NCBI GenBank assembly: GCA_029964075.1
Contig: CM057135.1
Span: 853,001 to 917,000, forward strand
Reading direction: 5' to 3'
DNA from: Patiria pectinifera
Taxonomy: Eukaryota > Echinodermata > Asteroidea > Valvatida > Asterinidae
Length of the DNA stretch: 64,000 bases
Shown here: positions 1-64,000 of the stretch, piece by piece
Numbering within the stretch: position 1 is the first letter of the stretch
Layout of the letters: each line of letters opens with the position of its first letter
Program-made: the position numbers and the translations under genes
The notes under the pieces: generated by a model
Databases searched by the model: none
What the model saw: the letters and a program-made list of their open reading frames with translations, nothing else
Told to the model about the DNA's origin: nothing

Positions 1-330
1 ACAAATATCACACGAACGGCAATATCTAGTCACGTCAGCGTTTAATCCCGGCCAAAAGAAGTTGCTTTGTATTCTACTGAGCGTTTTTCTGACTCCTTGA
101 TGACCACCTAATAGAGTCTCATGCGCAACTTTCAGGACATGTGAGCGAAAATCTGACGGAACTACTAACTGACTTATGGGTTGATCACATTCGCCTTTTG
201 GATGGAATTCTCTGAACAGTAGTCCATCTTTCAGAACATATTTTGAACAAGAACCATGTCTAGTGCGTTTTTGAAGGTGTGCATTGGCTAGTTCTCTCAA
301 ATTTTTGAGTGAAGGATCCGTTTCTTGGCC
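1..330 (-). pseudogene. Integrase zinc-binding (H2C2) region of the Gypsy element
   Basis: Translation of the minus strand gives a typical pre-integrase zinc-binding module: HETLLGGHQGV, then NFFWPGL, then YCRSCDIC at the very edge of the window. The two His and two Cys spacing matches the zf-H2C2 domain that precedes the DDE core in Ty3/Gypsy integrases. The DDE core and reverse transcriptase must lie beyond the left edge. It follows the protease part directly. Part of a fossil element. Confidence 0.75.
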
Positions 331-355
331 AAGTTTTATTTTATTCCTATCAATT

Positions 356-1459
356 TCAGGAAGTGGTTTTGGAACGTGCAGTTTTTTTCTGCGGTTTGTC
401 TCTTTCCTGTTTTTGACTTCGAGTTTCTACTGCGTGGGTCTGAACGAGTCTTGGTTTTGAAATTTCATCATTTGACTTTTTGTCAGTGTGAGGAATACAC
501 CAAGAAGGATCTGGGTTTTGAGGATCTCTTGCGTCGTGGATGTTCCCTATTATGATATCGTATACAGGGTTGGGCATACATAATGATTCACACGATCCGA
601 TGAAAACGGGTGTGTTCAAGTCAATGATGGCTAAGGGAGCCTTTCTAACTGTACCGTCAACGAGTACGCAAGATCGTTCTTGGCCTGTGAGCTGATTAGT
701 TGTAACAAGGTCTTGTCGGACTACCACGCTACTACAACCTGAATCACGTAACACGGTTACAGTTTTCCCATTAATGACACCTGGTACTACGGGCATACAT
801 GTAGGGTTTTTGTCACGACACGCGGCGGTCATAATCGGCAGTTCATTACCGCATTTTAGCTTAACAAAGCCGTCCTTAACACAACAGTTTTGGAGTACAT
901 GGGGAGCAACCATACACGCAACTGTTGTCGAGGTATCGCATTCTGTTTGGCTATTTGTGTGTGCATCTCTATCACTCGGCAATTGAGTGTCTGAATCTGA
1001 ATCAACCATTGTTTGTGACAGAGCCGTTGCTATGATACTGGCGACGCGGGCTACATTTGATGGGTTGATTTTAGACCGACAGTCTCGTGCAATGTGTCCT
1101 TTCTTATGACAGATGAAACAGGGGCCACGAGTTTCGCGAAAACCAGTGTTTCCGGTGCGACGGTCACTGTTAGTCGTAGTTTGTGGGACAGTGCGTACAG
1201 CGCGCTGTAACCTATCCGAGTTACTTGATTCTGACCTATTCGAAACATTCCGTTGAGGTACCGGTTTACTAATTCGTTCGCGTGGGCCAAAGCTTCCGTG
1301 CGCATCGGCATACTGCTCAGCAAGTTGGGACATTTCAGTGGCGGTGCGCGGTTTGCGTTCATTTAGAAATAGTCGCAGATCTTCGTTACAGCTATTTATA
1401 AATTGTTCGCGGATGACAAGATCTTTTATACCGTCATACGTCTTCTGTGTTTTGTCCAT
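356..1459 (-). pseudogene. Gag C-terminal part and retropepsin of the Gypsy element
   Basis: A 367-residue frame. The first part is a Gag tail (capsid-like helices, then a Ser/Arg-rich linker) with a CCHC zinc knuckle, CFICHKKGHIARDC, near residue 115, which binds RNA in this family. The second part is an aspartic protease: LRDSGCSSVVV carries the catalytic DSG triad (DTG is commoner in retroviruses) and IIGN matches the flap-side strand. The end is a charged linker of the kind that joins protease to integrase in Gmr1-like elements. Viral-type fossil. Confidence 0.8.
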
Positions 1460-1596
1460 CTCTACCCATCGAACGAAAAATATTCTCTAAACGAGCGACA
1501 AACTGTGGTGGACTTTCGCCGGTTTCGGGTTTCGTTTCTCGAAATTTCTGTTTGAAACCTACAGCAGTAAGATGGAAACGTTTGAGAAGCGCGTCC

Positions 1597-2055
1597 TTAA
1601 AGAGTATCATAATCATCAGCATGTTCGGGAGGCAACCGTGAATACACGTCGAGTGCTTTACCTTGTAATAAGGCGCTGAGGTTTACGGCCCAGTCATCGT
1701 GATCCCAATTTTGACAAGTTGCAAAGCGTTCATAACGTTGGATATACGCGTCCATGTCATCTTTCGCGTCGTTAAAGTATGGCAATTTGGGTGCCTTTGC
1801 TTTGCTACGCGTCGAATGTTGAGAAGTATTGTGCGAGGATTCGTATTCGTTAGCTTCCGCTTTTAGTGTTTGAAGTCGAAGTTGTAATTCAAGTACTTCG
1901 CGTTCATGGCGCCTAAGTTCAAGCTGATACGCGCGCTCATCACGATCTAACCTTTCTTTTTCATGGCGTTCTTCGCGCAGAAAGTCTATTAATTCTTTAC
2001 CACTCAAAGCACATGCTTCAGAAACGGTACAAATTTTCTCAGGATCCATATCCAT
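1597..2055 (-). pseudogene. Gag N-terminal part of the Gypsy element
   Basis: The frame could open at 2211, but the methionine at 2055 is the better start because the upstream residues look like leader. It begins MDMDPEKI, has a charged coiled-coil-like stretch (EERHEKERLDRDERAYQLEL), then PKLPYFNDAKDDMDAYIQRYE and WAVNLSALLQGKALDVYSRL. That is the capsid N-terminal signature of Ty3/Gypsy Gag proteins, resembling SCAN/PEG10-type Gag. The rest of Gag continues in the next part of the element. Confidence 0.75.
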
Positions 2056-2274
2056 TCTCACACAGACCGATAACTCACCACAAGATAGGCTGATACCGGT
2101 GGGTAGGTGTGTTGGGTGGGAGGCGAGGGTGGTATAGCAACACTCACTCTGTAAACCTGGAGTAGTTATGCACAGAAAGTAAAAGAAAACTCCTACAAAC
2201 ATAGTTAGCATTAATTACATCACAAATAATACAGTAACATTTGGTTCTTCCATAATGTGTGGTCATAAATTTCA

Positions 2275-2292
2275 TTCCCGGACAAGCCCCCA
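2275..2292 (-). promoter_or_regulatory. Primer binding site, tRNA-Pro type
   Basis: Read on the minus strand this is TGGGGGCTTGTCCGGGAA, very close to the tRNA-Pro primer site known from gammaretroviruses. It lies three bases inside the LTR boundary at 2296, the expected place. Confidence 0.75.
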
Positions 2293-2295
2293 AAA

Positions 2296-3601
2296 TGTCA
2301 CCACCTAACGTAATTTGGGCTTGATATGTACTCTATAGTTTCAACTTGAACTCACTGGGGTGACCCCGGGATTCATTCAAATCAAAACATCCAAATGAAA
2401 TGACCACTTCTTCTGTATTGAACGTATTTACAATTTATTTACAATATAAACAACATCCGGAACATTAAACATATATGAGAAATTTGCTGAAGTTTGGTTA
2501 CAAGATTCCTTTTACACTCGAAATGGTATGGGTTTACTTATTCTTTCAAAACAACAATTATTCAATTACTTCGCAACAGTTTACTTTTACTGTCAATCAT
2601 AGACCTTATATAGCAAGAAAAATATAGTTCTGAAGTTTAGTTCTGCCGACTTAAAAGTTGGTGAAAATACGTGTTCCCTCTGTATTACTCGCCAGGTAGT
2701 CTGTCTGTCTGTCGCCACTCCCGGGTCCTCACTCCCTAATGGTAGCGGTGGGCCTTCGGCACTGCACTACGCCCAGCTCGAGGCTCTGGTACGGCTCACT
2801 GCGGCCCTGGTGCCGCGTAACTCTCTGGCTACAGATTAGTGGGGAACGGGGTGGCCATCTGAATAAAATATAATTACATAAACCTAATACCAAGTTTCGG
2901 CTCGCCCTAAACAGATTTTGGGTATTGGTATCCAGATACATCATAATAATCAAGCTTTGAATATCCATCTTTAAAACGCTTTCATTGAAATCAATATTTC
3001 ATATCAACGATTTCATAACTGCGAATCCCATTTCAATAAGAACCATAAAGTATATATGTTACCTTTGAGTCAAATCTCATCAATACATTCACTTTTATAT
3101 TACTTCATAAATAAACTTACGGTTATTGAAGTTGGTTCCTTGTTTGGAGCGGCTACAGGTGGGTGCTGCTATACCGGACTTCAGCTCTACAGGGCTGGTG
3201 TATTTCGGCACTGACTAATACTATAGTAATTTTTGCCGAACTGGCTCAAACTGATGATCGGTAAACTGAAATTTCACCAATGTATCAGCTACCCTGGATA
3301 AGTCATCGGTCTACACCTCATTTAGCACTCTCACACACTCTCTCTCTGACTTCTCTGGTCTATACTGAATCTAGATCGTTTTTGCCCATCTTCTATATAA
3401 AACATACCAATTGTACATGCGTTTCAGTGTGAATAACCATGGCCTTCATTTTTAAGGTGTTACGTAAGTTGTTCCAGTTTTACAATGCCTTGCGCAACGC
3501 TTGGTGCTCCTGAATGCCGTTGAAGGCTTTTGTATGAAACGCGACTGCGCGCGGGAACGATACTGAGTGCTAATTGGAGGGAAGTTCAATACGTCATTAC
3601 A
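2296..3601 (-). repeat. Probable 5' LTR of the Gypsy element
   Basis: One edge is clear: TGTCACCACC at 2296 is the complement of an LTR ending in TGACA, three bases from the primer binding site. The other edge is a guess at 3601, where the minus strand reads TGTAATGACG, giving a TG...CA unit of about 1.3 kb. A TATA-like TTTTATATAG lies at about 3389-3400 on the minus strand. The partner LTR is outside the window, so the outer edge cannot be confirmed. Confidence 0.5.
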
Positions 3602-4568
3602 ACGGGGAAAGTTAACGCGTGAATAGATTGACGTACGCGTAAAAGGAAAATACTAAACAAAAAAAACAAAACAAAAACGGGTTTTGACAATGATTAGGCT
3701 GGAGCACTCAGTACAGTTCTTCTGGTGGCTGGTAGAGCTGGAAGGACTTCGAAGTTGCTGATCAAGTCCCTCCCTCCCTTGGCAGTTGATGATAATGAGG
3801 AGAGAGCACTCAGTAAAATGCTTGAAGTGCCAGAGCTGCTGGCTTCAATGCCACAGACCTCCACTGCTGCAAGGACTTTGGTGTTACTCACCAAATCTCT
3901 TTGCATCCCTTGAAGAACTGGATCAAATGCCTCTGGGATGTGTGCATAGGTCGCATACTAGAAGTCACCATTGTCTGATGAGCTTGTGATAATATGGTCT
4001 GCCACTTCTATTTCATAATCTACATGAAAAAAAACATGTGCCATATTTCATTATCACAATATGAAATAATTACTTCCATTACCGAACCCTTTAAATGATC
4101 TAGCAATGTGGTTCAATCATAATCATTCCAGTTCATTCATACGTGTACACTATGTTACTTCAATGAACGCATCCAAAATGTAACTAAGCTCTCCAATTAT
4201 ATTATACTTCTCATGTAAAACATGACTTTAGCTGAAGGATTTAGGCTGTTTGCAGTTTGTATGTGGTGCACGTTACAAAATGTACAATTTCTGAGATCCA
4301 AACAAAATGTGGATACATGTGCTGTACACAATAGATTTTGATCAATATCAAAAAAAGGAATCAAATTCTGTTGTAATTAATATCGAGTTCATCACCACCG
4401 CTCTAATACACACTGTTTAAGTTACAAAATGCATCATCATCATACGATGCAGAATTGTCAAAAATAAAGCGCAAAATAATCACTTTACGGTCAGAATTCC
4501 TATAACATCCCAATTCAAATAACTAACTCAAATCATATTGTTAGCAAAACTGCTTCATGATAACTGTA
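3602..4568. other. Unassigned interval between LTR element and Helentron endonuclease
   Basis: No convincing gene. A Leu/Ser-rich stretch near 3690-3910 is open on both strands but resembles no family I know and is probably low complexity. The 3' terminus of the Helentron should lie in or near this interval; I could not find a clear terminal hairpin. Confidence 0.4.
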
Positions 4569-5324
4569 TTAAGTGGGAATCACTGTAGTATCCACCATGT
4601 CCATATTTCTGACATATACATGGTCAATTAGTGTACCATTTTCTGTAGTTCCATCAGTAACACACTGTCTGTAACCATGATCTAGCATTAACTTTTCCAT
4701 TTGTGAACAGTGCTTCAGAATGTCTTCATTAAAATCACCCATTACAATGCATCTATTAGACACTCTGTGAAGTTCATTCAGCAGAATTTCAGTATTGCAA
4801 AGAAACTGATCCATTGAATATGAAGCTGGACCATAGATTACTACCACACAATATGACAAATGAGTAATTATTTGAAATGCTATATACTCTAGATTCTGAA
4901 CAGGAAAAACTAGTCTGCTGAAAGATTTGTTCTTCCTACCAAACACAGCAACACCTCCATGACATTGTTGCTTCAACATTTGTGTCACTTTACTTGTACC
5001 ATCATATGAAGCACTTCTGATCTGATAATAGCATTTGAATTCAGTTAATTCTACATGTGTGTCAGGGTATTCTTCATTATTAATCCATGTCTCTGTAAGA
5101 CAAATAAAATCAGATTTCATCATGTCTTTATTACACTTGAGGTCCATTTGATGTTGCTTTAATCCTTGGATATTATGCATTGTAATTACAGTCCTGTTAG
5201 ATTTATCTTCCTGTACGTGTTCTTCAGCATCAATAAATTCTGGCATACTCTTCAATGATTCAGAAACTGCTTTGTTACAGTAGATATATTTCTCATCATA
5301 TCCCTTAATCTGTAGTCCGTTCAT
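4569..5324 (-). CDS. Helentron endonuclease domain (EEP/AP-type)
   Basis: Carboxy-terminal part of the Helentron RepHel protein. It opens with the tail of the helicase (SMNGLQIKGYD) and continues into an exonuclease-endonuclease-phosphatase fold: HNIQGLKQHQ (Asn motif), DFICLTETW (catalytic Glu), VVIYGPASYS, CIVMGDFNEDI (GDFN metal motif) and LIDHVYV (DH motif). The final SDHF-like motif is not seen before the frame ends at 4569, so the domain may be slightly truncated. Endonuclease-bearing Helitrons are known from fish and invertebrates. Confidence 0.8.
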   Translation of the reverse strand: MNGLQIKGYDEKYIYCNKAVSESLKSMPEFIDAEEHVQEDKSNRTVITMHNIQGLKQHQMDLKCNKDMMKSDFICLTETWINNEEYPDTHVELTEFKCYYQIRSASYDGTSKVTQMLKQQCHGGVAVFGRKNKSFSRLVFPVQNLEYIAFQIITHLSYCVVVIYGPASYSMDQFLCNTEILLNELHRVSNRCIVMGDFNEDILKHCSQMEKLMLDHGYRQCVTDGTTENGTLIDHVYVRNMDMVDTTVIPT

Positions 5325-5338
5325 CGATGTAACTCTAC

Positions 5339-5692
5339 TCAGTGCAACATATGCCTGTCCAGCTGAAAACGTATACGTTCAAGTGAAACAACTGCTCTAT
5401 CTGTTGACATTCCTTGTACTTTGTGAACTGTGCAAGCCCAGGCTAATTTTAGGGGAAACTGCTGTGGGACACAATTCTTAGTAACATTTCCTTCTTCCTT
5501 TTGAATTGGAACCGTGTCTTCTTTATTTGATGATTTGTATTTTCTGTTCAACTTGCATCCAATATCTTTGTTGTCAAACAATACTTCAACTATCTTTGGC
5601 CAAGATTTATCAGGCAACATAACAATTCCACGTACAGTGCCAAAGACTCCATTGACAAGTCCATCTGATACATCAATGTTCTTAGTTAACAT
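5339..5692 (-). pseudogene. Helentron helicase, C-terminal part
   Basis: Continues the Pif1-like helicase in another frame. It shows MLTKNIDVSDGLVNG (the strand before the Pif1 C-terminal domain) and LAWACTVHKVQGMS, the superfamily 1 motif V/VI region. The expected GQAYVALSRV motif lies just downstream in the frame of the endonuclease part. One frame break separates it from the helicase N part near 5690 and another near 5360 from the endonuclease part. Confidence 0.8.
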
Positions 5693-7580
5693 GACTCTTA
5701 CACCAATTCCTAACCACAGTAATTCCAGCCAAATTTGTATAGCTTGATTTTTTCGTAACTCTTATCTTGCCTTTGCGACTACCATCTTTTTGAAGATCCT
5801 TAGCAGAAATAGACACACAATCCGTACACTTAGCAAAGAGTGTTTCCCTATTGTATTCATCTACTTGCTTGTTACATGGATAGATGTGTAATGCATCACT
5901 CCAATCATCAGGACTTTCACAAGATTTCAATAACGAGACATCATCTTCTGATAACTTTTCCTTCTTATCTTTGACTCGCAACCTATTCAGTAGTTTTGCA
6001 AACTGTACATCGTCCTTTTGTCGCATGATTTCATTTAGTTCCACTTTCTTGAAATGATCATTCCATAGGTCTACTGGGAGTGCTCTCTGGTACAATGCTT
6101 TGCCTTTGACCGGAGGTAACTGATAAAAATCTCCAACAGCTAAAATACTGATGTTGCCAAAAGGATTGTGATTACGTGCTTGTTTTATCTGACGCAAACG
6201 TCCATGTATGTAGCACAAAATCTTGTGATCAACCATCGATATCTCATCTATAATCAGAATTTGAAGGTCCTCTAATGCATTTCTCAGTGTATTCAATTTC
6301 TCCTCTCCAAGCGGTTGATACGGTAATCTAGCATCAGTGGGGATAGAAAGAGCACTGTGAACTGTACTACCATTGACATTAAATGCAGCAACTCCTGTAG
6401 GCGCAACTATCAACACCGACACATTGTCAGGATCTTGTACCATTCTAGCAAAAAGTCTTGTTGCTTCATAATGAACTGACTTTATTAAGTGGCTTTTCCC
6501 AGTTCCAGCTCCACCTGTCACAAACAACTGAAATGGTGCAGGATTTTTGCCATTAATCTTCTGTAAGCACCAGCTACGAATCTTAGTAAAACCCTGTCTC
6601 TGCTCTGCATTCAATGATCTTAACAATCTATATGCTTCTTGCCTCGATACTTTTGCGGAGTGTGGTTCAATATTGCATATATTTTCCACTGTTTTATCAG
6701 CTTGCAAATCAGGAATACCAAAAGCATTATCTTCTTCTTCAATTGGGGGTTCACGTTCTGCTTCACACTCAAGTCTCTCTTGCTCAGAAGGTGGACAAAT
6801 TAAAGCCCATGCATCCTCTTGAAGACCAAACTTCTTAAAATACTGTTCTGCTGCCTCTAAAGAGTCAGCATTTGCCTCATATACAGAGCGGTTACTCTCA
6901 ACAATGCACATCACAGACTTCAATTCATCATTTAAACTTACAGCACCGTTCTTATAGAATTCTGCAAAAGTTTCAAACTGAGGTGGTTTCAAATGTCTAT
7001 CTACACGGTATGGAAGAAACAGCTGCAATATACTGTGATAATATTTCTCAGGATATTTACTCTCTTGAAATCGAGGATATCTTATGACTGCTGGTTCAGT
7101 TTTACTACGCTTCTGTATGTGACCCAAACCATCTTTCAGTTCATAGACTGGTGATTTAGTTTTCCTGTTGCTAGCATTACACTTATATATAATCCTGTAC
7201 TCTGAGCAAAAAGTAGCAAGGCACATATCATTAAATTCATCCAGATCTGGTCTTGCTTTGTATCGATCTACTCTGTTAGCCATGAATATGTCACTGTCGT
7301 CATCTTCATCTCTGTTCTGAATTACACATAAAGGCAAGCTCATACGAACAGGATTCTCACCTACAGGAATAAACTCCACTTTTCTTGAACCCTGTTTCAA
7401 CCGAAGACCACATACACGAAACACTGCTTCCTGAGCTGATACTTCACGATTATGGAGATACACACAACCGATTTCTTTCATGCTGTCCCTTGCACTTAAA
7501 TTCCCCTTTTGTGCCTCTTTTTGTGTATTTGCCAGTAACTGACCCATTTCACGTTCAGACTTAGACATATATGACACCAC
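5682..7580 (-). CDS. Helentron Pif1-like helicase, N-terminal and core part
   Basis: The start is not real: the frame begins at an internal methionine because the Polinton insertion at 7604 separates it from the rest of Rep. The first residues, VSYMSKSEREMGQ, are the Rep tyrosine motif region. Then comes the Rep-helicase linker, and from about residue 355 the SF1B helicase: VTGGAGTGKSHLI (Walker A), ILIIDEISMVD (Walker B), AVGDFYQLPPV (motif III). In Helitrons it unwinds DNA during rolling-circle transposition. A break near 5690 ends the frame. Confidence 0.9.
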   Translation of the reverse strand: MVSYMSKSEREMGQLLANTQKEAQKGNLSARDSMKEIGCVYLHNREVSAQEAVFRVCGLRLKQGSRKVEFIPVGENPVRMSLPLCVIQNRDEDDDSDIFMANRVDRYKARPDLDEFNDMCLATFCSEYRIIYKCNASNRKTKSPVYELKDGLGHIQKRSKTEPAVIRYPRFQESKYPEKYYHSILQLFLPYRVDRHLKPPQFETFAEFYKNGAVSLNDELKSVMCIVESNRSVYEANADSLEAAEQYFKKFGLQEDAWALICPPSEQERLECEAEREPPIEEEDNAFGIPDLQADKTVENICNIEPHSAKVSRQEAYRLLRSLNAEQRQGFTKIRSWCLQKINGKNPAPFQLFVTGGAGTGKSHLIKSVHYEATRLFARMVQDPDNVSVLIVAPTGVAAFNVNGSTVHSALSIPTDARLPYQPLGEEKLNTLRNALEDLQILIIDEISMVDHKILCYIHGRLRQIKQARNHNPFGNISILAVGDFYQLPPVKGKALYQRALPVDLWNDHFKKVELNEIMRQKDDVQFAKLLNRLRVKDKKEKLSEDDVSLLKSCESPDDWSDALHIYPCNKQVDEYNRETLFAKCTDCVSISAKDLQKDGSRKGKIRVTKKSSYTNLAGITVVRNWCKSHVN

Positions 7581-7598
7581 ATATGCTGCACAGGCATA

Positions 7599-7603
7599 AG
7601 CAT
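7599..7603. repeat. Target-site duplication, left copy (AGCAT)
   Basis: AGCAT immediately precedes the left TIR and recurs immediately after the right TIR at 23795-23799. Removing one copy together with the Polinton leaves the Helentron Rep frame continuous across the site, so five bases is the true duplication length here. Confidence 0.85.
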
Positions 7604-7866
7604 AGTAGGTATAAGTGGGGGATTCCAGACTTTGCCATAGGTCTGGGGGTAGTACAGGGCCAATGGGGAGAAGCCAGGGTACCAGACTTTACCCCCTCCC
7701 CGTCTCTGCCCCTCCCATTGTACCCATCCCTTTCCAATGATCCCCGCCCCCAAATAGATCCCTCTCCCAATATATCTGTCTCCCTCGCCAAATATATCTC
7801 CCCTCTAGCTCCCCAAATATAGCTCTTCTCTCTCCGAGTTGTTATATTATAAGTGGGGGGTACGGC
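7604..7866 (+). repeat. Polinton left terminal inverted repeat
   Basis: Starts AGTAGGTATAAGTGGGGG and is pyrimidine-rich inside. It matches the complement of 23529-23794 almost throughout, with small length differences in the CCCC/GGGG and AGATATATTT blocks. The inner boundary is near the CTCCGAGTTGTTATATTATA segment. Confidence 0.9.
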
Positions 7867-7965
7867 GACAAACCCCATATCTCCCTCTGTCTAGGCACCA
7901 GACCAGGCTTTTACTATCTCTTTATTTTAAAAACTTTATTTAAAAAAATAAATCATTTTTAATAA

Positions 7966-8439
7966 ATGAACCTCGAGCTATCTAATAAAACAGATCAGTG
8001 CGATCATCATATAATCATCGAGAATGGTTTTTTAATTTGTGAAACGTGCGGTGAAATAGTTTCACGTTATTTTGATTTTTCGGCAGAAAATGCGCAAGAA
8101 GATCGTATCAATTGGTCAACTTTAAAAAGAAACAAAAGAAAAACTGTGGAGAAACTTATATTTTCTGTTTGTCCAGAGCAAGACTCAGAAGATGTCCAAG
8201 AAACAATCAATAAATATAACGAGCTCGTTAATTACAAAACATTGAGGGGAAACGGATGCGTTAAACGGTCGTTAATAGCGGCCTGTTACCATCACGTCGT
8301 TGGATGGAACAAAGAACGAGTTAGAGATGTATTTAAAGTGACTCAAAATCAATTTAATAAGGCCCTAAAAAGATACGATGACCACTACAATAAAGGTGGG
8401 GCCGAGGGTGTAGCCCTAAGAGGTGAAATAGAGGTATAA
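7966..8439 (+). CDS. TFIIB-like transcription factor on the Polinton
   Basis: A 157-residue protein. Residues 12-28 form a zinc ribbon: C12, H15, then C25 and C28 in ICETCGEIV, followed by YFDFSAEN...INW. This copies the TFIIB layout (CxxH...CxxCGxVv, then an acidic-aromatic stretch). Residues of about 68-145 contain NKYNELVNYKTLRG and KRSLIAACYHHVVG, which resemble one cyclin-like repeat of TFIIB. Only one repeat fits, so it is shorter than cellular TFIIB (about 315 residues). It is the first gene inside the left TIR, read towards the middle. Likely role: promoter recognition for the element's genes, inferred. Confidence 0.7.
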   Translation: MNLELSNKTDQCDHHIIIENGFLICETCGEIVSRYFDFSAENAQEDRINWSTLKRNKRKTVEKLIFSVCPEQDSEDVQETINKYNELVNYKTLRGNGCVKRSLIAACYHHVVGWNKERVRDVFKVTQNQFNKALKRYDDHYNKGGAEGVALRGEIEV

Positions 8440-8656
8440 CTCGGCGGATCGCTTTTATAATGTTTATTTACCGAGAATTTGAACTTGTAAGTTTTTCGAT
8501 AAGAGATTTTTTTTCTTTTGCCAGCCGTTCGTCTACCCGTTTTTTAACTTCTTTTTCAAAGTCTGTATCGTTTTTAATTTTTTGAAGCTTTGTGCTGGTC
8601 TTTGTTCTAATTTTTTGCTTAAGCTCGTTAAATTTTGCGAGCTCTCTCGTAATCAG
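8440..8656. other. Polinton intergenic interval
   Basis: Lys/Glu-rich coding potential on the minus strand continues here from the neighbouring 8657-9124 gene, so this stretch probably belongs to the old extent of that gene. No other feature is visible. Confidence 0.4.
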
Positions 8657-9124
8657 TTAGAACTCTTCGTGCGATATATCTCCGTCGTTGATGGCTTGAG
8701 ACACGTATTCTTCAATCGTGTTAAGTTTGGAGTCTGCTAATATTTTAATCTGGTCGTGCTTTTTCAGCTTGGTGGATAATCGCTTAGACGCGATTCTAAG
8801 CAGAATATCTACACCAAAAGCGCCTATAAACGTTCCTTCTAGCACCAATCCAACGGGAGCTGATATAACACCCAATAGAGCGGGAATACTGACAGCCCCC
8901 GCTATAGCCCCCAACCCTTCTAATCCTATCTCTACGTAATGAATAGTGTCGATCATTCTCTTTATTTTTTTATAAGTGCGCTCACGGTGGTCTCTCTCTT
9001 TCAAGATTAAAGATCGAATCTCTTCAATCTTTTTAAGTCTGTATACTTTTGTTTCTTCGTTACTATTTAATCGGAGTACATCTCCAGAAATATCGGGGTA
9101 TAACGCCTTACCATCTACACTCAT
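8657..9124 (-). CDS. Polinton protein, hydrophobic centre, unknown function
   Basis: 155 residues opening MSVDGKALYPDISGDVLRL, a start I recognise from uncharacterised Polinton-associated proteins in cnidarians and other invertebrates. Residues of about 75-115 form a glycine/alanine-rich hydrophobic segment (two likely membrane helices: GLGAIAGAVSIPALLGV and GLVLEGTFIGAFGVDILL). The ends are charged and helical, and the carboxy end reads YVSQAINDGDISHEEF, an EF-hand-like phrase. Function is unknown; membrane or capsid-interior roles are guesses. An AT box, TTTTTATATTAAAA, lies just upstream of the start. Confidence 0.75.
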   Translation of the reverse strand: MSVDGKALYPDISGDVLRLNSNEETKVYRLKKIEEIRSLILKERDHRERTYKKIKRMIDTIHYVEIGLEGLGAIAGAVSIPALLGVISAPVGLVLEGTFIGAFGVDILLRIASKRLSTKLKKHDQIKILADSKLNTIEEYVSQAINDGDISHEEF

Positions 9125-9150
9125 GTTTTTAATATAAAAAGATTTTAAAA
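9125..9150 (-). promoter_or_regulatory. AT-rich start box upstream of the 9124 start
   Basis: Minus strand reads CTTTTTATATTAAAAACATG with the ATG being the start codon. The same TTATATTAAA word precedes the starts at 10374, 13291 and 16788. Confidence 0.5.
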
Positions 9151-10332
9151 TTAAAAGATCTCCAACTCGATAATGATACCCTCACCCTTATTGTTGAATA
9201 CCTGTCCTTTTTCACCGCTGATAGAAAATGTCACTTTGTCGATTATACCGTTTTTAAGTTTTTTGAAATCCTCGTCTCTATCAGGCTGGGGTTCGCGCGT
9301 AGCCACGGGTACGATTTTTAAGATGTCAGAAGGACGACCATTAAAAAAGTTTTCACTCGTACTTAATTGCGGGCAGCGAATAAACAAAAATTTAAACGGA
9401 TTAACGTCGTAATACCCCGTATACACCACTTTGGGTACCAGTCTTCCTTTGGGTAAATTGAGTAATCGAGAGACTTCTCTGTTTAAGCGCAATTTGAGAT
9501 TTACGTCGGTTATCACCAACGTCACCTTTTTAGATTCTCTAAATATTTGAAAACTTACCCCGGGTATAGAATTTAAAATGAAATAGAACCAATCGACGTC
9601 GTACCACCCCGGCGGTATGATAACCGAACCGGTGACTCCGAGTGGCAACGGCTCTAAATGACTCGGAGGAATAAAATCGAAATCATCACCCGTCACGATA
9701 AGACTTCCTCTTATAATCACTCCTGCTTCTCTACTATCTCTCAACTCGCTCAACTCGCTCGCACCCATTTCTCCTTCAATAAACTTTAAAGCCAATTCCT
9801 CACCTTCAAAGATTTTTCTTTCTCTAACAAATAATATTCTTACTAAAGATTGAAGCGTATTAAGTTCTAATTCAGTTTTTGGTGTTTCTGAATTCATGGC
9901 GGCTAAAATCAACCCTCGCCGTTCAGCTATAATAGCTCTTTTTCTTTTGTTTGATTCTAAAACGGATTCTAGTCTATCGTCTTCGTACGCTTTTATAAGA
10001 TCGTCTATAGTTTTTTGTACAACATTTTCATCGTTAAATAAATAGTGGTATGGTATATCGGGTAACAATCGCTCTATAAAATCTCTATCCGGCGTTGTTA
10101 TGTGTACATCTGAAAGAAACTCTGCGGGTATGAGGGGAGGTTTATCTGTGGTAAACGCGGGTCTCCCATCTATTTGCGTAAACCAATCAATCTCCATGGC
10201 GCTGGAAATATTAAAATATCCGGCGTTAAACAACACCCTTTTTACGCGTATAGATTTTTGACCGTTTAAATTATCTACGACGTCTTCTAATTTAAACGTC
10301 TGCTCATTTTGAAACAAGTGAAACGAATGCAT
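9151..10332 (-). CDS. Polinton virion-type protein, unknown function
   Basis: 393 residues without membrane segments. The N-terminal third is hydrophilic (MHSFHLFQNEQTFKLEDVV). From about residue 230 it shows VIIPPGWYDVDWFYFILNSI, VSFQIFRESKKVTLVI, LNLPKGRLV and a beta-rich end, KVTFSISGEKGQVF...IIIELEIF. This layout recurs in uncharacterised Polinton proteins and suggests a beta-rich capsid-associated or vertex protein. I cannot assign it firmly as the minor capsid (penton) protein. It is divergently transcribed from the next gene with a 41-base shared upstream region. Confidence 0.65.
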   Translation of the reverse strand: MHSFHLFQNEQTFKLEDVVDNLNGQKSIRVKRVLFNAGYFNISSAMEIDWFTQIDGRPAFTTDKPPLIPAEFLSDVHITTPDRDFIERLLPDIPYHYLFNDENVVQKTIDDLIKAYEDDRLESVLESNKRKRAIIAERRGLILAAMNSETPKTELELNTLQSLVRILFVRERKIFEGEELALKFIEGEMGASELSELRDSREAGVIIRGSLIVTGDDFDFIPPSHLEPLPLGVTGSVIIPPGWYDVDWFYFILNSIPGVSFQIFRESKKVTLVITDVNLKLRLNREVSRLLNLPKGRLVPKVVYTGYYDVNPFKFLFIRCPQLSTSENFFNGRPSDILKIVPVATREPQPDRDEDFKKLKNGIIDKVTFSISGEKGQVFNNKGEGIIIELEIF

Positions 10333-10373
10333 TTATTTTAAAGTCTTTTTATATTAAAACTGAAACTAAAATA
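10333..10373. promoter_or_regulatory. Shared bidirectional start region
   Basis: 41 bases between two divergent starts. It contains GTCTTTTTATATTAAAA on the plus strand, the same AT box as at other Polinton gene starts, so one short region must serve both genes. Confidence 0.55.
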
Positions 10374-11740
10374 ATGAGTGATTTTAAGTCGTTAAAAAAG
10401 CAGATACAATCGATAGCCGATCAGGTAACGAGACAAGTAAATCAAAATGTAGCCAAGGCAAACGAGCTAAAACATCAAGCTGCACCCCAAGCAAAGTTTT
10501 TAAACAGCACTAAACCCAGTGAACTGGAGGTCATAGTTAATAATACCAACGGGTTTTTAACCATGTTTCCCGACTTAACCTCGGACTACAAATTGCCTCA
10601 CGTTGAGACGGACGAGGATGTAGATCGTTGGAAATCACACCCCATGTCGTTTTATCAAAATCAGTTAAATTTTGCGATCTACTGCGCTACTACGGGCTGC
10701 GGTGTTGGATTTGATCTTTTAAACTCGAGCAACCGTTACGTTTGGGCCATCTTTAACTTTCATTTATATTTTACGGTTAGAAAGATCCTGTACGACATTG
10801 CCGCTCCTTTACCGGGAGATGACGCATTTAACGCTCTAGACAACAGTTATAATCACAGAGCATTTACCGATACCTGTATGTTGTTTGGCATAGATCAAAA
10901 CAAGTCTTTTAAACAGACGAGAGACACAAAATCTAACGGTTTAGGTACCTCATATATCTTTAATAAAGGCAAGTTTGTGGCGGTTGGTGAATATGATAAA
11001 GCACTACCCAACAAACCCAACGTTCTTTACGGCGGCTACCACGGTCTAGACAGTCCTAAAAAGAGTGGAAGCAGTTACGTTCCTTGGACGGTTATTTACA
11101 TCGAACAAAACGAATCGGTACAAAAGGCTTGGTTAGATTTTATACCCGCCAAGAGTTCGTTTACCCCCGTGGGAATCATAAAGATCAACGAATCAGATCT
11201 TACGTGTACGCTTTACTCGGTGCGCAGGCTCAAACAAAAACGAGCGTATTATCACCGGGCACGGGATTAGACGCTCAGAGACAATTTAACGTCATCGTTA
11301 AAGATATCATCAATGCAGTAGACGACATGGAAACGAGTATCGATCAATTTCAATTTCCATCAGATATGAACTTGAGGGTTGGAACGCACGACGGCTATAA
11401 CAACAATCTTCAAATCGCTACCCAGAGTATGAAAACTGGTTTGGTGTTAGATTTAAACTCACAACCTCAACCGGACGACTCTTTTGATGACACCGATGAC
11501 GTCGCGCCACCAACACCCCCAGAGCCTATGACGAACGATGTTGTATCACCAACACCTGCACCTACACCCTCACCAACACCAGCGCCAGCGCCAACACCAG
11601 CATCAACACCTACAGTTTTAACCCAAGAGCCCACTAAACTACAAACTCACCAAGACGAAAAATTATCGTTGACGGTAGGAATATTAGTTATCGTTGGTAT
11701 GGGTATTTTAGCTTACGAGGCAACGTATAATAAGGCTTAA
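10374..11740 (+). pseudogene. Polinton gene, surface-protein-like with Pro/Thr stalk
   Basis: The first part (MSDFKSLKKQIQSIADQVTR) starts with a short amphipathic helix and continues as a globular domain with NFAIYCATTGCGVGFDLL and VPWTVIYIEQNES. The last part has a Pro/Thr/Ala repeat stalk (PTPAPTPSPTPAPAPTP) and a hydrophobic helix, LTVGILVIVGMGILAYEA, close to the end. Globular head, stalk and C-terminal anchor suggest a virion surface or membrane protein. This region does not read as one open frame in this copy. Function unknown. Confidence 0.6.
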
Positions 11741-11772
11741 TTTTTTTGGTTTAAACTTGATTACAACTATTA

Positions 11773-13026
11773 CTACCATCGTTTTTGCAGGTACGCAAAT
11801 ACCAAGGCTCCCACACCCAAAAACAAAGCCCACACGTGTTCGGCCAACCACGATACGGACTTACTCAGCGCGTTAAATATCCAACTGAGTACGCTGCCTA
11901 TGATACCCGGCAGAGCACCCAACGCGCTCACTCCCAGTTTTTGAAGAGCAGATGCAAAATTAGCGAGTTGTTTTGAAATCCACTCTTTGATACCACCTTT
12001 TGGTGTTGGTGTTGGTGCAGGTGTTGGCGATGGCGCGGGTGGGGCACCCGCACCTCCCACGCTAGCGACGATGCTACTCACTATCGTGCTGATGGCTAAA
12101 CTCAAAGCGGCTAAAATACTCACTACGGTCACACCTTGTTCTCTAAACAGAGTTCTAATCTTTTCCGCCAGAGTCGTGTCGTCGCCTAATATTTTATTAA
12201 TCGTTTCTTTGATTCTAGCGATCTGACTTTTGAGCCCTCGTTCGTTGGCTTTTGCGGCTTCTAATCTGGCGGATCTTTCAACGTTCAAGTCGCTCAATTT
12301 ATCATTTAACTCTCGTCGACCCTCTTCGCTGTGAGATTCGTCGAGTTCTTGTCTCGTGGCTGCAATCTCTCGGTCTAGCTCTGTGAGACGCGATAAATTA
12401 AGTTCTAGGTTACCTCTCAACGTCTGAAGAGTTTTGTCTAAACCCTGGAGTTCTCTGTAATTCAATCCTTCCGTTTGAGCGCTGGTGTCTTGTTCTAAAT
12501 CGTCTATAATCTCGATTACCTCATCGGTGACTCTGGGTAGTTCTGTCATGGGGATACTCTCGGGTTGTATCGATTGCAGGTGTTGGCTTTGATCGTCACT
12601 GAGTGTCTTACGTTCGTAATGCGTAAAACCTAATTTGTTTCTAATAAAATCTCTACCGTTTAAACCCATCTTTCTTACATTTAACTCTATAGTCCTCAGA
12701 GTCAAGAATCTGTCTGGTTTTCTTTGATCCGTTAACCTTAGTAAGCCTTCACCAGTGTCATAAAATAAACCTTCTGTGTTGAGAATAAAGTTTTCGTATC
12801 TCGGAGATATTGGTTTATTGTATATGTTATAAGTATCGTAAAACTCATCAACGCGCCCATTAGTGAGCATGCTTCTTCCTTGATCTAAAACGTCATCTAT
12901 GTCGGTAGTGAGGATTGGTGGTGCAGGAGTATCAAAGTTGTCGTCCAGATTGGTCTCTTCTTCATCATCATCGTCATCGTAATCGTAATCATCAACGGGG
13001 TCAAAGTCAAATCCTCCCTCAGCCAT
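11773..13026 (-). CDS. Polinton protein with coiled coil, Pro/Thr linker and C-terminal membrane segment
   Basis: 417 residues. A very acidic start (DFDPVDDYDYDDDDDEEE) is followed by a mixed domain, then a long coiled coil of about residues 185-280 (LQTLRGNLELNLSRLTELDR). A hydrophobic segment near 295-320 (VSILAALSLAISTIVSSIV) precedes PSPTPAPTPTPKG and a final amphipathic-plus-transmembrane tail (WALFLGVGALVFAYLQKRW). It converges on the previous gene with 32 bases between. The shared Pro/Thr linker style in the two convergent genes is notable. A degraded homolog is at 56528-57330. Confidence 0.75.
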   Translation of the reverse strand: MAEGGFDFDPVDDYDYDDDDDEEETNLDDNFDTPAPPILTTDIDDVLDQGRSMLTNGRVDEFYDTYNIYNKPISPRYENFILNTEGLFYDTGEGLLRLTDQRKPDRFLTLRTIELNVRKMGLNGRDFIRNKLGFTHYERKTLSDDQSQHLQSIQPESIPMTELPRVTDEVIEIIDDLEQDTSAQTEGLNYRELQGLDKTLQTLRGNLELNLSRLTELDREIAATRQELDESHSEEGRRELNDKLSDLNVERSARLEAAKANERGLKSQIARIKETINKILGDDTTLAEKIRTLFREQGVTVVSILAALSLAISTIVSSIVASVGGAGAPPAPSPTPAPTPTPKGGIKEWISKQLANFASALQKLGVSALGALPGIIGSVLSWIFNALSKSVSWLAEHVWALFLGVGALVFAYLQKRW

Positions 13027-13048
13027 TTATTTAATAAACCTATTTAAA
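13027..13048 (-). promoter_or_regulatory. Start-proximal AT box of the 13026 gene
   Basis: Minus strand reads GGTTTATTAAATAAATGG across the start codon. A near-identical block precedes the 13708 start, and both are kept in the second Polinton. Confidence 0.4.
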
Positions 13049-13291
13049 TTATGCCGTTTTCATTATACTGCCCGGTAGTATACCCTGGGTCACCAACCAA
13101 TTTTGCGTGGCCAGAGCTCCACTTATAATGCCCGTCAATTTAGCCGCATCTTCTACGCTTAGTTTGTTTAAATCCGGCGCTTTCATTTTGAGTAGTTTAG
13201 CTCCTACCATGGCGTATCCCATCGAAAGACCCGATATGACGGCTCCGTGATAAATCGTATTTGCTATTCCGTTGGTGTCAAAATTACTCAT
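13049..13291 (-). CDS. Small Polinton membrane-type protein, 80 residues
   Basis: MSNFDTNGIANTIYHGAV, then a glycine/alanine-rich hydrophobic segment (VISGLSMGYAMVGAKLL), a charged turn (KMKAPDLNKLSVEDAAKL) and a second hydrophobic segment (TGIISGALATQNWLV). Small two-helix proteins of this kind are common in Polintons and related viruses, where some are capsid membrane or cement proteins. Function here is unknown. The start is preceded by GTTATATTAAAAACG, the common AT box. A decayed homolog sits at 57345-57480. Confidence 0.65.
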   Translation of the reverse strand: MSNFDTNGIANTIYHGAVISGLSMGYAMVGAKLLKMKAPDLNKLSVEDAAKLTGIISGALATQNWLVTQGILPGSIMKTA

Positions 13292-13324
13292 CGTTTTTAA
13301 TATAACAATTTTTAAATTGCTGGT

Positions 13325-13708
13325 TTATTCCATGTCTAGCATTTTGGGGGCGCTGGGTGTAGTGGGTTGCGTGACTACCGGCACTGGCTGTATTACCGGC
13401 GCAGTTGCCTTACTTTTTAGTACCAGCAGCCCCACCCCTATTATAGACGCTATAGCCCCCCACATCGCCCAAGAGTTGTAGTCTGGTGAGCTCGTAGCTT
13501 CGTCCGATGTTACGTTCATTTTTGCTAATTTTAATTTCATCTGTCTATTGTGCTCGGCTAAAGCTTTACCCTGCTGTATTCGTTTAGGATTTTTAGTCTT
13601 GGTCACTCTCGTTACCGTCGGTGATGTTGTTGTTTTTATCGGTTGGGGTGTCTCTGTCTCTGCTGGTTGAGCTGCAGGCGTTGCTGTCGCTGCTTTCTGA
13701 TCTTCCAT
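13325..13708 (-). CDS. Polinton protein with single membrane helix, overlaps its neighbour
   Basis: 127 residues. The N-terminal part is Ala/Thr/Pro-rich, then basic (TKTKNPKRIQQGKALAEHNRQ). A transmembrane segment follows at about 85-103 (WAMWGAIASIIGVGLLVL), and the tail is PVVTQPTTPSAPK. Its first 116 bases overlap the end of the next gene in another frame. Both frames are recognisable in the decayed Polinton at 57.5-58.3 kb, which supports a real overlap. Function unknown. Confidence 0.65.
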   Translation of the reverse strand: MEDQKAATATPAAQPAETETPQPIKTTTSPTVTRVTKTKNPKRIQQGKALAEHNRQMKLKLAKMNVTSDEATSSPDYNSWAMWGAIASIIGVGLLVLKSKATAPVIQPVPVVTQPTTPSAPKMLDME

Positions 13709-14171
13709 TTATTATATTAGGTTTATTAAATTTCAAATGTTTTGTTGTGATAATCGTAGCAACTAGGGGTGATATTAAAGTTCCGTACTTGTAACAAACG
13801 TCGCTCGACATACCAGCCATACTCGCACTTATAATAGGATCAGAACTCAAGTCGTTGGTGAGTTCTTCTTCAGAATCTATAGTGACGTTATATCCTAAAA
13901 CTTGTACGGGTGTAACCACAGCTAACACTCTCGAAAATAGACTTAAAGTGTATTTACCAACGGTTTTAACAATTTCATTTCCAAATTTAGTTTCGTACAG
14001 ATGATACAGCTTTTCGAGTTCTTTACTGTCAAGAGCTTCGATATGTTTAACGGTGTATTCCTTTCCCAAGTACTTTCTAGAGTTTCCGGCTGCTACGACA
14101 CCGCACAAACGATCTTTATGTTCTGCGTTGTGATCTTGTTCGTTCGTTAAAGTAAGTTTTAGGTCCTCCAT
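13593..14171 (-). CDS. Polinton conserved protein, unknown function
   Basis: 192 residues. Residues of about 45-150 carry HIEALDSKELEKLYHLYETKF, TVGKYTLSLFSRVLAVVTP and LTNDLSSDPIISASMAGM...YKYGTLISPLVATIITTKHL. I recognise this pattern (LYxxYxxKxG, then DPxxxxxL, then YGxxxxPLxxxxTTxKH) from uncharacterised Polinton proteins of invertebrates. Two hydrophobic helices are likely. The C-terminal 35 residues are Ser/Asp-rich and overlap the start of the next gene. Function unknown. Confidence 0.7.
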   Translation of the reverse strand: MEDLKLTLTNEQDHNAEHKDRLCGVVAAGNSRKYLGKEYTVKHIEALDSKELEKLYHLYETKFGNEIVKTVGKYTLSLFSRVLAVVTPVQVLGYNVTIDSEEELTNDLSSDPIISASMAGMSSDVCYKYGTLISPLVATIITTKHLKFNKPNIINGRSESSDSNACSSTSRDRDTPTDKNNNITDGNESDQD

Positions 14172-14435
14172 TTAATTAGAAAGGAATTTAATTTTGTTGT
14201 AGCTGTTGCAACTTTGTTACAAAAGCGAAGGTATTCGTATGTGTAAAACGATAAATTAAGCGATATGATGATAATAGCCAAAAACTGCATATACTCGAAT
14301 ATTGCTATCATTTACTAACAACAAAATGTATTTTGTTGACGTTTGTTGATTAACAAATTGTAGTTTGTTGAATAGGTTGCTACTCAACTAGCTATTAATT
14401 GTTACTCACCTAGCTATTAATTGTTACTCAACTAG
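14172..14435. other. AT-rich Polinton intergenic region with short repeats
   Basis: 264 bases upstream of the 14171 start. It holds several TTTGTTG/CAACAAA words between 14195 and 14370 that can pair with each other, and a tandem repeat near 14386-14450 (CTAGCTATTAATTGTTACTC units, with ACCTAGCT or AACTAGCT between them). This is the largest gap in the gene-dense left half and could be a regulatory or replication region. Confidence 0.5.
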
Positions 14436-15041
14436 CTACTCAAGTAGCTTGTAACTAACTGGAGGTTCGGTGTATACGACTAATTTACTATATTTCACAT
14501 CTCTCAAACGTCGTTTTATATAATCTCGTTGTTCAATGGGTACGACGTCGTTTTCGTCTAACGCTTGATCAAACGATGTTTTATCTTTGCAGTAAAATAA
14601 TGCCAACCAAGCCGTGTTTTCTCTATAATCTTTTAAAACGCTGTTGTACTTTTGGGTCAGTAACCAACAGCTGTGATTTACGTGTCTTCCGCTAAATGCC
14701 ATCTTGGTTAGCGCGCACGTCTTTTTACGATATTTAATCTCTTGATCCGAAGAGCAATCGTCCACGATAAACAACGTGGCAACACCTTCAAATATTTTCC
14801 TGTAAAAATCGATCGCTTCGTTGAGCGTCATCTTGTACAATTCCGGATCGCAGAGGTATACCTCGGAATCTGCTTGAATCCACTTTCTTTCGATGTACGT
14901 TTTGTTTTTAAATATGGTAGGGCAAATGACGACTATCGCCTCAAATGTGTTTTTATAATCTGACTCTAACAGATCCAAAATCCATTTGGTTTTGCCCGAA
15001 TTTGTTTTGCCGACGATTAAAGCGCAATGCGGTTGTGTCAT
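14436..15041 (-). CDS. Genome-packaging ATPase (A32/FtsK-HerA type)
   Basis: 201 residues, normal for Polinton ATPases. Walker A is LIVGKTNSGKTKWIL near residues 9-23; Walker B is ATLFIVDDCSSD near residue 90. The polar Gln of sensor-type motif III is in SCWLLTQKYNSV, after the conserved GRHVNHS. In Polintons, virophages and large DNA viruses this protein drives DNA into the capsid. It ends one base before the capsid gene, as in many relatives. A decayed homolog is at 61135-61725. Confidence 0.92.
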   Translation of the reverse strand: MTQPHCALIVGKTNSGKTKWILDLLESDYKNTFEAIVVICPTIFKNKTYIERKWIQADSEVYLCDPELYKMTLNEAIDFYRKIFEGVATLFIVDDCSSDQEIKYRKKTCALTKMAFSGRHVNHSCWLLTQKYNSVLKDYRENTAWLALFYCKDKTSFDQALDENDVVPIEQRDYIKRRLRDVKYSKLVVYTEPPVSYKLLE

Positions 15042-15042
15042 T

Positions 15043-16311
15043 TTAACTTAACAGAGATTTAAAATTTCCGTCTTCCAAGTTCAATTGAGCATCCATGACT
15101 AAAAATACGTACATCGTGAGGTCACCTTGACCTTCGGCTTCTCTGTTAAATTGAATGTTGATGCCTCCTCCGTCTCCGAGTTTCCTACCGGATCCGTGAG
15201 CGGAATTGTCGTCGTTACTTCTAAAATCGAGCCACAGACCGTACTTGTCTTTTAGGTAGTCTCCGAGGTCAAAACCCGTCAAATTTAAGTCTTTAGCTAC
15301 TCCACGCCCGCTTTCGGTATCGCTGTCTCCAAAGAACTTGTTGATTTCATTCCAGTGTTGATACTGAAACATGCCTTGACTGTAGAGTTGATTGGGTTTA
15401 CCTTCTACGGTCACCGATGTTTTGGTTATTTTTGGATTGTAAAATCGCTGCGGATTCTTGACCGCGGGATCTTTAAACAAAAACAAAATACCCTTGAGAC
15501 TCCTGATGGGTTGATTGATGCTGACGTTCCAAAGCGTGTCCGATTTGTTGACGGATCTAACTTCTAGCGAGTGGATTTTATCAAACAGATATTGCATTAA
15601 CCCCTTGTGTTTATTCCTGATGGTGATAGCTAGGTCTCTGTTGGTCACCACTTCGTATTCGAGAGACAAGTCTGAGATAGAATACATCGCCGCCGTATCT
15701 GAACTGTTGACTACTTTATCGTGATCGTTAAACTTTATCTCGTACGTCAGAGGTTGTTTTAAACCGCTGGGGTAAAAAGGGTGATGCGAAGTCAGTATGT
15801 CAATGTCTAGGGGAATACAATATCTGTTACCATAGGCATGCGCGACAGCTTGATCCTTACCGTTGTTGGCGCCCGCGTTAGCATCTTCAGCCCCAGTTCT
15901 TAGTTTAGAAACGTTTTCTTTTTCTATGCCCGAGTACGCCATGTTTCGAGTCATCGAGTTGTTGAGCCAATTGTCTTTAAAATTGTGATACACATCGGCG
16001 TGACGATAACTTATAATTTCGTGACCTTGAAGCCTGACGCTGATTTCGCTGACTAAATTTCTGGCCAAATTACCAAAAATGGTTCTATTGTTGTCACTTC
16101 CACCGTCGAGTTCTAAATTGAAAGCTAGTTTACAAGTGCCGGGTACGATCACGTCGTCTACACCCAATTGAGGAAACTTGACCCTCAGCGTTTGCCCCGC
16201 CGATATACTACTAGGATTGTGGGTAATGACCACCTCTTTTCTCTCACCCTTGATAGATCTGGGTATTTTTAATAGTCTGCTGGGATTGAGCTTTTTTCCA
16301 TACGCATTCAT
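15043..16311 (-). CDS. Major capsid protein, double jelly-roll type
   Basis: 422 residues, beta-rich with no membrane segment. It starts with a basic stretch (MNAYGKKLNPSRLLKIPRS). Conserved phrases include SAGQTLRVKFPQLGVDDVIVPGTCKLAFNL, NLARNLVSEISVRLQGHEI, IDILTSHHPFYPSGL and DLTMYVFLVMDAQLNLE near the end. These match the Polinton capsid family that includes the C. elegans F54H12.2-type proteins. Its place next to the packaging ATPase and the small membrane protein agrees. The family forms trimeric capsomers; this copy reads as one frame. Confidence 0.88.
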   Translation of the reverse strand: MNAYGKKLNPSRLLKIPRSIKGERKEVVITHNPSSISAGQTLRVKFPQLGVDDVIVPGTCKLAFNLELDGGSDNNRTIFGNLARNLVSEISVRLQGHEIISYRHADVYHNFKDNWLNNSMTRNMAYSGIEKENVSKLRTGAEDANAGANNGKDQAVAHAYGNRYCIPLDIDILTSHHPFYPSGLKQPLTYEIKFNDHDKVVNSSDTAAMYSISDLSLEYEVVTNRDLAITIRNKHKGLMQYLFDKIHSLEVRSVNKSDTLWNVSINQPIRSLKGILFLFKDPAVKNPQRFYNPKITKTSVTVEGKPNQLYSQGMFQYQHWNEINKFFGDSDTESGRGVAKDLNLTGFDLGDYLKDKYGLWLDFRSNDDNSAHGSGRKLGDGGGINIQFNREAEGQGDLTMYVFLVMDAQLNLEDGNFKSLLS

Positions 16312-16333
16312 TTTATTTATACGAGTTTTAAAT

Positions 16334-16756
16334 TTAAAGGTATCTGTAAGCCAAGAAGCCCACCAATAGCGTTCCTCCCGCGATAAACACCAGTTCTTTT
16401 TCTATTTGTTGGTCGCTAGGCTCGTAAAAATCTTCGAGTTTGGGTTCGCGTTGCAGTCCTACGGGTAGTTCGGTAGATTGTCCACTCACCTCGTTGTAGT
16501 AACGCAACGCTCGGTCTACGTTAGAAAATGTTTCTTTTGAAGCATTTTGTTGTCTGATACGTTCGTTTAGAAAATCTAGATATTTCGTTCGTTCTCGTTG
16601 CCACTTATCTTTTGCGGCTGAGAGTTGTTCTATCGCTAAATCGTGTCTCTTACGCTCCTCGTCGCTCTGTTTCAGATTTGAAAATAAAAAGTTTGAACCA
16701 GTAAAAGCTAAGGCGTTGACGATCGCGCCTCCTAACATCATAGCAACGCTAGCCAT
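16334..16756 (-). CDS. Small Polinton protein with two terminal membrane helices
   Basis: 140 residues. N-terminal hydrophobic helix (VAMMLGGAIVNALAFTGSNFLF), a charged coiled-coil-like middle (DEERKRHDLAIEQLSAAKDK...RERTKYLDFLNERIRQQ), a Pro-rich linker and a C-terminal helix (LVFIAGGTLLVGFLAYRYL). Position between capsid and integrase genes is shared by the second Polinton. It may be a membrane or minor virion protein; function unknown. Confidence 0.65.
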   Translation of the reverse strand: MASVAMMLGGAIVNALAFTGSNFLFSNLKQSDEERKRHDLAIEQLSAAKDKWQRERTKYLDFLNERIRQQNASKETFSNVDRALRYYNEVSGQSTELPVGLQREPKLEDFYEPSDQQIEKELVFIAGGTLLVGFLAYRYL

Positions 16757-16787
16757 ATTATTATAAACGTCTTTTATATTAAATAAT
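16757..16787. promoter_or_regulatory. Divergent start region with AT box before integrase
   Basis: Between the divergent starts at 16756 and 16788. Plus strand carries CGTCTTTTATATTAAATAAT directly before the integrase ATG. The same block is unchanged in the decayed Polinton at 63189-63220, although the surrounding genes have drifted. Confidence 0.6.
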
Positions 16788-17789
16788 ATGCAAACATTAT
16801 CTAAACTGTATTATAGCCCGAGCGGTTATTGGAGAGGTGAAAGTGCCGTCGACCATTTACACGATAAAACAAAAATCGATAAAAAGGTAATCAGAGATTG
16901 GCTTAAAAAACAAGCGATATGGCAAATTTATCTACCGGGTCCTGCGTATGTACCCAGGCCTACGAGTACTTCGCGAGAGTTTGAAACACCAAACGACTTT
17001 CACCAAATGGATGTGCTATACCTACCCTGGGATAAAGTAAAACGCAAGACTTATAAATACGCTTTGACGGTTGTCGATGTTGCGAGTCGATACCACGAAG
17101 CAGAGCCTTTGGTTTCTAAAACGGCAGATTCCACGCGAGATGCTATCGTCAAGATTTACGCGAGGTCGCCTTTGAGTTACCCTAAAACGTTGAGAGTAGA
17201 CGCCGGTACCGAATTTAAAGGCGCTTTTAAAAAATGGATGGCCTCAAAAAACGTCGAGATTATCGTCGGCGAACCCGGAAACCACCGATCGCAGGGTATC
17301 GTAGAAAGATTTAATCGAACGCTAGCCGAGAGACTGTTTGGTCATCAGTACGCTCAAGAAATGTTAAATCCCGAGAGTAGAAACACGCAATGGGTCGAGC
17401 GATTACCCAGCGTGATCAAAGCTATAAACGATGAAACGACAAGATTAATAGCTAAAGCGCCGTCAGAGGCGGTTAAACTAAAACAGGTCCGGCAATCGCC
17501 GGCTAACCCCGTTAAAACAAAAGAGCAACAATTACCGCAAGACGCTATGGTTAGATATTTATATTACCCGGGCGAGCAAGAGGGGGGTACTGCGAGAAGA
17601 GCCACGGATCCCATTTGGAGCGTAGACATCTTCAACGTGAAAAAAAGAACGAGTCAATTTAAAATGATTGAAGGTAAAAAAGTCACGACGGGTCCTACTC
17701 TTTATTACCTGCAAGACGGCCCAGAAAGGAGTTTTGTGAGACAAGAGCTTCAAGTCGTACCCGAGGACACGCAATTACCGCCTAATTAA
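16788..17789 (+). CDS. Polinton integrase (retroviral-type DDE)
   Basis: 333 residues. The N-terminal part (HDKTKIDKKVIRDWLKKQAIWQIYLP) resembles the helical lead of this family. Core motifs: FHQMDVLYLPWD (first Asp), TVVDVASRYHEAEPL, LRVDAGTEFKG (second Asp) and EPGNHRSQGIVERFNRTL (catalytic Glu). A C-terminal chromo-like/SH3-like segment of about residues 255-320 ends in FVRQELQVVP. It integrates the element DNA and makes the target duplication. It overlaps the polymerase end by eight bases, tail to tail. Copy two is at 63221. Confidence 0.93.
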   Translation: MQTLSKLYYSPSGYWRGESAVDHLHDKTKIDKKVIRDWLKKQAIWQIYLPGPAYVPRPTSTSREFETPNDFHQMDVLYLPWDKVKRKTYKYALTVVDVASRYHEAEPLVSKTADSTRDAIVKIYARSPLSYPKTLRVDAGTEFKGAFKKWMASKNVEIIVGEPGNHRSQGIVERFNRTLAERLFGHQYAQEMLNPESRNTQWVERLPSVIKAINDETTRLIAKAPSEAVKLKQVRQSPANPVKTKEQQLPQDAMVRYLYYPGEQEGGTARRATDPIWSVDIFNVKKRTSQFKMIEGKKVTTGPTLYYLQDGPERSFVRQELQVVPEDTQLPPN

Positions 17790-20700
17790 TATCTAGATTA
17801 CGGTGACCATAAGCGAGCGTGTGTATTCCATCCGGTAAAATGTACCTCTTTGTGTCCAACGGACTCAACGATAGTTTATTTTGAGATACGGTGTAAAGGA
17901 TGTGATTTTCCGATCTAATGTGAGTCATGGTTTCGTAATGAGATTTCTTGTTTAAGATGCAGTCGTAATAGTGTCGGTGTTTTAATTTCTTAGAGGTGAC
18001 CGATTTTGTGACTCCCTTGGCTTTTTTCAAGTTGATGTCAGCAGTTAAAATCGAGTACATTTTAGGTCTTATACAAACGACTTCTTTGATTATTTTACCT
18101 CCAAACTCGTCTTTAAATTTACCGATCACTTTCTTATTGGTTGGATCGTACAAAGGATGATCCGTCGGATAATTCGAAAGGTCGTATTGTTGTCCGTTTT
18201 GCTGCATATCTTTGTATACGTCGTCCGTGTGCACTACGAGTACCAAACTGTCTGTATCTGTGTACATCAACCTGATTTTCTCTTTGTACTTGTCTTTCAA
18301 ATGGTTGTAATAAAAATCGTACATCAGCGTCTTAGAGAGATCCAAGATACTCACTCCGCAATAGATCGGTTTGTTTAACACGGTTTTAGTCTTGTACTTT
18401 TCGACAAATGACAATTTGCATTCTGAAAATGACGTCGTCGTTTTGTAGCTCGGTTTCTGTATAATTTTTTGGTATTTATCTCGATCGTCATCGTTACTGT
18501 CTCTGAGTAGGTAACCGTCGATTCGGTTTCTGACGTTTTCCATCGTCTTACCAAACACGCTGTTATTCATCAGTTTAAAAAAGTCTTTCTCAAAATCAGA
18601 GGTCGCTTTTGTTCGGAATTGCGTGTTTTTGTCGATGTAAGATGCCATCCAAGGTGCTTGTTTAAATTGCAGCACTCGATGCACCTTTTTAAGTTTCAAG
18701 CCGAGTTTGAGATACAACTGCAACGTGACGTAGTGCAAAACATATTTTTGTTTAGGATTAAGGGTACACGTTAATTTTTGCACGTTGCTACTAGGTTCGG
18801 TATCCAATAATTCGTTTTGATAATCAGACATCCATTCTTTTGGTATGACGATGTTTTCTGGCGCTAGGGGGTAATCGTTGTGCAGGTCGTGGAGATTGTC
18901 CGGGTAATCGAGGTCTACTTCGAAGCAGTAACCGGTGTTTGACGTTTTCCTGAGAGATAATATCTTGGACTCGGTAAACGTTTTTGAAGACGCCCATTTA
19001 ACGTCTTTGTACGGCAGGTATTGACTCATGGCCCAGCCGTACAGATTGTTTGCATCGAGGTAGGTGATGTAACTCGACGGCTCGTTTGGATTATGATCGG
19101 GTAGGTATTTGTTGTTGGCTTTGTGGTATCTCATACCACCCACGCTCGAGATACCACCTCTTTTTGCCTTTTCAAAAAATAAATGTTTGTCTACGTCTTG
19201 CAATAGTTCGAGTTTAACTTCCGAGTGTTTTAACAAGGTATCCCACGACAATCCTGGTGCTGTGTAGTAATTAGCAGGATCTAACGCGTAGTTTGTAATA
19301 CACGTTTGCCTAAAGTTTTCAAATACGCAAGCCAGTAATAACGTATCGGTAGTGACGTACAAATCGTGATATTCCCCCATGTTTTTAACTTTAAACTCGT
19401 TCCACGTCAGTTTAGCTCTGTCGTAGTCCTCTCGCGATATATTTTCGTCTTTTAGGCTGCTGTAAAATTGTTCGATGGGGGGTAGGCTTGTCTCTTGAAA
19501 TCTGTCAAACGAGTCCATGTATTCATATGGATAAACTCCTTTTTGTAACAACGAGTCGATGTTTTGACGATTAAAATGTTCTCTGAGTAGTTTAAACGAC
19601 TCTCTCGGACAAGCTTTAGATAATCTATCCAACGAAGACGCCATAAAATTAAACGAGTCTATAAATCGCATATTTCCGATCGAAAACGAAATATACTTTT
19701 CCGAATTTCTAGCGATAACTTGTATTTCCTTCTCGTCATCGTACTCTGAAATACTCTGCATGATCAAGTGAGCGTCGTAATTTTGCAGATTGTGAAAGAC
19801 GACCGGTATGGGGGTAAAACCTGGTTTAACTTGTAATTTTAGATTGCAGTAGGCGTGCGCGGCACCTCTATATCTACCCGTGACGTGGCAGTGATCTCTC
19901 ACCTTTCTAAATTTGTTGATTTTCTTTTTGCATTCGAGACATTTAGACTCGGTAAATCCATTTTTGTTTTCGTACTGATGTTCTTTTATTTGTTTTTCTG
20001 TTTTTGGTTTTTTGGGTTTCTGGCACTGACAGTTGCTTGAGTAATTGGGATAAATTGGTTTCTCGCAAATCCAACACGCGTTTGTTTTTTCATGATGTAC
20101 TTTAGCTCGCTCGTTAAAATTCATGGGTTGGGTTTTTTTAAATATGCAATTTATGTCGCTTTGTATTTTTAACATTTTATGGACAAACTTTGATGCGGCA
20201 TTTTTACCTCTATAAGTCTCTTGATACACATTGGTGCCGTCGCATCGGACGACAACTAGCGAGTAACCGCTTGCTTTGCTTATCGTCCGCGTTTTTTTCT
20301 AATATCGATTCAAAGTCGGCGTAAACTACAAACGGTGCTTTTTGTTTAAACCTGTAGTTTTTAAATTCTAATATTGGCACATCGTTTTCGTCGACTATCC
20401 ACTCGTTATTTACATATTTTCGCTTAGCGGTAGGAAATACAATCTTTGACGGATGTGTATCTATACCGTTACAATCGGTCATGTGTCTATCTAATTTTAC
20501 TTGCGTTCTATAATGACACAGGCACCTTCGACAAAAATATTTCTTACTTTTATGTTTTGTAACGTTGTAAATCAATCTCGAAAAATTATTTATCCAGCAG
20601 TAGTGATGCTTGTCGCCCTCAGAAAACAAAAACAGATCGATAGGTCGTGACTCTGGTTTGTAGTTTTTAGACACGTATAACGGATATATTTCTTCCTCAT

Positions 20701-21711
20701 AACCGTATACGTTTATGGTTAAATTATTTTGTCTTTCTATCTTTGGTATCTGGTCGATCGGTGTTGGAAAGTCTACGCCTTTAAATTTGAGTCCGTCGTC
20801 TTTGGTGTATACAACAGGTTCTTCTTTATTTTATATTTAGGATCGTTTTTTATGTTATTTTTTACTTTATCCGTATACAAGCCAAGAGCGGCTCTCAAAC
20901 ACCATCTCAAACACTCGTCGTCTTTGTTTTTAATGTTAATCATCGCCGTTTTCTGTTTGATACATTTTGGTAGGTCAATATAAGAACTACCCCTCACAGG
21001 GTTAAACCTGTTGATGTTGATATACAACGCCATTATCTTTTTTAAAACCCAACCCGATCCTTGATTCGTATACCTTTCATCCTTTTTAAATAGCTGGTCG
21101 ATGTCTTCTTTTAAAACCCGTTTTATTTGACTTTGATTTAAAACCACTCTCTGATCGGTATAATGTGTAGCTTCGATCGTTTCTATCGTACCATCCGGTT
21201 TGGTTTTTTCGTATTTTATTTTGATTGTGAGCTCCATTTTTAAACCTCTTAGCTCTCTCAATTCTGACTTGATTTTATTTACAATTTGGTCTTTATGCGT
21301 ATCAAAAAACTTGACTAAATCGTCGTTAAAAAGTCTAGGAATCAGTTCCCAGTTTCTAAAGTTGTTTCTAAATCTTCTCGTCGCTCTAAACTCAGCCTCT
21401 TGAAAATCTTCGGGTTGCCTAGAGTTTTGAATCGCCGAGAGTAAATCTTTTTTCAAAAATCGACCTTTATAACCCGACGGCTTATATTCTAGATCATAAT
21501 CGTCTACAATCTGTTTGAGCTCATGTAGCTTCTTTTTCCTCAAGTTTCTAAATTGAGCTTCGTATTTTTTTTATCCCGTTGATGTAGACTTTACGCGTAA
21601 GAGCAACATTTTGATTGTACGGTACATTATATCGCTGGACGTAATCGCGCAGCGTGGCTTTATTCCATCTAGAAAATCCCTTTACGATTGGCCTGATCAT
21701 ATTCATCATTT
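17782..21711 (-). pseudogene. Protein-primed DNA polymerase B of the Polinton, broken
   Basis: The N-terminal region (from about 21.7 kb) has SAP-like DNA-binding features (LHELKQIVDDYDLEYKPSGY...KKDLLSAI). The middle carries a zinc-finger-rich part (CWICEKPIYPNYSSNCQC and CLECKKKINKFRKVRDHCH) and exonuclease motifs (IPVVFHNLQNYDAHLIMQ, FIDSFNFMASSLDRL). The polymerase has motif A (LDANNLYGWAMSQYLP), motif B (KLMNNSVFGKTMENVRNR) and motif C (LMYTDTDSLVL). Normal role: protein-primed replication of the element. Several breaks; the palm region is in good shape. Confidence 0.9.
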
Positions 21712-22457
21712 ATATATTTCAATATAATTTTTTAAATTTTTTTTAAGAGGTCAGACTTTTGGATTTATAAGCAATCAGACTCACCAGCTTGTGAGAGAGA
21801 TATTGACATTTTGGCGCTTCATACCTTTTTGCTCATTTTATACTACCCATACCATCGGCGCTCCATACATGACACAGATCACACAAAAGACTTGCGACCC
21901 CGTTCTATTTCGATCATGACTGTGCACTGAAATATGCAAGGTAACCGACCGTGAACAGCCTATTCTTCGGGTTGAATAACCTGTCACTAAATTTAGCTTT
22001 GGAAATTTCCAGAATTTTCGTCTGTTGTGCCATTCAGTATTTCTGTGTCATTTCAACATGATATGGCGATCGGTACAGACGGCTACGCCCAACGGCAATA
22101 ATGTTGGTTATTATATTGATTTTGTTCTCTAAAAAAACAACCTATACTACACAATCACTAAAAGTCTAGCCACCCATTAGTGTGTGTGATGTTTTTGATC
22201 AAACATTGAGTGTAAATGCTTTTTTCCACTTGTAATATTTTCAGATGATGACCCCCATCGCAACCTGTGAAAAAGAGGATATGCTGCTTTATAACTTTGC
22301 GTCGGGTTTATCGCACAAGCAAGATTTTTTCAAGTACCGCTAATACCATTTTTTAAGTGTAAACACCTCGAGATATTTCTTATAAAGTAACTTAAAAGTG
22401 TACTATTTTGATATATCTATTATGATATAAAAATTTACCAAAACGCTTACTCATACT
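21712..22457. other. Polinton non-coding interval behind the polymerase
   Basis: About 750 bases between the start of the polymerase gene and the minisatellite. No open frame of note and no family I recognise. It may hold the polymerase promoter near 21712-21760, where an A/T-rich TATATTTCAATATAA stretch lies just upstream of the start. Confidence 0.4.
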
Positions 22458-23210
22458 TCTCCTCTAACTGTAAATTAAGTTTCATCGATAAGAATGATGT
22501 CATCAGTATTATTAGTAAAGGGAAGCTTGCTTCCCCTCTAACTGTAAATTAAGTTTCATCGATAAGAATGATGTCATCAGTATTATTAGCAAAGGGAAGC
22601 TTGCTTCCCCTCTAACTGTAAATTAAGTTTCATCGATAAGAATGATGTCATCAGTATTATTAGTAAAGGGAAGCTTGCTTCCCCTCTAACTGTAATAAGT
22701 TTCATCGATAAGAATGATGTCATCAATATTAATAGTAAAGGGAAGCTTGCTTCCCCTCTAACTGTAATTGTTTCATCGATGAGAATGATGTCATCAGTAT
22801 TATTAGCAAAGGGAAGCTTGCTTCCCCTCTAACTGTAATAAGTTTCATCGATAAGAATGATGTCATCAGTATTATTAGTAAAGGGAAGCTTGCTTCCCCT
22901 CTAACTGTAAATTAAGTTTCATCGATGAGAATGATGTCATCAGTATTATTAGTAAAGGGAAGCTTGCTTCCCTCTAACTGTAATAAGTTTCATCGATAAG
23001 AATGATGTCATCAATATTAATAGTAAAGGGAAGCTTGCTTCCCCTCTAACTGTAAATTAAGTTTCATCGATGAGAATGATGTCATCAGTATTATTAGTAA
23101 AGGGAAGCTTGCTTCCCCTCTAACTGTAAATTAAGTTTCATCGATAAGAATGATGTCATCAGTCTTATTAGTAAAGGGAAGCTTGCTTCCTCTAACTGTA
23201 AATTAAGTTT
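22458..23210 (+). repeat. Minisatellite with units of about 71-78 bp, ten copies, inside the Polinton
   Basis: Ten tandem units, counted by the GGGAAGCTTGCTT word. Each holds CCCTCTAACTGTAA, TTTCATCGAT, a near-palindrome TGATGTCATCA and GGGAAGCTTGCTTCCC, which can fold with seven-base arms. Units differ by few substitutions and by presence or absence of ATTA, so the array is young. It lies between the polymerase and the right TIR. Confidence 0.95.
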
Positions 23211-23528
23211 CTCTGGTTTATAAATTATATTTTGTTAAAGTTACATGTGTTTTAATAAAGTTAAAACTTTGTTTTGTAAACCTAAGAAAACGCTGTTTGT
23301 TTATTTATTTGTAAGTATTGATAGAGGGCGCACCAGTCGCTGTGAGTCTGTGTTGAGATCTCCAAGAGGGTGACTGTAAATATGAAGAGTCTGGTCTGAT
23401 TTCGAGACTGAGATATTGAGAGGGGGAGATATATTTGGGAAGAAAAAAGGGGAGGGTGGGAGTGGTGGGGAGGGGGAGGGGGCGGAGGAGGGGGATCATA
23501 GGGGTGGGGAGGGGTAAAGTCTGGTACC
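23211..23528. repeat. Subterminal G-rich region with a diverged TIR-like copy
   Basis: From about 23408 the sequence repeats TIR vocabulary in the same order as the TIR itself: AGATATATTTGGG, GGGATCAT, then TAAAGTCTGGTACC. It therefore looks like an older, diverged second copy of part of the right TIR lying just inside it. No gene is visible. Confidence 0.6.
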
Positions 23529-23794
23529 TGTCCCCCACATATAATATAACAACTCGGAGAGAGAAGAGATATATTTGGGGAGCTAGAGGGGGAGATATAT
23601 TTGGGGAGCTAGAGGGGGAGATATATTTGGGGAGGGATCTATTTGGGGGCGGGGATCATTGGAAAGGGATGGGTACAATGGGAGGGGGGCAGAGACGGGG
23701 AGGGGGTAAAGTCTGGTACCCTGGCTTCTCCCCATTGGCCCTGTACTACCCCCAGACCTATGGCAAAGTCTGGAATCCCCCACTTATACCTACT
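23529..23794 (-). repeat. Polinton right terminal inverted repeat
   Basis: Complement of the left TIR, ending CCCCCACTTATACCTACT. It has an extra tandem copy of the GGGGAGCTAGAGGGGGAGAT block near 23578-23630 that the left end lacks. The interrupted Helentron Rep frame reads on into it, which gives a chimeric tail. Confidence 0.9.
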
Positions 23795-23799
23795 AGCAT
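23795..23799. repeat. Target-site duplication, right copy (AGCAT)
   Basis: Identical to 7599-7603 and directly abutting the right TIR. Confidence 0.85.
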
Positions 23800-24424
23800 C
23801 ACTGATATACTGGATATCCATGTTAGCATTCCAACATCTTATCAAGTCAGGATTATACAGATTCACCCATACATCTTGAGGTTCTCTTTTTATGACAATA
23901 GTTTGTTTGTGACTCAATGCATTGTTAGCTTTTTCAAAGTCCTTCTGTGTAATATTAAGCGTTTGAAATAACTCGACTGTTGTCAAATGCTGATTTTCAT
24001 CATTTTGTATGGCATCCCATACGGACTTCAGTAATTCGTTGGCATTATCTTGCTTCTTCATATCACAACGGTTGCTTGAACTGTCATCATCACCTTCATC
24101 AACATCATCTGCATCCTCTACATGACTATCAACATGGCCAACATTATCATCACCAAGAGCGTCATCATCATAATCAGAATCATGATCAACATTATTAATC
24201 ATTGCTTCTGGCTCAGTAATGAACGTTCTACTGGACGGTGGTCTTGGAAAATTGAACCTACACTCAGTTCCCTTCTTTTTACATGACTTAGAGTGTTTCC
24301 TGCTATGTACCTGCACATGAGTTATTATGTCATTCAGCTCTGAATCCTCCTCTTCAGATGGCAATTTGCAACTGATATATGAATCAATGAATTTAATAAC
24401 ATCTTCATCACTATCTTCTCCCAA
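23800..24424 (-). pseudogene. Helentron Rep, middle part before the Polinton insertion
   Basis: Minus-strand Rep segment with [45 protein letters not shown] (Cys-His region of Helitron Rep), an acidic Asp/Ser insert ([13 protein letters not shown]) and [17 protein letters not shown]. The last phrase is the strand just before the Rep tyrosine motif, which resumes at 7598 on the far side of the Polinton. The HUH motif ([10 protein letters not shown]) lies just upstream near 24445-24475, in this same frame. The frame therefore stops functionally at the insertion. Confidence 0.88.
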
Positions 24425-25815
24425 TTTTGGAGCATTCTCAATCCAGAACAGACAATGGGTATGTGGACTTCCTCTTTGCTGAAATTCAACTCTGTAGAAA
24501 AAAAATCCTTCACTTTGCCAATAGGCTGAGCTCTGGACATAATCACATCCTTCAAAAATGAATGAAATCTCTTGTCAAACATTCTTGCTACTGTAACTGG
24601 GTTACTCCGCAACAATTTACACTTATCATTCCAATCCAAATCATCAATCTCTCGAGAATCAGCTTGCTGTCTCAATAACGTGTTTATGACTTCAGGCCAT
24701 CTCATATCAGCTGCTGAAAATGAGCAAAACCATGTTGGTATTCCAAGCTGTCTAATCATAGCCATGACATCCTTCTGAGCTGCCTGCCAGTATGGGGGTG
24801 TACCTCTGATTGGTTTCAAGAACCTATAGCCACTATCTGACTGTAAAATATCTCTCAGTTGATCTTTATCTTTAATCGTGCTAGCATTTACACTTTCAGC
24901 ACAGTGTACTTTGCCTGAACTCTGACGCATTGCAATTGATACTTTTGACATTACTTGTTGGATTTCGGATAAATACTGAGAATAGAAGATATACTGTGTG
25001 CTACTTGCAAATCTATTATCTGCATTCATTAATCTGTTGTGAAAATATCTAGTCAGGCTTAATTTCACATCACGATCATCACTAAATATCGGGGTGCCTG
25101 AGGGAAATAATGCTGGAAAACATTTGGCCTCATTGGCTTCCTCCATTAATACTCTGACCGGGCTATTTCTTTCGCAAGGAGCTACACACATAATATCATC
25201 AAAATCCTGATCCAAGGCATCTTGAGCAATATTCAGTGGCTGCAAACATGTATCATGAGCAATAACTCTCAAACGTTCTTCATCTGTGTCTACATCTGTA
25301 TCTTCATCACTGTCACTTGAATGATCAGATTCATGCTCAGCTTGGTTTTTATCATCTTCCAAGGGATCCTCCCAATCACAGTTGATATCAATTCCATTAT
25401 ACCATACATTATGCTCCTTCAGATAACGTAGTGCACTTTCAACATGCTCCCTGTTTACATATTGATACTCATAATAACCTTTGAATGACAATTTTCTCTT
25501 CAACTTAACCTTGAATAGCTGATTATCATTTATATTTCGGGGTAGCGCTGTAACTGTTTCAGAAATATTTGATGGTACACATACAACTGGACCATGCACT
25601 GACTTCTGACCCCCTCTTGGCAACGAAATCAGTTTCATAAATGCTACATTTATTGCTATCAGATGCTCCTCCAATGTATATAAGCAACTCAATTCATCTG
25701 GGATGTTTTCCAATTTTAAATAGTTTACACAAGCTTCAGCTGGCATCTCACTTTGAAGCAATTTCCTGTGGCATGTATAGCAAATCCACAAACATGATCG
25801 ACTTGATACAGACAT
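24334..25815 (-). CDS. Helentron Rep, N-terminal part (DUF6570-like and Helitron N domain)
   Basis: 493 residues. It begins [20 protein letters not shown], then [22 protein letters not shown] and [20 protein letters not shown], the DUF6570-like region found ahead of many Helitron Reps. The Helitron N domain follows: [50 protein letters not shown]. The frame slips at a run of eight T/A near 24491-24498, so its last 55 residues are out of frame and the HUH motif appears in the next frame. Another slip near a run of six at 25828 separates it from the previous block. Confidence 0.88.
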
Positions 25816-27311
25816 TTTAATTTTTTACTACAATGCCCGTTGTCTCCACATGAATGCAAAAATTGATCACATATGCAACCAATATTTTTGTACTTCTTTA
25901 GATTACACTCAACAACCTGCTTCCGAAAAAGAAGTTTATGGCGAACTGCACATATATATTCAGGTCCTGATGCTATATCCTGCCTCCAGTTTCTCATTAC
26001 ATTACTCATAATACGTGCACTTGTTCTCTTTCTCTTGGCTCGTTCAGCATTCCTTTGTTTCATGTTATGGCGATAAACCCGACTCCTCCTGTACTTTGCT
26101 TTCTGAAAATTTATCAACTTGGATCTGTAACATTTATTCAAAGAATACTTCTTTTTAATTGATTTAATAAGAGCGGTTTTGTATGATAAATCACTGTGGT
26201 ATTTTTTCTCACTATATTTTTTTGCACTACTTATCTTTCTTTTCCTGTACACATTATTTTCATGATACTTAGTTTTTGCACTCTGTACTTTCCCTTGCCT
26301 ATATTCTTCATTCTCATGATACTTAGTTTTTGCACTATGTACTTTCCTTTGCCTATATTCCTCATTCTTATGATACTTAGTTTTTGCACTCTGTACTTTC
26401 CCTCGACTATATTCTTCATTCTTATGATACTTAGTTTTAACACTTCGTAATATCCCTTGCCTATATTCTTCATTATGATACTTAGTTTTTGCACTCTGTA
26501 CTTTCCCTTGCCTGTATTCTTCATCTTTGTGATACCTGGATTTTGTACTCTTATTCTTCCCTTGCCTATATTTTTCATATTCATGATACTTACATTTTAA
26601 ACTTTGTACTTTCCCTTGCCTATATGCTGCATCCTCATATTTTGTCTTAGCATGATAAATCTTTTTAGTTCTATAGTCAACATCATCATGATATTTCTTC
26701 CTCATTGCAACAGTAATCTGCGTCACATTTTCCCTGTATCTCTTTTTGGCATGCTCAATAGCATTTTGCCTGTATTCCCCATGAATCTGATACTTGTCTT
26801 TCTTTACACAACATTTCTTCTCCTTTTTATTCTGTTCATCTTTCTTCCTGTGATATCTTTCTCGTTGCCGTTCTCTGTTAGCTTTTTGTCTCATTCGTAC
26901 ATTTACACGTTTACGTTTCTTTGAACATTTCACCTTTTGTGTTTTGGATGATGTATATTTATCATGCTCATCATTGTCATCTGCAATCTTTCTTCTAACA
27001 TCAAGTACACTTGTCACTAAATCATAATGTATTTGGTTCTTGTGGTACAAATACATTCCTGAATTCAAAAAAGTATCAACAGTTCTATCTGCACAAACAT
27101 ATCTATTTGAAAATACATACCACTTATTTGCATCACTATACGTGTAAATACCAACATCCAACAAATGCGCTGTCACAATGATCTCTACCTCAGTAGCCCA
27201 TGTTCCACTATCACACAATCTTGCATTAGTGACATATTCTTGTACAGACCTGTAACCTTCACGTAAAAAAACGTCTAAACTGATCAGCATTCTCCAACAG
27301 ATGATTAACAA
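25725..27311 (-). CDS. Helentron block: OTU C-terminal half, tandem-repeat region, Cys region
   Basis: 528 residues. The first 100 (REGYRSVQEYVTNARLCDSGTWATEVEII, then GIYTYSDANKWYVF) are the second half of an OTU protease, though its catalytic His is not clear here. A long Lys/Arg/Tyr-rich region follows with about a dozen 21-residue repeats, consensus YRQGKVQSAKTKYHENEE. After a basic stretch comes IASGPEYICAVRHKLLFRKQVV, the first part of the DUF6570-like region. The repeat region is highly basic and likely binds nucleic acid or acts as a spacer; this is inference. Confidence 0.75.
   Translation of the reverse strand: MLIICWRMLISLDVFLREGYRSVQEYVTNARLCDSGTWATEVEIIVTAHLLDVGIYTYSDANKWYVFSNRYVCADRTVDTFLNSGMYLYHKNQIHYDLVTSVLDVRRKIADDNDEHDKYTSSKTQKVKCSKKRKRVNVRMRQKANRERQRERYHRKKDEQNKKEKKCCVKKDKYQIHGEYRQNAIEHAKKRYRENVTQITVAMRKKYHDDVDYRTKKIYHAKTKYEDAAYRQGKVQSLKCKYHEYEKYRQGKNKSTKSRYHKDEEYRQGKVQSAKTKYHNEEYRQGILRSVKTKYHKNEEYSRGKVQSAKTKYHKNEEYRQRKVHSAKTKYHENEEYRQGKVQSAKTKYHENNVYRKRKISSAKKYSEKKYHSDLSYKTALIKSIKKKYSLNKCYRSKLINFQKAKYRRSRVYRHNMKQRNAERAKRKRTSARIMSNVMRNWRQDIASGPEYICAVRHKLLFRKQVVECNLKKYKNIGCICDQFLHSCGDNGHCSKKLKCLYQVDHVCGFAIHATGNCFKVRCQLKLV
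26230..26640 (-). repeat. 63-bp in-frame tandem repeats in the Helentron protein
   Basis: About seven well-matched units (TACTTAGTTTTTGCACTCTG type on the plus strand) with older copies on both sides up to about 26800. Unit length is a multiple of three; one shorter unit of 60 keeps the frame. Adjacent units match closely, so the array is recent. Confidence 0.85.
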
Positions 27312-28548
27312 TTGCCAATCTGAACTTCATGTGATTATTTTCAGTTCCTGACAGTGCATAACTAATGGTTCTGTAGAAACAGTTACCATCACCTCTGATT
27401 TTCTTGACACAATCTGGTCTTCCCAATGTTTCACAATTAATCACAATTTCCTCAGCATTCACATGAATTTTGCTCACACCACATTTTTTACACAACTTCA
27501 TCTTATCATCATAACATAACTGGACAAATTTCAAACTGACTGGTTGATTAGCTTGTATGATTTCTACATCACTATCTTCATTTCTCTGTGTATTTGTACT
27601 GCAGGGTTCATTGCTACCACTGACACTCTCAGCCTGATCACAGATACTGACATCATCATCTTTCCAGACAGTAACACCTGCTATTTCAAACTGTTCGTTA
27701 TAACTGACATTTAATGACTTTGCAAGTTCCAGACAATACCTGTACACACCTTGCCATGATGACACACACTTGAGCAAACTCTTTCCATTGCTGTCTAGGT
27801 GTCCATACTGATTTCTAGAATGTGAATCGAAAATATAGTACATTCCATCTTCAACAATTACTGAAAATGTGTTTCCATGAAAACAGATAAAACATGCACA
27901 ATATTTCTGAACCGTCTGCTTAATTGCTCGAGTCATTGGGACCATATTGAACTCAATCAAATCTGCTTCTTCATCTGCAAAAGTGCCAGACACAGATTCA
28001 TCAATCTTCATGTGGAAATGTTTACCGAATGCATCAATTTCATCAGGCAACTCGCCGATTAACAAATATTCATTCATCATTGTAGAGCTACGAGACAAAC
28101 AACTGTACAGTTCATTCCCAGTGTTCAATACAAAATCCATTTCTTTGCAACTCCAGTTATTCAATGGCTTAATTTGGCTATAAAGGATTCCACAGAGGCT
28201 CATACAAACACACTGTCTGCCAGCCAGTTCTGCAAATCTGAGATCACCTTGATGAAAATTACCCTGAACACATCTCATATCTTTACTCTGTTCTATCTTT
28301 AAATTCTCTGTGCAAGAATTTCTTTTCAAATCAGTATATATGTCATTTTTCTCATCAGCTTTAGGTAGTTTCTGTGCATTACATCTTTCACTGAATCTCA
28401 GCTTCTTTTTTTCTACTATTACAACCTTCAACAGAATTGCCAACATTGTCCTCAGCTTTTCTTTTTTGCTGTGTTTTCTCATCGCTACCCTTCGTATTTT
28501 GTACCAACACTTGTTTCTTCCTGTTTCGAAGTCCATATCTAGTGACAA
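27259..28548 (-). CDS. Helentron block: UL36/C76-like cysteine protease and OTU N-terminal half
   Basis: 429 residues. Residues 95-290 resemble the herpesvirus tegument deubiquitinase family (peptidase C76): QGNFHQGDLRFAELAGRQCV with catalytic C113, then CFICFHGNTFSVIVEDGMYY and IFDSHSRNQYG with D241 and H243. Residues 375-429 are the start of an OTU protease, IRGDGNCFYRTISYAL, with D387 and catalytic C390. The frame is cut near 27275 at a run of seven T, where the OTU continues in the next block, and starts after a slip near 28408. Residues 1-45 are out-of-frame sequence. Confidence 0.8.
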   Translation of the reverse strand: MSLDMDFETGRNKCWYKIRRVAMRKHSKKEKLRTMLAILLKVVIVEKKKLRFSERCNAQKLPKADEKNDIYTDLKRNSCTENLKIEQSKDMRCVQGNFHQGDLRFAELAGRQCVCMSLCGILYSQIKPLNNWSCKEMDFVLNTGNELYSCLSRSSTMMNEYLLIGELPDEIDAFGKHFHMKIDESVSGTFADEEADLIEFNMVPMTRAIKQTVQKYCACFICFHGNTFSVIVEDGMYYIFDSHSRNQYGHLDSNGKSLLKCVSSWQGVYRYCLELAKSLNVSYNEQFEIAGVTVWKDDDVSICDQAESVSGSNEPCSTNTQRNEDSDVEIIQANQPVSLKFVQLCYDDKMKLCKKCGVSKIHVNAEEIVINCETLGRPDCVKKIRGDGNCFYRTISYALSGTENNHMKFRLAIVNHLLENADQFRRFFT

Positions 28549-29302
28549 GTTTTGTTTCTAAAGTCACTTCATATCTGCTGGCTTCGGTATGCTCACCTTC
28601 ACATCTAATCCTTGTCTTCTGTGCTTTGTTCTCATCTTTCTTATGTTTGTCCTTTCCATTATTAGAACCACTCTCAACATTACTAGTTTTCTTGCTCTTT
28701 AAAGAATAACCTCCACTTTGCCTGACTACTTGTATACAGTGATTTCTGTCAGAGTTTAAACATGTATGCTTATAGCCAATGTCATGTAGATCTTCTATTA
28801 CATGCTTCATCTTGTCAATACCTGTCTGTTGTTCACCTTCGTTTCCATTCACTGCTGGAACTGGAATATAACCTTCTGTGCAAGGAACAGTTTCAAAGCA
28901 TGACTCACTAGCTACATCTTGCAAGGTGTCTCCAAATGCCAACATCTCAAATTTGTTTTCATCTGTAGGAATACCAAGATCATACAACAAACAGTCAGCG
29001 TAAGTACATCTCCCACATTTTTGACACAACCACAATACTGATTTACTTCCCAACATAGACTTCATGTTTGAAAATCTCATACAACTCACATGATAGCGGA
29101 TATTACAAGTATCACATGTCACAACCTGTTCAACTGCACTAACCAACTGATCGCATAACCAACACTGCACAGCTTGTGTTTCCTTCAAAGAATTATCCAC
29201 ATTAACCTTTCCCTTCTCAACAACACATCTCTTGTGTAAAGTCCTTCTACCACTCTGTCTTACTCCATCTGAACATTTCCTGTTTTTCTTCATTGGAACC
29301 AA
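28388..29302 (-). CDS. Helentron block: PHD-like zinc finger protein part
   Basis: 304 residues. Residues of about 48-105 form a PHD-type finger: CWLCDQLVSAVEQVVTCDTC, then YHVSCMRF and LWLCQKCGRCTYADC. PHD-like fingers bind histone tails in host proteins and occur in some Helitron proteins. The rest is low-complexity and charged. The frame slips near 28408 in a run of seven A (minus strand) and passes into the protease block, so these were once one protein. The start M at 29302 has no strong rival. Confidence 0.75.
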   Translation of the reverse strand: MVPMKKNRKCSDGVRQSGRRTLHKRCVVEKGKVNVDNSLKETQAVQCWLCDQLVSAVEQVVTCDTCNIRYHVSCMRFSNMKSMLGSKSVLWLCQKCGRCTYADCLLYDLGIPTDENKFEMLAFGDTLQDVASESCFETVPCTEGYIPVPAVNGNEGEQQTGIDKMKHVIEDLHDIGYKHTCLNSDRNHCIQVVRQSGGYSLKSKKTSNVESGSNNGKDKHKKDENKAQKTRIRCEGEHTEASRYEVTLETKLVTRYGLRNRKKQVLVQNTKGSDEKTQQKRKAEDNVGNSVEGCNSRKKEAEIQ

Positions 29303-29341
29303 TTCTTTATACTGATTTTTGATTGATGTTCTGTATTTTAT

Positions 29342-30313
29342 TTACTGCATCTTCTTGACAACATTACTCAGACTTCTTTTTGTGTGCTTCTGAATATTCT
29401 TCTGTGCTTTTTCATGGCTCTTTTTCTCCTGCTTACTCATACGCAATTCAATGATTGTACCATTCCTCAACTTTTTGATGGTTCGTCTTCGTTCACATCT
29501 TCTTATTTTCTTTCTGTTTGGTTTTGACACCTTCCTTTCCTGTCTGTGATATTCCACAACAGAATCCAATATCTGATTTCTAGAGCAACATGTCCGTCCG
29601 CTAGCCTTTAACCTTCTCAATGCCTTCTGGTTACTCACTCTGCTTTTCGTCAGTTTCTCAATACGCTGCTTCCTCAGGTCAATTGCCTTCTTTCTCTGCA
29701 AATAATCACATGCAAAGGAATTCATGCCACTATTTCTTTCAAACTCAATCTTTACTTCAGATTTTCTTTGAAGCATTGCAGTTTCATGTTTTGTTTCAAA
29801 CTGAGGTTGATAGATGCAAATTTTGTGATACCAACTTTCATGGGTGCAACAATGAGTGCAAGTTCTAGCAGTGCAAGTTTCAGAAGCATAACTGTCTTCA
29901 GCATAAGGTTCATGAGCATAAGGTTTGTGAGCGTAAGTTTCTGCAGTGCAAGTTTCAGGAGCGTATTCTTCAGCATAAGGTTCTGCATAACGTTCATGAG
30001 TGTAAGTTTCAGTGCATAGTACATCTTTTCTCTCAGAATGCCAACGGCCATCATCGCCATCACTCTCACGTGATGACTCAGTCATTGGCAACGCCTGCTC
30101 CAGACCAACCTCTTCTGGCCTGTTAGACAGACTTCCCTGGGGAGGTGCTAACCCCAGGGCATTCCCACGTCCAAGGAATGTAGGACGGGGCTTTGTGTTT
30201 GCCTGGGCCAAACCTTGGAATGTAGGTCTGGGAACCAGACTTCCCTGAGAAGGAATATTTCTCAGGGCAGAGGAATGAAAAGGAAATGGAATGTCCAATG
30301 AAGGAGGGGTCAC
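29342..30313 (-). CDS. Helentron-associated basic protein with TYAHEPYAE repeats
   Basis: 323 residues, no known family. The first 75 residues are Pro-rich and coincide with a hairpin region, so the true start may be the methionine at about 30088 (MTESSRESDGDDG). A degenerate repeat follows (TYTHERYAEPYAEEYAPE...TYAHKPYAHEPYAE), then a basic C-terminal half with clustered Lys/Arg (RKVSKPNRKKIRRCERRRTIKKL). It lies 39 bases upstream of the PHD block on the same strand, so it is probably part of the Helentron. DNA binding is a guess from charge alone. Confidence 0.5.
   Translation of the reverse strand: MTPPSLDIPFPFHSSALRNIPSQGSLVPRPTFQGLAQANTKPRPTFLGRGNALGLAPPQGSLSNRPEEVGLEQALPMTESSRESDGDDGRWHSERKDVLCTETYTHERYAEPYAEEYAPETCTAETYAHKPYAHEPYAEDSYASETCTARTCTHCCTHESWYHKICIYQPQFETKHETAMLQRKSEVKIEFERNSGMNSFACDYLQRKKAIDLRKQRIEKLTKSRVSNQKALRRLKASGRTCCSRNQILDSVVEYHRQERKVSKPNRKKIRRCERRRTIKKLRNGTIIELRMSKQEKKSHEKAQKNIQKHTKRSLSNVVKKMQ
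30131..30270 (-). other. Two sister hairpins with paired changes near the Helentron 5' side
   Basis: CCCTGGGG (30135-30142) pairs with CCCCAGGG (30152-30159); CCCTGAGA (30243-30250) pairs with TCTCAGGG (30260-30267). Both are preceded by AGACTT and followed by CA, so they are copies, but the inner stem bases differ on both sides so that pairing is kept. CCAAGG (30171) and CCTTGG (30213) between them can also pair. Confidence 0.65.
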
Positions 30314-30807
30314 TCACATGAGTGCACAAAGAAAGGGAGGAATGAGATGCCAGGATGGAGAAAGGGATGGTGAAATGAGACTTCACATTGATAAACAAGG
30401 GATACACACACCTCTTGGCATCCAGCGTTGCCTTGGCCTGCTTCACGTGGCTTGGCATCTTCTGTGACAGACAAACCATTAAAATACACATTCAGACAAA
30501 CTCATGCCCAATCCAGCCAACCTCAATTACATTCAAATTTCGAATTAATGATTTAATCAACCACTGACATTTGTTGTGGACATAAATATATGGATGGATC
30601 AAGAGTTTGTGTTAACCAGAGTAGACTGTACAACGTTTACCCATAAACATCAAGTAATACAAACCATCCTCACTCACATCAAAACCAACTCTTAAAACAA
30701 TTAAAACAATTAAAACCATTGCGTTTAATTTCAATCATGTTTCCGTTAAAACATTTTTCAAGAAAAGACCTTTTCAAGAAGTGACCAAAATATACCTCAA
30801 CCACGCC
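30314..30807. other. No gene seen; probable Helentron 5' flank
   Basis: Contains GA-rich sequence near 30340-30400 and a CTTGGCATC pair near 30413 and 30450. No open frame of note and no recognisable family; the 5' end of the Helentron may fall here. Confidence 0.35.
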
Positions 30808-31195
30808 CCAGAGGTGGATCCAGGGATTTTCGCAGGGGCGGTTGGGGGGGGGGGGGGTTCAGGTTCATCACAGATTTTTTTTCCATCAATCCTGAAAGGT
30901 AGGCAGGTTTTATTTCTCAGGAAACTAAACTTGGTAAAACAAACTAAATGGGGAGGGAGAGGGATTATCACATCTGCATCGAAAATTGCACACACACGAA
31001 CATAAAAACTATACATGTAAATTATTCTATTTGGTGTCAGAGTGGGGGGAGGAGGAGAAGGGCGGTTACACTTGATTTGAACTTAAATTGTATGGAAAAA
31101 ATTGTCGGCAGAGAGGCGGTATGACCCCCAAACCCCCTCCTGGATTCATGACTGCTTCCCCCCCCCCCAAAAAAAGATTGCCCCTTGATCCAGAT
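30808..31195. mobile_element. Possible MITE with GGATCCAGG-type ends
   Basis: Left edge GAGGTGGATCCAGGGATTTTC followed by GGGGCGG and a 14-base G run; right edge complement reads TGGATCTGGATCAAGGGGCA. The mirror-image vocabulary (GGATC near the end, then a G-rich block) is typical of short TIR elements, but I could not fix the TIR or the target duplication. Confidence 0.4.
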
Positions 31196-31640
31196 CCAAG
31201 GACAATACATGTACACAATCCTCTCTCATGTGGCCCATATTAATCGTACATTACGCCTACGTGTGCATGTGACATGTGTCATGTATGCAGTACATGTACA
31301 TAACTCATGTATGTATAGGACTAATGTACCCATGCCATGGCACCTTCATCCACATGCAACTCAATACATATAAAAATATGGACTACCAATTTCAAATCAA
31401 AAGTGTTATGCCTACTATGACCCTGATAAACAAACTCTACTTCAAACATTAAAAGACAATGTAATATGCTCAGGATGAAAAAAATTCTAAATGAAAAAAA
31501 CAGCACACTTATGATGTATCTATATTCTAATTTTTTATTCACATTAAATTAACACAGATAGGTATTTAGGACAATAAATATATTATTTATTAAGTGCAAA
31601 TAAGTACGCCAAAATCATGAATACCCGTACGATTTTAACT

Positions 31641-31865
31641 TATAAGATCTTATAAGATTCTTATAAGAATCTTATAAGATTCTTGTAAATGAGTAAGAAT
31701 ATGGTAAGATTCTTATAACATATTTTCAAGTCAGAATTTCTTCTGCTAACTTCTTATTGTTCCTGAGGAATTCTTATAAGAGACCAAAGTTTGAGTCAGA
31801 ATGTTAAAGAATTCTTATAAGAAACCCTTTGAGTAAGAACTTGGTAGGGGGTCTCTATAAGAAAC
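31641..31865. repeat. Degenerate TTCTTATAAGA repeats, left array
   Basis: Dispersed copies of the palindromic core CTTATAAG, first tight (31641-31690), then scattered to 31865. The same word forms a denser array at 34070-34540. Confidence 0.75.
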
Positions 31866-32749
31866 TTTGTCAGGAAGTATTATGTTGCATAAGCTGGCTG
31901 CTCATGGGCCACAATAGGTCACATGACACAGTGATCTTGCATTCCAGAGATGAACAGTCAGTGTGGGAAATTTGAAATTTGCAGCCAGTATTAAGTGCAG
32001 CAGTGTTGAGTGCACATATACTGGCTTGCAACCGAGGACAACAACTATATAAAACTGGGTCAAAATTGTGGATTTATTCCCTGACATGGTCTTTGGACAT
32101 AATTTTTTGTTCATGTATACACTTAACCTGTACATGACATCCAAAATACATGTGTGCTGGACCGATGTCTGCATGGAAGTCTCTGGAAAGATAGCTGTCA
32201 AGAATTGTCAAGAGTCAACGCTCTCAAGCCGTTTGCAATTGCAATGTTGTGCACTGCAACTGGTAAGTCTTCATGTACATGTACGTACAGTATGTATGGG
32301 CATGTATAATCAGGCATGCAACTTTTCCTCGGATCAGCTGATTTCCTCTTTTTTCACTTCCAATCTGTGCCATTGAAAATAGAAAAAGACGGTAAAAAGT
32401 CTTGGAAAAATTTGAATTTCCTCTTTTTTGTGACTTCCCAGTTGCATGCCTGTCTAATACGTTCACATTGTGTACAATTAGGACATTATTTAAATCTTTA
32501 TGTCATATTAAATGTAACTGCTGTGACTGCATATACATGAATCAGGGTCTTTCAAGTGACAAATTAACTTGAGCGTGGAAAGGGAAATGAAAAAAAAAAT
32601 CAACTTAATGACGCTTAACGCTCAGTTTATTAAGCAACTTCTGGTCATAAGCTAATACTCTAAAAAAAAAAAATGAAACCTTGTTTTTACATTACATTTG
32701 TATATATTAATTAATTCCAAGTATTCTGTTTTTCATTTCAGATAGAGCA
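31866..32749. other. No gene seen
   Basis: AT-rich sequence with many ACATGTA words and some inverted pieces. Short open frames look random. Nothing assignable. Confidence 0.4.
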
Positions 32750-33330
32750 AAATTGCAATTACATGGTGGACGACATCCTTAGGCAAAGTCTGGATTGCAT
32801 CCACGACAAAGGTCTAACGGTTAACCATCAAGCAGAAGAAATCAAGACATTCATCAAAGCCTGCATCTCACTGATCTTGACTACGTGGATGATCTGGCCC
32901 TCACGGCTGATCATCTGTGTGATGCTCAAGACCTGTTAACATCTCTCGAGAATGCTGCAGCCAAGGTCGGCCTGTTTCTTAATGCAAAGAGGACCGAGTA
33001 CATGACCGTCAATGAGAAGAGCCACTACCCAATAAACACCAGTGACGTCACCCAACTTAGAGAAGTCAGTGATTTCAGGTAATGTTGCCGACAGTAAGAA
33101 AGACTTCTTCACTCGCAAAGGAATAGCTTGGAGTGCCTGTAACAAGCTTCATCACATCTGGCAATCAAGTATAGCACAATCAACAAAGCTGGCCTTCTTC
33201 AGAGCCTGTGTGGAGAGCATTCTTCGCTATGGAGCCGAAACCTGGACCATGAAGAAGGAGCTTCAAGATCGCCTTGATGGCACATACACCATGCTTCTAT
33301 TAGAGCGGGAAGAACATCTCATGGTGTGAG
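32750..33330 (+). pseudogene. LINE reverse transcriptase fragment
   Basis: A scrap of a non-LTR reverse transcriptase. It starts DDILRQSLD, reaches motif C as LDYVDDLALTADHLCDAQDLL, continues AAKVGLFLNAKRTEYM, and in a second frame DSKKDFFTRKGIAWSACNKLHHIW...FRACVESILRYGAETWTMKKEL. A small deletion lies near 33078, where the expected YLG phrase is missing. It lacks the endonuclease and the first RT motifs. Clade uncertain. It lies between the two TTATAAG arrays. Confidence 0.8.
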
Positions 33331-34069
33331 CACAGGACTAAAGAACAGATTTACGGAGATATTCCACCTATCTCTGCTATTGTTGCTCAACGACAAGTTC
33401 GCTTTGCTGGCCACTGCTACCGTGCTGTAAACCAGGACATATGATCTGATGTATGGAGACGTCCATGTTGGAGACGTCCATGCCGCAGAGAACAAAGACC
33501 CTTTACTACATTGAAAGTTTTAAATCTCCTGCAATCGAGGACGCCTATATGTCTCTTTTTTGTTTTTACTCTGACTTTTCAGGGAGACCGATCTACTACA
33601 TGTTTTGTACACGATTGTAAATATGGGACCTCTCGGGAATTGGGGACCCCATTGTCCTCTATTGTTCAACATCCAATACTGAATGCAGAAACGAACTCAT
33701 GTACATGTATGCATTTTGGAAGATGTTAAGTACCTTTTTTGGAATACGTGTATTTTATAAATCAGATGACTGGTTCTGATCACTTTATTTAACGTGTGGT
33801 AAAACCAAACGAAAATAATTATTGTATTCCAACTTTTCCTCTGAAAGCTGTTAATTATATGATCAGTTTCCTGTGTTGTTTTGTCCTGAAACAAACTGTA
33901 AGTATTAAATTAACTCTTTTAGCCTACTTTTACTGTCCTGGCATCCATTAATTGTTGAGGTGTCATTTTTAAAAAAATATTTATTTCATCAGCAAACACA
34001 AGATTTTTTTGTTAGTCATGGGTTTTCATAGATGCTTACTAACGAGCATGTCTATTTATGATGTAGGTT
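33331..34069. other. Downstream LINE debris and AT-rich DNA, no gene
   Basis: Up to about 33500 the sequence still resembles LINE 3' coding debris (QVRFAGHCYRA-like translation near 33390). Beyond that nothing is recognisable. Confidence 0.4.
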
Positions 34070-34540
34070 TATAAGAAAAGTATTACAATATTTTTAAAAT
34101 TTTATAAGATGTTTAACATCATCTTGTAAGATTTTAAAAATTTTAAAAGATTTTTATAAGATTCTGTGACTATTCTTATAAGATTGTTATAAGATTCTGA
34201 CAAGATTCTTATAAGATTCTTATAAGAGTATTTTGTTGGCCATGCCGGGATTCTTATAAGAATCTTATAAGATTCTTATATGAATCTCATAAGAATCTTA
34301 TAAGATCTTACTTATTTGCATATAAAATACTTATAAGAATCTTATAAGATTCTTACAAAATTCTTATAAGATTCTTATAAGATTCTTATAAGATTCTTAT
34401 AAGATTCTTACAAAATTCTTATAAGATTCTTATAAGATTCTTATAAGATTCTTATTCTTATAAGATTCTTATTCTTATAAGATTCTTATTCTTATAAGAT
34501 TCTTATAAGATTCTTATAAGAGTATTTCGTAGGGGTTGAA
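34070..34540. repeat. Dense TTCTTATAAGA array, period about 11 bp
   Basis: Tandem ATTCTTATAAG units, each with the perfect palindrome CTTATAAG. The array is split near 34236-34249 by a GC-richer piece (TTGGCCATGCCGGG) and ends in AAGAGTATTTCGTAGGGG; AAGAGTATTTTGTTGG occurs at the split, so two related units may be joined here. Confidence 0.85.
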
Positions 34541-35600
34541 TGCCCACGTCTCAGCTGGAAATGTATCTATCAGGATATTTACTTCTTGTCACATGTTCTT
34601 GTCACACTTGACATTTCAATAATACATGTATACAGTGAAAACAATGTTCCCTAAAACAATCTATTCATTTCATATTATTGCCCAATGCTTACTCATAGAA
34701 ATATACACAATTTGCAATACAATTCGACAAATACCACAAACACCTCACCTCAACAGATAACACAGAAATGGAAGCTTTACATGTTCTGGCAAGTGGCATG
34801 CATCCTCCCACCCCTGTACACTCACTCCCCTCCTTCTCTCCCCTTCATACTTTATAAACAGCCCCGAACTTGATGCATGCCTCACCCTGTATAATGTATA
34901 AACATCTCATGTTGCATCCTGTCACCACATCGCACATTTTTCATTCATATGTCAATGTGGACATCATTCATTGCAAAAAATGTTGCACCATAGAGGAAGG
35001 ACTGACAAACATGAATCTGGCACTGAGAAACATTTCCAAGATTGTAAGAAGTTAGAAAAAACATATACCTGACTTTGAATGTGTGCACATACAGAACTCT
35101 CCACACAATTATTGAAGAAGTGGTAGAATTAGGCCAAGGCCAAGGTTAAAAACTACATGTATTCTATATGTCGACCCATGGACATGTTCCACCACACACG
35201 TCAAAAGTGTGCATGACACGTGCATGCCTTCACCATGTTCACAACAAGAAGTAATTTTGATCTGTTAAAAAAAAAAAACACTCATTCTCAAACTCTTCGA
35301 TCAGTCTGAAACTTGCATGTACATATGTACTCATTCAAATCCCAACCTGTAAATGTGAATGTGTAAATCATCCAACAAACCAATAATTTCTTTGATGTTT
35401 TGTTTGATTCGAAACACTAGACCCACACTTACGATAGTTACGAGACAGCTTTCAGAAGAATGAAGCCGGTGTCATATGAAAATCGGACTCGTATGAAAAT
35501 CGGACTCTTTTTCCCTTTTAATGGTTAAACCCTCTCACGTGACCGGTCCCTCTCCTAATTATCTATGCATGAGCATGCGCAATACCACCAATGAGTCCGT
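34541..35600. other. No gene seen
   Basis: AT-rich with scattered TACATGTA words. A 17-base direct duplication (TATGAAAATCGGACTCG type) lies at about 35475-35510. No coding signal. Confidence 0.4.
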
Positions 35601-35935
35601 ATTTCATAAAACCTAAATACATGCTACACCGGAGTTCGAGTACGAGTCAGAGCGCGCGCGACAACCAGGTCTGCAGCTCAGGCGCACAATCGCCCCCAAA
35701 ACGATTGCGCAATCTCTCGATGGTGTACATAGACTGACGAATCCAATATTACGCGTTCTGCCGATAGCCACACAATCCACGGATAATATGACGCGATCTA
35801 TAGAACGTGCACATTTACATATCGCGCCTAACACAACAGCATGGTGCGGGCAAATAATGCCGTTTACAGACGTAAAACTTCGAGGCGGAAACCACATTAT
35901 TCGTAGCCTAGACTTGGTGCCAAGTCGGTAATTGT
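35601..35935. promoter_or_regulatory. CpG-dense interval, possible promoter
   Basis: Local excess of CG dinucleotides (GAGCGCGCGCGACAACC, GATTGCGCAATC, TATCGCGCC, ACGCGATC) compared with the AT-rich surroundings. It could be a CpG-rich promoter for the host gene downstream or old unmethylated DNA; no TATA box or first exon is certain. Confidence 0.35.
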
Positions 35936-35938
35936 TGC

Positions 35939-36210
35939 ATGCGGTATAAAGCGGTTATAGACCTTCCTACGCGTGGATGGCATATGCTCATTTTGCCAAC
36001 CACGGCCTGCTTAAATATGCCGGGAACGTTCAACACCATGGAGGAAGGAATACAAAAAAAAATTATTAAAGATTTAATACCAAAGTATTATTTGATTGCT
36101 GCTAATAAAGAAATTACAAAATATTTCCCAGATTTGCATTTTCACCCCTTTTCCCTATACATTCAGGACGTAATGAGGACTTTCGGGGAAAAAAATGCTG
36201 CCAACCACGG
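35939..36210 (+). other. Open stretch of unknown meaning
   Basis: An open frame whose inner part from an ATG in a good context at 36039 (CACCATGGAG) reads MEEGIQKKIIKDLIPKYYLI...YFPDLHFHPFSLYIQDV. It is protein-like in composition but matches nothing I know. The frame then enters a MITE. It might be a first exon, but a donor in the phase needed by the first host exon seen was not found. Confidence 0.25.
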
Positions 36211-36419
36211 CGTCAGCAGCGTAGTCAATTGGGGCCGTGGGGATGGGCGCGCCCCATGAAAATCGTCGTCCTCCCCCTTGTCTACATGTATGTCTAACCA
36301 TGGGCGAAGACGCAGCAATTCGGTTTGCCATATGTAACATCCAGTCAGCCCCCTCCCCACTTTAGCTTGAAGGCCCCCTGCTCGCCCCCGTGCTCAGAAT
36401 CCTGGCTACGCCGCTGACG
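36211..36419. mobile_element. MITE, about 209 bp, TIR CGTCAGCGGCGTAGCCA
   Basis: Left end CGTCAGCAGCGTAGTCAATT (36211-36230); the complement of the right end (36396-36419) is CGTCAGCGGCGTAGCCAGGA. The inner part is G/C-rich (GGGGATGGGCGCGCCCC). CAGCGGCGTAGCCAGGAT is a very common transposon end in aquatic animals. The target duplication is not clear. Confidence 0.65.
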
Positions 36420-36420
36420 G

Positions 36421-38897
36421 CAGTGCGCTTGCGGCAGCCCATACAAAATGGCGCCAAATGTTTACAAACGATAGAAATGTCTATTACTGGCTCAGTCCAC
36501 GCACGAAAAATATCGCTGCCGCACATTTGGATATTTAAATTCACAGAATAAAACGGAAATCTAACGACTTTTCATCAAGTCTACATTATTCTTACTTATT
36601 ACGCATGCCCAAAATACGCCGTACAGAAATCGAGGGCGCTAATCACTTTTTATGGTGACTTACCTATTGCAGATCAGTAATTACCACAGCGATACAAATT
36701 TTGAGCGCTCCAAAATTATTTTCAAAATACCCACAACTTGTCCAACGCATTCACTAATTAAAAGCTTATTGCATCCCCTTTCGTTTTTCTTTATTATTTG
36801 ATTACTATCATTTGACTAAATTTCTATGCATTTTTTTTTATGGAAGTTTACACATCAAGGGGGGGGGGGGAGGGGCGGGTCGTCACTCCTCTCTCTGAAT
36901 CTGTGCTTGCAACAAGACTGCTGTGCACTGTGCACCGCCAACTTCAAGGGAATAAAGCAACATTAGAATAGATATGTTTCGATATATATGCTTCTTTTTA
37001 ATGTTCTTTCCGGTTAACATGATTTTGTTCAAAATGCACTTTTTTAGCCTAAGGCATATTCTAAAACGGAGTGCCCCTTTTAAAACCTGCATAAATTAGT
37101 AAAGCCTGGCGTTTTACAAAAGTCTCCCTCCACCGACTTTCTCTGGCAATAGTACAACCCATTTTCAACCAAAATTTGTTTCAAGCTCAAATGGAAGTCC
37201 AAAAAGCTAAGGATTGGATCCTGATCCTCCGTTATAGTTCCACAATTCCACCTGTTATTAAGCCAAACGGTTTCCTGTTTCTAACAAAAGTTGTTGGGGG
37301 GGGGGAGCTAGGCAACCTTTTCACTGGCGTAGACATTCTTAATTCTAAATAGGCACGTGCCCAACCCCGTCCCAAGTGCTTACTGTATTTCCAACCGCGT
37401 TTGAGAGAGCAGGTAGTGGTGAGCGCGTACTGCTCGACACCCTGGTGACGAGGTTGGCACGTGCCCGTCTACTAAACTCCCCAGTCTCCAGGATAATAGA
37501 CCTCGTGGCGTCTTTAGAATTGTCGAAGCAGCGAACCTGACTAATTCAAAAGGGCTCATTCTGCAGTCTGGTTCCCAACGTGTGTCTTAATTAGCAACAT
37601 GTCAACCGAACAGAGAAGCAGTCTATCTTTACTTTGTTGTTAGTTACCAGTTATAGCACACTCCAATTTGATGATACAACTCTTCACACTTACACAAGAA
37701 CAATCCTAAGAAGTACAAGGTAAGCAACAGAACTGACAAAATATGAAATCGAAACAAACAGTTAGAACTAGGCCTAGTTATGCCTAGGCCGTGGGCCGGC
37801 CTGATGACTAATCGTGCTCGTGCAACCATGGTCATGATGGTGCAACGTGCTGGACCATGCTAATTTTTACATCATGAGTCGACAGAGTTTTGGGCAGACA
37901 TTTTAGAGGTTACTTAAGCCTACTTGATCCTTTTACTGACACCTGAACACGCACATTTCTTTTAACTGGTGGTTTTGACAGATAAAAAATAGCTTATTAT
38001 GAATATGATGTATTAGAAAATATATGCAATTTTGTTCCTCCATTGTCGTCATGCTCATGGTCATGATTATTACAACATTGCTCTGTCATTGTCTGTAGAC
38101 TGTACATGTCTGTCGTAAATGGCTTGCTCTCAATCCTAGCTGCATGTTTGCACAAAAATGCATAATATGCATTTATATCCTATAGCGGGCATCCTGAATA
38201 TAGTTGGACCGGCCTAACTGTAGCACTACAGTTGGGACAATTCCAACTATAGTTGGGATTACATGTAATTCTTTAGTTGGGCGTAACAATACTAAGACAT
38301 CAACACGGCGCCAATGCATCAACATGATCAACACGCACACAGGCATCACATGCCATCAACACAAAAAACATGTCCAACCAAGCATTCATATTGGCAAAAG
38401 TAGTATACAACAAACCATGAAGTATGGACAAACAAGATATTTTGGCCCAAAATCAATAGGTTAAACGTCTCACAATTGCAATTTTTTCTTCAACTTTCAA
38501 GAAAATTTTCTCTTCCTGTAGCATGTCCAGGTCCATAATTGGCAGCTATTTTGCCTCAGGGCAGTACAAATTCATGCTAAAAGGGGTGATACTGTCGAGC
38601 GAAATTTGAGTCCCCCGCGCAAGTTTAAACTTGCGCACACTGATAGCATTGTACAATCAACCAGTACAGTAGAGAGAGTGCAGCATTCACATGTGGACTC
38701 CAGAATGAAAACTATCTTCGGAGACAAACTCAAAACATGCAAAACTCTTGTTAAGCGTAAAAACAGATGTATACTGTAGTAATAAAACTAGTATTCATAA
38801 CTCTCAACATCTCAGTTAAAGTGCCCCATAGTTACATGTATCATAGAGAGGTGTAGAATAAAGGCCAAAACTCACCTACATGTACTCAAACATCATC
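36421..38897. other. No gene seen
   Basis: About 2.5 kb without coding signal. Visible items: G runs near 36859 and 37296, an inverted pair around the E-box-type palindrome GGCACGTGCC at about 37352 and 37456, and pairing AACTATAGTTGG words near 38195-38260. Upstream exons of the host gene might be hidden here, but none can be named. Confidence 0.4.
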
Positions 38898-38905
38898 AGC
38901 CACAG
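38898..38905. repeat. Target-site duplication, left copy (AGCCACAG)
   Basis: AGCCACAG directly before the element's first GGGG; repeated at 40074-40081 directly after its last CCCC. Eight bases is the length made by hAT-type transposases. Confidence 0.85.
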
Positions 38906-40073
38906 GGGGCCGTATCATAAGTCCGACGCCTCATAGGTCCGACGCCTCATAAGTCCGAAATTTCGGACTTATGAGGCGTCGGACTTATGAGGCATACAGT
39001 TTATTAATTCCGCTTCATAGATCCGACGCCTCATAAGTCCGACGCCTCATAAGTCCGACAAATTAAACGCCTCGTTTTTACGTTGTCGGACTAATGAGGC
39101 GTCGGACTTATGAGGCGTCGGACCTATGAGGCGTCGGACCTATGAGGCGTCGGACCTATGAGGCGTCGGACCTATGAGGCGTCGGACCTATGAGGCGTCG
39201 GACCTATGAGGCGTCGGACCTATGAGGCGTCGGACCTATGAGGCGTCGGACCTATGAGGCGTCGGACCTATGAGGCGTCGGACCTATGAGGCGTCGGACC
39301 TATGAGGCGTCGGACCTATGAGGCGTCGGACCTATGAGGCGTCGGACCTTTGAGGCGTCGGACCTTTGAGGCGTCGGACCTTTGAGGCGTCGGACCTTTG
39401 AGGCGTCGGACCTTTGAGGCGTCGGACCTTTGAGGCGTCGGACCTTTGAGGCGTCGGACCTTTGAGGCGTCGGACCTTTGAGGCGTCGGACCTTGAGGCG
39501 TCGGACCTTTGAGGCGTCGGACCTTTGAGGCGTCGGACCTTTGAGGCGTCGGACCTTTGAGGCGTCGGACCTTGAGGCGTCGGACCTTGAGGCGTCGGAC
39601 CTTTGAGGCGTCGGACCTTTGAGGCGTCGGACCTTTGAGGCGTCGGACCTTTGAGGCGTCGGACCTTTGAGGCGTCGGACCTTTGAGGCGTCGGACCTTT
39701 GAGGCGTCGGACCTTTGAGGCGTCGGACCTTTGAGGCGTCGGACCTTTGAGGCGTCGGACCTTTGAGGCGTCGGACCTTTGAGGCGTCGGACCTTTGAGG
39801 CGTCGGACCTTTGAGGCGTCGGACCTTTGAGGCGTCGGACCTTTGAGGCGTCGGACCTTTGAGGCGTCGGACCTTTGAGGCGTCGGACCTTTGAAGCGTC
39901 GGACCTTTGAAGCGTCGGACCTTTGAAGCGTCGGACCTTTGAAGCGTCGGACCTTTGAAGCGTCGGACCTTTGAAGCGTCGGACTAATGGGCCTTTATTT
40001 GGTTAGGGGATGCGATTTTGTCGGACTTATGAGGCGTCGGACCTATGAGGCGTCGGACTTATGAGCGGACCCC
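38906..40073. mobile_element. Foldback-type TIR element filled with a 16-bp minisatellite
   Basis: 1168 bp. Left end GGGGCCGTATCATAAGTCCG; the complement of the right end reads GGGGTCCGCTCATAAGTCCG, and similarity runs about 50 bases inward. Inside are units GAGGCGTCGGACCTAT (16 bp, about 65 copies). Near the left end the units run in the opposite orientation and turn round twice, at 38960/38961 (CCGAAATTTCGG) and near 39060-39085. The array has blocks: CTAT units, then CTTT units, then GAAGCG units. With the 8-bp duplication it fits a non-autonomous hAT-like element. No gene inside. Confidence 0.85.
39110..39985 (+). repeat. 16-bp minisatellite, three homogenised blocks
   Basis: Block one (to about 39350) has GGACCTAT, block two (39350-39890) GGACCTTT, block three (39890-39985) adds GGCG to AGCG. 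A few units are one base short (GGACCTTGAGG). Such blocks indicate local unequal exchange or slippage, each spreading one variant. Confidence 0.95.
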
Positions 40074-40081
40074 AGCCACAG

Positions 40082-40908
40082 AACAGTATTTCATGAACCT
40101 CTCAGCATACTTAAGTTTCGGCTGTAGCATTTTACAGTGTCCTAATCCCACTAAATTAAATTGTATAATAACTTATGCAATCTCAAGCAACAATGGCACT
40201 ACTTTTCAGCTGGGAAACAACTCATGTCCATACCCAACCACCACATTTATTCTATTACTGTACTCCAAACATGCCACAAAGGTTTCAAAGCAAAACAAAC
40301 AAACCCACTTATATCCATACAGGGAGCTAACACATCACCTCTGACTACCCCAAAATAGGGAATTGTAACAACAACGTACGAAAACCTGTATAAAAACCAA
40401 GTTAGTTTCACATTTTCATAGCTTTCACTTTGTATGCCAACTCACTACATTCACATGTACAGTAAAAACACCTTTATATACATTCCTGCAACTTTCAAGA
40501 TTGCTATGTACATTATCAGTAATGCTAAACCAAAAAAAACCACAAACTAGCAATTTACATTTTCCTTATTATAGGCAAAATGTTGTATCGACACTGCTCT
40601 CATTATTAGCGTTTCACTATATGTACTTCTAAACTGAAAATATTTATCAATGTATTTGACAAAACCGTAACATCTAATTTGAGAAATCTCATATATAGCT
40701 ACAGCATAGGCCTATTGACATTCTTAACTTATTGTTATTTCCCTAACATGTAATAAAAATAGCAGAATGAATGAATTAATTCTACCATTCCTTTCAATAT
40801 ACTTTCATATCATTATAAACTTAACAATGATTTTGTTGTTACAATTCTAGAAGTTCTTATATTCTGATATGACTTTTCATTTTTCCAGATGACATGACTT
40901 ATCTTTAG
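40082..40908. other. No exon recognised; intron or 5' flank of the host gene
   Basis: AT-rich DNA without coding signal. A pyrimidine tract and acceptor-like TTTTTCCAG at 40880-40888 is followed by a stop in the host frame, so the acceptor at 40907-40908 was preferred. Confidence 0.4.
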
Positions 40909-43900
40909 AACTCTAAATAATTTGGAACAAAGAGGGGATTCAAAGTGCGTGGATGTCATCACAAAACACTCACCTCTCATCAGACAACTCTACACAAGCT
41001 TCCCAGACCATTATGATTACCTGAAAGAAAACCAGTTCCTCAAGGCTACAAACGTGAATGTATGCACCACTCCTACCAACCAGAACGTTATCCGACTACG
41101 TAACAACTCCAAGGTAAGAGTGTTTGAAGAGAACATACATTTATTTCTGTTTAAATGTTTAAACCTTGGTCAATATTGCAGATACTGTTTTGTAGCAGTA
41201 TCATAAAAAAGAACCACAAGATATATGGGCCAAATACAGGCTCATAAGACCAACACGTCCCAAGTCTGACGCCTTATAGGTCTGACACCTCATTTTCCTA
41301 AATCGGACTTATCAGACATCAGACTTATGACAATTGGACCTATGACGCCGAATACGTAATTCGGACGCCTCATAAGTCGGACACCTCATATGAGGCATCA
41401 GTCTTATCAGGGTCGAACCTAAGACCCCAAATACATATTTCAGATGCCTCATAAGTCCGCCACCTCATAAGTCTGAATGTTTGAATTTATGAAGCAACAA
41501 ACTTGTACACTGTCAGATTTACAACACAGGCCCAACAATTAATATCTACTCTAATGAAATGTATTTATGACAACTTTTACTTGCAGCTTTACGAAGCTCT
41601 CGAATTTGAAGCTGACAGTCAGAGTCTACAGAGATACTACGATCCACCTGTGTTGCCAGTTACTGCTGCACTGGACAAAGAGGAATATGAACGCTGCTCT
41701 GTTTCTGGAACAATTATGACAGTAAACATTACCTTCTTTTTCATTGACCAATAATTCATTACGATTTACTGACAACTTCACCACTTCACCTGCTTGAGAG
41801 AGGAATGAAACGCCAAACTACAAACAAACCTTAAGTGAGATGCAAATGTGGTAATGCATTACAGGAACTTTGTATTCATGCATAATTGTGTAGCCGTCAT
41901 GATGTGTACTTCATACTGCCAACATTACAGTAACATCATAATTCTCCTCGATGGACAAACTAGAAGCACAGTGGTACATAAACATTGAGAGATTAGTTGA
42001 TGAACTATCACGGGCTGCTTTCTGTAGTATAAGTTTGTTTCATTGTCCTCTCAACTTTCTACACATGACTGTGATATATTGCTATATGCCTAGACTTTCT
42101 TCATTAGCTAAAGCCTTACAGGAGTATGTGATTCATAATGTTATAGATCGCTTCATGTGAACATGTACGTATACCTAAACCTGGTGTTCAAAGAATGTGT
42201 GGTACAGTCCCTTTGATTCAATATGGTTGTGGAATGTCACTTGATAGCACCTCCGCTTTTGCTCACACTTTTTATATCCCCTTTCACTGCACATTTATCA
42301 TCTTGAAACAAGCTGATCACTGAGTACCTCAAATATAATGTTCTTATATTTATTTTATAGGTGTCACCTGTCAAACAAGGAGCCAAATCCAAAAGGAGAG
42401 AAATAGAACTTCAGGACATTAACAACCATGCCAAGCGAGTCTGTATCAAGTTATGGAAGGACCTGGCAGAGGTTGACATACCACCTCCAAAAACCACAGT
42501 AGTTGTCAAAACTGTCTGTAAACGCTACTTCAATTCAGAAAGCTACCTATCAAGTACTCAGCACACTCAAATTCAGGTAAGACATCATCATATTCTCCAT
42601 TTCTATTACGCCTGCCCAAATACTGCATTTTGCTAATCCAATACTCACAGAAAAATTACTTGCAAGTTCTCGAGTACTCACAAGTAGTTACTAATATAAG
42701 CTCCTATACAAACATAAAAGTTGCACCTTATTAAGACCTCAAGTTACTATGAACAGCTGGCGTAACAAATACAACACGTTCTTTACCACTGAGATATCTT
42801 GCTATTAAACAACCAAAAAGTTTGCATGTACTTGAAAATGTATTTTTTCAGAATGCTCATAAAAGTAGGAGGAAACAGGTGGAACTAATAATTCCTTTCT
42901 TGCGAAGGCAAGTTCAATTGTGAACCCTAAACCATTGCCTCCTCGTTGCAGACACATAAGACCCATACAACAGACAAGTTTGGTGCAGATTTTCCACTTG
43001 TTTCCAAGTTAACACTTGTAAAAAGAATTGCTGCTCACAAATACCTGTTTCTGCTCTGTACCAAGATGAGTACTCAAGTAGATGGAAAAAAACCCATGAG
43101 TACAACTTAGCAAACACTACTCATTAGGTGGGGTGTCGTGGTCCAGTGGTTACGGTGTTCAACTAGTGTGCAAAGGTACAGGGTTCAAATCCTGACGGGA
43201 CACATGGTGCTTGTGGGCTTGGGTAAGGCACTTAACTACAAATGCCTCTCTCCACCCAGGAGTACAAATGGGTACCTGTGAGGGTCAAGGTCGAATTGAG
43301 CGCTGATATCGGCTACCATGTGGCCCAGAGCCTGATGAACGGGGTAATAATTGTATAGCACTATAAGCGTCATTATCGGCGGATACGTGCGCTTTATAAA
43401 TGTACATTATTATATTAGTATCAGTACTCGAGTACTTGTGTTACTTACCCAGCACTAATTCCTATTACATGTATCATACCACACATTTATTAGCTATTTA
43501 CTGTGAAAAGAAAACCACCATACTCATTCATCAAATACATTGTTTCTATCACCCATCAAGAATACATTAAGAATATAAACATTAATTTCCAAATGTACGT
43601 ATATTCTTCTTCAGAATTTCGATTTGCACTATACATGTAAGTTTTCATTACAGCTAAACATTTCACCTTACATACAAACTGACATGAATTTCCTGACAAC
43701 AGTTTTACACTTAATTCGATTCTTTCTTACAAACAAACAACCATAAAATTTGCATACTCGATCATTGAGAGGCAACTCAATCTGTGACATTCCCATTTTG
43801 CCACTTCATATCAATATGTACTTATACATATCAACTATTTCACATACTACAGGCTCTCCCATCAGATCGAATCGCCACCATATCCGTTGACGGCATCTTG

Positions 43901-45519
43901 GAAGGAAAAGAGTAAGTGACTTTTAATTTCTTTACACTAATAACAAAAAACTAACTTGATTTATTATTGCACCTTAGTGCTACAATTGAGTGCCATGAAT
44001 GCCTGCAACATATAGCACTCACTTCTCAACACTGCACTGCTCCACATTTCCCACTTACATCAAACCCCATGTTACCACCATCCTAAATGTTAACAAACTT
44101 TAAATATAAACAACTGTTCAACATTATGTCTTTTTCGATGCAACAAATTCTCTAATTTCACAACAAAAACATTCTTACTTGCTTAAACACTATAAATTAA
44201 CACTTACAGAACAAAACTTTTTAGGCTCTAAGCCTATATTACATACATTCTTTGTGGACAATCTTACAATCTGTTCGAATTTCTGAATACAACACACATT
44301 ACTTTAACAAAACCAAATTATCATTCAGCAAACCCTAATGCCATAAAAATTGCCACTTACAAATATACCGTACCATCCTCGGGCCACTGCCTGTTCCAGC
44401 TAAATACCTATACTATACTCTTTATAATTGCAATCCTTACACTCTACTAGACAACTGACATCAATCTGTAATACAACCTGTACAATGTTCCTAAGAAACT
44501 CCTCTTGGCAGTATGATCAACCCTTCCATTACCTCATACACAACACTTCAATACATCTATTCTTGTTCCATTTTATACCCCATAGCCCAATGGCTGGAGG
44601 AGATAAAGGATAAAGGAAATAAAGTAAAGTTAATGCCGTCCATCTCGGCGGGCATCTGGGTCATGGTCTCGGGATGAGAACTTCAGATAACAACAAGAAA
44701 TGAGTTTTAACTTTCATACAGAATTGCCCTTGGCAATAGACAAGTTGGGATTGGTTTGAGGCTCAAAAGGTCAAAGGTCAAGCCCAAATATTAACAGCTT
44801 CCAGATGATAACTTCAGTAAAAAATGAGAATTTGTAACTTCAATAAGGAGCTGCCCTTGGCAAGTTGAGATTGGTTTTGAGGTCAAAAGATCAAAGGTCA
44901 GTGTCATGCACAGTTGTGATTTAAAGGTTAATGGCTCCAGCATAAGAGGGTTTTGTTATTTCAACACAATCCTCAACAATGGATTCGCAATGTACTAGAA
45001 GAAAGCAAGATAAACAACTTGAAAGTGGCATCCTCCTTCATTTCTCAATCCCGGCCACGTAACACTTTCATACCCCATTATTATCGAAAAGCTCACCTCT
45101 AAAACTTTCCGAAATGTTTTCTTTTATCTTTACAGTGAAATGTTGCACCTGTCAACGGAGGACAACTACGAGTACTTTATTCAGAAAGCACTTCTCCTAA
45201 CACAACTGAATAAGTCATCGCTACAGTCTGTCAAGGAAGACTTCCCTCTTGTACTAACCATCCACTATGATAACATCTTTATGAAGATCGACCGAATAAA
45301 CAATCAGTAAGTGAACAGTAACAACACTCACAATGTTATGTACTCACTACATATAATCACCAAATTACCTCAAACAATGATTATTCTATTATACCCAGTG
45401 ATAAAAATTGAAGAGAAAAAAACACAAACATGTCAACAATAATTCACTTCTTTTCTTATTGGTCATTTCTTTCCTTACACAGCCACTTCCCAGAAGACAC
45501 AGAGGATGATCCACAGTAG
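40909..45519 (+). CDS. Host gene, last six exons, unrecognised protein
   Basis: Exons 40909-41113, 41587-41721, 42361-42576, 43853-43911, 45136-45306 and 45483-45519 (stop TAG). All introns are GT/AG and the phases agree (exon 1 enters with one base of a split codon; exons 4 and 5 end in phase 2). The visible 273 residues are soluble and mixed, e.g. ITKHSPLIRQLYTSFPDHYDYL, LQRYYDPPVLPVTAALDKEEYE, AKRVCIKLWKDLAEVDIPPP, ATISVDGILEGKDEMLHLST, and end HFPEDTEDDPQ. No signal peptide or membrane segment. The first visible exon has an acceptor, so the N terminus lies upstream. I do not recognise the family. Confidence 0.75.
41224..41475. repeat. Decayed relative of the 38.9-kb foldback element
   Basis: Intron sequence with many drifted forms of the same words (GTCTGACGCCTTATAGGTC, TCGGACGCCTCATAAGTCGG, CATAAGTCCGCCACCTC) in both orientations. 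It lacks the long tandem array. It sits in the first visible host intron. Confidence 0.7.
43127..43418 (+). mobile_element. tRNA-derived SINE in a host intron
   Basis: Pol III box A TGGTCCAGTGGT (43139-43150) and box B GGTTCAAATCC (43182-43192) are correctly ordered and spaced. The body has CTTGGGTAAGGCACTTAAC and ATGGGTACCTGTGAGGG, phrases shared by many SINEs of aquatic animals. The 3' end GCGCTTTATAAATGTACATT followed by ATT repeats matches the 3' end of the LINE at 50.1 kb and 55.9 kb. Confidence 0.85.
44640..44930. repeat. Two imperfect tandem units with AGGTCA pairs
   Basis: Two related units of about 135 bp (TGCCCTTGGCAA, GATTGGTTT, GAGG, TCAAAGGTCA). The first contains a perfect DR1-type AGGTCA-A-AGGTCA at 44768-44780; the second has AGATCA-A-AGGTCA. 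It lies in the host intron before exon 45136. Probably an old repeat rather than a chosen receptor site. Confidence 0.6.
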
Positions 45520-45559
45520 CAACACAAGGAAGGCATCATCCAACAGAAGATGTAATGAA

Positions 45560-47500
45560 ACGGTCCAGTAAACAAGTTACTAAAAGTTTGTTCATGTTAA
45601 GGATTTCTCTCCTTCTTTCTTGCCTTATATTTATATTGTCCAGTTTTAGCATAACTTTTTGTAAAATATGTATTATGCCTTTTTCTAAAACTAAAAAAGT
45701 TACACAAAACAAGCATAAAACATTTTGATAACATGAGAATGATAAATAATAATGATAGATAATAACGTGGAGTAATACAGGCAATCCAAATGTACAAAGC
45801 ACAAACAAATTGGCATATGAAAAAAAACTGATAATCAGAGAGACTCAGACAATTCATTCATAATAAAGATTTCTCCTATTCTTCTCTTATACAATGACCA
45901 AATTACACAAAATAACCATAAGCATGTTAATCATGTGGAGTAAGAGTACCGAAATTTAGTGCGATTTACATGTATAATTGAGATTGATTACTTACAGAGC
46001 AGACGTTCAATGCACAAAAACCACAGTTACCGTATTTTTGCTGTATATCCAGAGCATTGAGTTTTTGCATGACTTTTTATAAAACATACTTCTTCCTTAG
46101 TTCTAAAACTATAAAAAGCTACCCAAAATAACCATTCAATGTTATAATGACATGAGAATCAGTAAATAATGTAGCAGCATAAGAGAGTGGATTTAATGAA
46201 GAGTCCAGAACTCTCTGATAATCAGAGAGACTCAAACAATTCATTCATAATAAAGATTTCTCCTATTCTTCTCTTATACAGTGACAAAATTACACAAAAT
46301 AACCATATGCATGTTAATCATGTGGAGTAAGAGTACAGAAATTTAGTGCGATTTACATGTATAATTGAGTTTGATTACTTACAGTGCAGACGTACATTGC
46401 ACAAAAACCACAGTTACCGTATTTTTGCTGTATATCCAGAGCATCGAGTTTTTGCATGACTTTTTATAAAACATACTTCTTCCTTAGTTCTAAAACTATA
46501 AAAAGCTACCCAAAATAACCATTCAATGTTATAATGACATGAGAATCAGTTAATAATGTAGCAGCATAAGAGAGTGGATTTAATGAAGAGTCCAGAACTC
46601 TCTGATTATCAGAGAGACTCAAACAATTGAATCATGTTAATCGGATTGTGCCCATTGTTGTTTTATATAGCATTACAAAATTACACAAAACAAAAAAAAA
46701 CCTAACTCCCTAGGCCTTTTGCTAGAATGTAGCCACAATCCTGCAAAATCTTTTAATTCACCTCATGGAAAAAAAAAACGTATAGCCTCAATCCTGCAAA
46801 GTCCTCCATTATTTCTTTGTCCATGGTCACCATGCAGGGGTGACCACTGCATTAATCCTGCAAACTCCTACAGCGAAGACAGTCAATATGTTGAGGCTTG
46901 ACCAGTGACATCCTGGACAGTACGGATGATTTCAAGCATAATCCAAGCCTATAGGTTATGCATGGTTGAGTATAAACAACACAAACTCCGGCCCAACACC
47001 TTCACAACCTACGAAATCAATAACACACTTTTGCCATGCCACCTCACTCCTCCAAATTTCTCTACTTTGACAAGACTATTTTGAGACATTCAGGGCACAT
47101 AATGATATAAGCATGGTAATCACGTGCAGTAAGAGCACAATCATGTAGTGGAATTTACATGTATAAGTGAGTTTGATGCTTTAAAGTTCAGAAACACAAG
47201 AAAGTTACCATTTTCTGGCTGTATGTTAATAGCATCGAGTTTTTGCATGACTTTTATAAAACATATATTCCTTTTTTGTGTAAAACTGAGTGAAGTTACA
47301 CAAAATAACCTTTAATTGTTATATATACATGAATACATATTGTAGTGGCATGGATTTAATAAAGTGGAATGATACAAGGAGTCCAGAAGTACAAAGCATG
47401 GAAGTTGGCATATGAAAAAAATATCTGATAAAGACTCAAACAATTGATTCATGTTAAAAATTTCTCGTGTGCAAAATTACATGAACCTCAATAAAACTTT
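45560..47500. repeat. Satellite-like array, unit about 387 bp
   Basis: Unit starts GATAATCAGAGAGACTCA at 45830, 46217 and (as GATTATC) 46604, giving a period of 387. Copies 45830-46216 and 46217-46603 are nearly identical. Diverged partial copies lie before (45560-45829) and after (about 47095-47460), with a non-repeat piece at 46640-47090. The array begins about 40 bases behind the host stop codon, so it may include the 3' UTR. The minus-strand open frames here are accidental. Confidence 0.85.
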
Positions 47501-48165
47501 GTTCATATTAATAATGATTTCCTCCACGCCTCTTTCATGTTTACAGTGTCAACTTTTTATCATTATCTTTTTAATAATACAAATAATAGATGTACCATGA
47601 TTTGTAAAGCGCCATTCCTTCTAAATCATGGCACTAAAGCGGCACAAGATAATAACAACAGTCATATAACAAATTGGAAACAGATCAGCATTTAAGTGGT
47701 TTCTAAATAATCAAATAGTCTACTCTAACCCATGCTTCACAATGGTGTTCCAGAGGGCCACCAATTACAAAGGTCTCAATAGTACTGCAATTAATTATAG
47801 CATACTGTCATGACTGAAAGAAAGACTACATGTAGACCCAGTAGATACTGATATTCTTCCTTTACGTACAAAACACTACTCACACAAAAACACTAAAATA
47901 AGTATGGGTTCCGTATACACTAACAAAAGAGGACACCTTTTTTACCACTTTTCAACACAGAGGCCATCATTTGTAATTTTTGGCCTTATGTTAAACCGAC
48001 AAATGTGCTCAAAATCTAACGAAGGATGCTTATTAACTAACCTGATACAATTTTAACTCTGTAAATGCTGTATATTCTCAAAAACAGACAAAACATACAC
48101 ACACTTGATCTCAATTCCACTTCGAAACTTGCCGTATGTAGTAAACTGCACCTCTGATCAGCCTC
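47501..48165. other. No gene seen
   Basis: AT-rich sequence. ATGTACCATGATTTGTAAAGCGCC near 47590 resembles a LINE or SINE 3' scrap. Nothing else is recognisable. Confidence 0.4.
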
Positions 48166-48169
48166 GGTT

Positions 48170-48395
48170 CGAAGCGCGTTATTTGGTGCCGGCAAGTGGT
48201 ACAGTAGGTTGAGGTCATTATTTCATTCAGTGTGGGTGCAATCACGTGACCCTCGCTTCTAGTTGAGAAAGGCCAAAACTGGAAGTGGCTTATTAGTTCA
48301 AAGTGGTAATAGATATGAACGTGCTTTCAACGATGTTAGTCCCTACACGGATATTTTTCTTCAAATCATCTGCCGATGACGTCATGCAATTTGTT
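48170..48395 (+). repeat. Direct repeat unit A of a two-copy module
   Basis: About 225 bp (TTGCCGGCAAGTGGTA-like start, TAGGTTGAGGTC, TTCATTCAGTGTG, ATCACGTG, GGAAGTGGCTTATTA, ATAGATATGAAC) recurring with about 80-85 percent match at 48926-49140. Both units end with TGACGTCATGCAAT. Confidence 0.75.
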
Positions 48396-49291
48396 GTACC
48401 ATGCATAGTCTGGAACGTGTTATTGATACAAAAAAATCATAATGCGGAAAAGCCCTATGTTCTGTTGCAAACAAACATAGATCTCTAGTTTATTATTTCT
48501 TTTTGTCGCCCAAATCCCATAGACTTTGTACACGTTTTTTCTCAGTGCCACTTTTGGCATTAATCTTTGTCAAACATCATTGAAAGTTACCACAGGCATA
48601 GTCCCTATAACAAAGATGTGTCCCGAAGAGTGACGTCATGGTGACGTCATCACGTGATTTATTATAGATTTTTGAATATTTAATTTTTCCCATAGACTTT
48701 TTACACAAAAATTTAGAAAAAAATGTCGATTTTCAAAAGGCATTTTTGACTCTTTGCCAGTAATTCATTTGCACCAATCTTTGTCCAAGCAAAGACCCTA
48801 ATTCAAACAACATTGTGTAATGATGACGTTATGATGACGTCATCCGGTGTGTATTTATAGGCAATTAAATTGTGACACTTTTAATATTTAAAAATGCATA
48901 AGAAATCAATCGTACGCGTCCGCAGCATTCTGTTGCCGGCAAATGGTAGAGTAGGTTGAGGTCTTCATTTCATTCAGTGTGCTTGAAATCACGTGGCCCT
49001 TGCTTCTGGTCGAAAAAGGCCAAAACCGGAAGTGGCTTATTATTTGAAAATGGTAATAGATATGAACTTGCTTTCAACGGTGTTAGTCTTTTGGCTAAAA
49101 GTATTTTTCAAATAATTTACCAATGACGTCATGCAATCTTCGAGCGCCCTCTAGCGACAGGTTGAAAATTTGCAAAAATGTATTTTAAGTAGATGTCTGT
49201 GGCGAAAATTGTTGGAATCGCCTAAATATTGGTGTATGTGATGACCTTGACCCACTTAAGACGTGTGCGAAGTTTTAGGCGAATGACGTCA
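48377..49291. promoter_or_regulatory. Cluster of six perfect TGACGTCA (CRE-type) sites
   Basis: Exact sites at 48377, 48631, 48642, 48835, 49124 and 49284, several followed by ATC or CACGTGA. Eight-base palindromes of this kind are expected by chance far less than once per kilobase. The cluster belongs to a repeated module, so common descent explains at least two of the sites. Confidence 0.6.
48926..49140 (+). repeat. Direct repeat unit B of the two-copy module
   Basis: Second copy of the 48170-48395 unit. Starts GTTGCCGGCAAATGGTAGAG and ends TGACGTCATGCAATC. Confidence 0.75.
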
Positions 49292-49844
49292 TCAGACCGG
49301 AAGTTATAATAAAAAGACCCTTTTTCATTTGAAAATTCCTGAAAAATCAACCACGGCAGTTTTTATGTTAGTTTTTACTTTAATTGTCGATTGAAGGGTA
49401 GGTCTAAAACATTTCAAAGCTTCGAGGCAATTAGCGAATTCAGACATGCCCTGCGCACGCTTAAAACTTCAGGTTGACAATACCTCTGCTCTAAAACATG
49501 CACAGAACGTCTATATGTACATACACGTACGTTACGCACATACATCGTACATGTATGTCAGTCAGCCTGCAGAGCACGTGTTGCCGAGGTCAAATCCTGT
49601 CCACATCACAGTGACCGTTTTAGCCGATTTTCGGCTTACTTTGACAGATTTTATGTTCATGATGCGCATAGTAAGGGACGTATAATAAAAAATCATAATG
49701 TCGAAAAGCCCTATGTTACGTATTTAAAGGTGCAGTTGAAATCCCCGATATTTCCCCGAAGTAATAAATATCAATGTATGCCCTTACTATTGTTGTTGCT
49801 TATAAGACGTGGATATTATTTCGTAACGGTACCACCGAATATAA
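49292..49844. other. No gene seen
   Basis: Mixed sequence without coding signal; ACGTACGTTACGCACATACATCGTAC near 49520 is a purine-pyrimidine alternating stretch. Confidence 0.35.
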
Positions 49845-50104
49845 ATGATGTTCCTTTCAATTACATCTTTAGATCATGTAAAGTATTATGATAAAAGCCT
49901 TCTTAACGTGATCACAGAACACTGTTTTGCATTATTGTAATTGACGGAGAGTATAACGTCAAGAAATTAATTAGTCTCATGAATGGAACACATCTTTTCT
50001 AGTGAAACAGCGCTCATTAGCCTAAACATGAATTATAAAAGATACGTGAAATAAATCAGAGAGCCTAGATTCATGATAATAATCACTACAAGGTAGACCC
50101 AGGT

Positions 50105-50141
<37 letters not shown>

Positions 50142-52137
50142 GGAGCATTTATAAAGCGCTTTTAACAAAGATCAAAGCGCTGTACAAAACTACAAAACTA
50201 CAATCTACAAATAAACAAGGCAAAAAAAAAAAAAAAACCAACTTAATTTAAGAATAACTCAAGGGAACCAGGAGATAATGAGAGGTACAGATGAAGGTAA
50301 ATTGATTAAAGAAACTAGAGATTTCTTGAAGGTGATGATTGAAGATGCAAGTCGGATGTGTTGAGGGATCTTGTTCCACTCCCTGGGGCCAGCAATCGAG
50401 AAAACTTTGTCACCTGTGGTCTTAGTGTTAATAGGAACATGTAATCGGGAAGTGTCTGTTGAAGACCTAAGCCCCGCCCTACCTGATTTATACAAAGAGA
50501 GTAAATCGGTCAGGTAGGAAGGAGCCAGACAGTGTTGTGTTTTGTAAACGTATAGAATTAATTTGAAAAGAATACGTGATTCAATCGGCAGCCAATGTAG
50601 TTGATGCAGGAGCGGTGAGGCCTCAGTATAGCGGCTTACACAGAGAATGAGTCTGGCTGCACGGTTCTGAAGTTTTTGTAACCTGTTTCTGTCTCCTTGA
50701 CTTATGCTGTATAAAAGAGAATTGAAGTAGTCAAGGCGAGAAGTGATTAGCGAACGTACTGCATGGTGACAAGTGTTCTGATCGATGAACTTCCGAATAC
50801 GATTGATATTGCGTAGATGAAAGTTGACAGATCTGCATATTGTTGTGACATGTTGTGACATAGACATAGTAGAGTCAAAAACCACACCAAGGCTTTTGAT
50901 GAAAGGTGAAGGTTTGATAGTGGTAGATCCTACTTGAAGTGTCAGGTCAGAGAGAGAATTGATGCTACGGGGAGAAGCGGCAATAAAAAATTCTGTTTTA
51001 TCATCATTAAGCTGAAGTTTGTTTGCACACATCCAGAATTTGATGTCAGTGATACATGCTGATAGTTTGTCAAGAGCTATTTTAGAATCTCCAGAGATAG
51101 ATGGATTGAAACTGGTATAAATCTGTGTATCATCAGCATAAATGTGATAGTTCAGATGATGATTCTCAATGATGTCAGAAACCGGTTTGGTGTAGAAAGT
51201 AAAGAGTGTAGGCCCAACAACTGAACCCTGGGGAACGCCAAAATCTACAGGCTGTTCATCTGAAAGCACCCCAGCAACACGTACACGATTTCGGCGTCCT
51301 CCAAGGTAGTTGTGGAACCAATTCAGAGCTAACCCATGGAGACCAAAAGATGTTTCAAGTCTCGCTATTAACAGATTGTGGTCGATGGTGTCAAAAGCGG
51401 ACGAAAGATCTAACATGACAAGTAGAACCGCCATCTTGTTGTCGATGGCTCGCATAATGTCATTTTTCACCCGCAATAAACCTGTCTCAGTACTGTGGTT
51501 GCTCTTATAGGCAGATTGAAAAGGTTGATGTAGGGAATTGTCGTTGACATGGTTATTGACACGATTTAATACAATTCTCTCCATGAGTTTGGATAAAAAA
51601 GGAATATTGGATACTGGACGGTAATTCTTTAGCTCATCTACATCCAGATTAGGTTTTTTGAGTATGGGAGTGACAATAGCCTGAGACAAGTCATGCGGGA
51701 AGGTACCCGTAGAAAAGGAAGAGTTAATCATATGTTTTATGAATGGCGCAAGAACATGGACATTTGCTTTAAGCAGCCAAGTAGGCATTGAATCAAGAGA
51801 ACAGGATTTGTTAGAGGAACCAGTGATGAATTTGATAATTTCCTGTTCATCAACACATTCAAATTCAGAGAGTGGATGGGTGATAACATTAGAAACATGG
51901 CCAGGAATGGTATGCATGGGGACTGATTGAATGTTACTATCAAGGCCACGTCTGATCTGAACAACTTTATCACTGAAAAACAGGGCAAAGCGATCACAAA
52001 TAATTTTCTTAGAATGACCAGTAGGTAACTAATAGTGGAACTATTGTTAAGGAGTTTTTGAATGGTCCGGTAGATATCTTTGACATTGCAAGTGGTTAGT
52101 TTATCTTTAAAGTATGGCTGACTGGATAAGTTGGGAG
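49845..52137 (-). repeat. Left arm of a large inverted duplication
   Basis: Mirrors 53950-56310. It includes the 3' half of the LINE and about 260 bases of DNA beyond the LINE tail, down to ATGATGTTCC at 49845. Inside the arms only scattered substitutions and small indels are seen, one of them a block of about 95 bases (56185-56280) present only in the right arm. Confidence 0.92.
50259..51917 (-). CDS. LINE copy 1 reverse transcriptase
   Basis: 552 residues in one frame. RT motifs: MPTWLLKANVHVLAPF, PILKKPNLDVDELKNYRPVSN, PFQSAYKSNHSTETGL, LLVMLDLSSAFDTIDH (motif A), FGVPQGSVVGPTLF (motif B), YADDTQIYTSF (motif C, catalytic DD), LNDDKTEFF (motif D). The C-terminal part has RSLITSRLDYFNSLLYSI and LHWLPIESRILFKL, typical of the CR1/L2 group. 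The first methionine is not the true start; the frame breaks near 51945, a break shared by copy 2. Confidence 0.92.
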   Translation of the reverse strand: MHTIPGHVSNVITHPLSEFECVDEQEIIKFITGSSNKSCSLDSMPTWLLKANVHVLAPFIKHMINSSFSTGTFPHDLSQAIVTPILKKPNLDVDELKNYRPVSNIPFLSKLMERIVLNRVNNHVNDNSLHQPFQSAYKSNHSTETGLLRVKNDIMRAIDNKMAVLLVMLDLSSAFDTIDHNLLIARLETSFGLHGLALNWFHNYLGGRRNRVRVAGVLSDEQPVDFGVPQGSVVGPTLFTFYTKPVSDIIENHHLNYHIYADDTQIYTSFNPSISGDSKIALDKLSACITDIKFWMCANKLQLNDDKTEFFIAASPRSINSLSDLTLQVGSTTIKPSPFIKSLGVVFDSTMSMSQHVTTICRSVNFHLRNINRIRKFIDQNTCHHAVRSLITSRLDYFNSLLYSISQGDRNRLQKLQNRAARLILCVSRYTEASPLLHQLHWLPIESRILFKLILYVYKTQHCLAPSYLTDLLSLYKSGRAGLRSSTDTSRLHVPINTKTTGDKVFSIAGPREWNKIPQHIRLASSIITFKKSLVSLINLPSSVPLIISWFP

Positions 52138-52297
52138 GTGAACCCGGAGGTGAACATTCGCCAGTGATAACATTGTCATCATGATATAGCCAGGTTTCAG
52201 TTCGGAATATAACATCAATATCTCTTTCCATAATGTAGTCACATAGAATGGCCGACTTATTTCCGATTGAATGGGCATTCCATACGCAAACACTCAA
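51920..52297 (-). pseudogene. LINE copy 1 endonuclease start and pre-RT linker
   Basis: Begins LSVCVWNAHSIGNKSAILCDYIMERDIDVIF and RTETWLYHDD, the first motifs of an AP-type endonuclease (Asn and Glu motifs). Then the domain jumps at about 52140 to NLSSQPYFKDKLTTCN, the linker before RT. So roughly 180-200 residues with the GDFN and SDH motifs are deleted. Beyond about 51945 the frame is shifted relative to RT. Confidence 0.85.
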
Positions 52298-52890
52298 ATT
52301 TGTGTCATTGAAGTTTGAAACACATTTGACTGTGAGGAGATTGCTATGATTTGGCCCGTGGTGTACTTAGGACCACGTTGCATATGCGCTCTTGGACGGC
52401 TGAGGACAGTTATGGGATGCACAGTGGCAGTTCCACTGTGACGTTTTTGCTTTCGAGTACCAGCTCTGCATCCTCGATGGGTTCTTGCAAGAATGTTCAG
52501 TGATTTTATTGAACGCCAGACATCAATGGAAAGACGTGCATTTTGGTTGTAATATCGGCGGAGTTCATCCTTCGAATAGAGTAACTCCGGTATAGGGTCT
52601 CCGTTTCCTGTTGACCTTGTGATAATGTTATGGTGGTTGCAAGGGTGGGTATCTCTCGAGCAAGGACCGGGATTGGGGTTGATATCACCCGATCTAAGCA
52701 GTTGAATTTGAAAGGTGGCAGTTGAGTTGTTGTAGAAGGGTACCCTTGTACTCAGAAACTTACAGCAAATGGGCCGTTTCCCACAGATATGGGGACTTAA
52801 ATCATCCAAACTGCAGGTCGGTCTAGCTTGCAGGGTGACGCATGGACTAAGCAGGAGAAAGGACAACACAAGGCACCAAGCAGGTCCCAT
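52294..52890 (-). CDS. LINE copy 1 N-terminal leader with signal-like segment and 2A-like motif
   Basis: 198 residues. Residues 4-20 are hydrophobic (AWCLVLSFLLLSPCVTL), like a signal peptide. Residues of about 65-77 read LLRSGDINPNPGP, which matches the 2A ribosome-skipping signature (D-V/I-E-x-N-P-G-P) except Asn for Glu. 2A sequences behind a signal-like leader are known in CR1-type LINEs of sea urchin and lancelet. The rest is basic, and the endonuclease begins in the neighbouring frame at 52297. Confidence 0.75.
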   Translation of the reverse strand: MGPAWCLVLSFLLLSPCVTLQARPTCSLDDLSPHICGKRPICCKFLSTRVPFYNNSTATFQIQLLRSGDINPNPGPCSRDTHPCNHHNIITRSTGNGDPIPELLYSKDELRRYYNQNARLSIDVWRSIKSLNILARTHRGCRAGTRKQKRHSGTATVHPITVLSRPRAHMQRGPKYTTGQIIAISSQSNVFQTSMTQI

Positions 52891-53002
52891 TGTCCAGATA
52901 CTATGTTGGTGAGTTCGAGAGATAATGGATCAATTGTTCACCTAGTGATCACAAGGTGGGGTCCAATTGTGCTCCTCCGCTGATCTGACAGCTTGACTGG
53001 GC

Positions 53003-53608
53003 ATGCACAAACCAACAAAATGTACATTGGTTCACTTGTTTGGAGAGCATGCAGATACGAGAAAAGTTACCTCAAAAACCTCCAAATCATGGGAGCGTCC
53101 GGGTTATTCTTTCATCAACATTCCCCGTGGAGGTACTGACTTCCATGGAGGCATTGGTGTGATTTATAAAACCCAATTGAATCTCAAGATCGTGCTTGGA
53201 CCAATTACTACAACCACTTTTGAGCATGTCGTGCTGACGGATCAAACAAACCTAATATTGTTTGTCGTCATATACAGACCTCCACCATCACAGTCCAACA
53301 AGTTTAAATCTTCAGATTTCCTGACTGAATTTGACAACTTTGTTAATGAAATTGCCATCGTTCCTGGCAAGCTTCTCATGCTTGGCGATTTCAACGTCCA
53401 CATTGATGAGCCAACAAAATCTGAGTCTTCAAAATTCCTCGCTACACTCGCAAGTGCAGACCTTCACCAATTTGTGTCAGGCCCCACCCGTAAATATGGC
53501 CACACGTTGGACCTGGTCATTGGTCGTCTGGAAGACAAGTTGGTCCAAAACTGTTCTGTGCACGAGGACCTGATGTCCGATCATCATGCAGTGCACTTTC
53601 AACTTTAA
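53003..53608 (+). CDS. LINE copy 2 endonuclease domain, N-terminally truncated
   Basis: About 200 residues with SFINIPRGGTDFHGGIGVIY, HVVLTDQTNLILFVVIYRPP, LLMLGDFNVHIDEP (GDFN metal motif), GHTLDLVIGR and MSDHHAVHF (SDHH motif). The Asn and Glu motifs of the domain start are absent because the copy begins inside the domain; they survive in copy 1. The first 10 or so residues may be flank. Confidence 0.88.
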   Translation: MHKPTKCTLVHLFGEHADTRKVTSKTSKSWERPGYSFINIPRGGTDFHGGIGVIYKTQLNLKIVLGPITTTTFEHVVLTDQTNLILFVVIYRPPPSQSNKFKSSDFLTEFDNFVNEIAIVPGKLLMLGDFNVHIDEPTKSESSKFLATLASADLHQFVSGPTRKYGHTLDLVIGRLEDKLVQNCSVHEDLMSDHHAVHFQL

Positions 53609-53629
53609 CGTACTAAACCGGATGCACAG

Positions 53630-53977
53630 ATGATACACTCCGAAATGCGTAACTTTAGGGATATTGATACCGACGCGCTTTCCTGCGATTTCAAGGAGAG
53701 ACTCGAGCCTCTACTTGCACTTAGCAATATCGATGATCAGTTTCATTTCTATAATGAAACTGTTCGACAGATCCTCCACGAGCACTGCCCCGTCAGACAA
53801 CTCGACCGTGCTGTACGGCCGAGTTCCCCCTGGTACAACCGCAACATCCATGGAGCAAGGGGCGTCAGGCGTCGACTGGAGCGGAGGTGGCGGAAAAGCA
53901 AACTTGACAGTGACCGCGATGCCTACTTGGCACAACTGGCATTGCTCTCCGAACTTATCCAGTCAGCCATACTTTAA
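53630..53977 (+). CDS. LINE copy 2 linker between endonuclease and RT
   Basis: 115 residues, helical and charged (MRNFRDIDTDALSCDFKERLEPLL, then SPWYNRNIHGARGVRRRLERRWRKSK). In CR1/L2 LINEs this segment joins the endonuclease and RT domains. It is separated from the endonuclease frame by a stop at 53606 and ends as the linker continues in another frame. Confidence 0.75.
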   Translation: MIHSEMRNFRDIDTDALSCDFKERLEPLLALSNIDDQFHFYNETVRQILHEHCPVRQLDRAVRPSSPWYNRNIHGARGVRRRLERRWRKSKLDSDRDAYLAQLALLSELIQSAIL

Positions 53978-55917
53978 AGATAAACTAACCACTTGCAATG
54001 CCAAAGATATCTACCGGACCATTCAAAAACTCCTTAACAATAGTTCCACTATTAGTTACCTACTGGTCATTCTAAGAAAATTATTTGTGATCGCTTTGCC
54101 CTGTTTTTCAGTGATAAAGTTGTTCAGATCAGACGTGGCCTTGATAGTAACATTCAATCAGTCCCCATGCATACCATTCCTGGCCATGTTTCTAATGTTA
54201 TCACCCATCCATTCTCTGAATTTGAATGTGTTGATGAACAGGAAATTATCAAATTCATCACTGGTTCCTCTAACAAATCCTGTTCTCTCGATTCAATGCC
54301 TACTTGGCTGCTTAAAGCAAATGTCCATGTTCTTGCGCCATTCCTTTTCTACGGGTACCTTCCCGCATGACTTGTCTCAGGCTATTGTCACTCCCATACT
54401 CAAAAAACCTAATCTGGATGTAGATGAGCTAAAGAATTACCGTCCAGTATCCAATATTCCTTTTTTATCCAAACTCATGGAGAGAATTGTATTAAATCGT
54501 GTCAATAACCATGTCAACGACAATTCCCTACATCAACCTTTTCAATCTGCCTATAAGAGCAACCACAGTACTGAGACAGGTTTATTGCGGGTGAAAAATG
54601 ACATTATGCGAGCCATCGACAACAAGATGGCGGTTCTACTTGTCATGTTAGATCTTTCGTCCGCTTTTGACACCATCGACCACAATCTGTTAATAGCGAG
54701 ACTTGAAACATCTTTTGGTCTCCATGGGTTAGCTCTGAATTGGTTCCACAACTACCTTGGAGGACGCCGAAATCGTGTACGTGTTGCTGGGGTGCTTTCG
54801 GATGAACAGCCTGTAGATTTTGACGTTCCCCAGGGTTCAGTTGTTGGGCCTACACTCTTTACTTTCTACACCAAACCGGTTTCTGACATCATTGAGAATC
54901 ATCATCTGAACTATCACATTTATGCTGATGATACACAGATTTATACCAGTTTCAATCTGTCTATCTCTGGAGATTCTAAAATAGCTCTTGACAAACTATC
55001 AGCATGTATCACTGACATCAAATTCTGGATGTGTGCAAACAAACTTCAGCTTAATGATGATAAAACAGAATTTTTTATTGCCGCTTCTCCCCGTAGCATC
55101 AATTCTCTCTCTGACCTGACACTTCAAGTAGGATCTACCACTATCAAACCTTCACCTTTCATCAAAAACCTTGGTGTGGTTTTTGACTCTACTATGTCTA
55201 TGTCACAACATGTCACAACAATATGCAGATCTGTCAACTTTCATCTACGCAATATAAATCGTATTCGGAAGTTCATCGATCAGAACACTTGTCACCATGC
55301 AGTACGTTCGCTAATCACTTCTCGCCTTGACTACTTCAATTCTCTTTTATACAGCATAAGTCAAGGAGACAGAAACAGGTTACAAAAACTTCAGAACCGT
55401 GCAGCCAGACTCATTCTCTGTGTAAGCCGCTATACTGAGGCCTCACCGCTCCTGCATCAACTACATTGGCTGCCGATTGAATCACGTATTCTTTTCAAAT
55501 TAATTCTATACGTTTACAAAACACAACACTGTCTGGCTCCTTCCTACCTGACCGATTTACTCTCTTTGTATCAATCAGGTAGGGCGGGGCTTAGGTCTTC
55601 AACAGACACTTCCCGATTACATGTTCCTATTTACACTAAGACCACAGGTGACAAAGCTTTCTCGATTGCTGGCCCCAGGGAGTGGAACAAGATCCCTCAA
55701 CACATCCGACTTGCATCTTCAATCATCACCTTCAAGAAATCTCTAGTTTCTTTAATCAATTTACCTTCATCTTTACCTCTCATTATCTCCTGGTTCCCTT
55801 GAGTTATTCTTAAATTAAGTTTTTTTTGTTTTGTTTTTGTTTTTGCCTTGTTTATTTGTAGTTTTGTAGTTTTGTACAGCGCTTTGATCTTTGTTAAAAG
55901 CGCTTTATAAATGCTCC

Positions 55918-55957
<40 letters not shown>

Positions 55958-56310
55958 ACCTGGGTCTACCTTTTAGCGATTATTATCATGAATCTAGGCT
56001 CTCTGATTTATTTCACATATCTTTTATAATTCATGTTTAGGCTAATGAGCGCTGTTTCACTAGAAAAGATGTGTTCAATTCATGAGACTAGTTAATTTCT
56101 TGACGGTATACTCTCCGTCAATTACAATAATGCAAAACAGTGTTCTGTGATCACGTTAAGAAGGCTTTTATCATAATACTTTACATCCTTTAAGCCCTTT
56201 TCAGATTGTTTTTGTGTTTTTAATCATAGTTACTAGAGATTTCCGTCGAGATCCGCGTATTTAATTAGTATAAGAGTATGATCTAAAGATGTAATTGAAA
56301 GGAACATCAT
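53950..56310 (+). repeat. Right arm of the large inverted duplication
   Basis: Mirrors 49845-52137, from AACTTATCCAGTCAGCC to GGAACATCAT at 56310. It includes the flank beyond the LINE tail, so the event copied genomic DNA and was not two independent LINE insertions. Confidence 0.92.
54167..55802 (+). pseudogene. LINE copy 2 reverse transcriptase
   Basis: Same RT as copy 1. A 23-base deletion at about 54345 (three-base TTC repeats at its ends) removes IKHMINSS and shifts the frame, after which FSTGTFPHDLSQAIVTPILK onwards is open to the stop at 55803. Motif B reads FDVPQGS instead of FGVPQGS, a likely harmful change; motif C YADD is intact. The earlier break before MHTIPGH is shared with copy 1 and so is older than the duplication. 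Confidence 0.9.
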
Positions 56311-56527
56311 AGCGATAGCGCGCGGGGCACAGGTGGCTTCGGTCAATTATTTAATTGTTTATTCAGTGCATACACCCGCAACATACTCGAGCTTGTCTAG
56401 GGGCTAGACGTCTTTATGGTTGAATGCGCGATAACCCGCTGCAGCGATAACCCGCCAATACGTCAATATTTAGGTAAACAAGGTTTTCATTAAAAAGGTC
56501 AATAATAAAATGTCGTTCCAGGGCCAC
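56311..56527. other. Junction between the inverted duplication and the second Polinton
   Basis: About 215 bases without coding signal. It holds a short GATAACCCGC duplication near 56430-56455. Confidence 0.4.
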
Positions 56528-57330
56528 CGTACTAAACAGAGTTTTAATCTTTTCCGCCAGAGTCGTGTCGCCACCAAATATTTTATTAATCGTTTCTTTG
56601 ATTCTAGCGATCTGACTTTTGAGCCCTCGTTCGTTGGCTTTTACAGCTTCCAATCTGGCAGATCTTTCAACGTTCAAGTCGCTCAATTTATCGTTTAACT
56701 CTCGTCGACCCTCTTCGCTGTTAGATTCGTCGAGTTCTTGTCTCGTGGCTGCAATCTCTCGGTCTAGTTCTGTGAGATGCGCTAAATTAAGTTCTAGGTT
56801 ACCTCTCAACGTCTGAAGACTTTTGTCTAAACCCTGTCTGTAATTAAAGCCTTCCGTTTGAGTGCCGGTGTCGCGTTGTAAATCGACTATAAACTCGGTG
56901 ACGCTGGGTAGTTCTGTCATGGGGATACTCTCGGGTTGTACTTTTTTTTTCGAGCGGGTGAATGTTATAATCCTTAAAACCCAATCTCTACCTGGAAGAT
57001 CTAACCTTTTTGCATAATTTTTTGGGGTTTCTTTTATCCGTTAACCTTACTAAGGCTTTATCAGTTGCTTGGAAAAATAACCCGTCTTTAGTGCCGACAA
57101 AAGTTTCGTATCGCGGAGCTAATGGCCCGTCACCTCTGTTAAAATTCTTGTAAAAATCATCAACGCGATCACTTGTGACCATGCTTCTTCCTCGATATAA
57201 AACCTCAGCTAAGTCGGTAGGAGGATGGGCGTATCAGGAGTATCAAAAATGTCATCTAGATTGGTCTCTTCTACATCATCATCTTCTTTGTTATGGTCAA
57301 AGGGATCCTCTTCAAATCTTTCGTCCATTT
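56528..57330 (-). pseudogene. Decayed coiled-coil membrane protein, Polinton 2
   Basis: Homolog of 11773-13026. The coiled-coil part (LQTLRGNLELNLAHLTELDR) and fragments of the acidic start remain; the C-terminal Pro/Thr linker and membrane tail are absent because the element is truncated here. Broken. Confidence 0.85.
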
Positions 57331-57344
57331 ATTTAATAAACCTA

Positions 57345-57862
57345 TTTAAATGACGCCGTAATTGGATCACCAACCAATTTTGCGTGGCTAGAGCTCCACT
57401 TATGATACCCGTCAATTTACCCATATCTTCTACGCTTAGTTTATTTAGATCCAGTGCTTTCATTTTGAGTAGTTTTAAATTGCTGTTATTCCATGTCTAG
57501 CGTTTAGGGAGCGCTGGGTGAAGTGGGCTGCGTTACTACCGGCACTTGTTGTACTAACGGCGCAGTTGCCTTACTTTTTAGTATCAGCAACCCCACTCCT
57601 ATTATCGACGCTATAGCTCCCCACATCGCCCAAAAGCTGTAATTTATAGCAACGTCCGATGTTACATCCATTTTTGCTAAGTTATATTTCATCTGTCTAT
57701 TGTGCTATCGGTCTATTATACCCTGCTGTATTCGTTAAGGATTGTTAGTCTTGGTCACTCTCATTACCGTCGGTGATGACGCTGTTTTTATCGGTTGGGG
57801 TGTCTCTGTCTCTGCTGGTTGAGCCGCTGGCGTTGCTGTCGCTGCTTTCGGATCTTCCATTT
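57345..57862 (-). pseudogene. Decayed pair of small membrane proteins, Polinton 2
   Basis: Homologs of 13049-13291 (mostly lost) and 13325-13708. The helix WAMWGAIASIIGVGLLIL is kept. The AT block TTTATTTAATAAACCTA upstream of the neighbouring gene start is also kept. Confidence 0.8.
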
Positions 57863-58337
57863 ATTATATTAGGTTTGTTAAATTTCAAATGTTTTGTTGT
57901 GATAATCGTAGCTACTACGGGTGATATAAAAGTTCCGTACTTGTAACAAACGTCGCTCAACATACCAGCCATACTCGCGCTTATAAAAGGATCAGAACTC
58001 AAGTTGTTGGTGAGTTCTTCTTCAGAATCTATAGTGACGTTATATCCTAAAACTTGTACGGGTGTAACAACAGCTAACACTCTCGAAAATAGACTTAAAG
58101 TGTATTTGCCAACAGTTTGAACAATTTAATTTCCAAAAAAAAAAAAATAGTTTCGTACAGATTATACAGCTTTTCGAGTTCTTTACTGTCAAGAGCTTCG
58201 ATATGTTTAACGGTGTATTCTTTTCCCAAGTACTTTTTAGAGTTTCCGGCTGCTACGACACCGCACAGACGATCTTTATGTTCTGTGTCTTGATCTTGCT
58301 CGTTCGTTCAAGCAAGTTTTAGGTCCCCCATCTAATT
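57745..58337 (-). pseudogene. Decayed conserved Polinton protein, Polinton 2
   Basis: Homolog of 13593-14171. The stretch from VTPVQVLGYNVTIDSEEELT to the end DGNESDQD is nearly unchanged, and its tail again overlaps the start of the neighbouring gene. Broken in its first half. Confidence 0.85.
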
Positions 58338-58400
58338 AGAAAGGAGTTTAATTTTGTTGTAGCTTTTGCTAGGAATCCCTTGAATGCCCCGATTCCTAGG

Positions 58401-58535
58401 GATTCCTAGCCGTCTCTCACGTGACCAGTCCACCGGGTCACCAGTTGCCTGACGAAGTCCGATGGTTTCGGACGCAACGTCGCACAGTTGCAAAAATTAA
58501 GTAAGTTCCAGTATTTGATTCAATTTAGAAAAATC
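58401..58535 (+). repeat. Penelope-like terminal repeat, left
   Basis: Nearly identical to 60960-61094. It contains the hammerhead-like core at 58449-58481. A partial extra GATTCCTAGG lies directly before it. Confidence 0.88.
58445..58495 (+). ncRNA. Hammerhead-ribozyme-like motif, left copy
   Basis: CTGACGA (58449-58455) fits the core CUGANGA; GTCCGA and TCGGAC form stem II; GCAACGTC follows where GAAA-stem III-GUC is expected. The A13 position is C in both copies, which would weaken or abolish cleavage. Stem I pairs TGC with GCA only briefly. Hammerheads are known in Penelope terminal repeats. Confidence 0.55.
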
Positions 58536-58599
58536 ATCAGCTACTACTGGATGACTGATAACATACATTATCATGCTAAGAACAATTTCGGGCAGGATT

Positions 58600-60958
58600 G
58601 CCTACAACATGTACGATCATTTGAGAAGACGGCTAGGAAAATCGCGAATTACCGCAACCATTTGAGATTCAGTCTACGTTGCCTCCATGAACACGTGACA
58701 CCCGGAGTATCAAACTCAAAAGCAGCATTACAGGACACAAAGCAGAAAACATTCTGAGAAATGCAGAAAGAAAATTACTCAATGAAAGAATTCGACAGGT
58801 TAATTTCAACATTGACGTACTAAAACAGAAACACAAACAGCTTTCACAGAAATTATCGTCAACGCTGTCACGTGATACATTCGATCGAGTAACCGAGTTC
58901 ACCAGACATGCGCAGTTCACCCTACACGAGAAAACCAAAAGACGCCATCCTGAAAAAATCAAGTCCTTGAAAACCTCGCGAGCGGAACTGGACAAAAACT
59001 GGCGGTATACTGGAAGTTTTACCACCAATGCCAACGCAAAGAAGTGGGTCAAGAATCTCTCCGACCGTACCCTTTCACGGAATGAGTTGTCAGTTCTTGC
59101 AAAAGGATTAAACTACGCTGTTGTGCCGGAAAAATCCGCCCATAGCTGAATTCATCACCGCTACGGAAACGGCCATCTCCCAAGCGCGTTGGAACCAATC
59201 CGAGGCGGGAGTACTACGCCACCAGGTATGCACCACGATATGTAACACCAAGCTGCCCTCCCCGAATATCACCAAGGAGGAAAATAAGGCTCTGTCTGAT
59301 CTATCCAAGGACAAGGATATAGTCATCGTCCCTGCCGATAAGGGCAAGTGTGTGGTGGTACTAAATAAGCAAGACTACGATGAAAAGTGCAAGGATCTAC
59401 AAAAAGACAAGAACATTTACAAACCTGTGGGATGTAATCCAACCAGCGGCTACAGAAAGAAGGTATCTGCTTTCACCACTAAACTTTATACAGAAGGGAC
59501 CATAACAGTGGATCTCAAGAGAAAAATAGACCATCCCACTGAACCCTGTATCCCAGCATTCTATGGGTTACCTAAGATCCATAAGCCAGACCCGATACCA
59601 GTTAGACCGATTGTAAGCAGTATTGGATCGGTGACCTACAATCTCGCCAAATACGCAGCTCAAATACTAAGCCTTCTAGTGGGTCAGTCCCCACACCATA
59701 TCAAAAACACCAAAGAATTCGCCAATCAGATCAAAGACATCTGTCTAATGGACGATGAGACAATAACATTTTTCGACGACAAAGCATTGTTCACGTGTAT
59801 TCCACCTGACGTTGCGATCCAAGCGGTCCAGGAATTTCTTCAGAAAGACACTACCCTGAAGGAACGTACAGCATCGAGCGTCGAGCAACTCATTGAATTG
59901 GTGGACATTTGTCTGAAAACTACATATTTCTCGTACACTGGAAAATTCTACAAACAACAACATGGCTGTGCAATTGGTTCTCCAGTTTCTCTAATTGTAG
60001 TCAACCTTTGCATGGAAATTTTCGAGCAAAGAGCACTCAACACCTACAAAGGAAAAACACCTAGACTATGGTTAAGATACGTGGACGACACTTTTGTCAT
60101 CATCGAACACAACGAACAGGCTTCTTTCTTTGAACACATCAATAACATTGCTGAACACATCAAGTTCACCCAGAAGCCCTGCAAGGAGAACAAACTTGCT
60201 TTCCTTGATTGCCTGGTCACCCGCAATAGCGACGGTACCCTCTCTTCTGACATATACAGAAAACCCACACACACAGACCAGTACCTGCAGTTTGATTCTC
60301 ACCACCCCCTGGTTCATAAACTAGGGTTCATCAGAACACTGCAATATAGGGCAGACACCATCATAAGTGACGAGGACCAGATCTCCAAGGAGAAGGACCA
60401 CATCCAAACTTCACTCCATCAATGTGGATACCCCAAATGGGCTTTCCACAAAGTCAACAAGAATAAACACCAACGTAAAGACAAAGGCGGGGCGAAGCCA
60501 GTAAAAGCCCGGGTCACCATCCCCTGCGTTGCCGGACTGTCTGAACGGATCAAGAACTCTTTCAAGTCACGTGGCATTACCACTTGCTTCAAACCGTGCA
60601 ACACCTTACGGGGGAAAGTAGTTCAAGTGAAGGACAGACAGCCCAAAGATACACGTTCCAACGTGGTATACGGGATCATCTGCGGGGATAAAGACTGCTC
60701 GGAGTCTTACGTTGGGGAAACCAAACAATCCCTAAAATCCAGGACCTACCAACATCGGCGGCCTAGCTGTCTTCTTACACCTACGAGACTCTGGTCACAC
60801 TCTCAGAAATGAGGATGTTGTGATCCTTGATAAGGAAGAGCAGTGGCACAAAAGAGGCTACAAGGAAGCCATCTGGGAAAGGGTCGAACAACCAACACTC
60901 AACAAAAGAGGGGGGCTACGCTTCAACCTTTCACATGCATGGGACCGGACCATTCAAT
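58600..60958 (+). CDS. Penelope-like reverse transcriptase with GIY-YIG endonuclease
   Basis: Reads in more than one frame. N part: YRNHLRFSLRCLHEHVTP, KAENILRNAERKLLNERIRQ, AKKWVKNLSDRTLSRNELSV. Central frame 59121-60812: DKDIVIVPADKGKCVVVLNK, IPAFYGLPKIHKPDPIPVRP, DDKALFTCIPPDVAI (RT motif A region), QHGCAIGSPVS (motif B), WLRYVDDTFVI (YVDD, motif C), NKLAFLDCLVTR. Endonuclease: NVVYGIICGDKDC and SYVGETKQSLKSRTYQH (GIY-YIG). The end EEQWHKRGYKEAIWERVE...LNKRGGLRFNLSHAW is in a third frame up to 60958. Not active in this copy; clade not assigned. Confidence 0.9.
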
Positions 60959-60959
60959 A

Positions 60960-61094
60960 GATTCCTAGCCGTCTCTCACGTGACCAGTCCACCGGGTCAC
61001 CAGTTGCCTGACGAAGTCCGATGGTTTCGGACGCAACGTCGCACAGTTGCAAAAATTAAGTAAGTTCCAGTATTTGATTCAATTAAGAAAAATC
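60960..61094 (+). repeat. Penelope-like terminal repeat, right, with second hammerhead-like motif
   Basis: Direct repeat of 58401-58535. Core CTGACGA at 61008-61014, stem II GTCCGA/TCGGAC, then GCAACGTC to 61040. Confidence 0.85.
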
Positions 61095-61134
61095 ACTAGC
61101 TATTAATTGTTACTCACCTAGCTACTCCAATAGC

Positions 61135-61725
61135 TCGTAACTAACTGGAGGTTCGGTGTATACGACCAATTTACTATATTTCTCATCTCTCAAGGTTTTC
61201 TTAATTTTATCGCGCTCTTCATCGGTACGACGTCGTTGTCGTCTAACGCTTGATAAAAATATGTTTTATCTTTGCAGTAAAATAATGCCAACCAAGCCGT
61301 ATTTTCTCTACAATCTTTTAAAACGCTGTTTTACTTCTGGTCAGTAACCAACAGCTGTGATTGACGTGTCTTCTGCTAAACGCCATCTTGCTTAAAGCGC
61401 ACGTCTTTTTACTATATTTAATCTCTTGATCCGAAAAGCAATCGTCCACGATAAACAGCGTAGCAACACCTTCGAAGACTTTCCTGTAAAAATCGAACGC
61501 TTCGTTGAGCGTCATCTTGTACAATTCTAGATCGCAGAGGTATACCTCGGGATCTGCTTGAATCCACTTTCTTTCGATGAACGTTTTGTTTTTAAATATG
61601 GTAGGGCAAATGATGACTATAACTTCAAATACGTTTTTATAGTCCGACTCTAACGGATCCAAAATCCATTTGGTTTTACCCGAATTTGTTTTGCCGACGA
61701 TTAAAGCGCAATGCGGCTGTGTCAT
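61135..61725 (-). pseudogene. Decayed packaging ATPase, Polinton 2
   Basis: Homolog of 14436-15041. Walker A (GKTNSGKTKWIL) and Walker B (ATLFIVDDC) are both kept; the C-terminal part is broken. Confidence 0.9.
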
Positions 61726-61726
61726 T

Positions 61727-62812
61727 TTAACTTAACAGAGATTTAAAATTCCTGTCTTCCAAGTTCAATTGAGCATCCATGATTAAAAAGACGTACATCG
61801 TGAGGTCACCTTGACTTTCGGTTTCTCTGTTAAATTGAACGTTAATGGCTCCTCCGTCTCCAATTTTCCTACCGGATCCGTGAGCGGAATTGTCGTCGTT
61901 ACTTCTAAAATCAAGCCACATGCAGACCGTACTTTTCGGTATCGCTGTCTCCAAAGAACTTGATAATTTCGTTCCAGTGTTGATACTGGAACATGCCTTG
62001 ACTGTAGAATTGATTGGGTTTACCTTCTACGGTCACCGATGTTTTGGTAAATTTTGGATTGTAAAATCGCTGCGGATTTTTGTCCGCGGGATCTTTAAAC
62101 AAAAACAAAATACCCTTGAGACTCCTGATGGGTTGATTGACGCTGACGTTCCAAAGCGTGTCCGATTTGTTGACAGATCTAACTTCTAGCGAGTGGATTT
62201 TATCAAACAGATATTGCATTAAACCCTTGTGTTTATTTTTGATGATAGAATACATCGCCGACGTATCTGAACTGTTGACTACTTTTTCGTGATCGTTAAA
62301 CTTTATCTCGTACGTCAGAGGTTGTTTTAAACCGTTGGGGTAAAAAGGGTGATGTGAAGTCAGTATGTCAATGTCTAGGGGAATACAATATCTATTACCA
62401 TAAGTATCCGCGATAGCTTGATCTTTACCGTTGTTGGCTCCGCGTTAGCATTTTGAGTCCCCCGTTCTGAGGTCAGACACGTTAGAAAAAGCCCGAGTAC
62501 GCCATATTTCGAGTCGTCGAGCTGTTGAGCCAATTGTCTTTAAAGTTGTGATACATGTCGGCGTGACGATAACTCACAATTTCGTGCCCTTGAAAATGGT
62601 TCTATTGTTGTCGCTTACACCGTCGAGTTCCAAATTGAAAGCTAGTTTATAAGTGCCGGGTACGATCACGTCGTCTACACCCAATTGAGGAAACTTGACC
62701 CTTAGCATTTGCCCCGCCGATATACTACTGGGATTATGGGTAATGACCACCTCTTTTCTCTCACCCTTGATAGATCGTATGCGGGGATTGAGTTTTTTCC
62801 GTACGCATTCAT
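61727..62812 (-). pseudogene. Decayed major capsid protein, Polinton 2
   Basis: Homolog of 15043-16311 with clear C-terminal (DLTMYVFLIMDAQLNLED) and middle parts (QPIRSLKGILFLFKDPADKN). Several pieces are missing; broken throughout. Confidence 0.9.
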
Positions 62813-62829
62813 TTTATTTATAAAGAGTT

Positions 62830-63192
62830 TAATTTAAAGGTATCTGTAAGCCAAGGCTCGTAAAAATCTTCGAGTTTGGGTTCGCGTTGCAGTCCTACGG
62901 GTAGTTCGGTAGATTGTCCACTCACTTCGTTGTAGTAACGGAACGCTCGGTCGACGTCGGAAAATGTCTCTTCAGAGGCATTTTGTTTACTGATACGTTC
63001 GTTGAGAAAATCTAGATATTTTGTTCGTTCTCGTTCCCACCGAGCTTTGGCGGCCGAGAGTTGTTCTATCGCTAAATCGTGTCTCTTACTCTCCCCGTCG
63101 TCATTTAATTTTGAAAATTAAAATGTTTGACCCCGCAAAAGTAAAGGCGTTGACATCGCGCCTCCTACCATCATAACAACGCTAGCCATATT
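62830..63192 (-). pseudogene. Decayed small two-helix membrane protein, Polinton 2
   Basis: Homolog of 16334-16756. The middle part (sense: SEETFSDVDRAFRYYNEVSG-like) is readable, the ends are damaged. Confidence 0.75.
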
Positions 63193-63220
63193 ATTATAAA
63201 CGTCTTTTATATTAAATAAT
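63189..63220. promoter_or_regulatory. Conserved divergent start region, Polinton 2
   Basis: CGTCTTTTATATTAAATAAT before the integrase ATG, unchanged from 16757-16787. Confidence 0.6.
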
Positions 63221-64000
63221 ATGCAAACATTATCTAAACTGTATTATAGCCCAAGCGGTTATTGGAGAGGTGAAAGTGCCATCGACCATTTACATGATAA
63301 AACCAAAATCGATAAAAAAGTAATCAGAGATTGGCTTAAAAAACAAGCAATCTGGCAAATTTATCGACCGGGTCCTGCGTATGTACCCAGGCCTACGAGT
63401 ACTTCGCGAAAGTTTGAAACACCAAACGACTTTCACCAAATGGATGTGCTTTACCTACCCTGGGATAAAGTGAAACGCAAGACTTATCAATACGCATTAA
63501 CAGTTGTTGACGTTGCGAGTCGATACCACGAAGCAGAACCTTTGGTTTCTAAAACGGCGGATTCCACGCGAGATGCTATCGTCAAGATTTACGCGAGATC
63601 TCCTTTGCGTTACCCTAAAACGTTGAAAGTAGACGCCGGTACCGAATTTAAAGGAGCTTTTAAACAATTGATAACCTCAAAAAACGTCGAGATTATCGTC
63701 GGCGAACCCGGAAATCACCGATCGCAGGGTATCGTAGAAAGATTTAATCGAACGCTAGCCGAGAGACTGTTTGGTAATCAGTACGCTCAAGAAATGTTAA
63801 ATCCCGAGAGTAGAAACACGCAATGGGTCGAGCGATTACCCGGCGTGATCCAGGCAATAAACGACGAAACGACAAGACGCTATAGTTAGATATTTATATT
63901 ACCCGGGCGAGCAAGGGGGGGGGGTACTTCGAGAAGAGCCACGGATCCCATTTGGAGCGTAGACATCTTCAACGCTGAAAAAATGGTTAACGGAAAAAAA
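63221..64000 (+). pseudogene. Integrase, Polinton 2, partial
   Basis: Homolog of 16788-17789. The DDE core is well kept (DVLYLPWDKVKR, VDAGTEFKGAF, GNHRSQGIVERFNRT). The C-terminal part is damaged and the element leaves the window. Confidence 0.9.

Follow-up and report, generated by a model that had tools for sequence, protein, structure and literature searches.

The window analysed here is a 64,000-nucleotide stretch of the Patiria pectinifera genome, taken from a 613.5-Mb assembly of 1020 contigs (GCA_029964075.1; positions 853001-917000 of contig CM057135.1), and it contains Polinton-like, Helitron-like and LINE-like reading frames. Window positions 38898-40081 hold a transposon insertion, confirming an earlier observation made from the letters of this stretch. 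The element proper spans 38906-40073 (1168 bp) and is bordered on both sides by AGCCACAG, with the left (38898-38905) and right (40074-40081) copies of this 8-bp target site duplication matching exactly, as originally predicted. It ends in terminal inverted repeats of 53 nt, close to the ~50 bp anticipated, which are 92% complementary; the two ends match each other with 4 mismatches. The left repeat (38906-38958, plus strand) starts with GGGGCCGTATCATAAGTCCG and consists of 16-bp modules in reverse orientation; the same left end is found in paired copies of the family described below. The outer 20 bases of the right repeat (40021-40073, minus strand), read on the minus strand, are GGGGTCCGCTCATAAGTCCG.

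Two turn-round points had been proposed on the left side of the element, and both were recovered. At the first (38928-38993), DNA folding gave a 31-bp stem with a 4-nt loop, whose arms occupy 38928-38958 and 38963-38993. The second (39011-39133), identified by inverted-repeat and fold analysis, has 57-nt arms (39011-39067 and 39077-39133) that are 91% complementary and enclose a central loop. Together with the terminal inverted repeats, these hairpin-forming points bear out the predicted foldback shape. The central loop measures 29 bp (39058-39086) and is inverted relative to the commoner subfamily of the family, being its reverse complement with one edit.

Most of the remaining element is an expanded inner block on the plus strand (39088-39988), which is 901 bp long as assembled compared with 88 bp in the consensus of its subfamily. 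A regular expression resolved it into 56 units of 15-16 bp, and Tandem Repeats Finder reported 55.8 copies of a 16-bp period with 99% matches, so that the original estimate of about 65 units was somewhat high. The units comprise one CTTAT unit (GAGGCGTCGGACTTAT), 14 CCTAT units (GAGGCGTCGGACCTAT), 32 CCTTT units (GAGGCGTCGGACCTTT), three units of 15 bp, five units of the GAAGCG...CCTTT type (GAAGCGTCGGACCTTT) and one of the GAAGCG...CTAAT type (GAAGCGTCGGACTAAT). They run in this order except that the three 15-bp units sit inside the CCTTT block, which gives the three variant blocks noticed earlier: 14 x GAGGCGTCGGACCTAT at 39112-39335, 32 x GAGGCGTCGGACCTTT plus the 15-bp units at 39336-39892, and five GAAGCGTCGGACCTTT units with GAAGCGTCGGACTAAT as the last unit at 39893-39988, all on the plus strand. 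This block structure fits a stepwise spread of variants, as judged from the order of the units. The array is followed on the plus strand by a family-specific spacer, GGGCCTTTATTTGGTTAGGGGATGCGATTTTG (39989-40020), which leads into the right terminal repeat.

We searched the whole genome for the terminal 24 bases of the left flank, including the duplication, allowing up to two mismatches. Three other places matched, and all three are empty sites in which the 8-mer is present once, as AGCCACAG in two and as AACCACAG in the third. Compared with the joined window flanks, one site (L123) was identical at 100/100 positions, a second (L122) at 100/101 columns with a single 1-bp indel, and the third (L124) at 99/101 columns with one indel and one substitution inside the 8-mer. 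Because the empty copies of the flank carry the 8-mer once, the AGCCACAG duplication was made by the insertion. The flanks are nearly identical at the empty sites, and the insertion is therefore young relative to the duplication of its flanks; the window copy itself is young.

The right end GGGGTCCGCTCATAAGTCCG occurs 472 times in the genome as an exact match (232 + 240), whereas the same pattern read backwards gave no match, and the family is therefore not a product of chance. Relatives with the same ends and short interiors, as the original prediction had anticipated, were found among these sites. Neither outcome that it had named as speaking against it, a lack of other copies with these ends or empty sites in which AGCCACAG was already doubled, occurred in our searches. 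We examined 84 exact right-end sites out of 100 listed among the 472, with 60 of the 84 read over just 431-441 bp, a span in which longer copies are missed; the genome-wide searches with triple units described below cover longer copies for three exact unit types. A left end was located at 72 of the 84 sites, giving lengths of 77-387 bp, most commonly 355 bp (12/72), with at least one spurious pairing (L035, 80 bp). Of the 72 pairs, 46 had identical 8-bp flanks, whereas the flanks differed at one base in 11 pairs and at more than one in 15 (57 with at most one mismatch); left ends were chosen by flank agreement, which introduces a mild bias towards matching duplications. The 46 perfect duplications comprised 40 distinct sequences. 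The 12 sites for which the script found no left end (L031, L032, L038, L046, L071, L079, L082, L087, L088, L094, L096 and L100) were omitted from these counts. Three of them (L031, L032 and L038), considered as candidates for long autonomous elements, were read as truncated copies; a further 4.6 kb at each contained no module, matching end or transposase-like frame (>110 codons, judged by eye).

The family is a MITE-like, palindromic, non-autonomous one of ~355 bp, built of 16-bp modules. Its copies are short and numerous, with conserved ends, terminal inverted repeats and duplications that differ from copy to copy, and the ordinary ones lack the length needed to encode a transposase. It can equally be described as a foldback element, a structural class that implies no ancestry, since it has long inverted repeats of 16-bp modules and forms long hairpins. 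The 355-bp consensus folded at -139.8 kcal/mol, compared with -52.4 +/- 3.4 kcal/mol for 60 dinucleotide shuffles, and turn-round point 1 was present in most of the 355-bp copies inspected. The 29-bp central loop occurs in two forms that are reverse complements of each other; among the 72 copies, 41 were forward, 14 inverted and 17 not assigned. A candidate flipped insertion at L072 and L104 was dropped, as the common flank was just ~23-31 bp on either side. The 16-bp module gave no matches in viral contigs.

Ordinary 355-bp copies carry 16-bp modules in both orientations, with five to six units in an inner block that corresponds to the array of the window copy. In 49 copies this block measured 25-105 bp and most often 89 bp (26/49), leaving aside one value of -14 that is a pattern-matching artefact. 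The window copy belongs to the inverted-loop form and, outside the array, is identical to the 14-copy consensus of that form at 266/267 positions. In the consensus, the 88-bp inner block reads CTAAT, CTTAT, CCTAT, CTTAT, CCTTT, CTAAT, and in the window it reads CTAAT, CTTAT, 14 CCTAT, the CCTTT-type units and CTAAT. The large blocks of the window array therefore extend two units of this seed, and the CTTAT unit between them has been lost. The original prediction held that the interior units are the terminal inverted repeat sequence and that the array grew from it. Array and inverted repeats do share the same 16-bp module; the growth itself took place in the inner block and not directly out of the terminal repeat.

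Expansion was also found elsewhere in the genome. A 48-mer of three CCTTT units had 26 overlapping matches genome-wide, all of them in the window array, so that this triple is unique to the window copy. The corresponding CCTAT 48-mer gave 50 overlapping matches at seven places including the window, and that of GAGCTAT gave 10 matches at three places, one of which is the same element (C22). The window array is the largest found by these three exact unit patterns, which would miss arrays of other unit types, mixed arrays and those with many variants. Six of these places were examined in detail. One copy (L106, 303 bp, perfect duplication) has a left arm with seven reverse units, and another (L117, 595 bp, duplication with two mismatches) has 20 inner units that include CCTAT runs of 3 and 12. 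A third (L118, 407 bp, perfect duplication) has 15 units extending into the right end, and a fourth (L119, 535 bp, perfect duplication) has CCTAT and GAGCTAT units mixed, with 27 core motifs; the remaining two (L120 and L121) have just three CCTAT units each. A further copy (L046) is 549 bp long with an imperfect duplication (GATATTAC/GATTTGAC). Since the expansions in L106, L117, L118, L119 and L046 lie in differing arms and involve differing units, growth happened several times.

Two side observations concern these longer copies. In L046, a larger block that includes the spacer GAGCCTTTATTTGGTTAGGGGATGCGATTCTG is present three times, which represents a second mode of growth. Among the four largest arrays examined, three (window, L117 and L118) lie in inverted-loop copies, compared with 14 of 55 typed copies in the sample, a difference that may be due to chance.

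The timing of growth is addressed by copies that share their surroundings. Five loci have a left flank in common (60/60) together with matching right flanks, and the elements within them measure 249, 290, 323, 347 and 354 bp; two further loci with common flanks hold elements of 356 and 339 bp. Common flanks indicate a single insertion event carried along in duplicated surroundings, and since copies of one insertion differ in length, the number of modules changes without transposition, after insertion. These lengths mostly lie below the 355-bp consensus, and the shared-insertion cases therefore show loss more clearly than gain. L010, L020, L030, L033 and L095 contain the same insertion (duplication ATCCGAGT) directly in front of a likely start codon; the gene region concerned is present in at least five copies, spread over three contigs, with five different lengths of the insertion.

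We infer that the window element is very probably a recent cut-and-paste insertion of a non-autonomous MITE whose inner units were amplified in tandem, most likely after insertion. The MITE would have been moved in trans by a transposase that makes 8-bp duplications. The neighbouring inner units CCTAT and CCTTT would then have been amplified in tandem to 14 and ~40 copies, most likely once the element was in place and through replication slippage or unequal exchange, perhaps aided by the hairpin arms. Growth of this kind after insertion is the simplest reading. Alternatively, the array could have grown before or during the last transposition, so that the element arrived long. Apart from its array the window copy has hardly changed, and the same is true of the empty flanks, which would leave little time for growth after insertion; the window locus was seen as one allele, and a cut-and-paste donor of the long copy could be gone. 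This order of events is nevertheless rather unlikely, because no second CCTTT array occurs in the genome, copies of one shared insertion differ in length, and the expansions elsewhere lie in different arms and consist of different units.

We consider tentatively that this MITE, through its palindromic and modular build, could repeatedly give rise to minisatellites and small inversions, in that its hairpin arms would stall or break replication. Single 16-bp modules would then be amplified time after time, in separate copies and in one arm or the other (window, L106, L117, L118 and L119), a larger block triplicated as in L046, and the 29-bp loop flipped between its two orientations. The modules may also be binding sites for the transposase, in which case amplified copies could be better substrates.

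Which transposase mobilised the family was considered for three superfamilies; distances to exact right ends were taken for the comparable domain matches, namely those in the part of the genome with a complete listing of these ends. The original prediction had called the element hAT-like, and the 8-bp duplications agree with hAT, elements of which are shown to exist in the genome by at least 94 matches to the hAT C-terminal domain. The hAT target pattern is nTnnnnAn, and the 44 distinct duplications have a weak preference that resembles it: T2/A7 was found in 41/88 (p 0.0008 against an assumed base frequency of 0.3) and G1/C8 in 32/88 (p 0.0003 against an assumed 0.2). However, hAT ends are of the CAGNG/YARNG type, whereas those of the family begin with GGGG, and, compared by position, all 19 comparable hAT matches are more than 5 kb away from any exact right end, the nearest at 53 kb. 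The inverted repeats of 53 bp are also long against the short ones of 10-25 bp given for hAT elements (PMC3942097). Derivation from a hAT transposon is therefore improbable, and hAT membership is not supported, with Merlin or Mutator fitting at least as well. The original interpretation was thus partly supported, with the insertion and its architecture standing and its superfamily not.

Mobilisation by a Merlin transposase is a real possibility, though it falls somewhat short of an even chance. Merlin elements have a conserved terminal 5'-GG-3' and duplications of 8 or 9 bp, and in some Merlin families tandem repeats occur and the inverted repeats are highly imperfect (PMC8101967); the GGGG ends and 8-bp duplications found here agree with this account. 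The Merlin-type DDE domain (DDE_Tnp_IS1595) has 16 matches in the genome, one of which falls inside an element that has GGTAATCCTTACTTTTAGGA as its ends and a target duplication of 8 bp. Against this, neither the 16-bp module nor the family ends occurred at any of the 16 loci, read over ~1.5 kb on each side, a search that could miss a partner whose ends vary or whose introns are longer, and each of the six comparable Merlin matches is farther than 5 kb from any exact right end. Separately, we note that L057 and L062 contain the Merlin-type element with ends GGTAATCCTTACTTTTAGGA, which in L062 is bordered by ACAAATTT on both sides.

A foldback element of the Mutator type is the third candidate, and we regard it as doubtful. 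Mutator duplications are mostly 9-10 bp, whereas the duplication here is regularly 8 bp, and none of the three comparable MULE matches has an exact right end within 5 kb, a comparison of positions only. In its favour, the genome has 30 MULE domain matches, and Mutator is said to account for most foldback elements, including Tetris with its duplications of 8-10 bp (PMC4079207). No autonomous partner carrying the family ends was found among the Merlin loci or near the comparable hAT and MULE matches.

As a kind of element, the family is ordinary. The foldback elements FB of Drosophila and TU of sea urchin have inverted repeats of short tandem modules, with 15-bp repeats and 8-bp duplications in TU. 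The family resembles them in its inverted repeats of short modules, compared by description and not by sequence, and differs in that its usual copies have the size of a MITE and an expanded array is the exception. Sea-urchin foldbacks are also cited in the Tetris report, in the part available (PMC4079207). As described there, Tetris of Drosophila virilis is likewise non-autonomous, has inverted repeats with internal tandem repeats and has been a source of satellite arrays, with duplications of 8-10 bp (PMC4079207). However, Tetris has ~220-bp units and inverted repeats that reach 1,735 bp (PMC4079207), whereas the unit here is 16 bp, the usual element ~355 bp and the array confined to one side of the centre.

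A review tabulates MITEs and foldbacks from whose inverted repeats tandem repeats arose, including Xmix/Xstir and Tetris (PMC9659126). In the Xmix MITE and Xstir of Xenopus laevis, as in the present family, inverted-repeat sequence of a MITE became tandem repeats; sequence, host and unit differ, on a comparison with Xmix by this description only (PMC9659126). Separate local arrays are found at several copies here, which may or may not hold for Xmix. The GG ends, the 8-bp duplications and the tandem repeats present in some Merlin families, in the part of that account available (PMC8101967), are a further likeness, set against the lack of a Merlin transposase with the family ends in the 16 loci. 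Amphioxus 'mirage' minisatellites are comparable in being unstable and located close to invertebrate genes, but they span exon-intron boundaries, and the account of them describes no transposon origin (PMC3087553). The present family is probably a new one of a known kind, and its record within a single genome is unusually complete.

The window copy is a clean example of a known route by which mobile DNA seeds minisatellites. That transposons can give birth to tandem repeats is established, but the event is usually observed long afterwards. Here one genome holds the short copies, the seed block, varied small expansions, empty sites and one insertion at five places with five lengths. With such a record, the rate, place and mechanism of minisatellite birth become testable within one family.

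Several other features of the window were noted. Between two likely exons, a diverged stretch at 41240-41480 carries the same 16-bp module (e.g. CAGATGCCTCATAAGTCCGCC) and is ~73% like the element over 108 bp; it is probably an old relative. An array of the short self-complementary unit TCTTATAAGAT (34069-34536, period 11) matches itself in both orientations and is possibly a second modular palindromic element; a relative lies 2.4 kb away (31623-31781). A 74-bp tandem repeat (22456-23211; ~10 copies, higher period 217) is located between integrase-bearing and Helitron-like reading frames. The regions at 8-21.5 kb and 56-64 kb are related, with integrase, A32-like ATPase and Polinton-like frames, and are 74-93% identical in pieces. 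Two copies of a reverse-transcriptase element (49876-52137 and 53947-56186) lie in opposite orientation and are 97.3% identical over 2270 bp.
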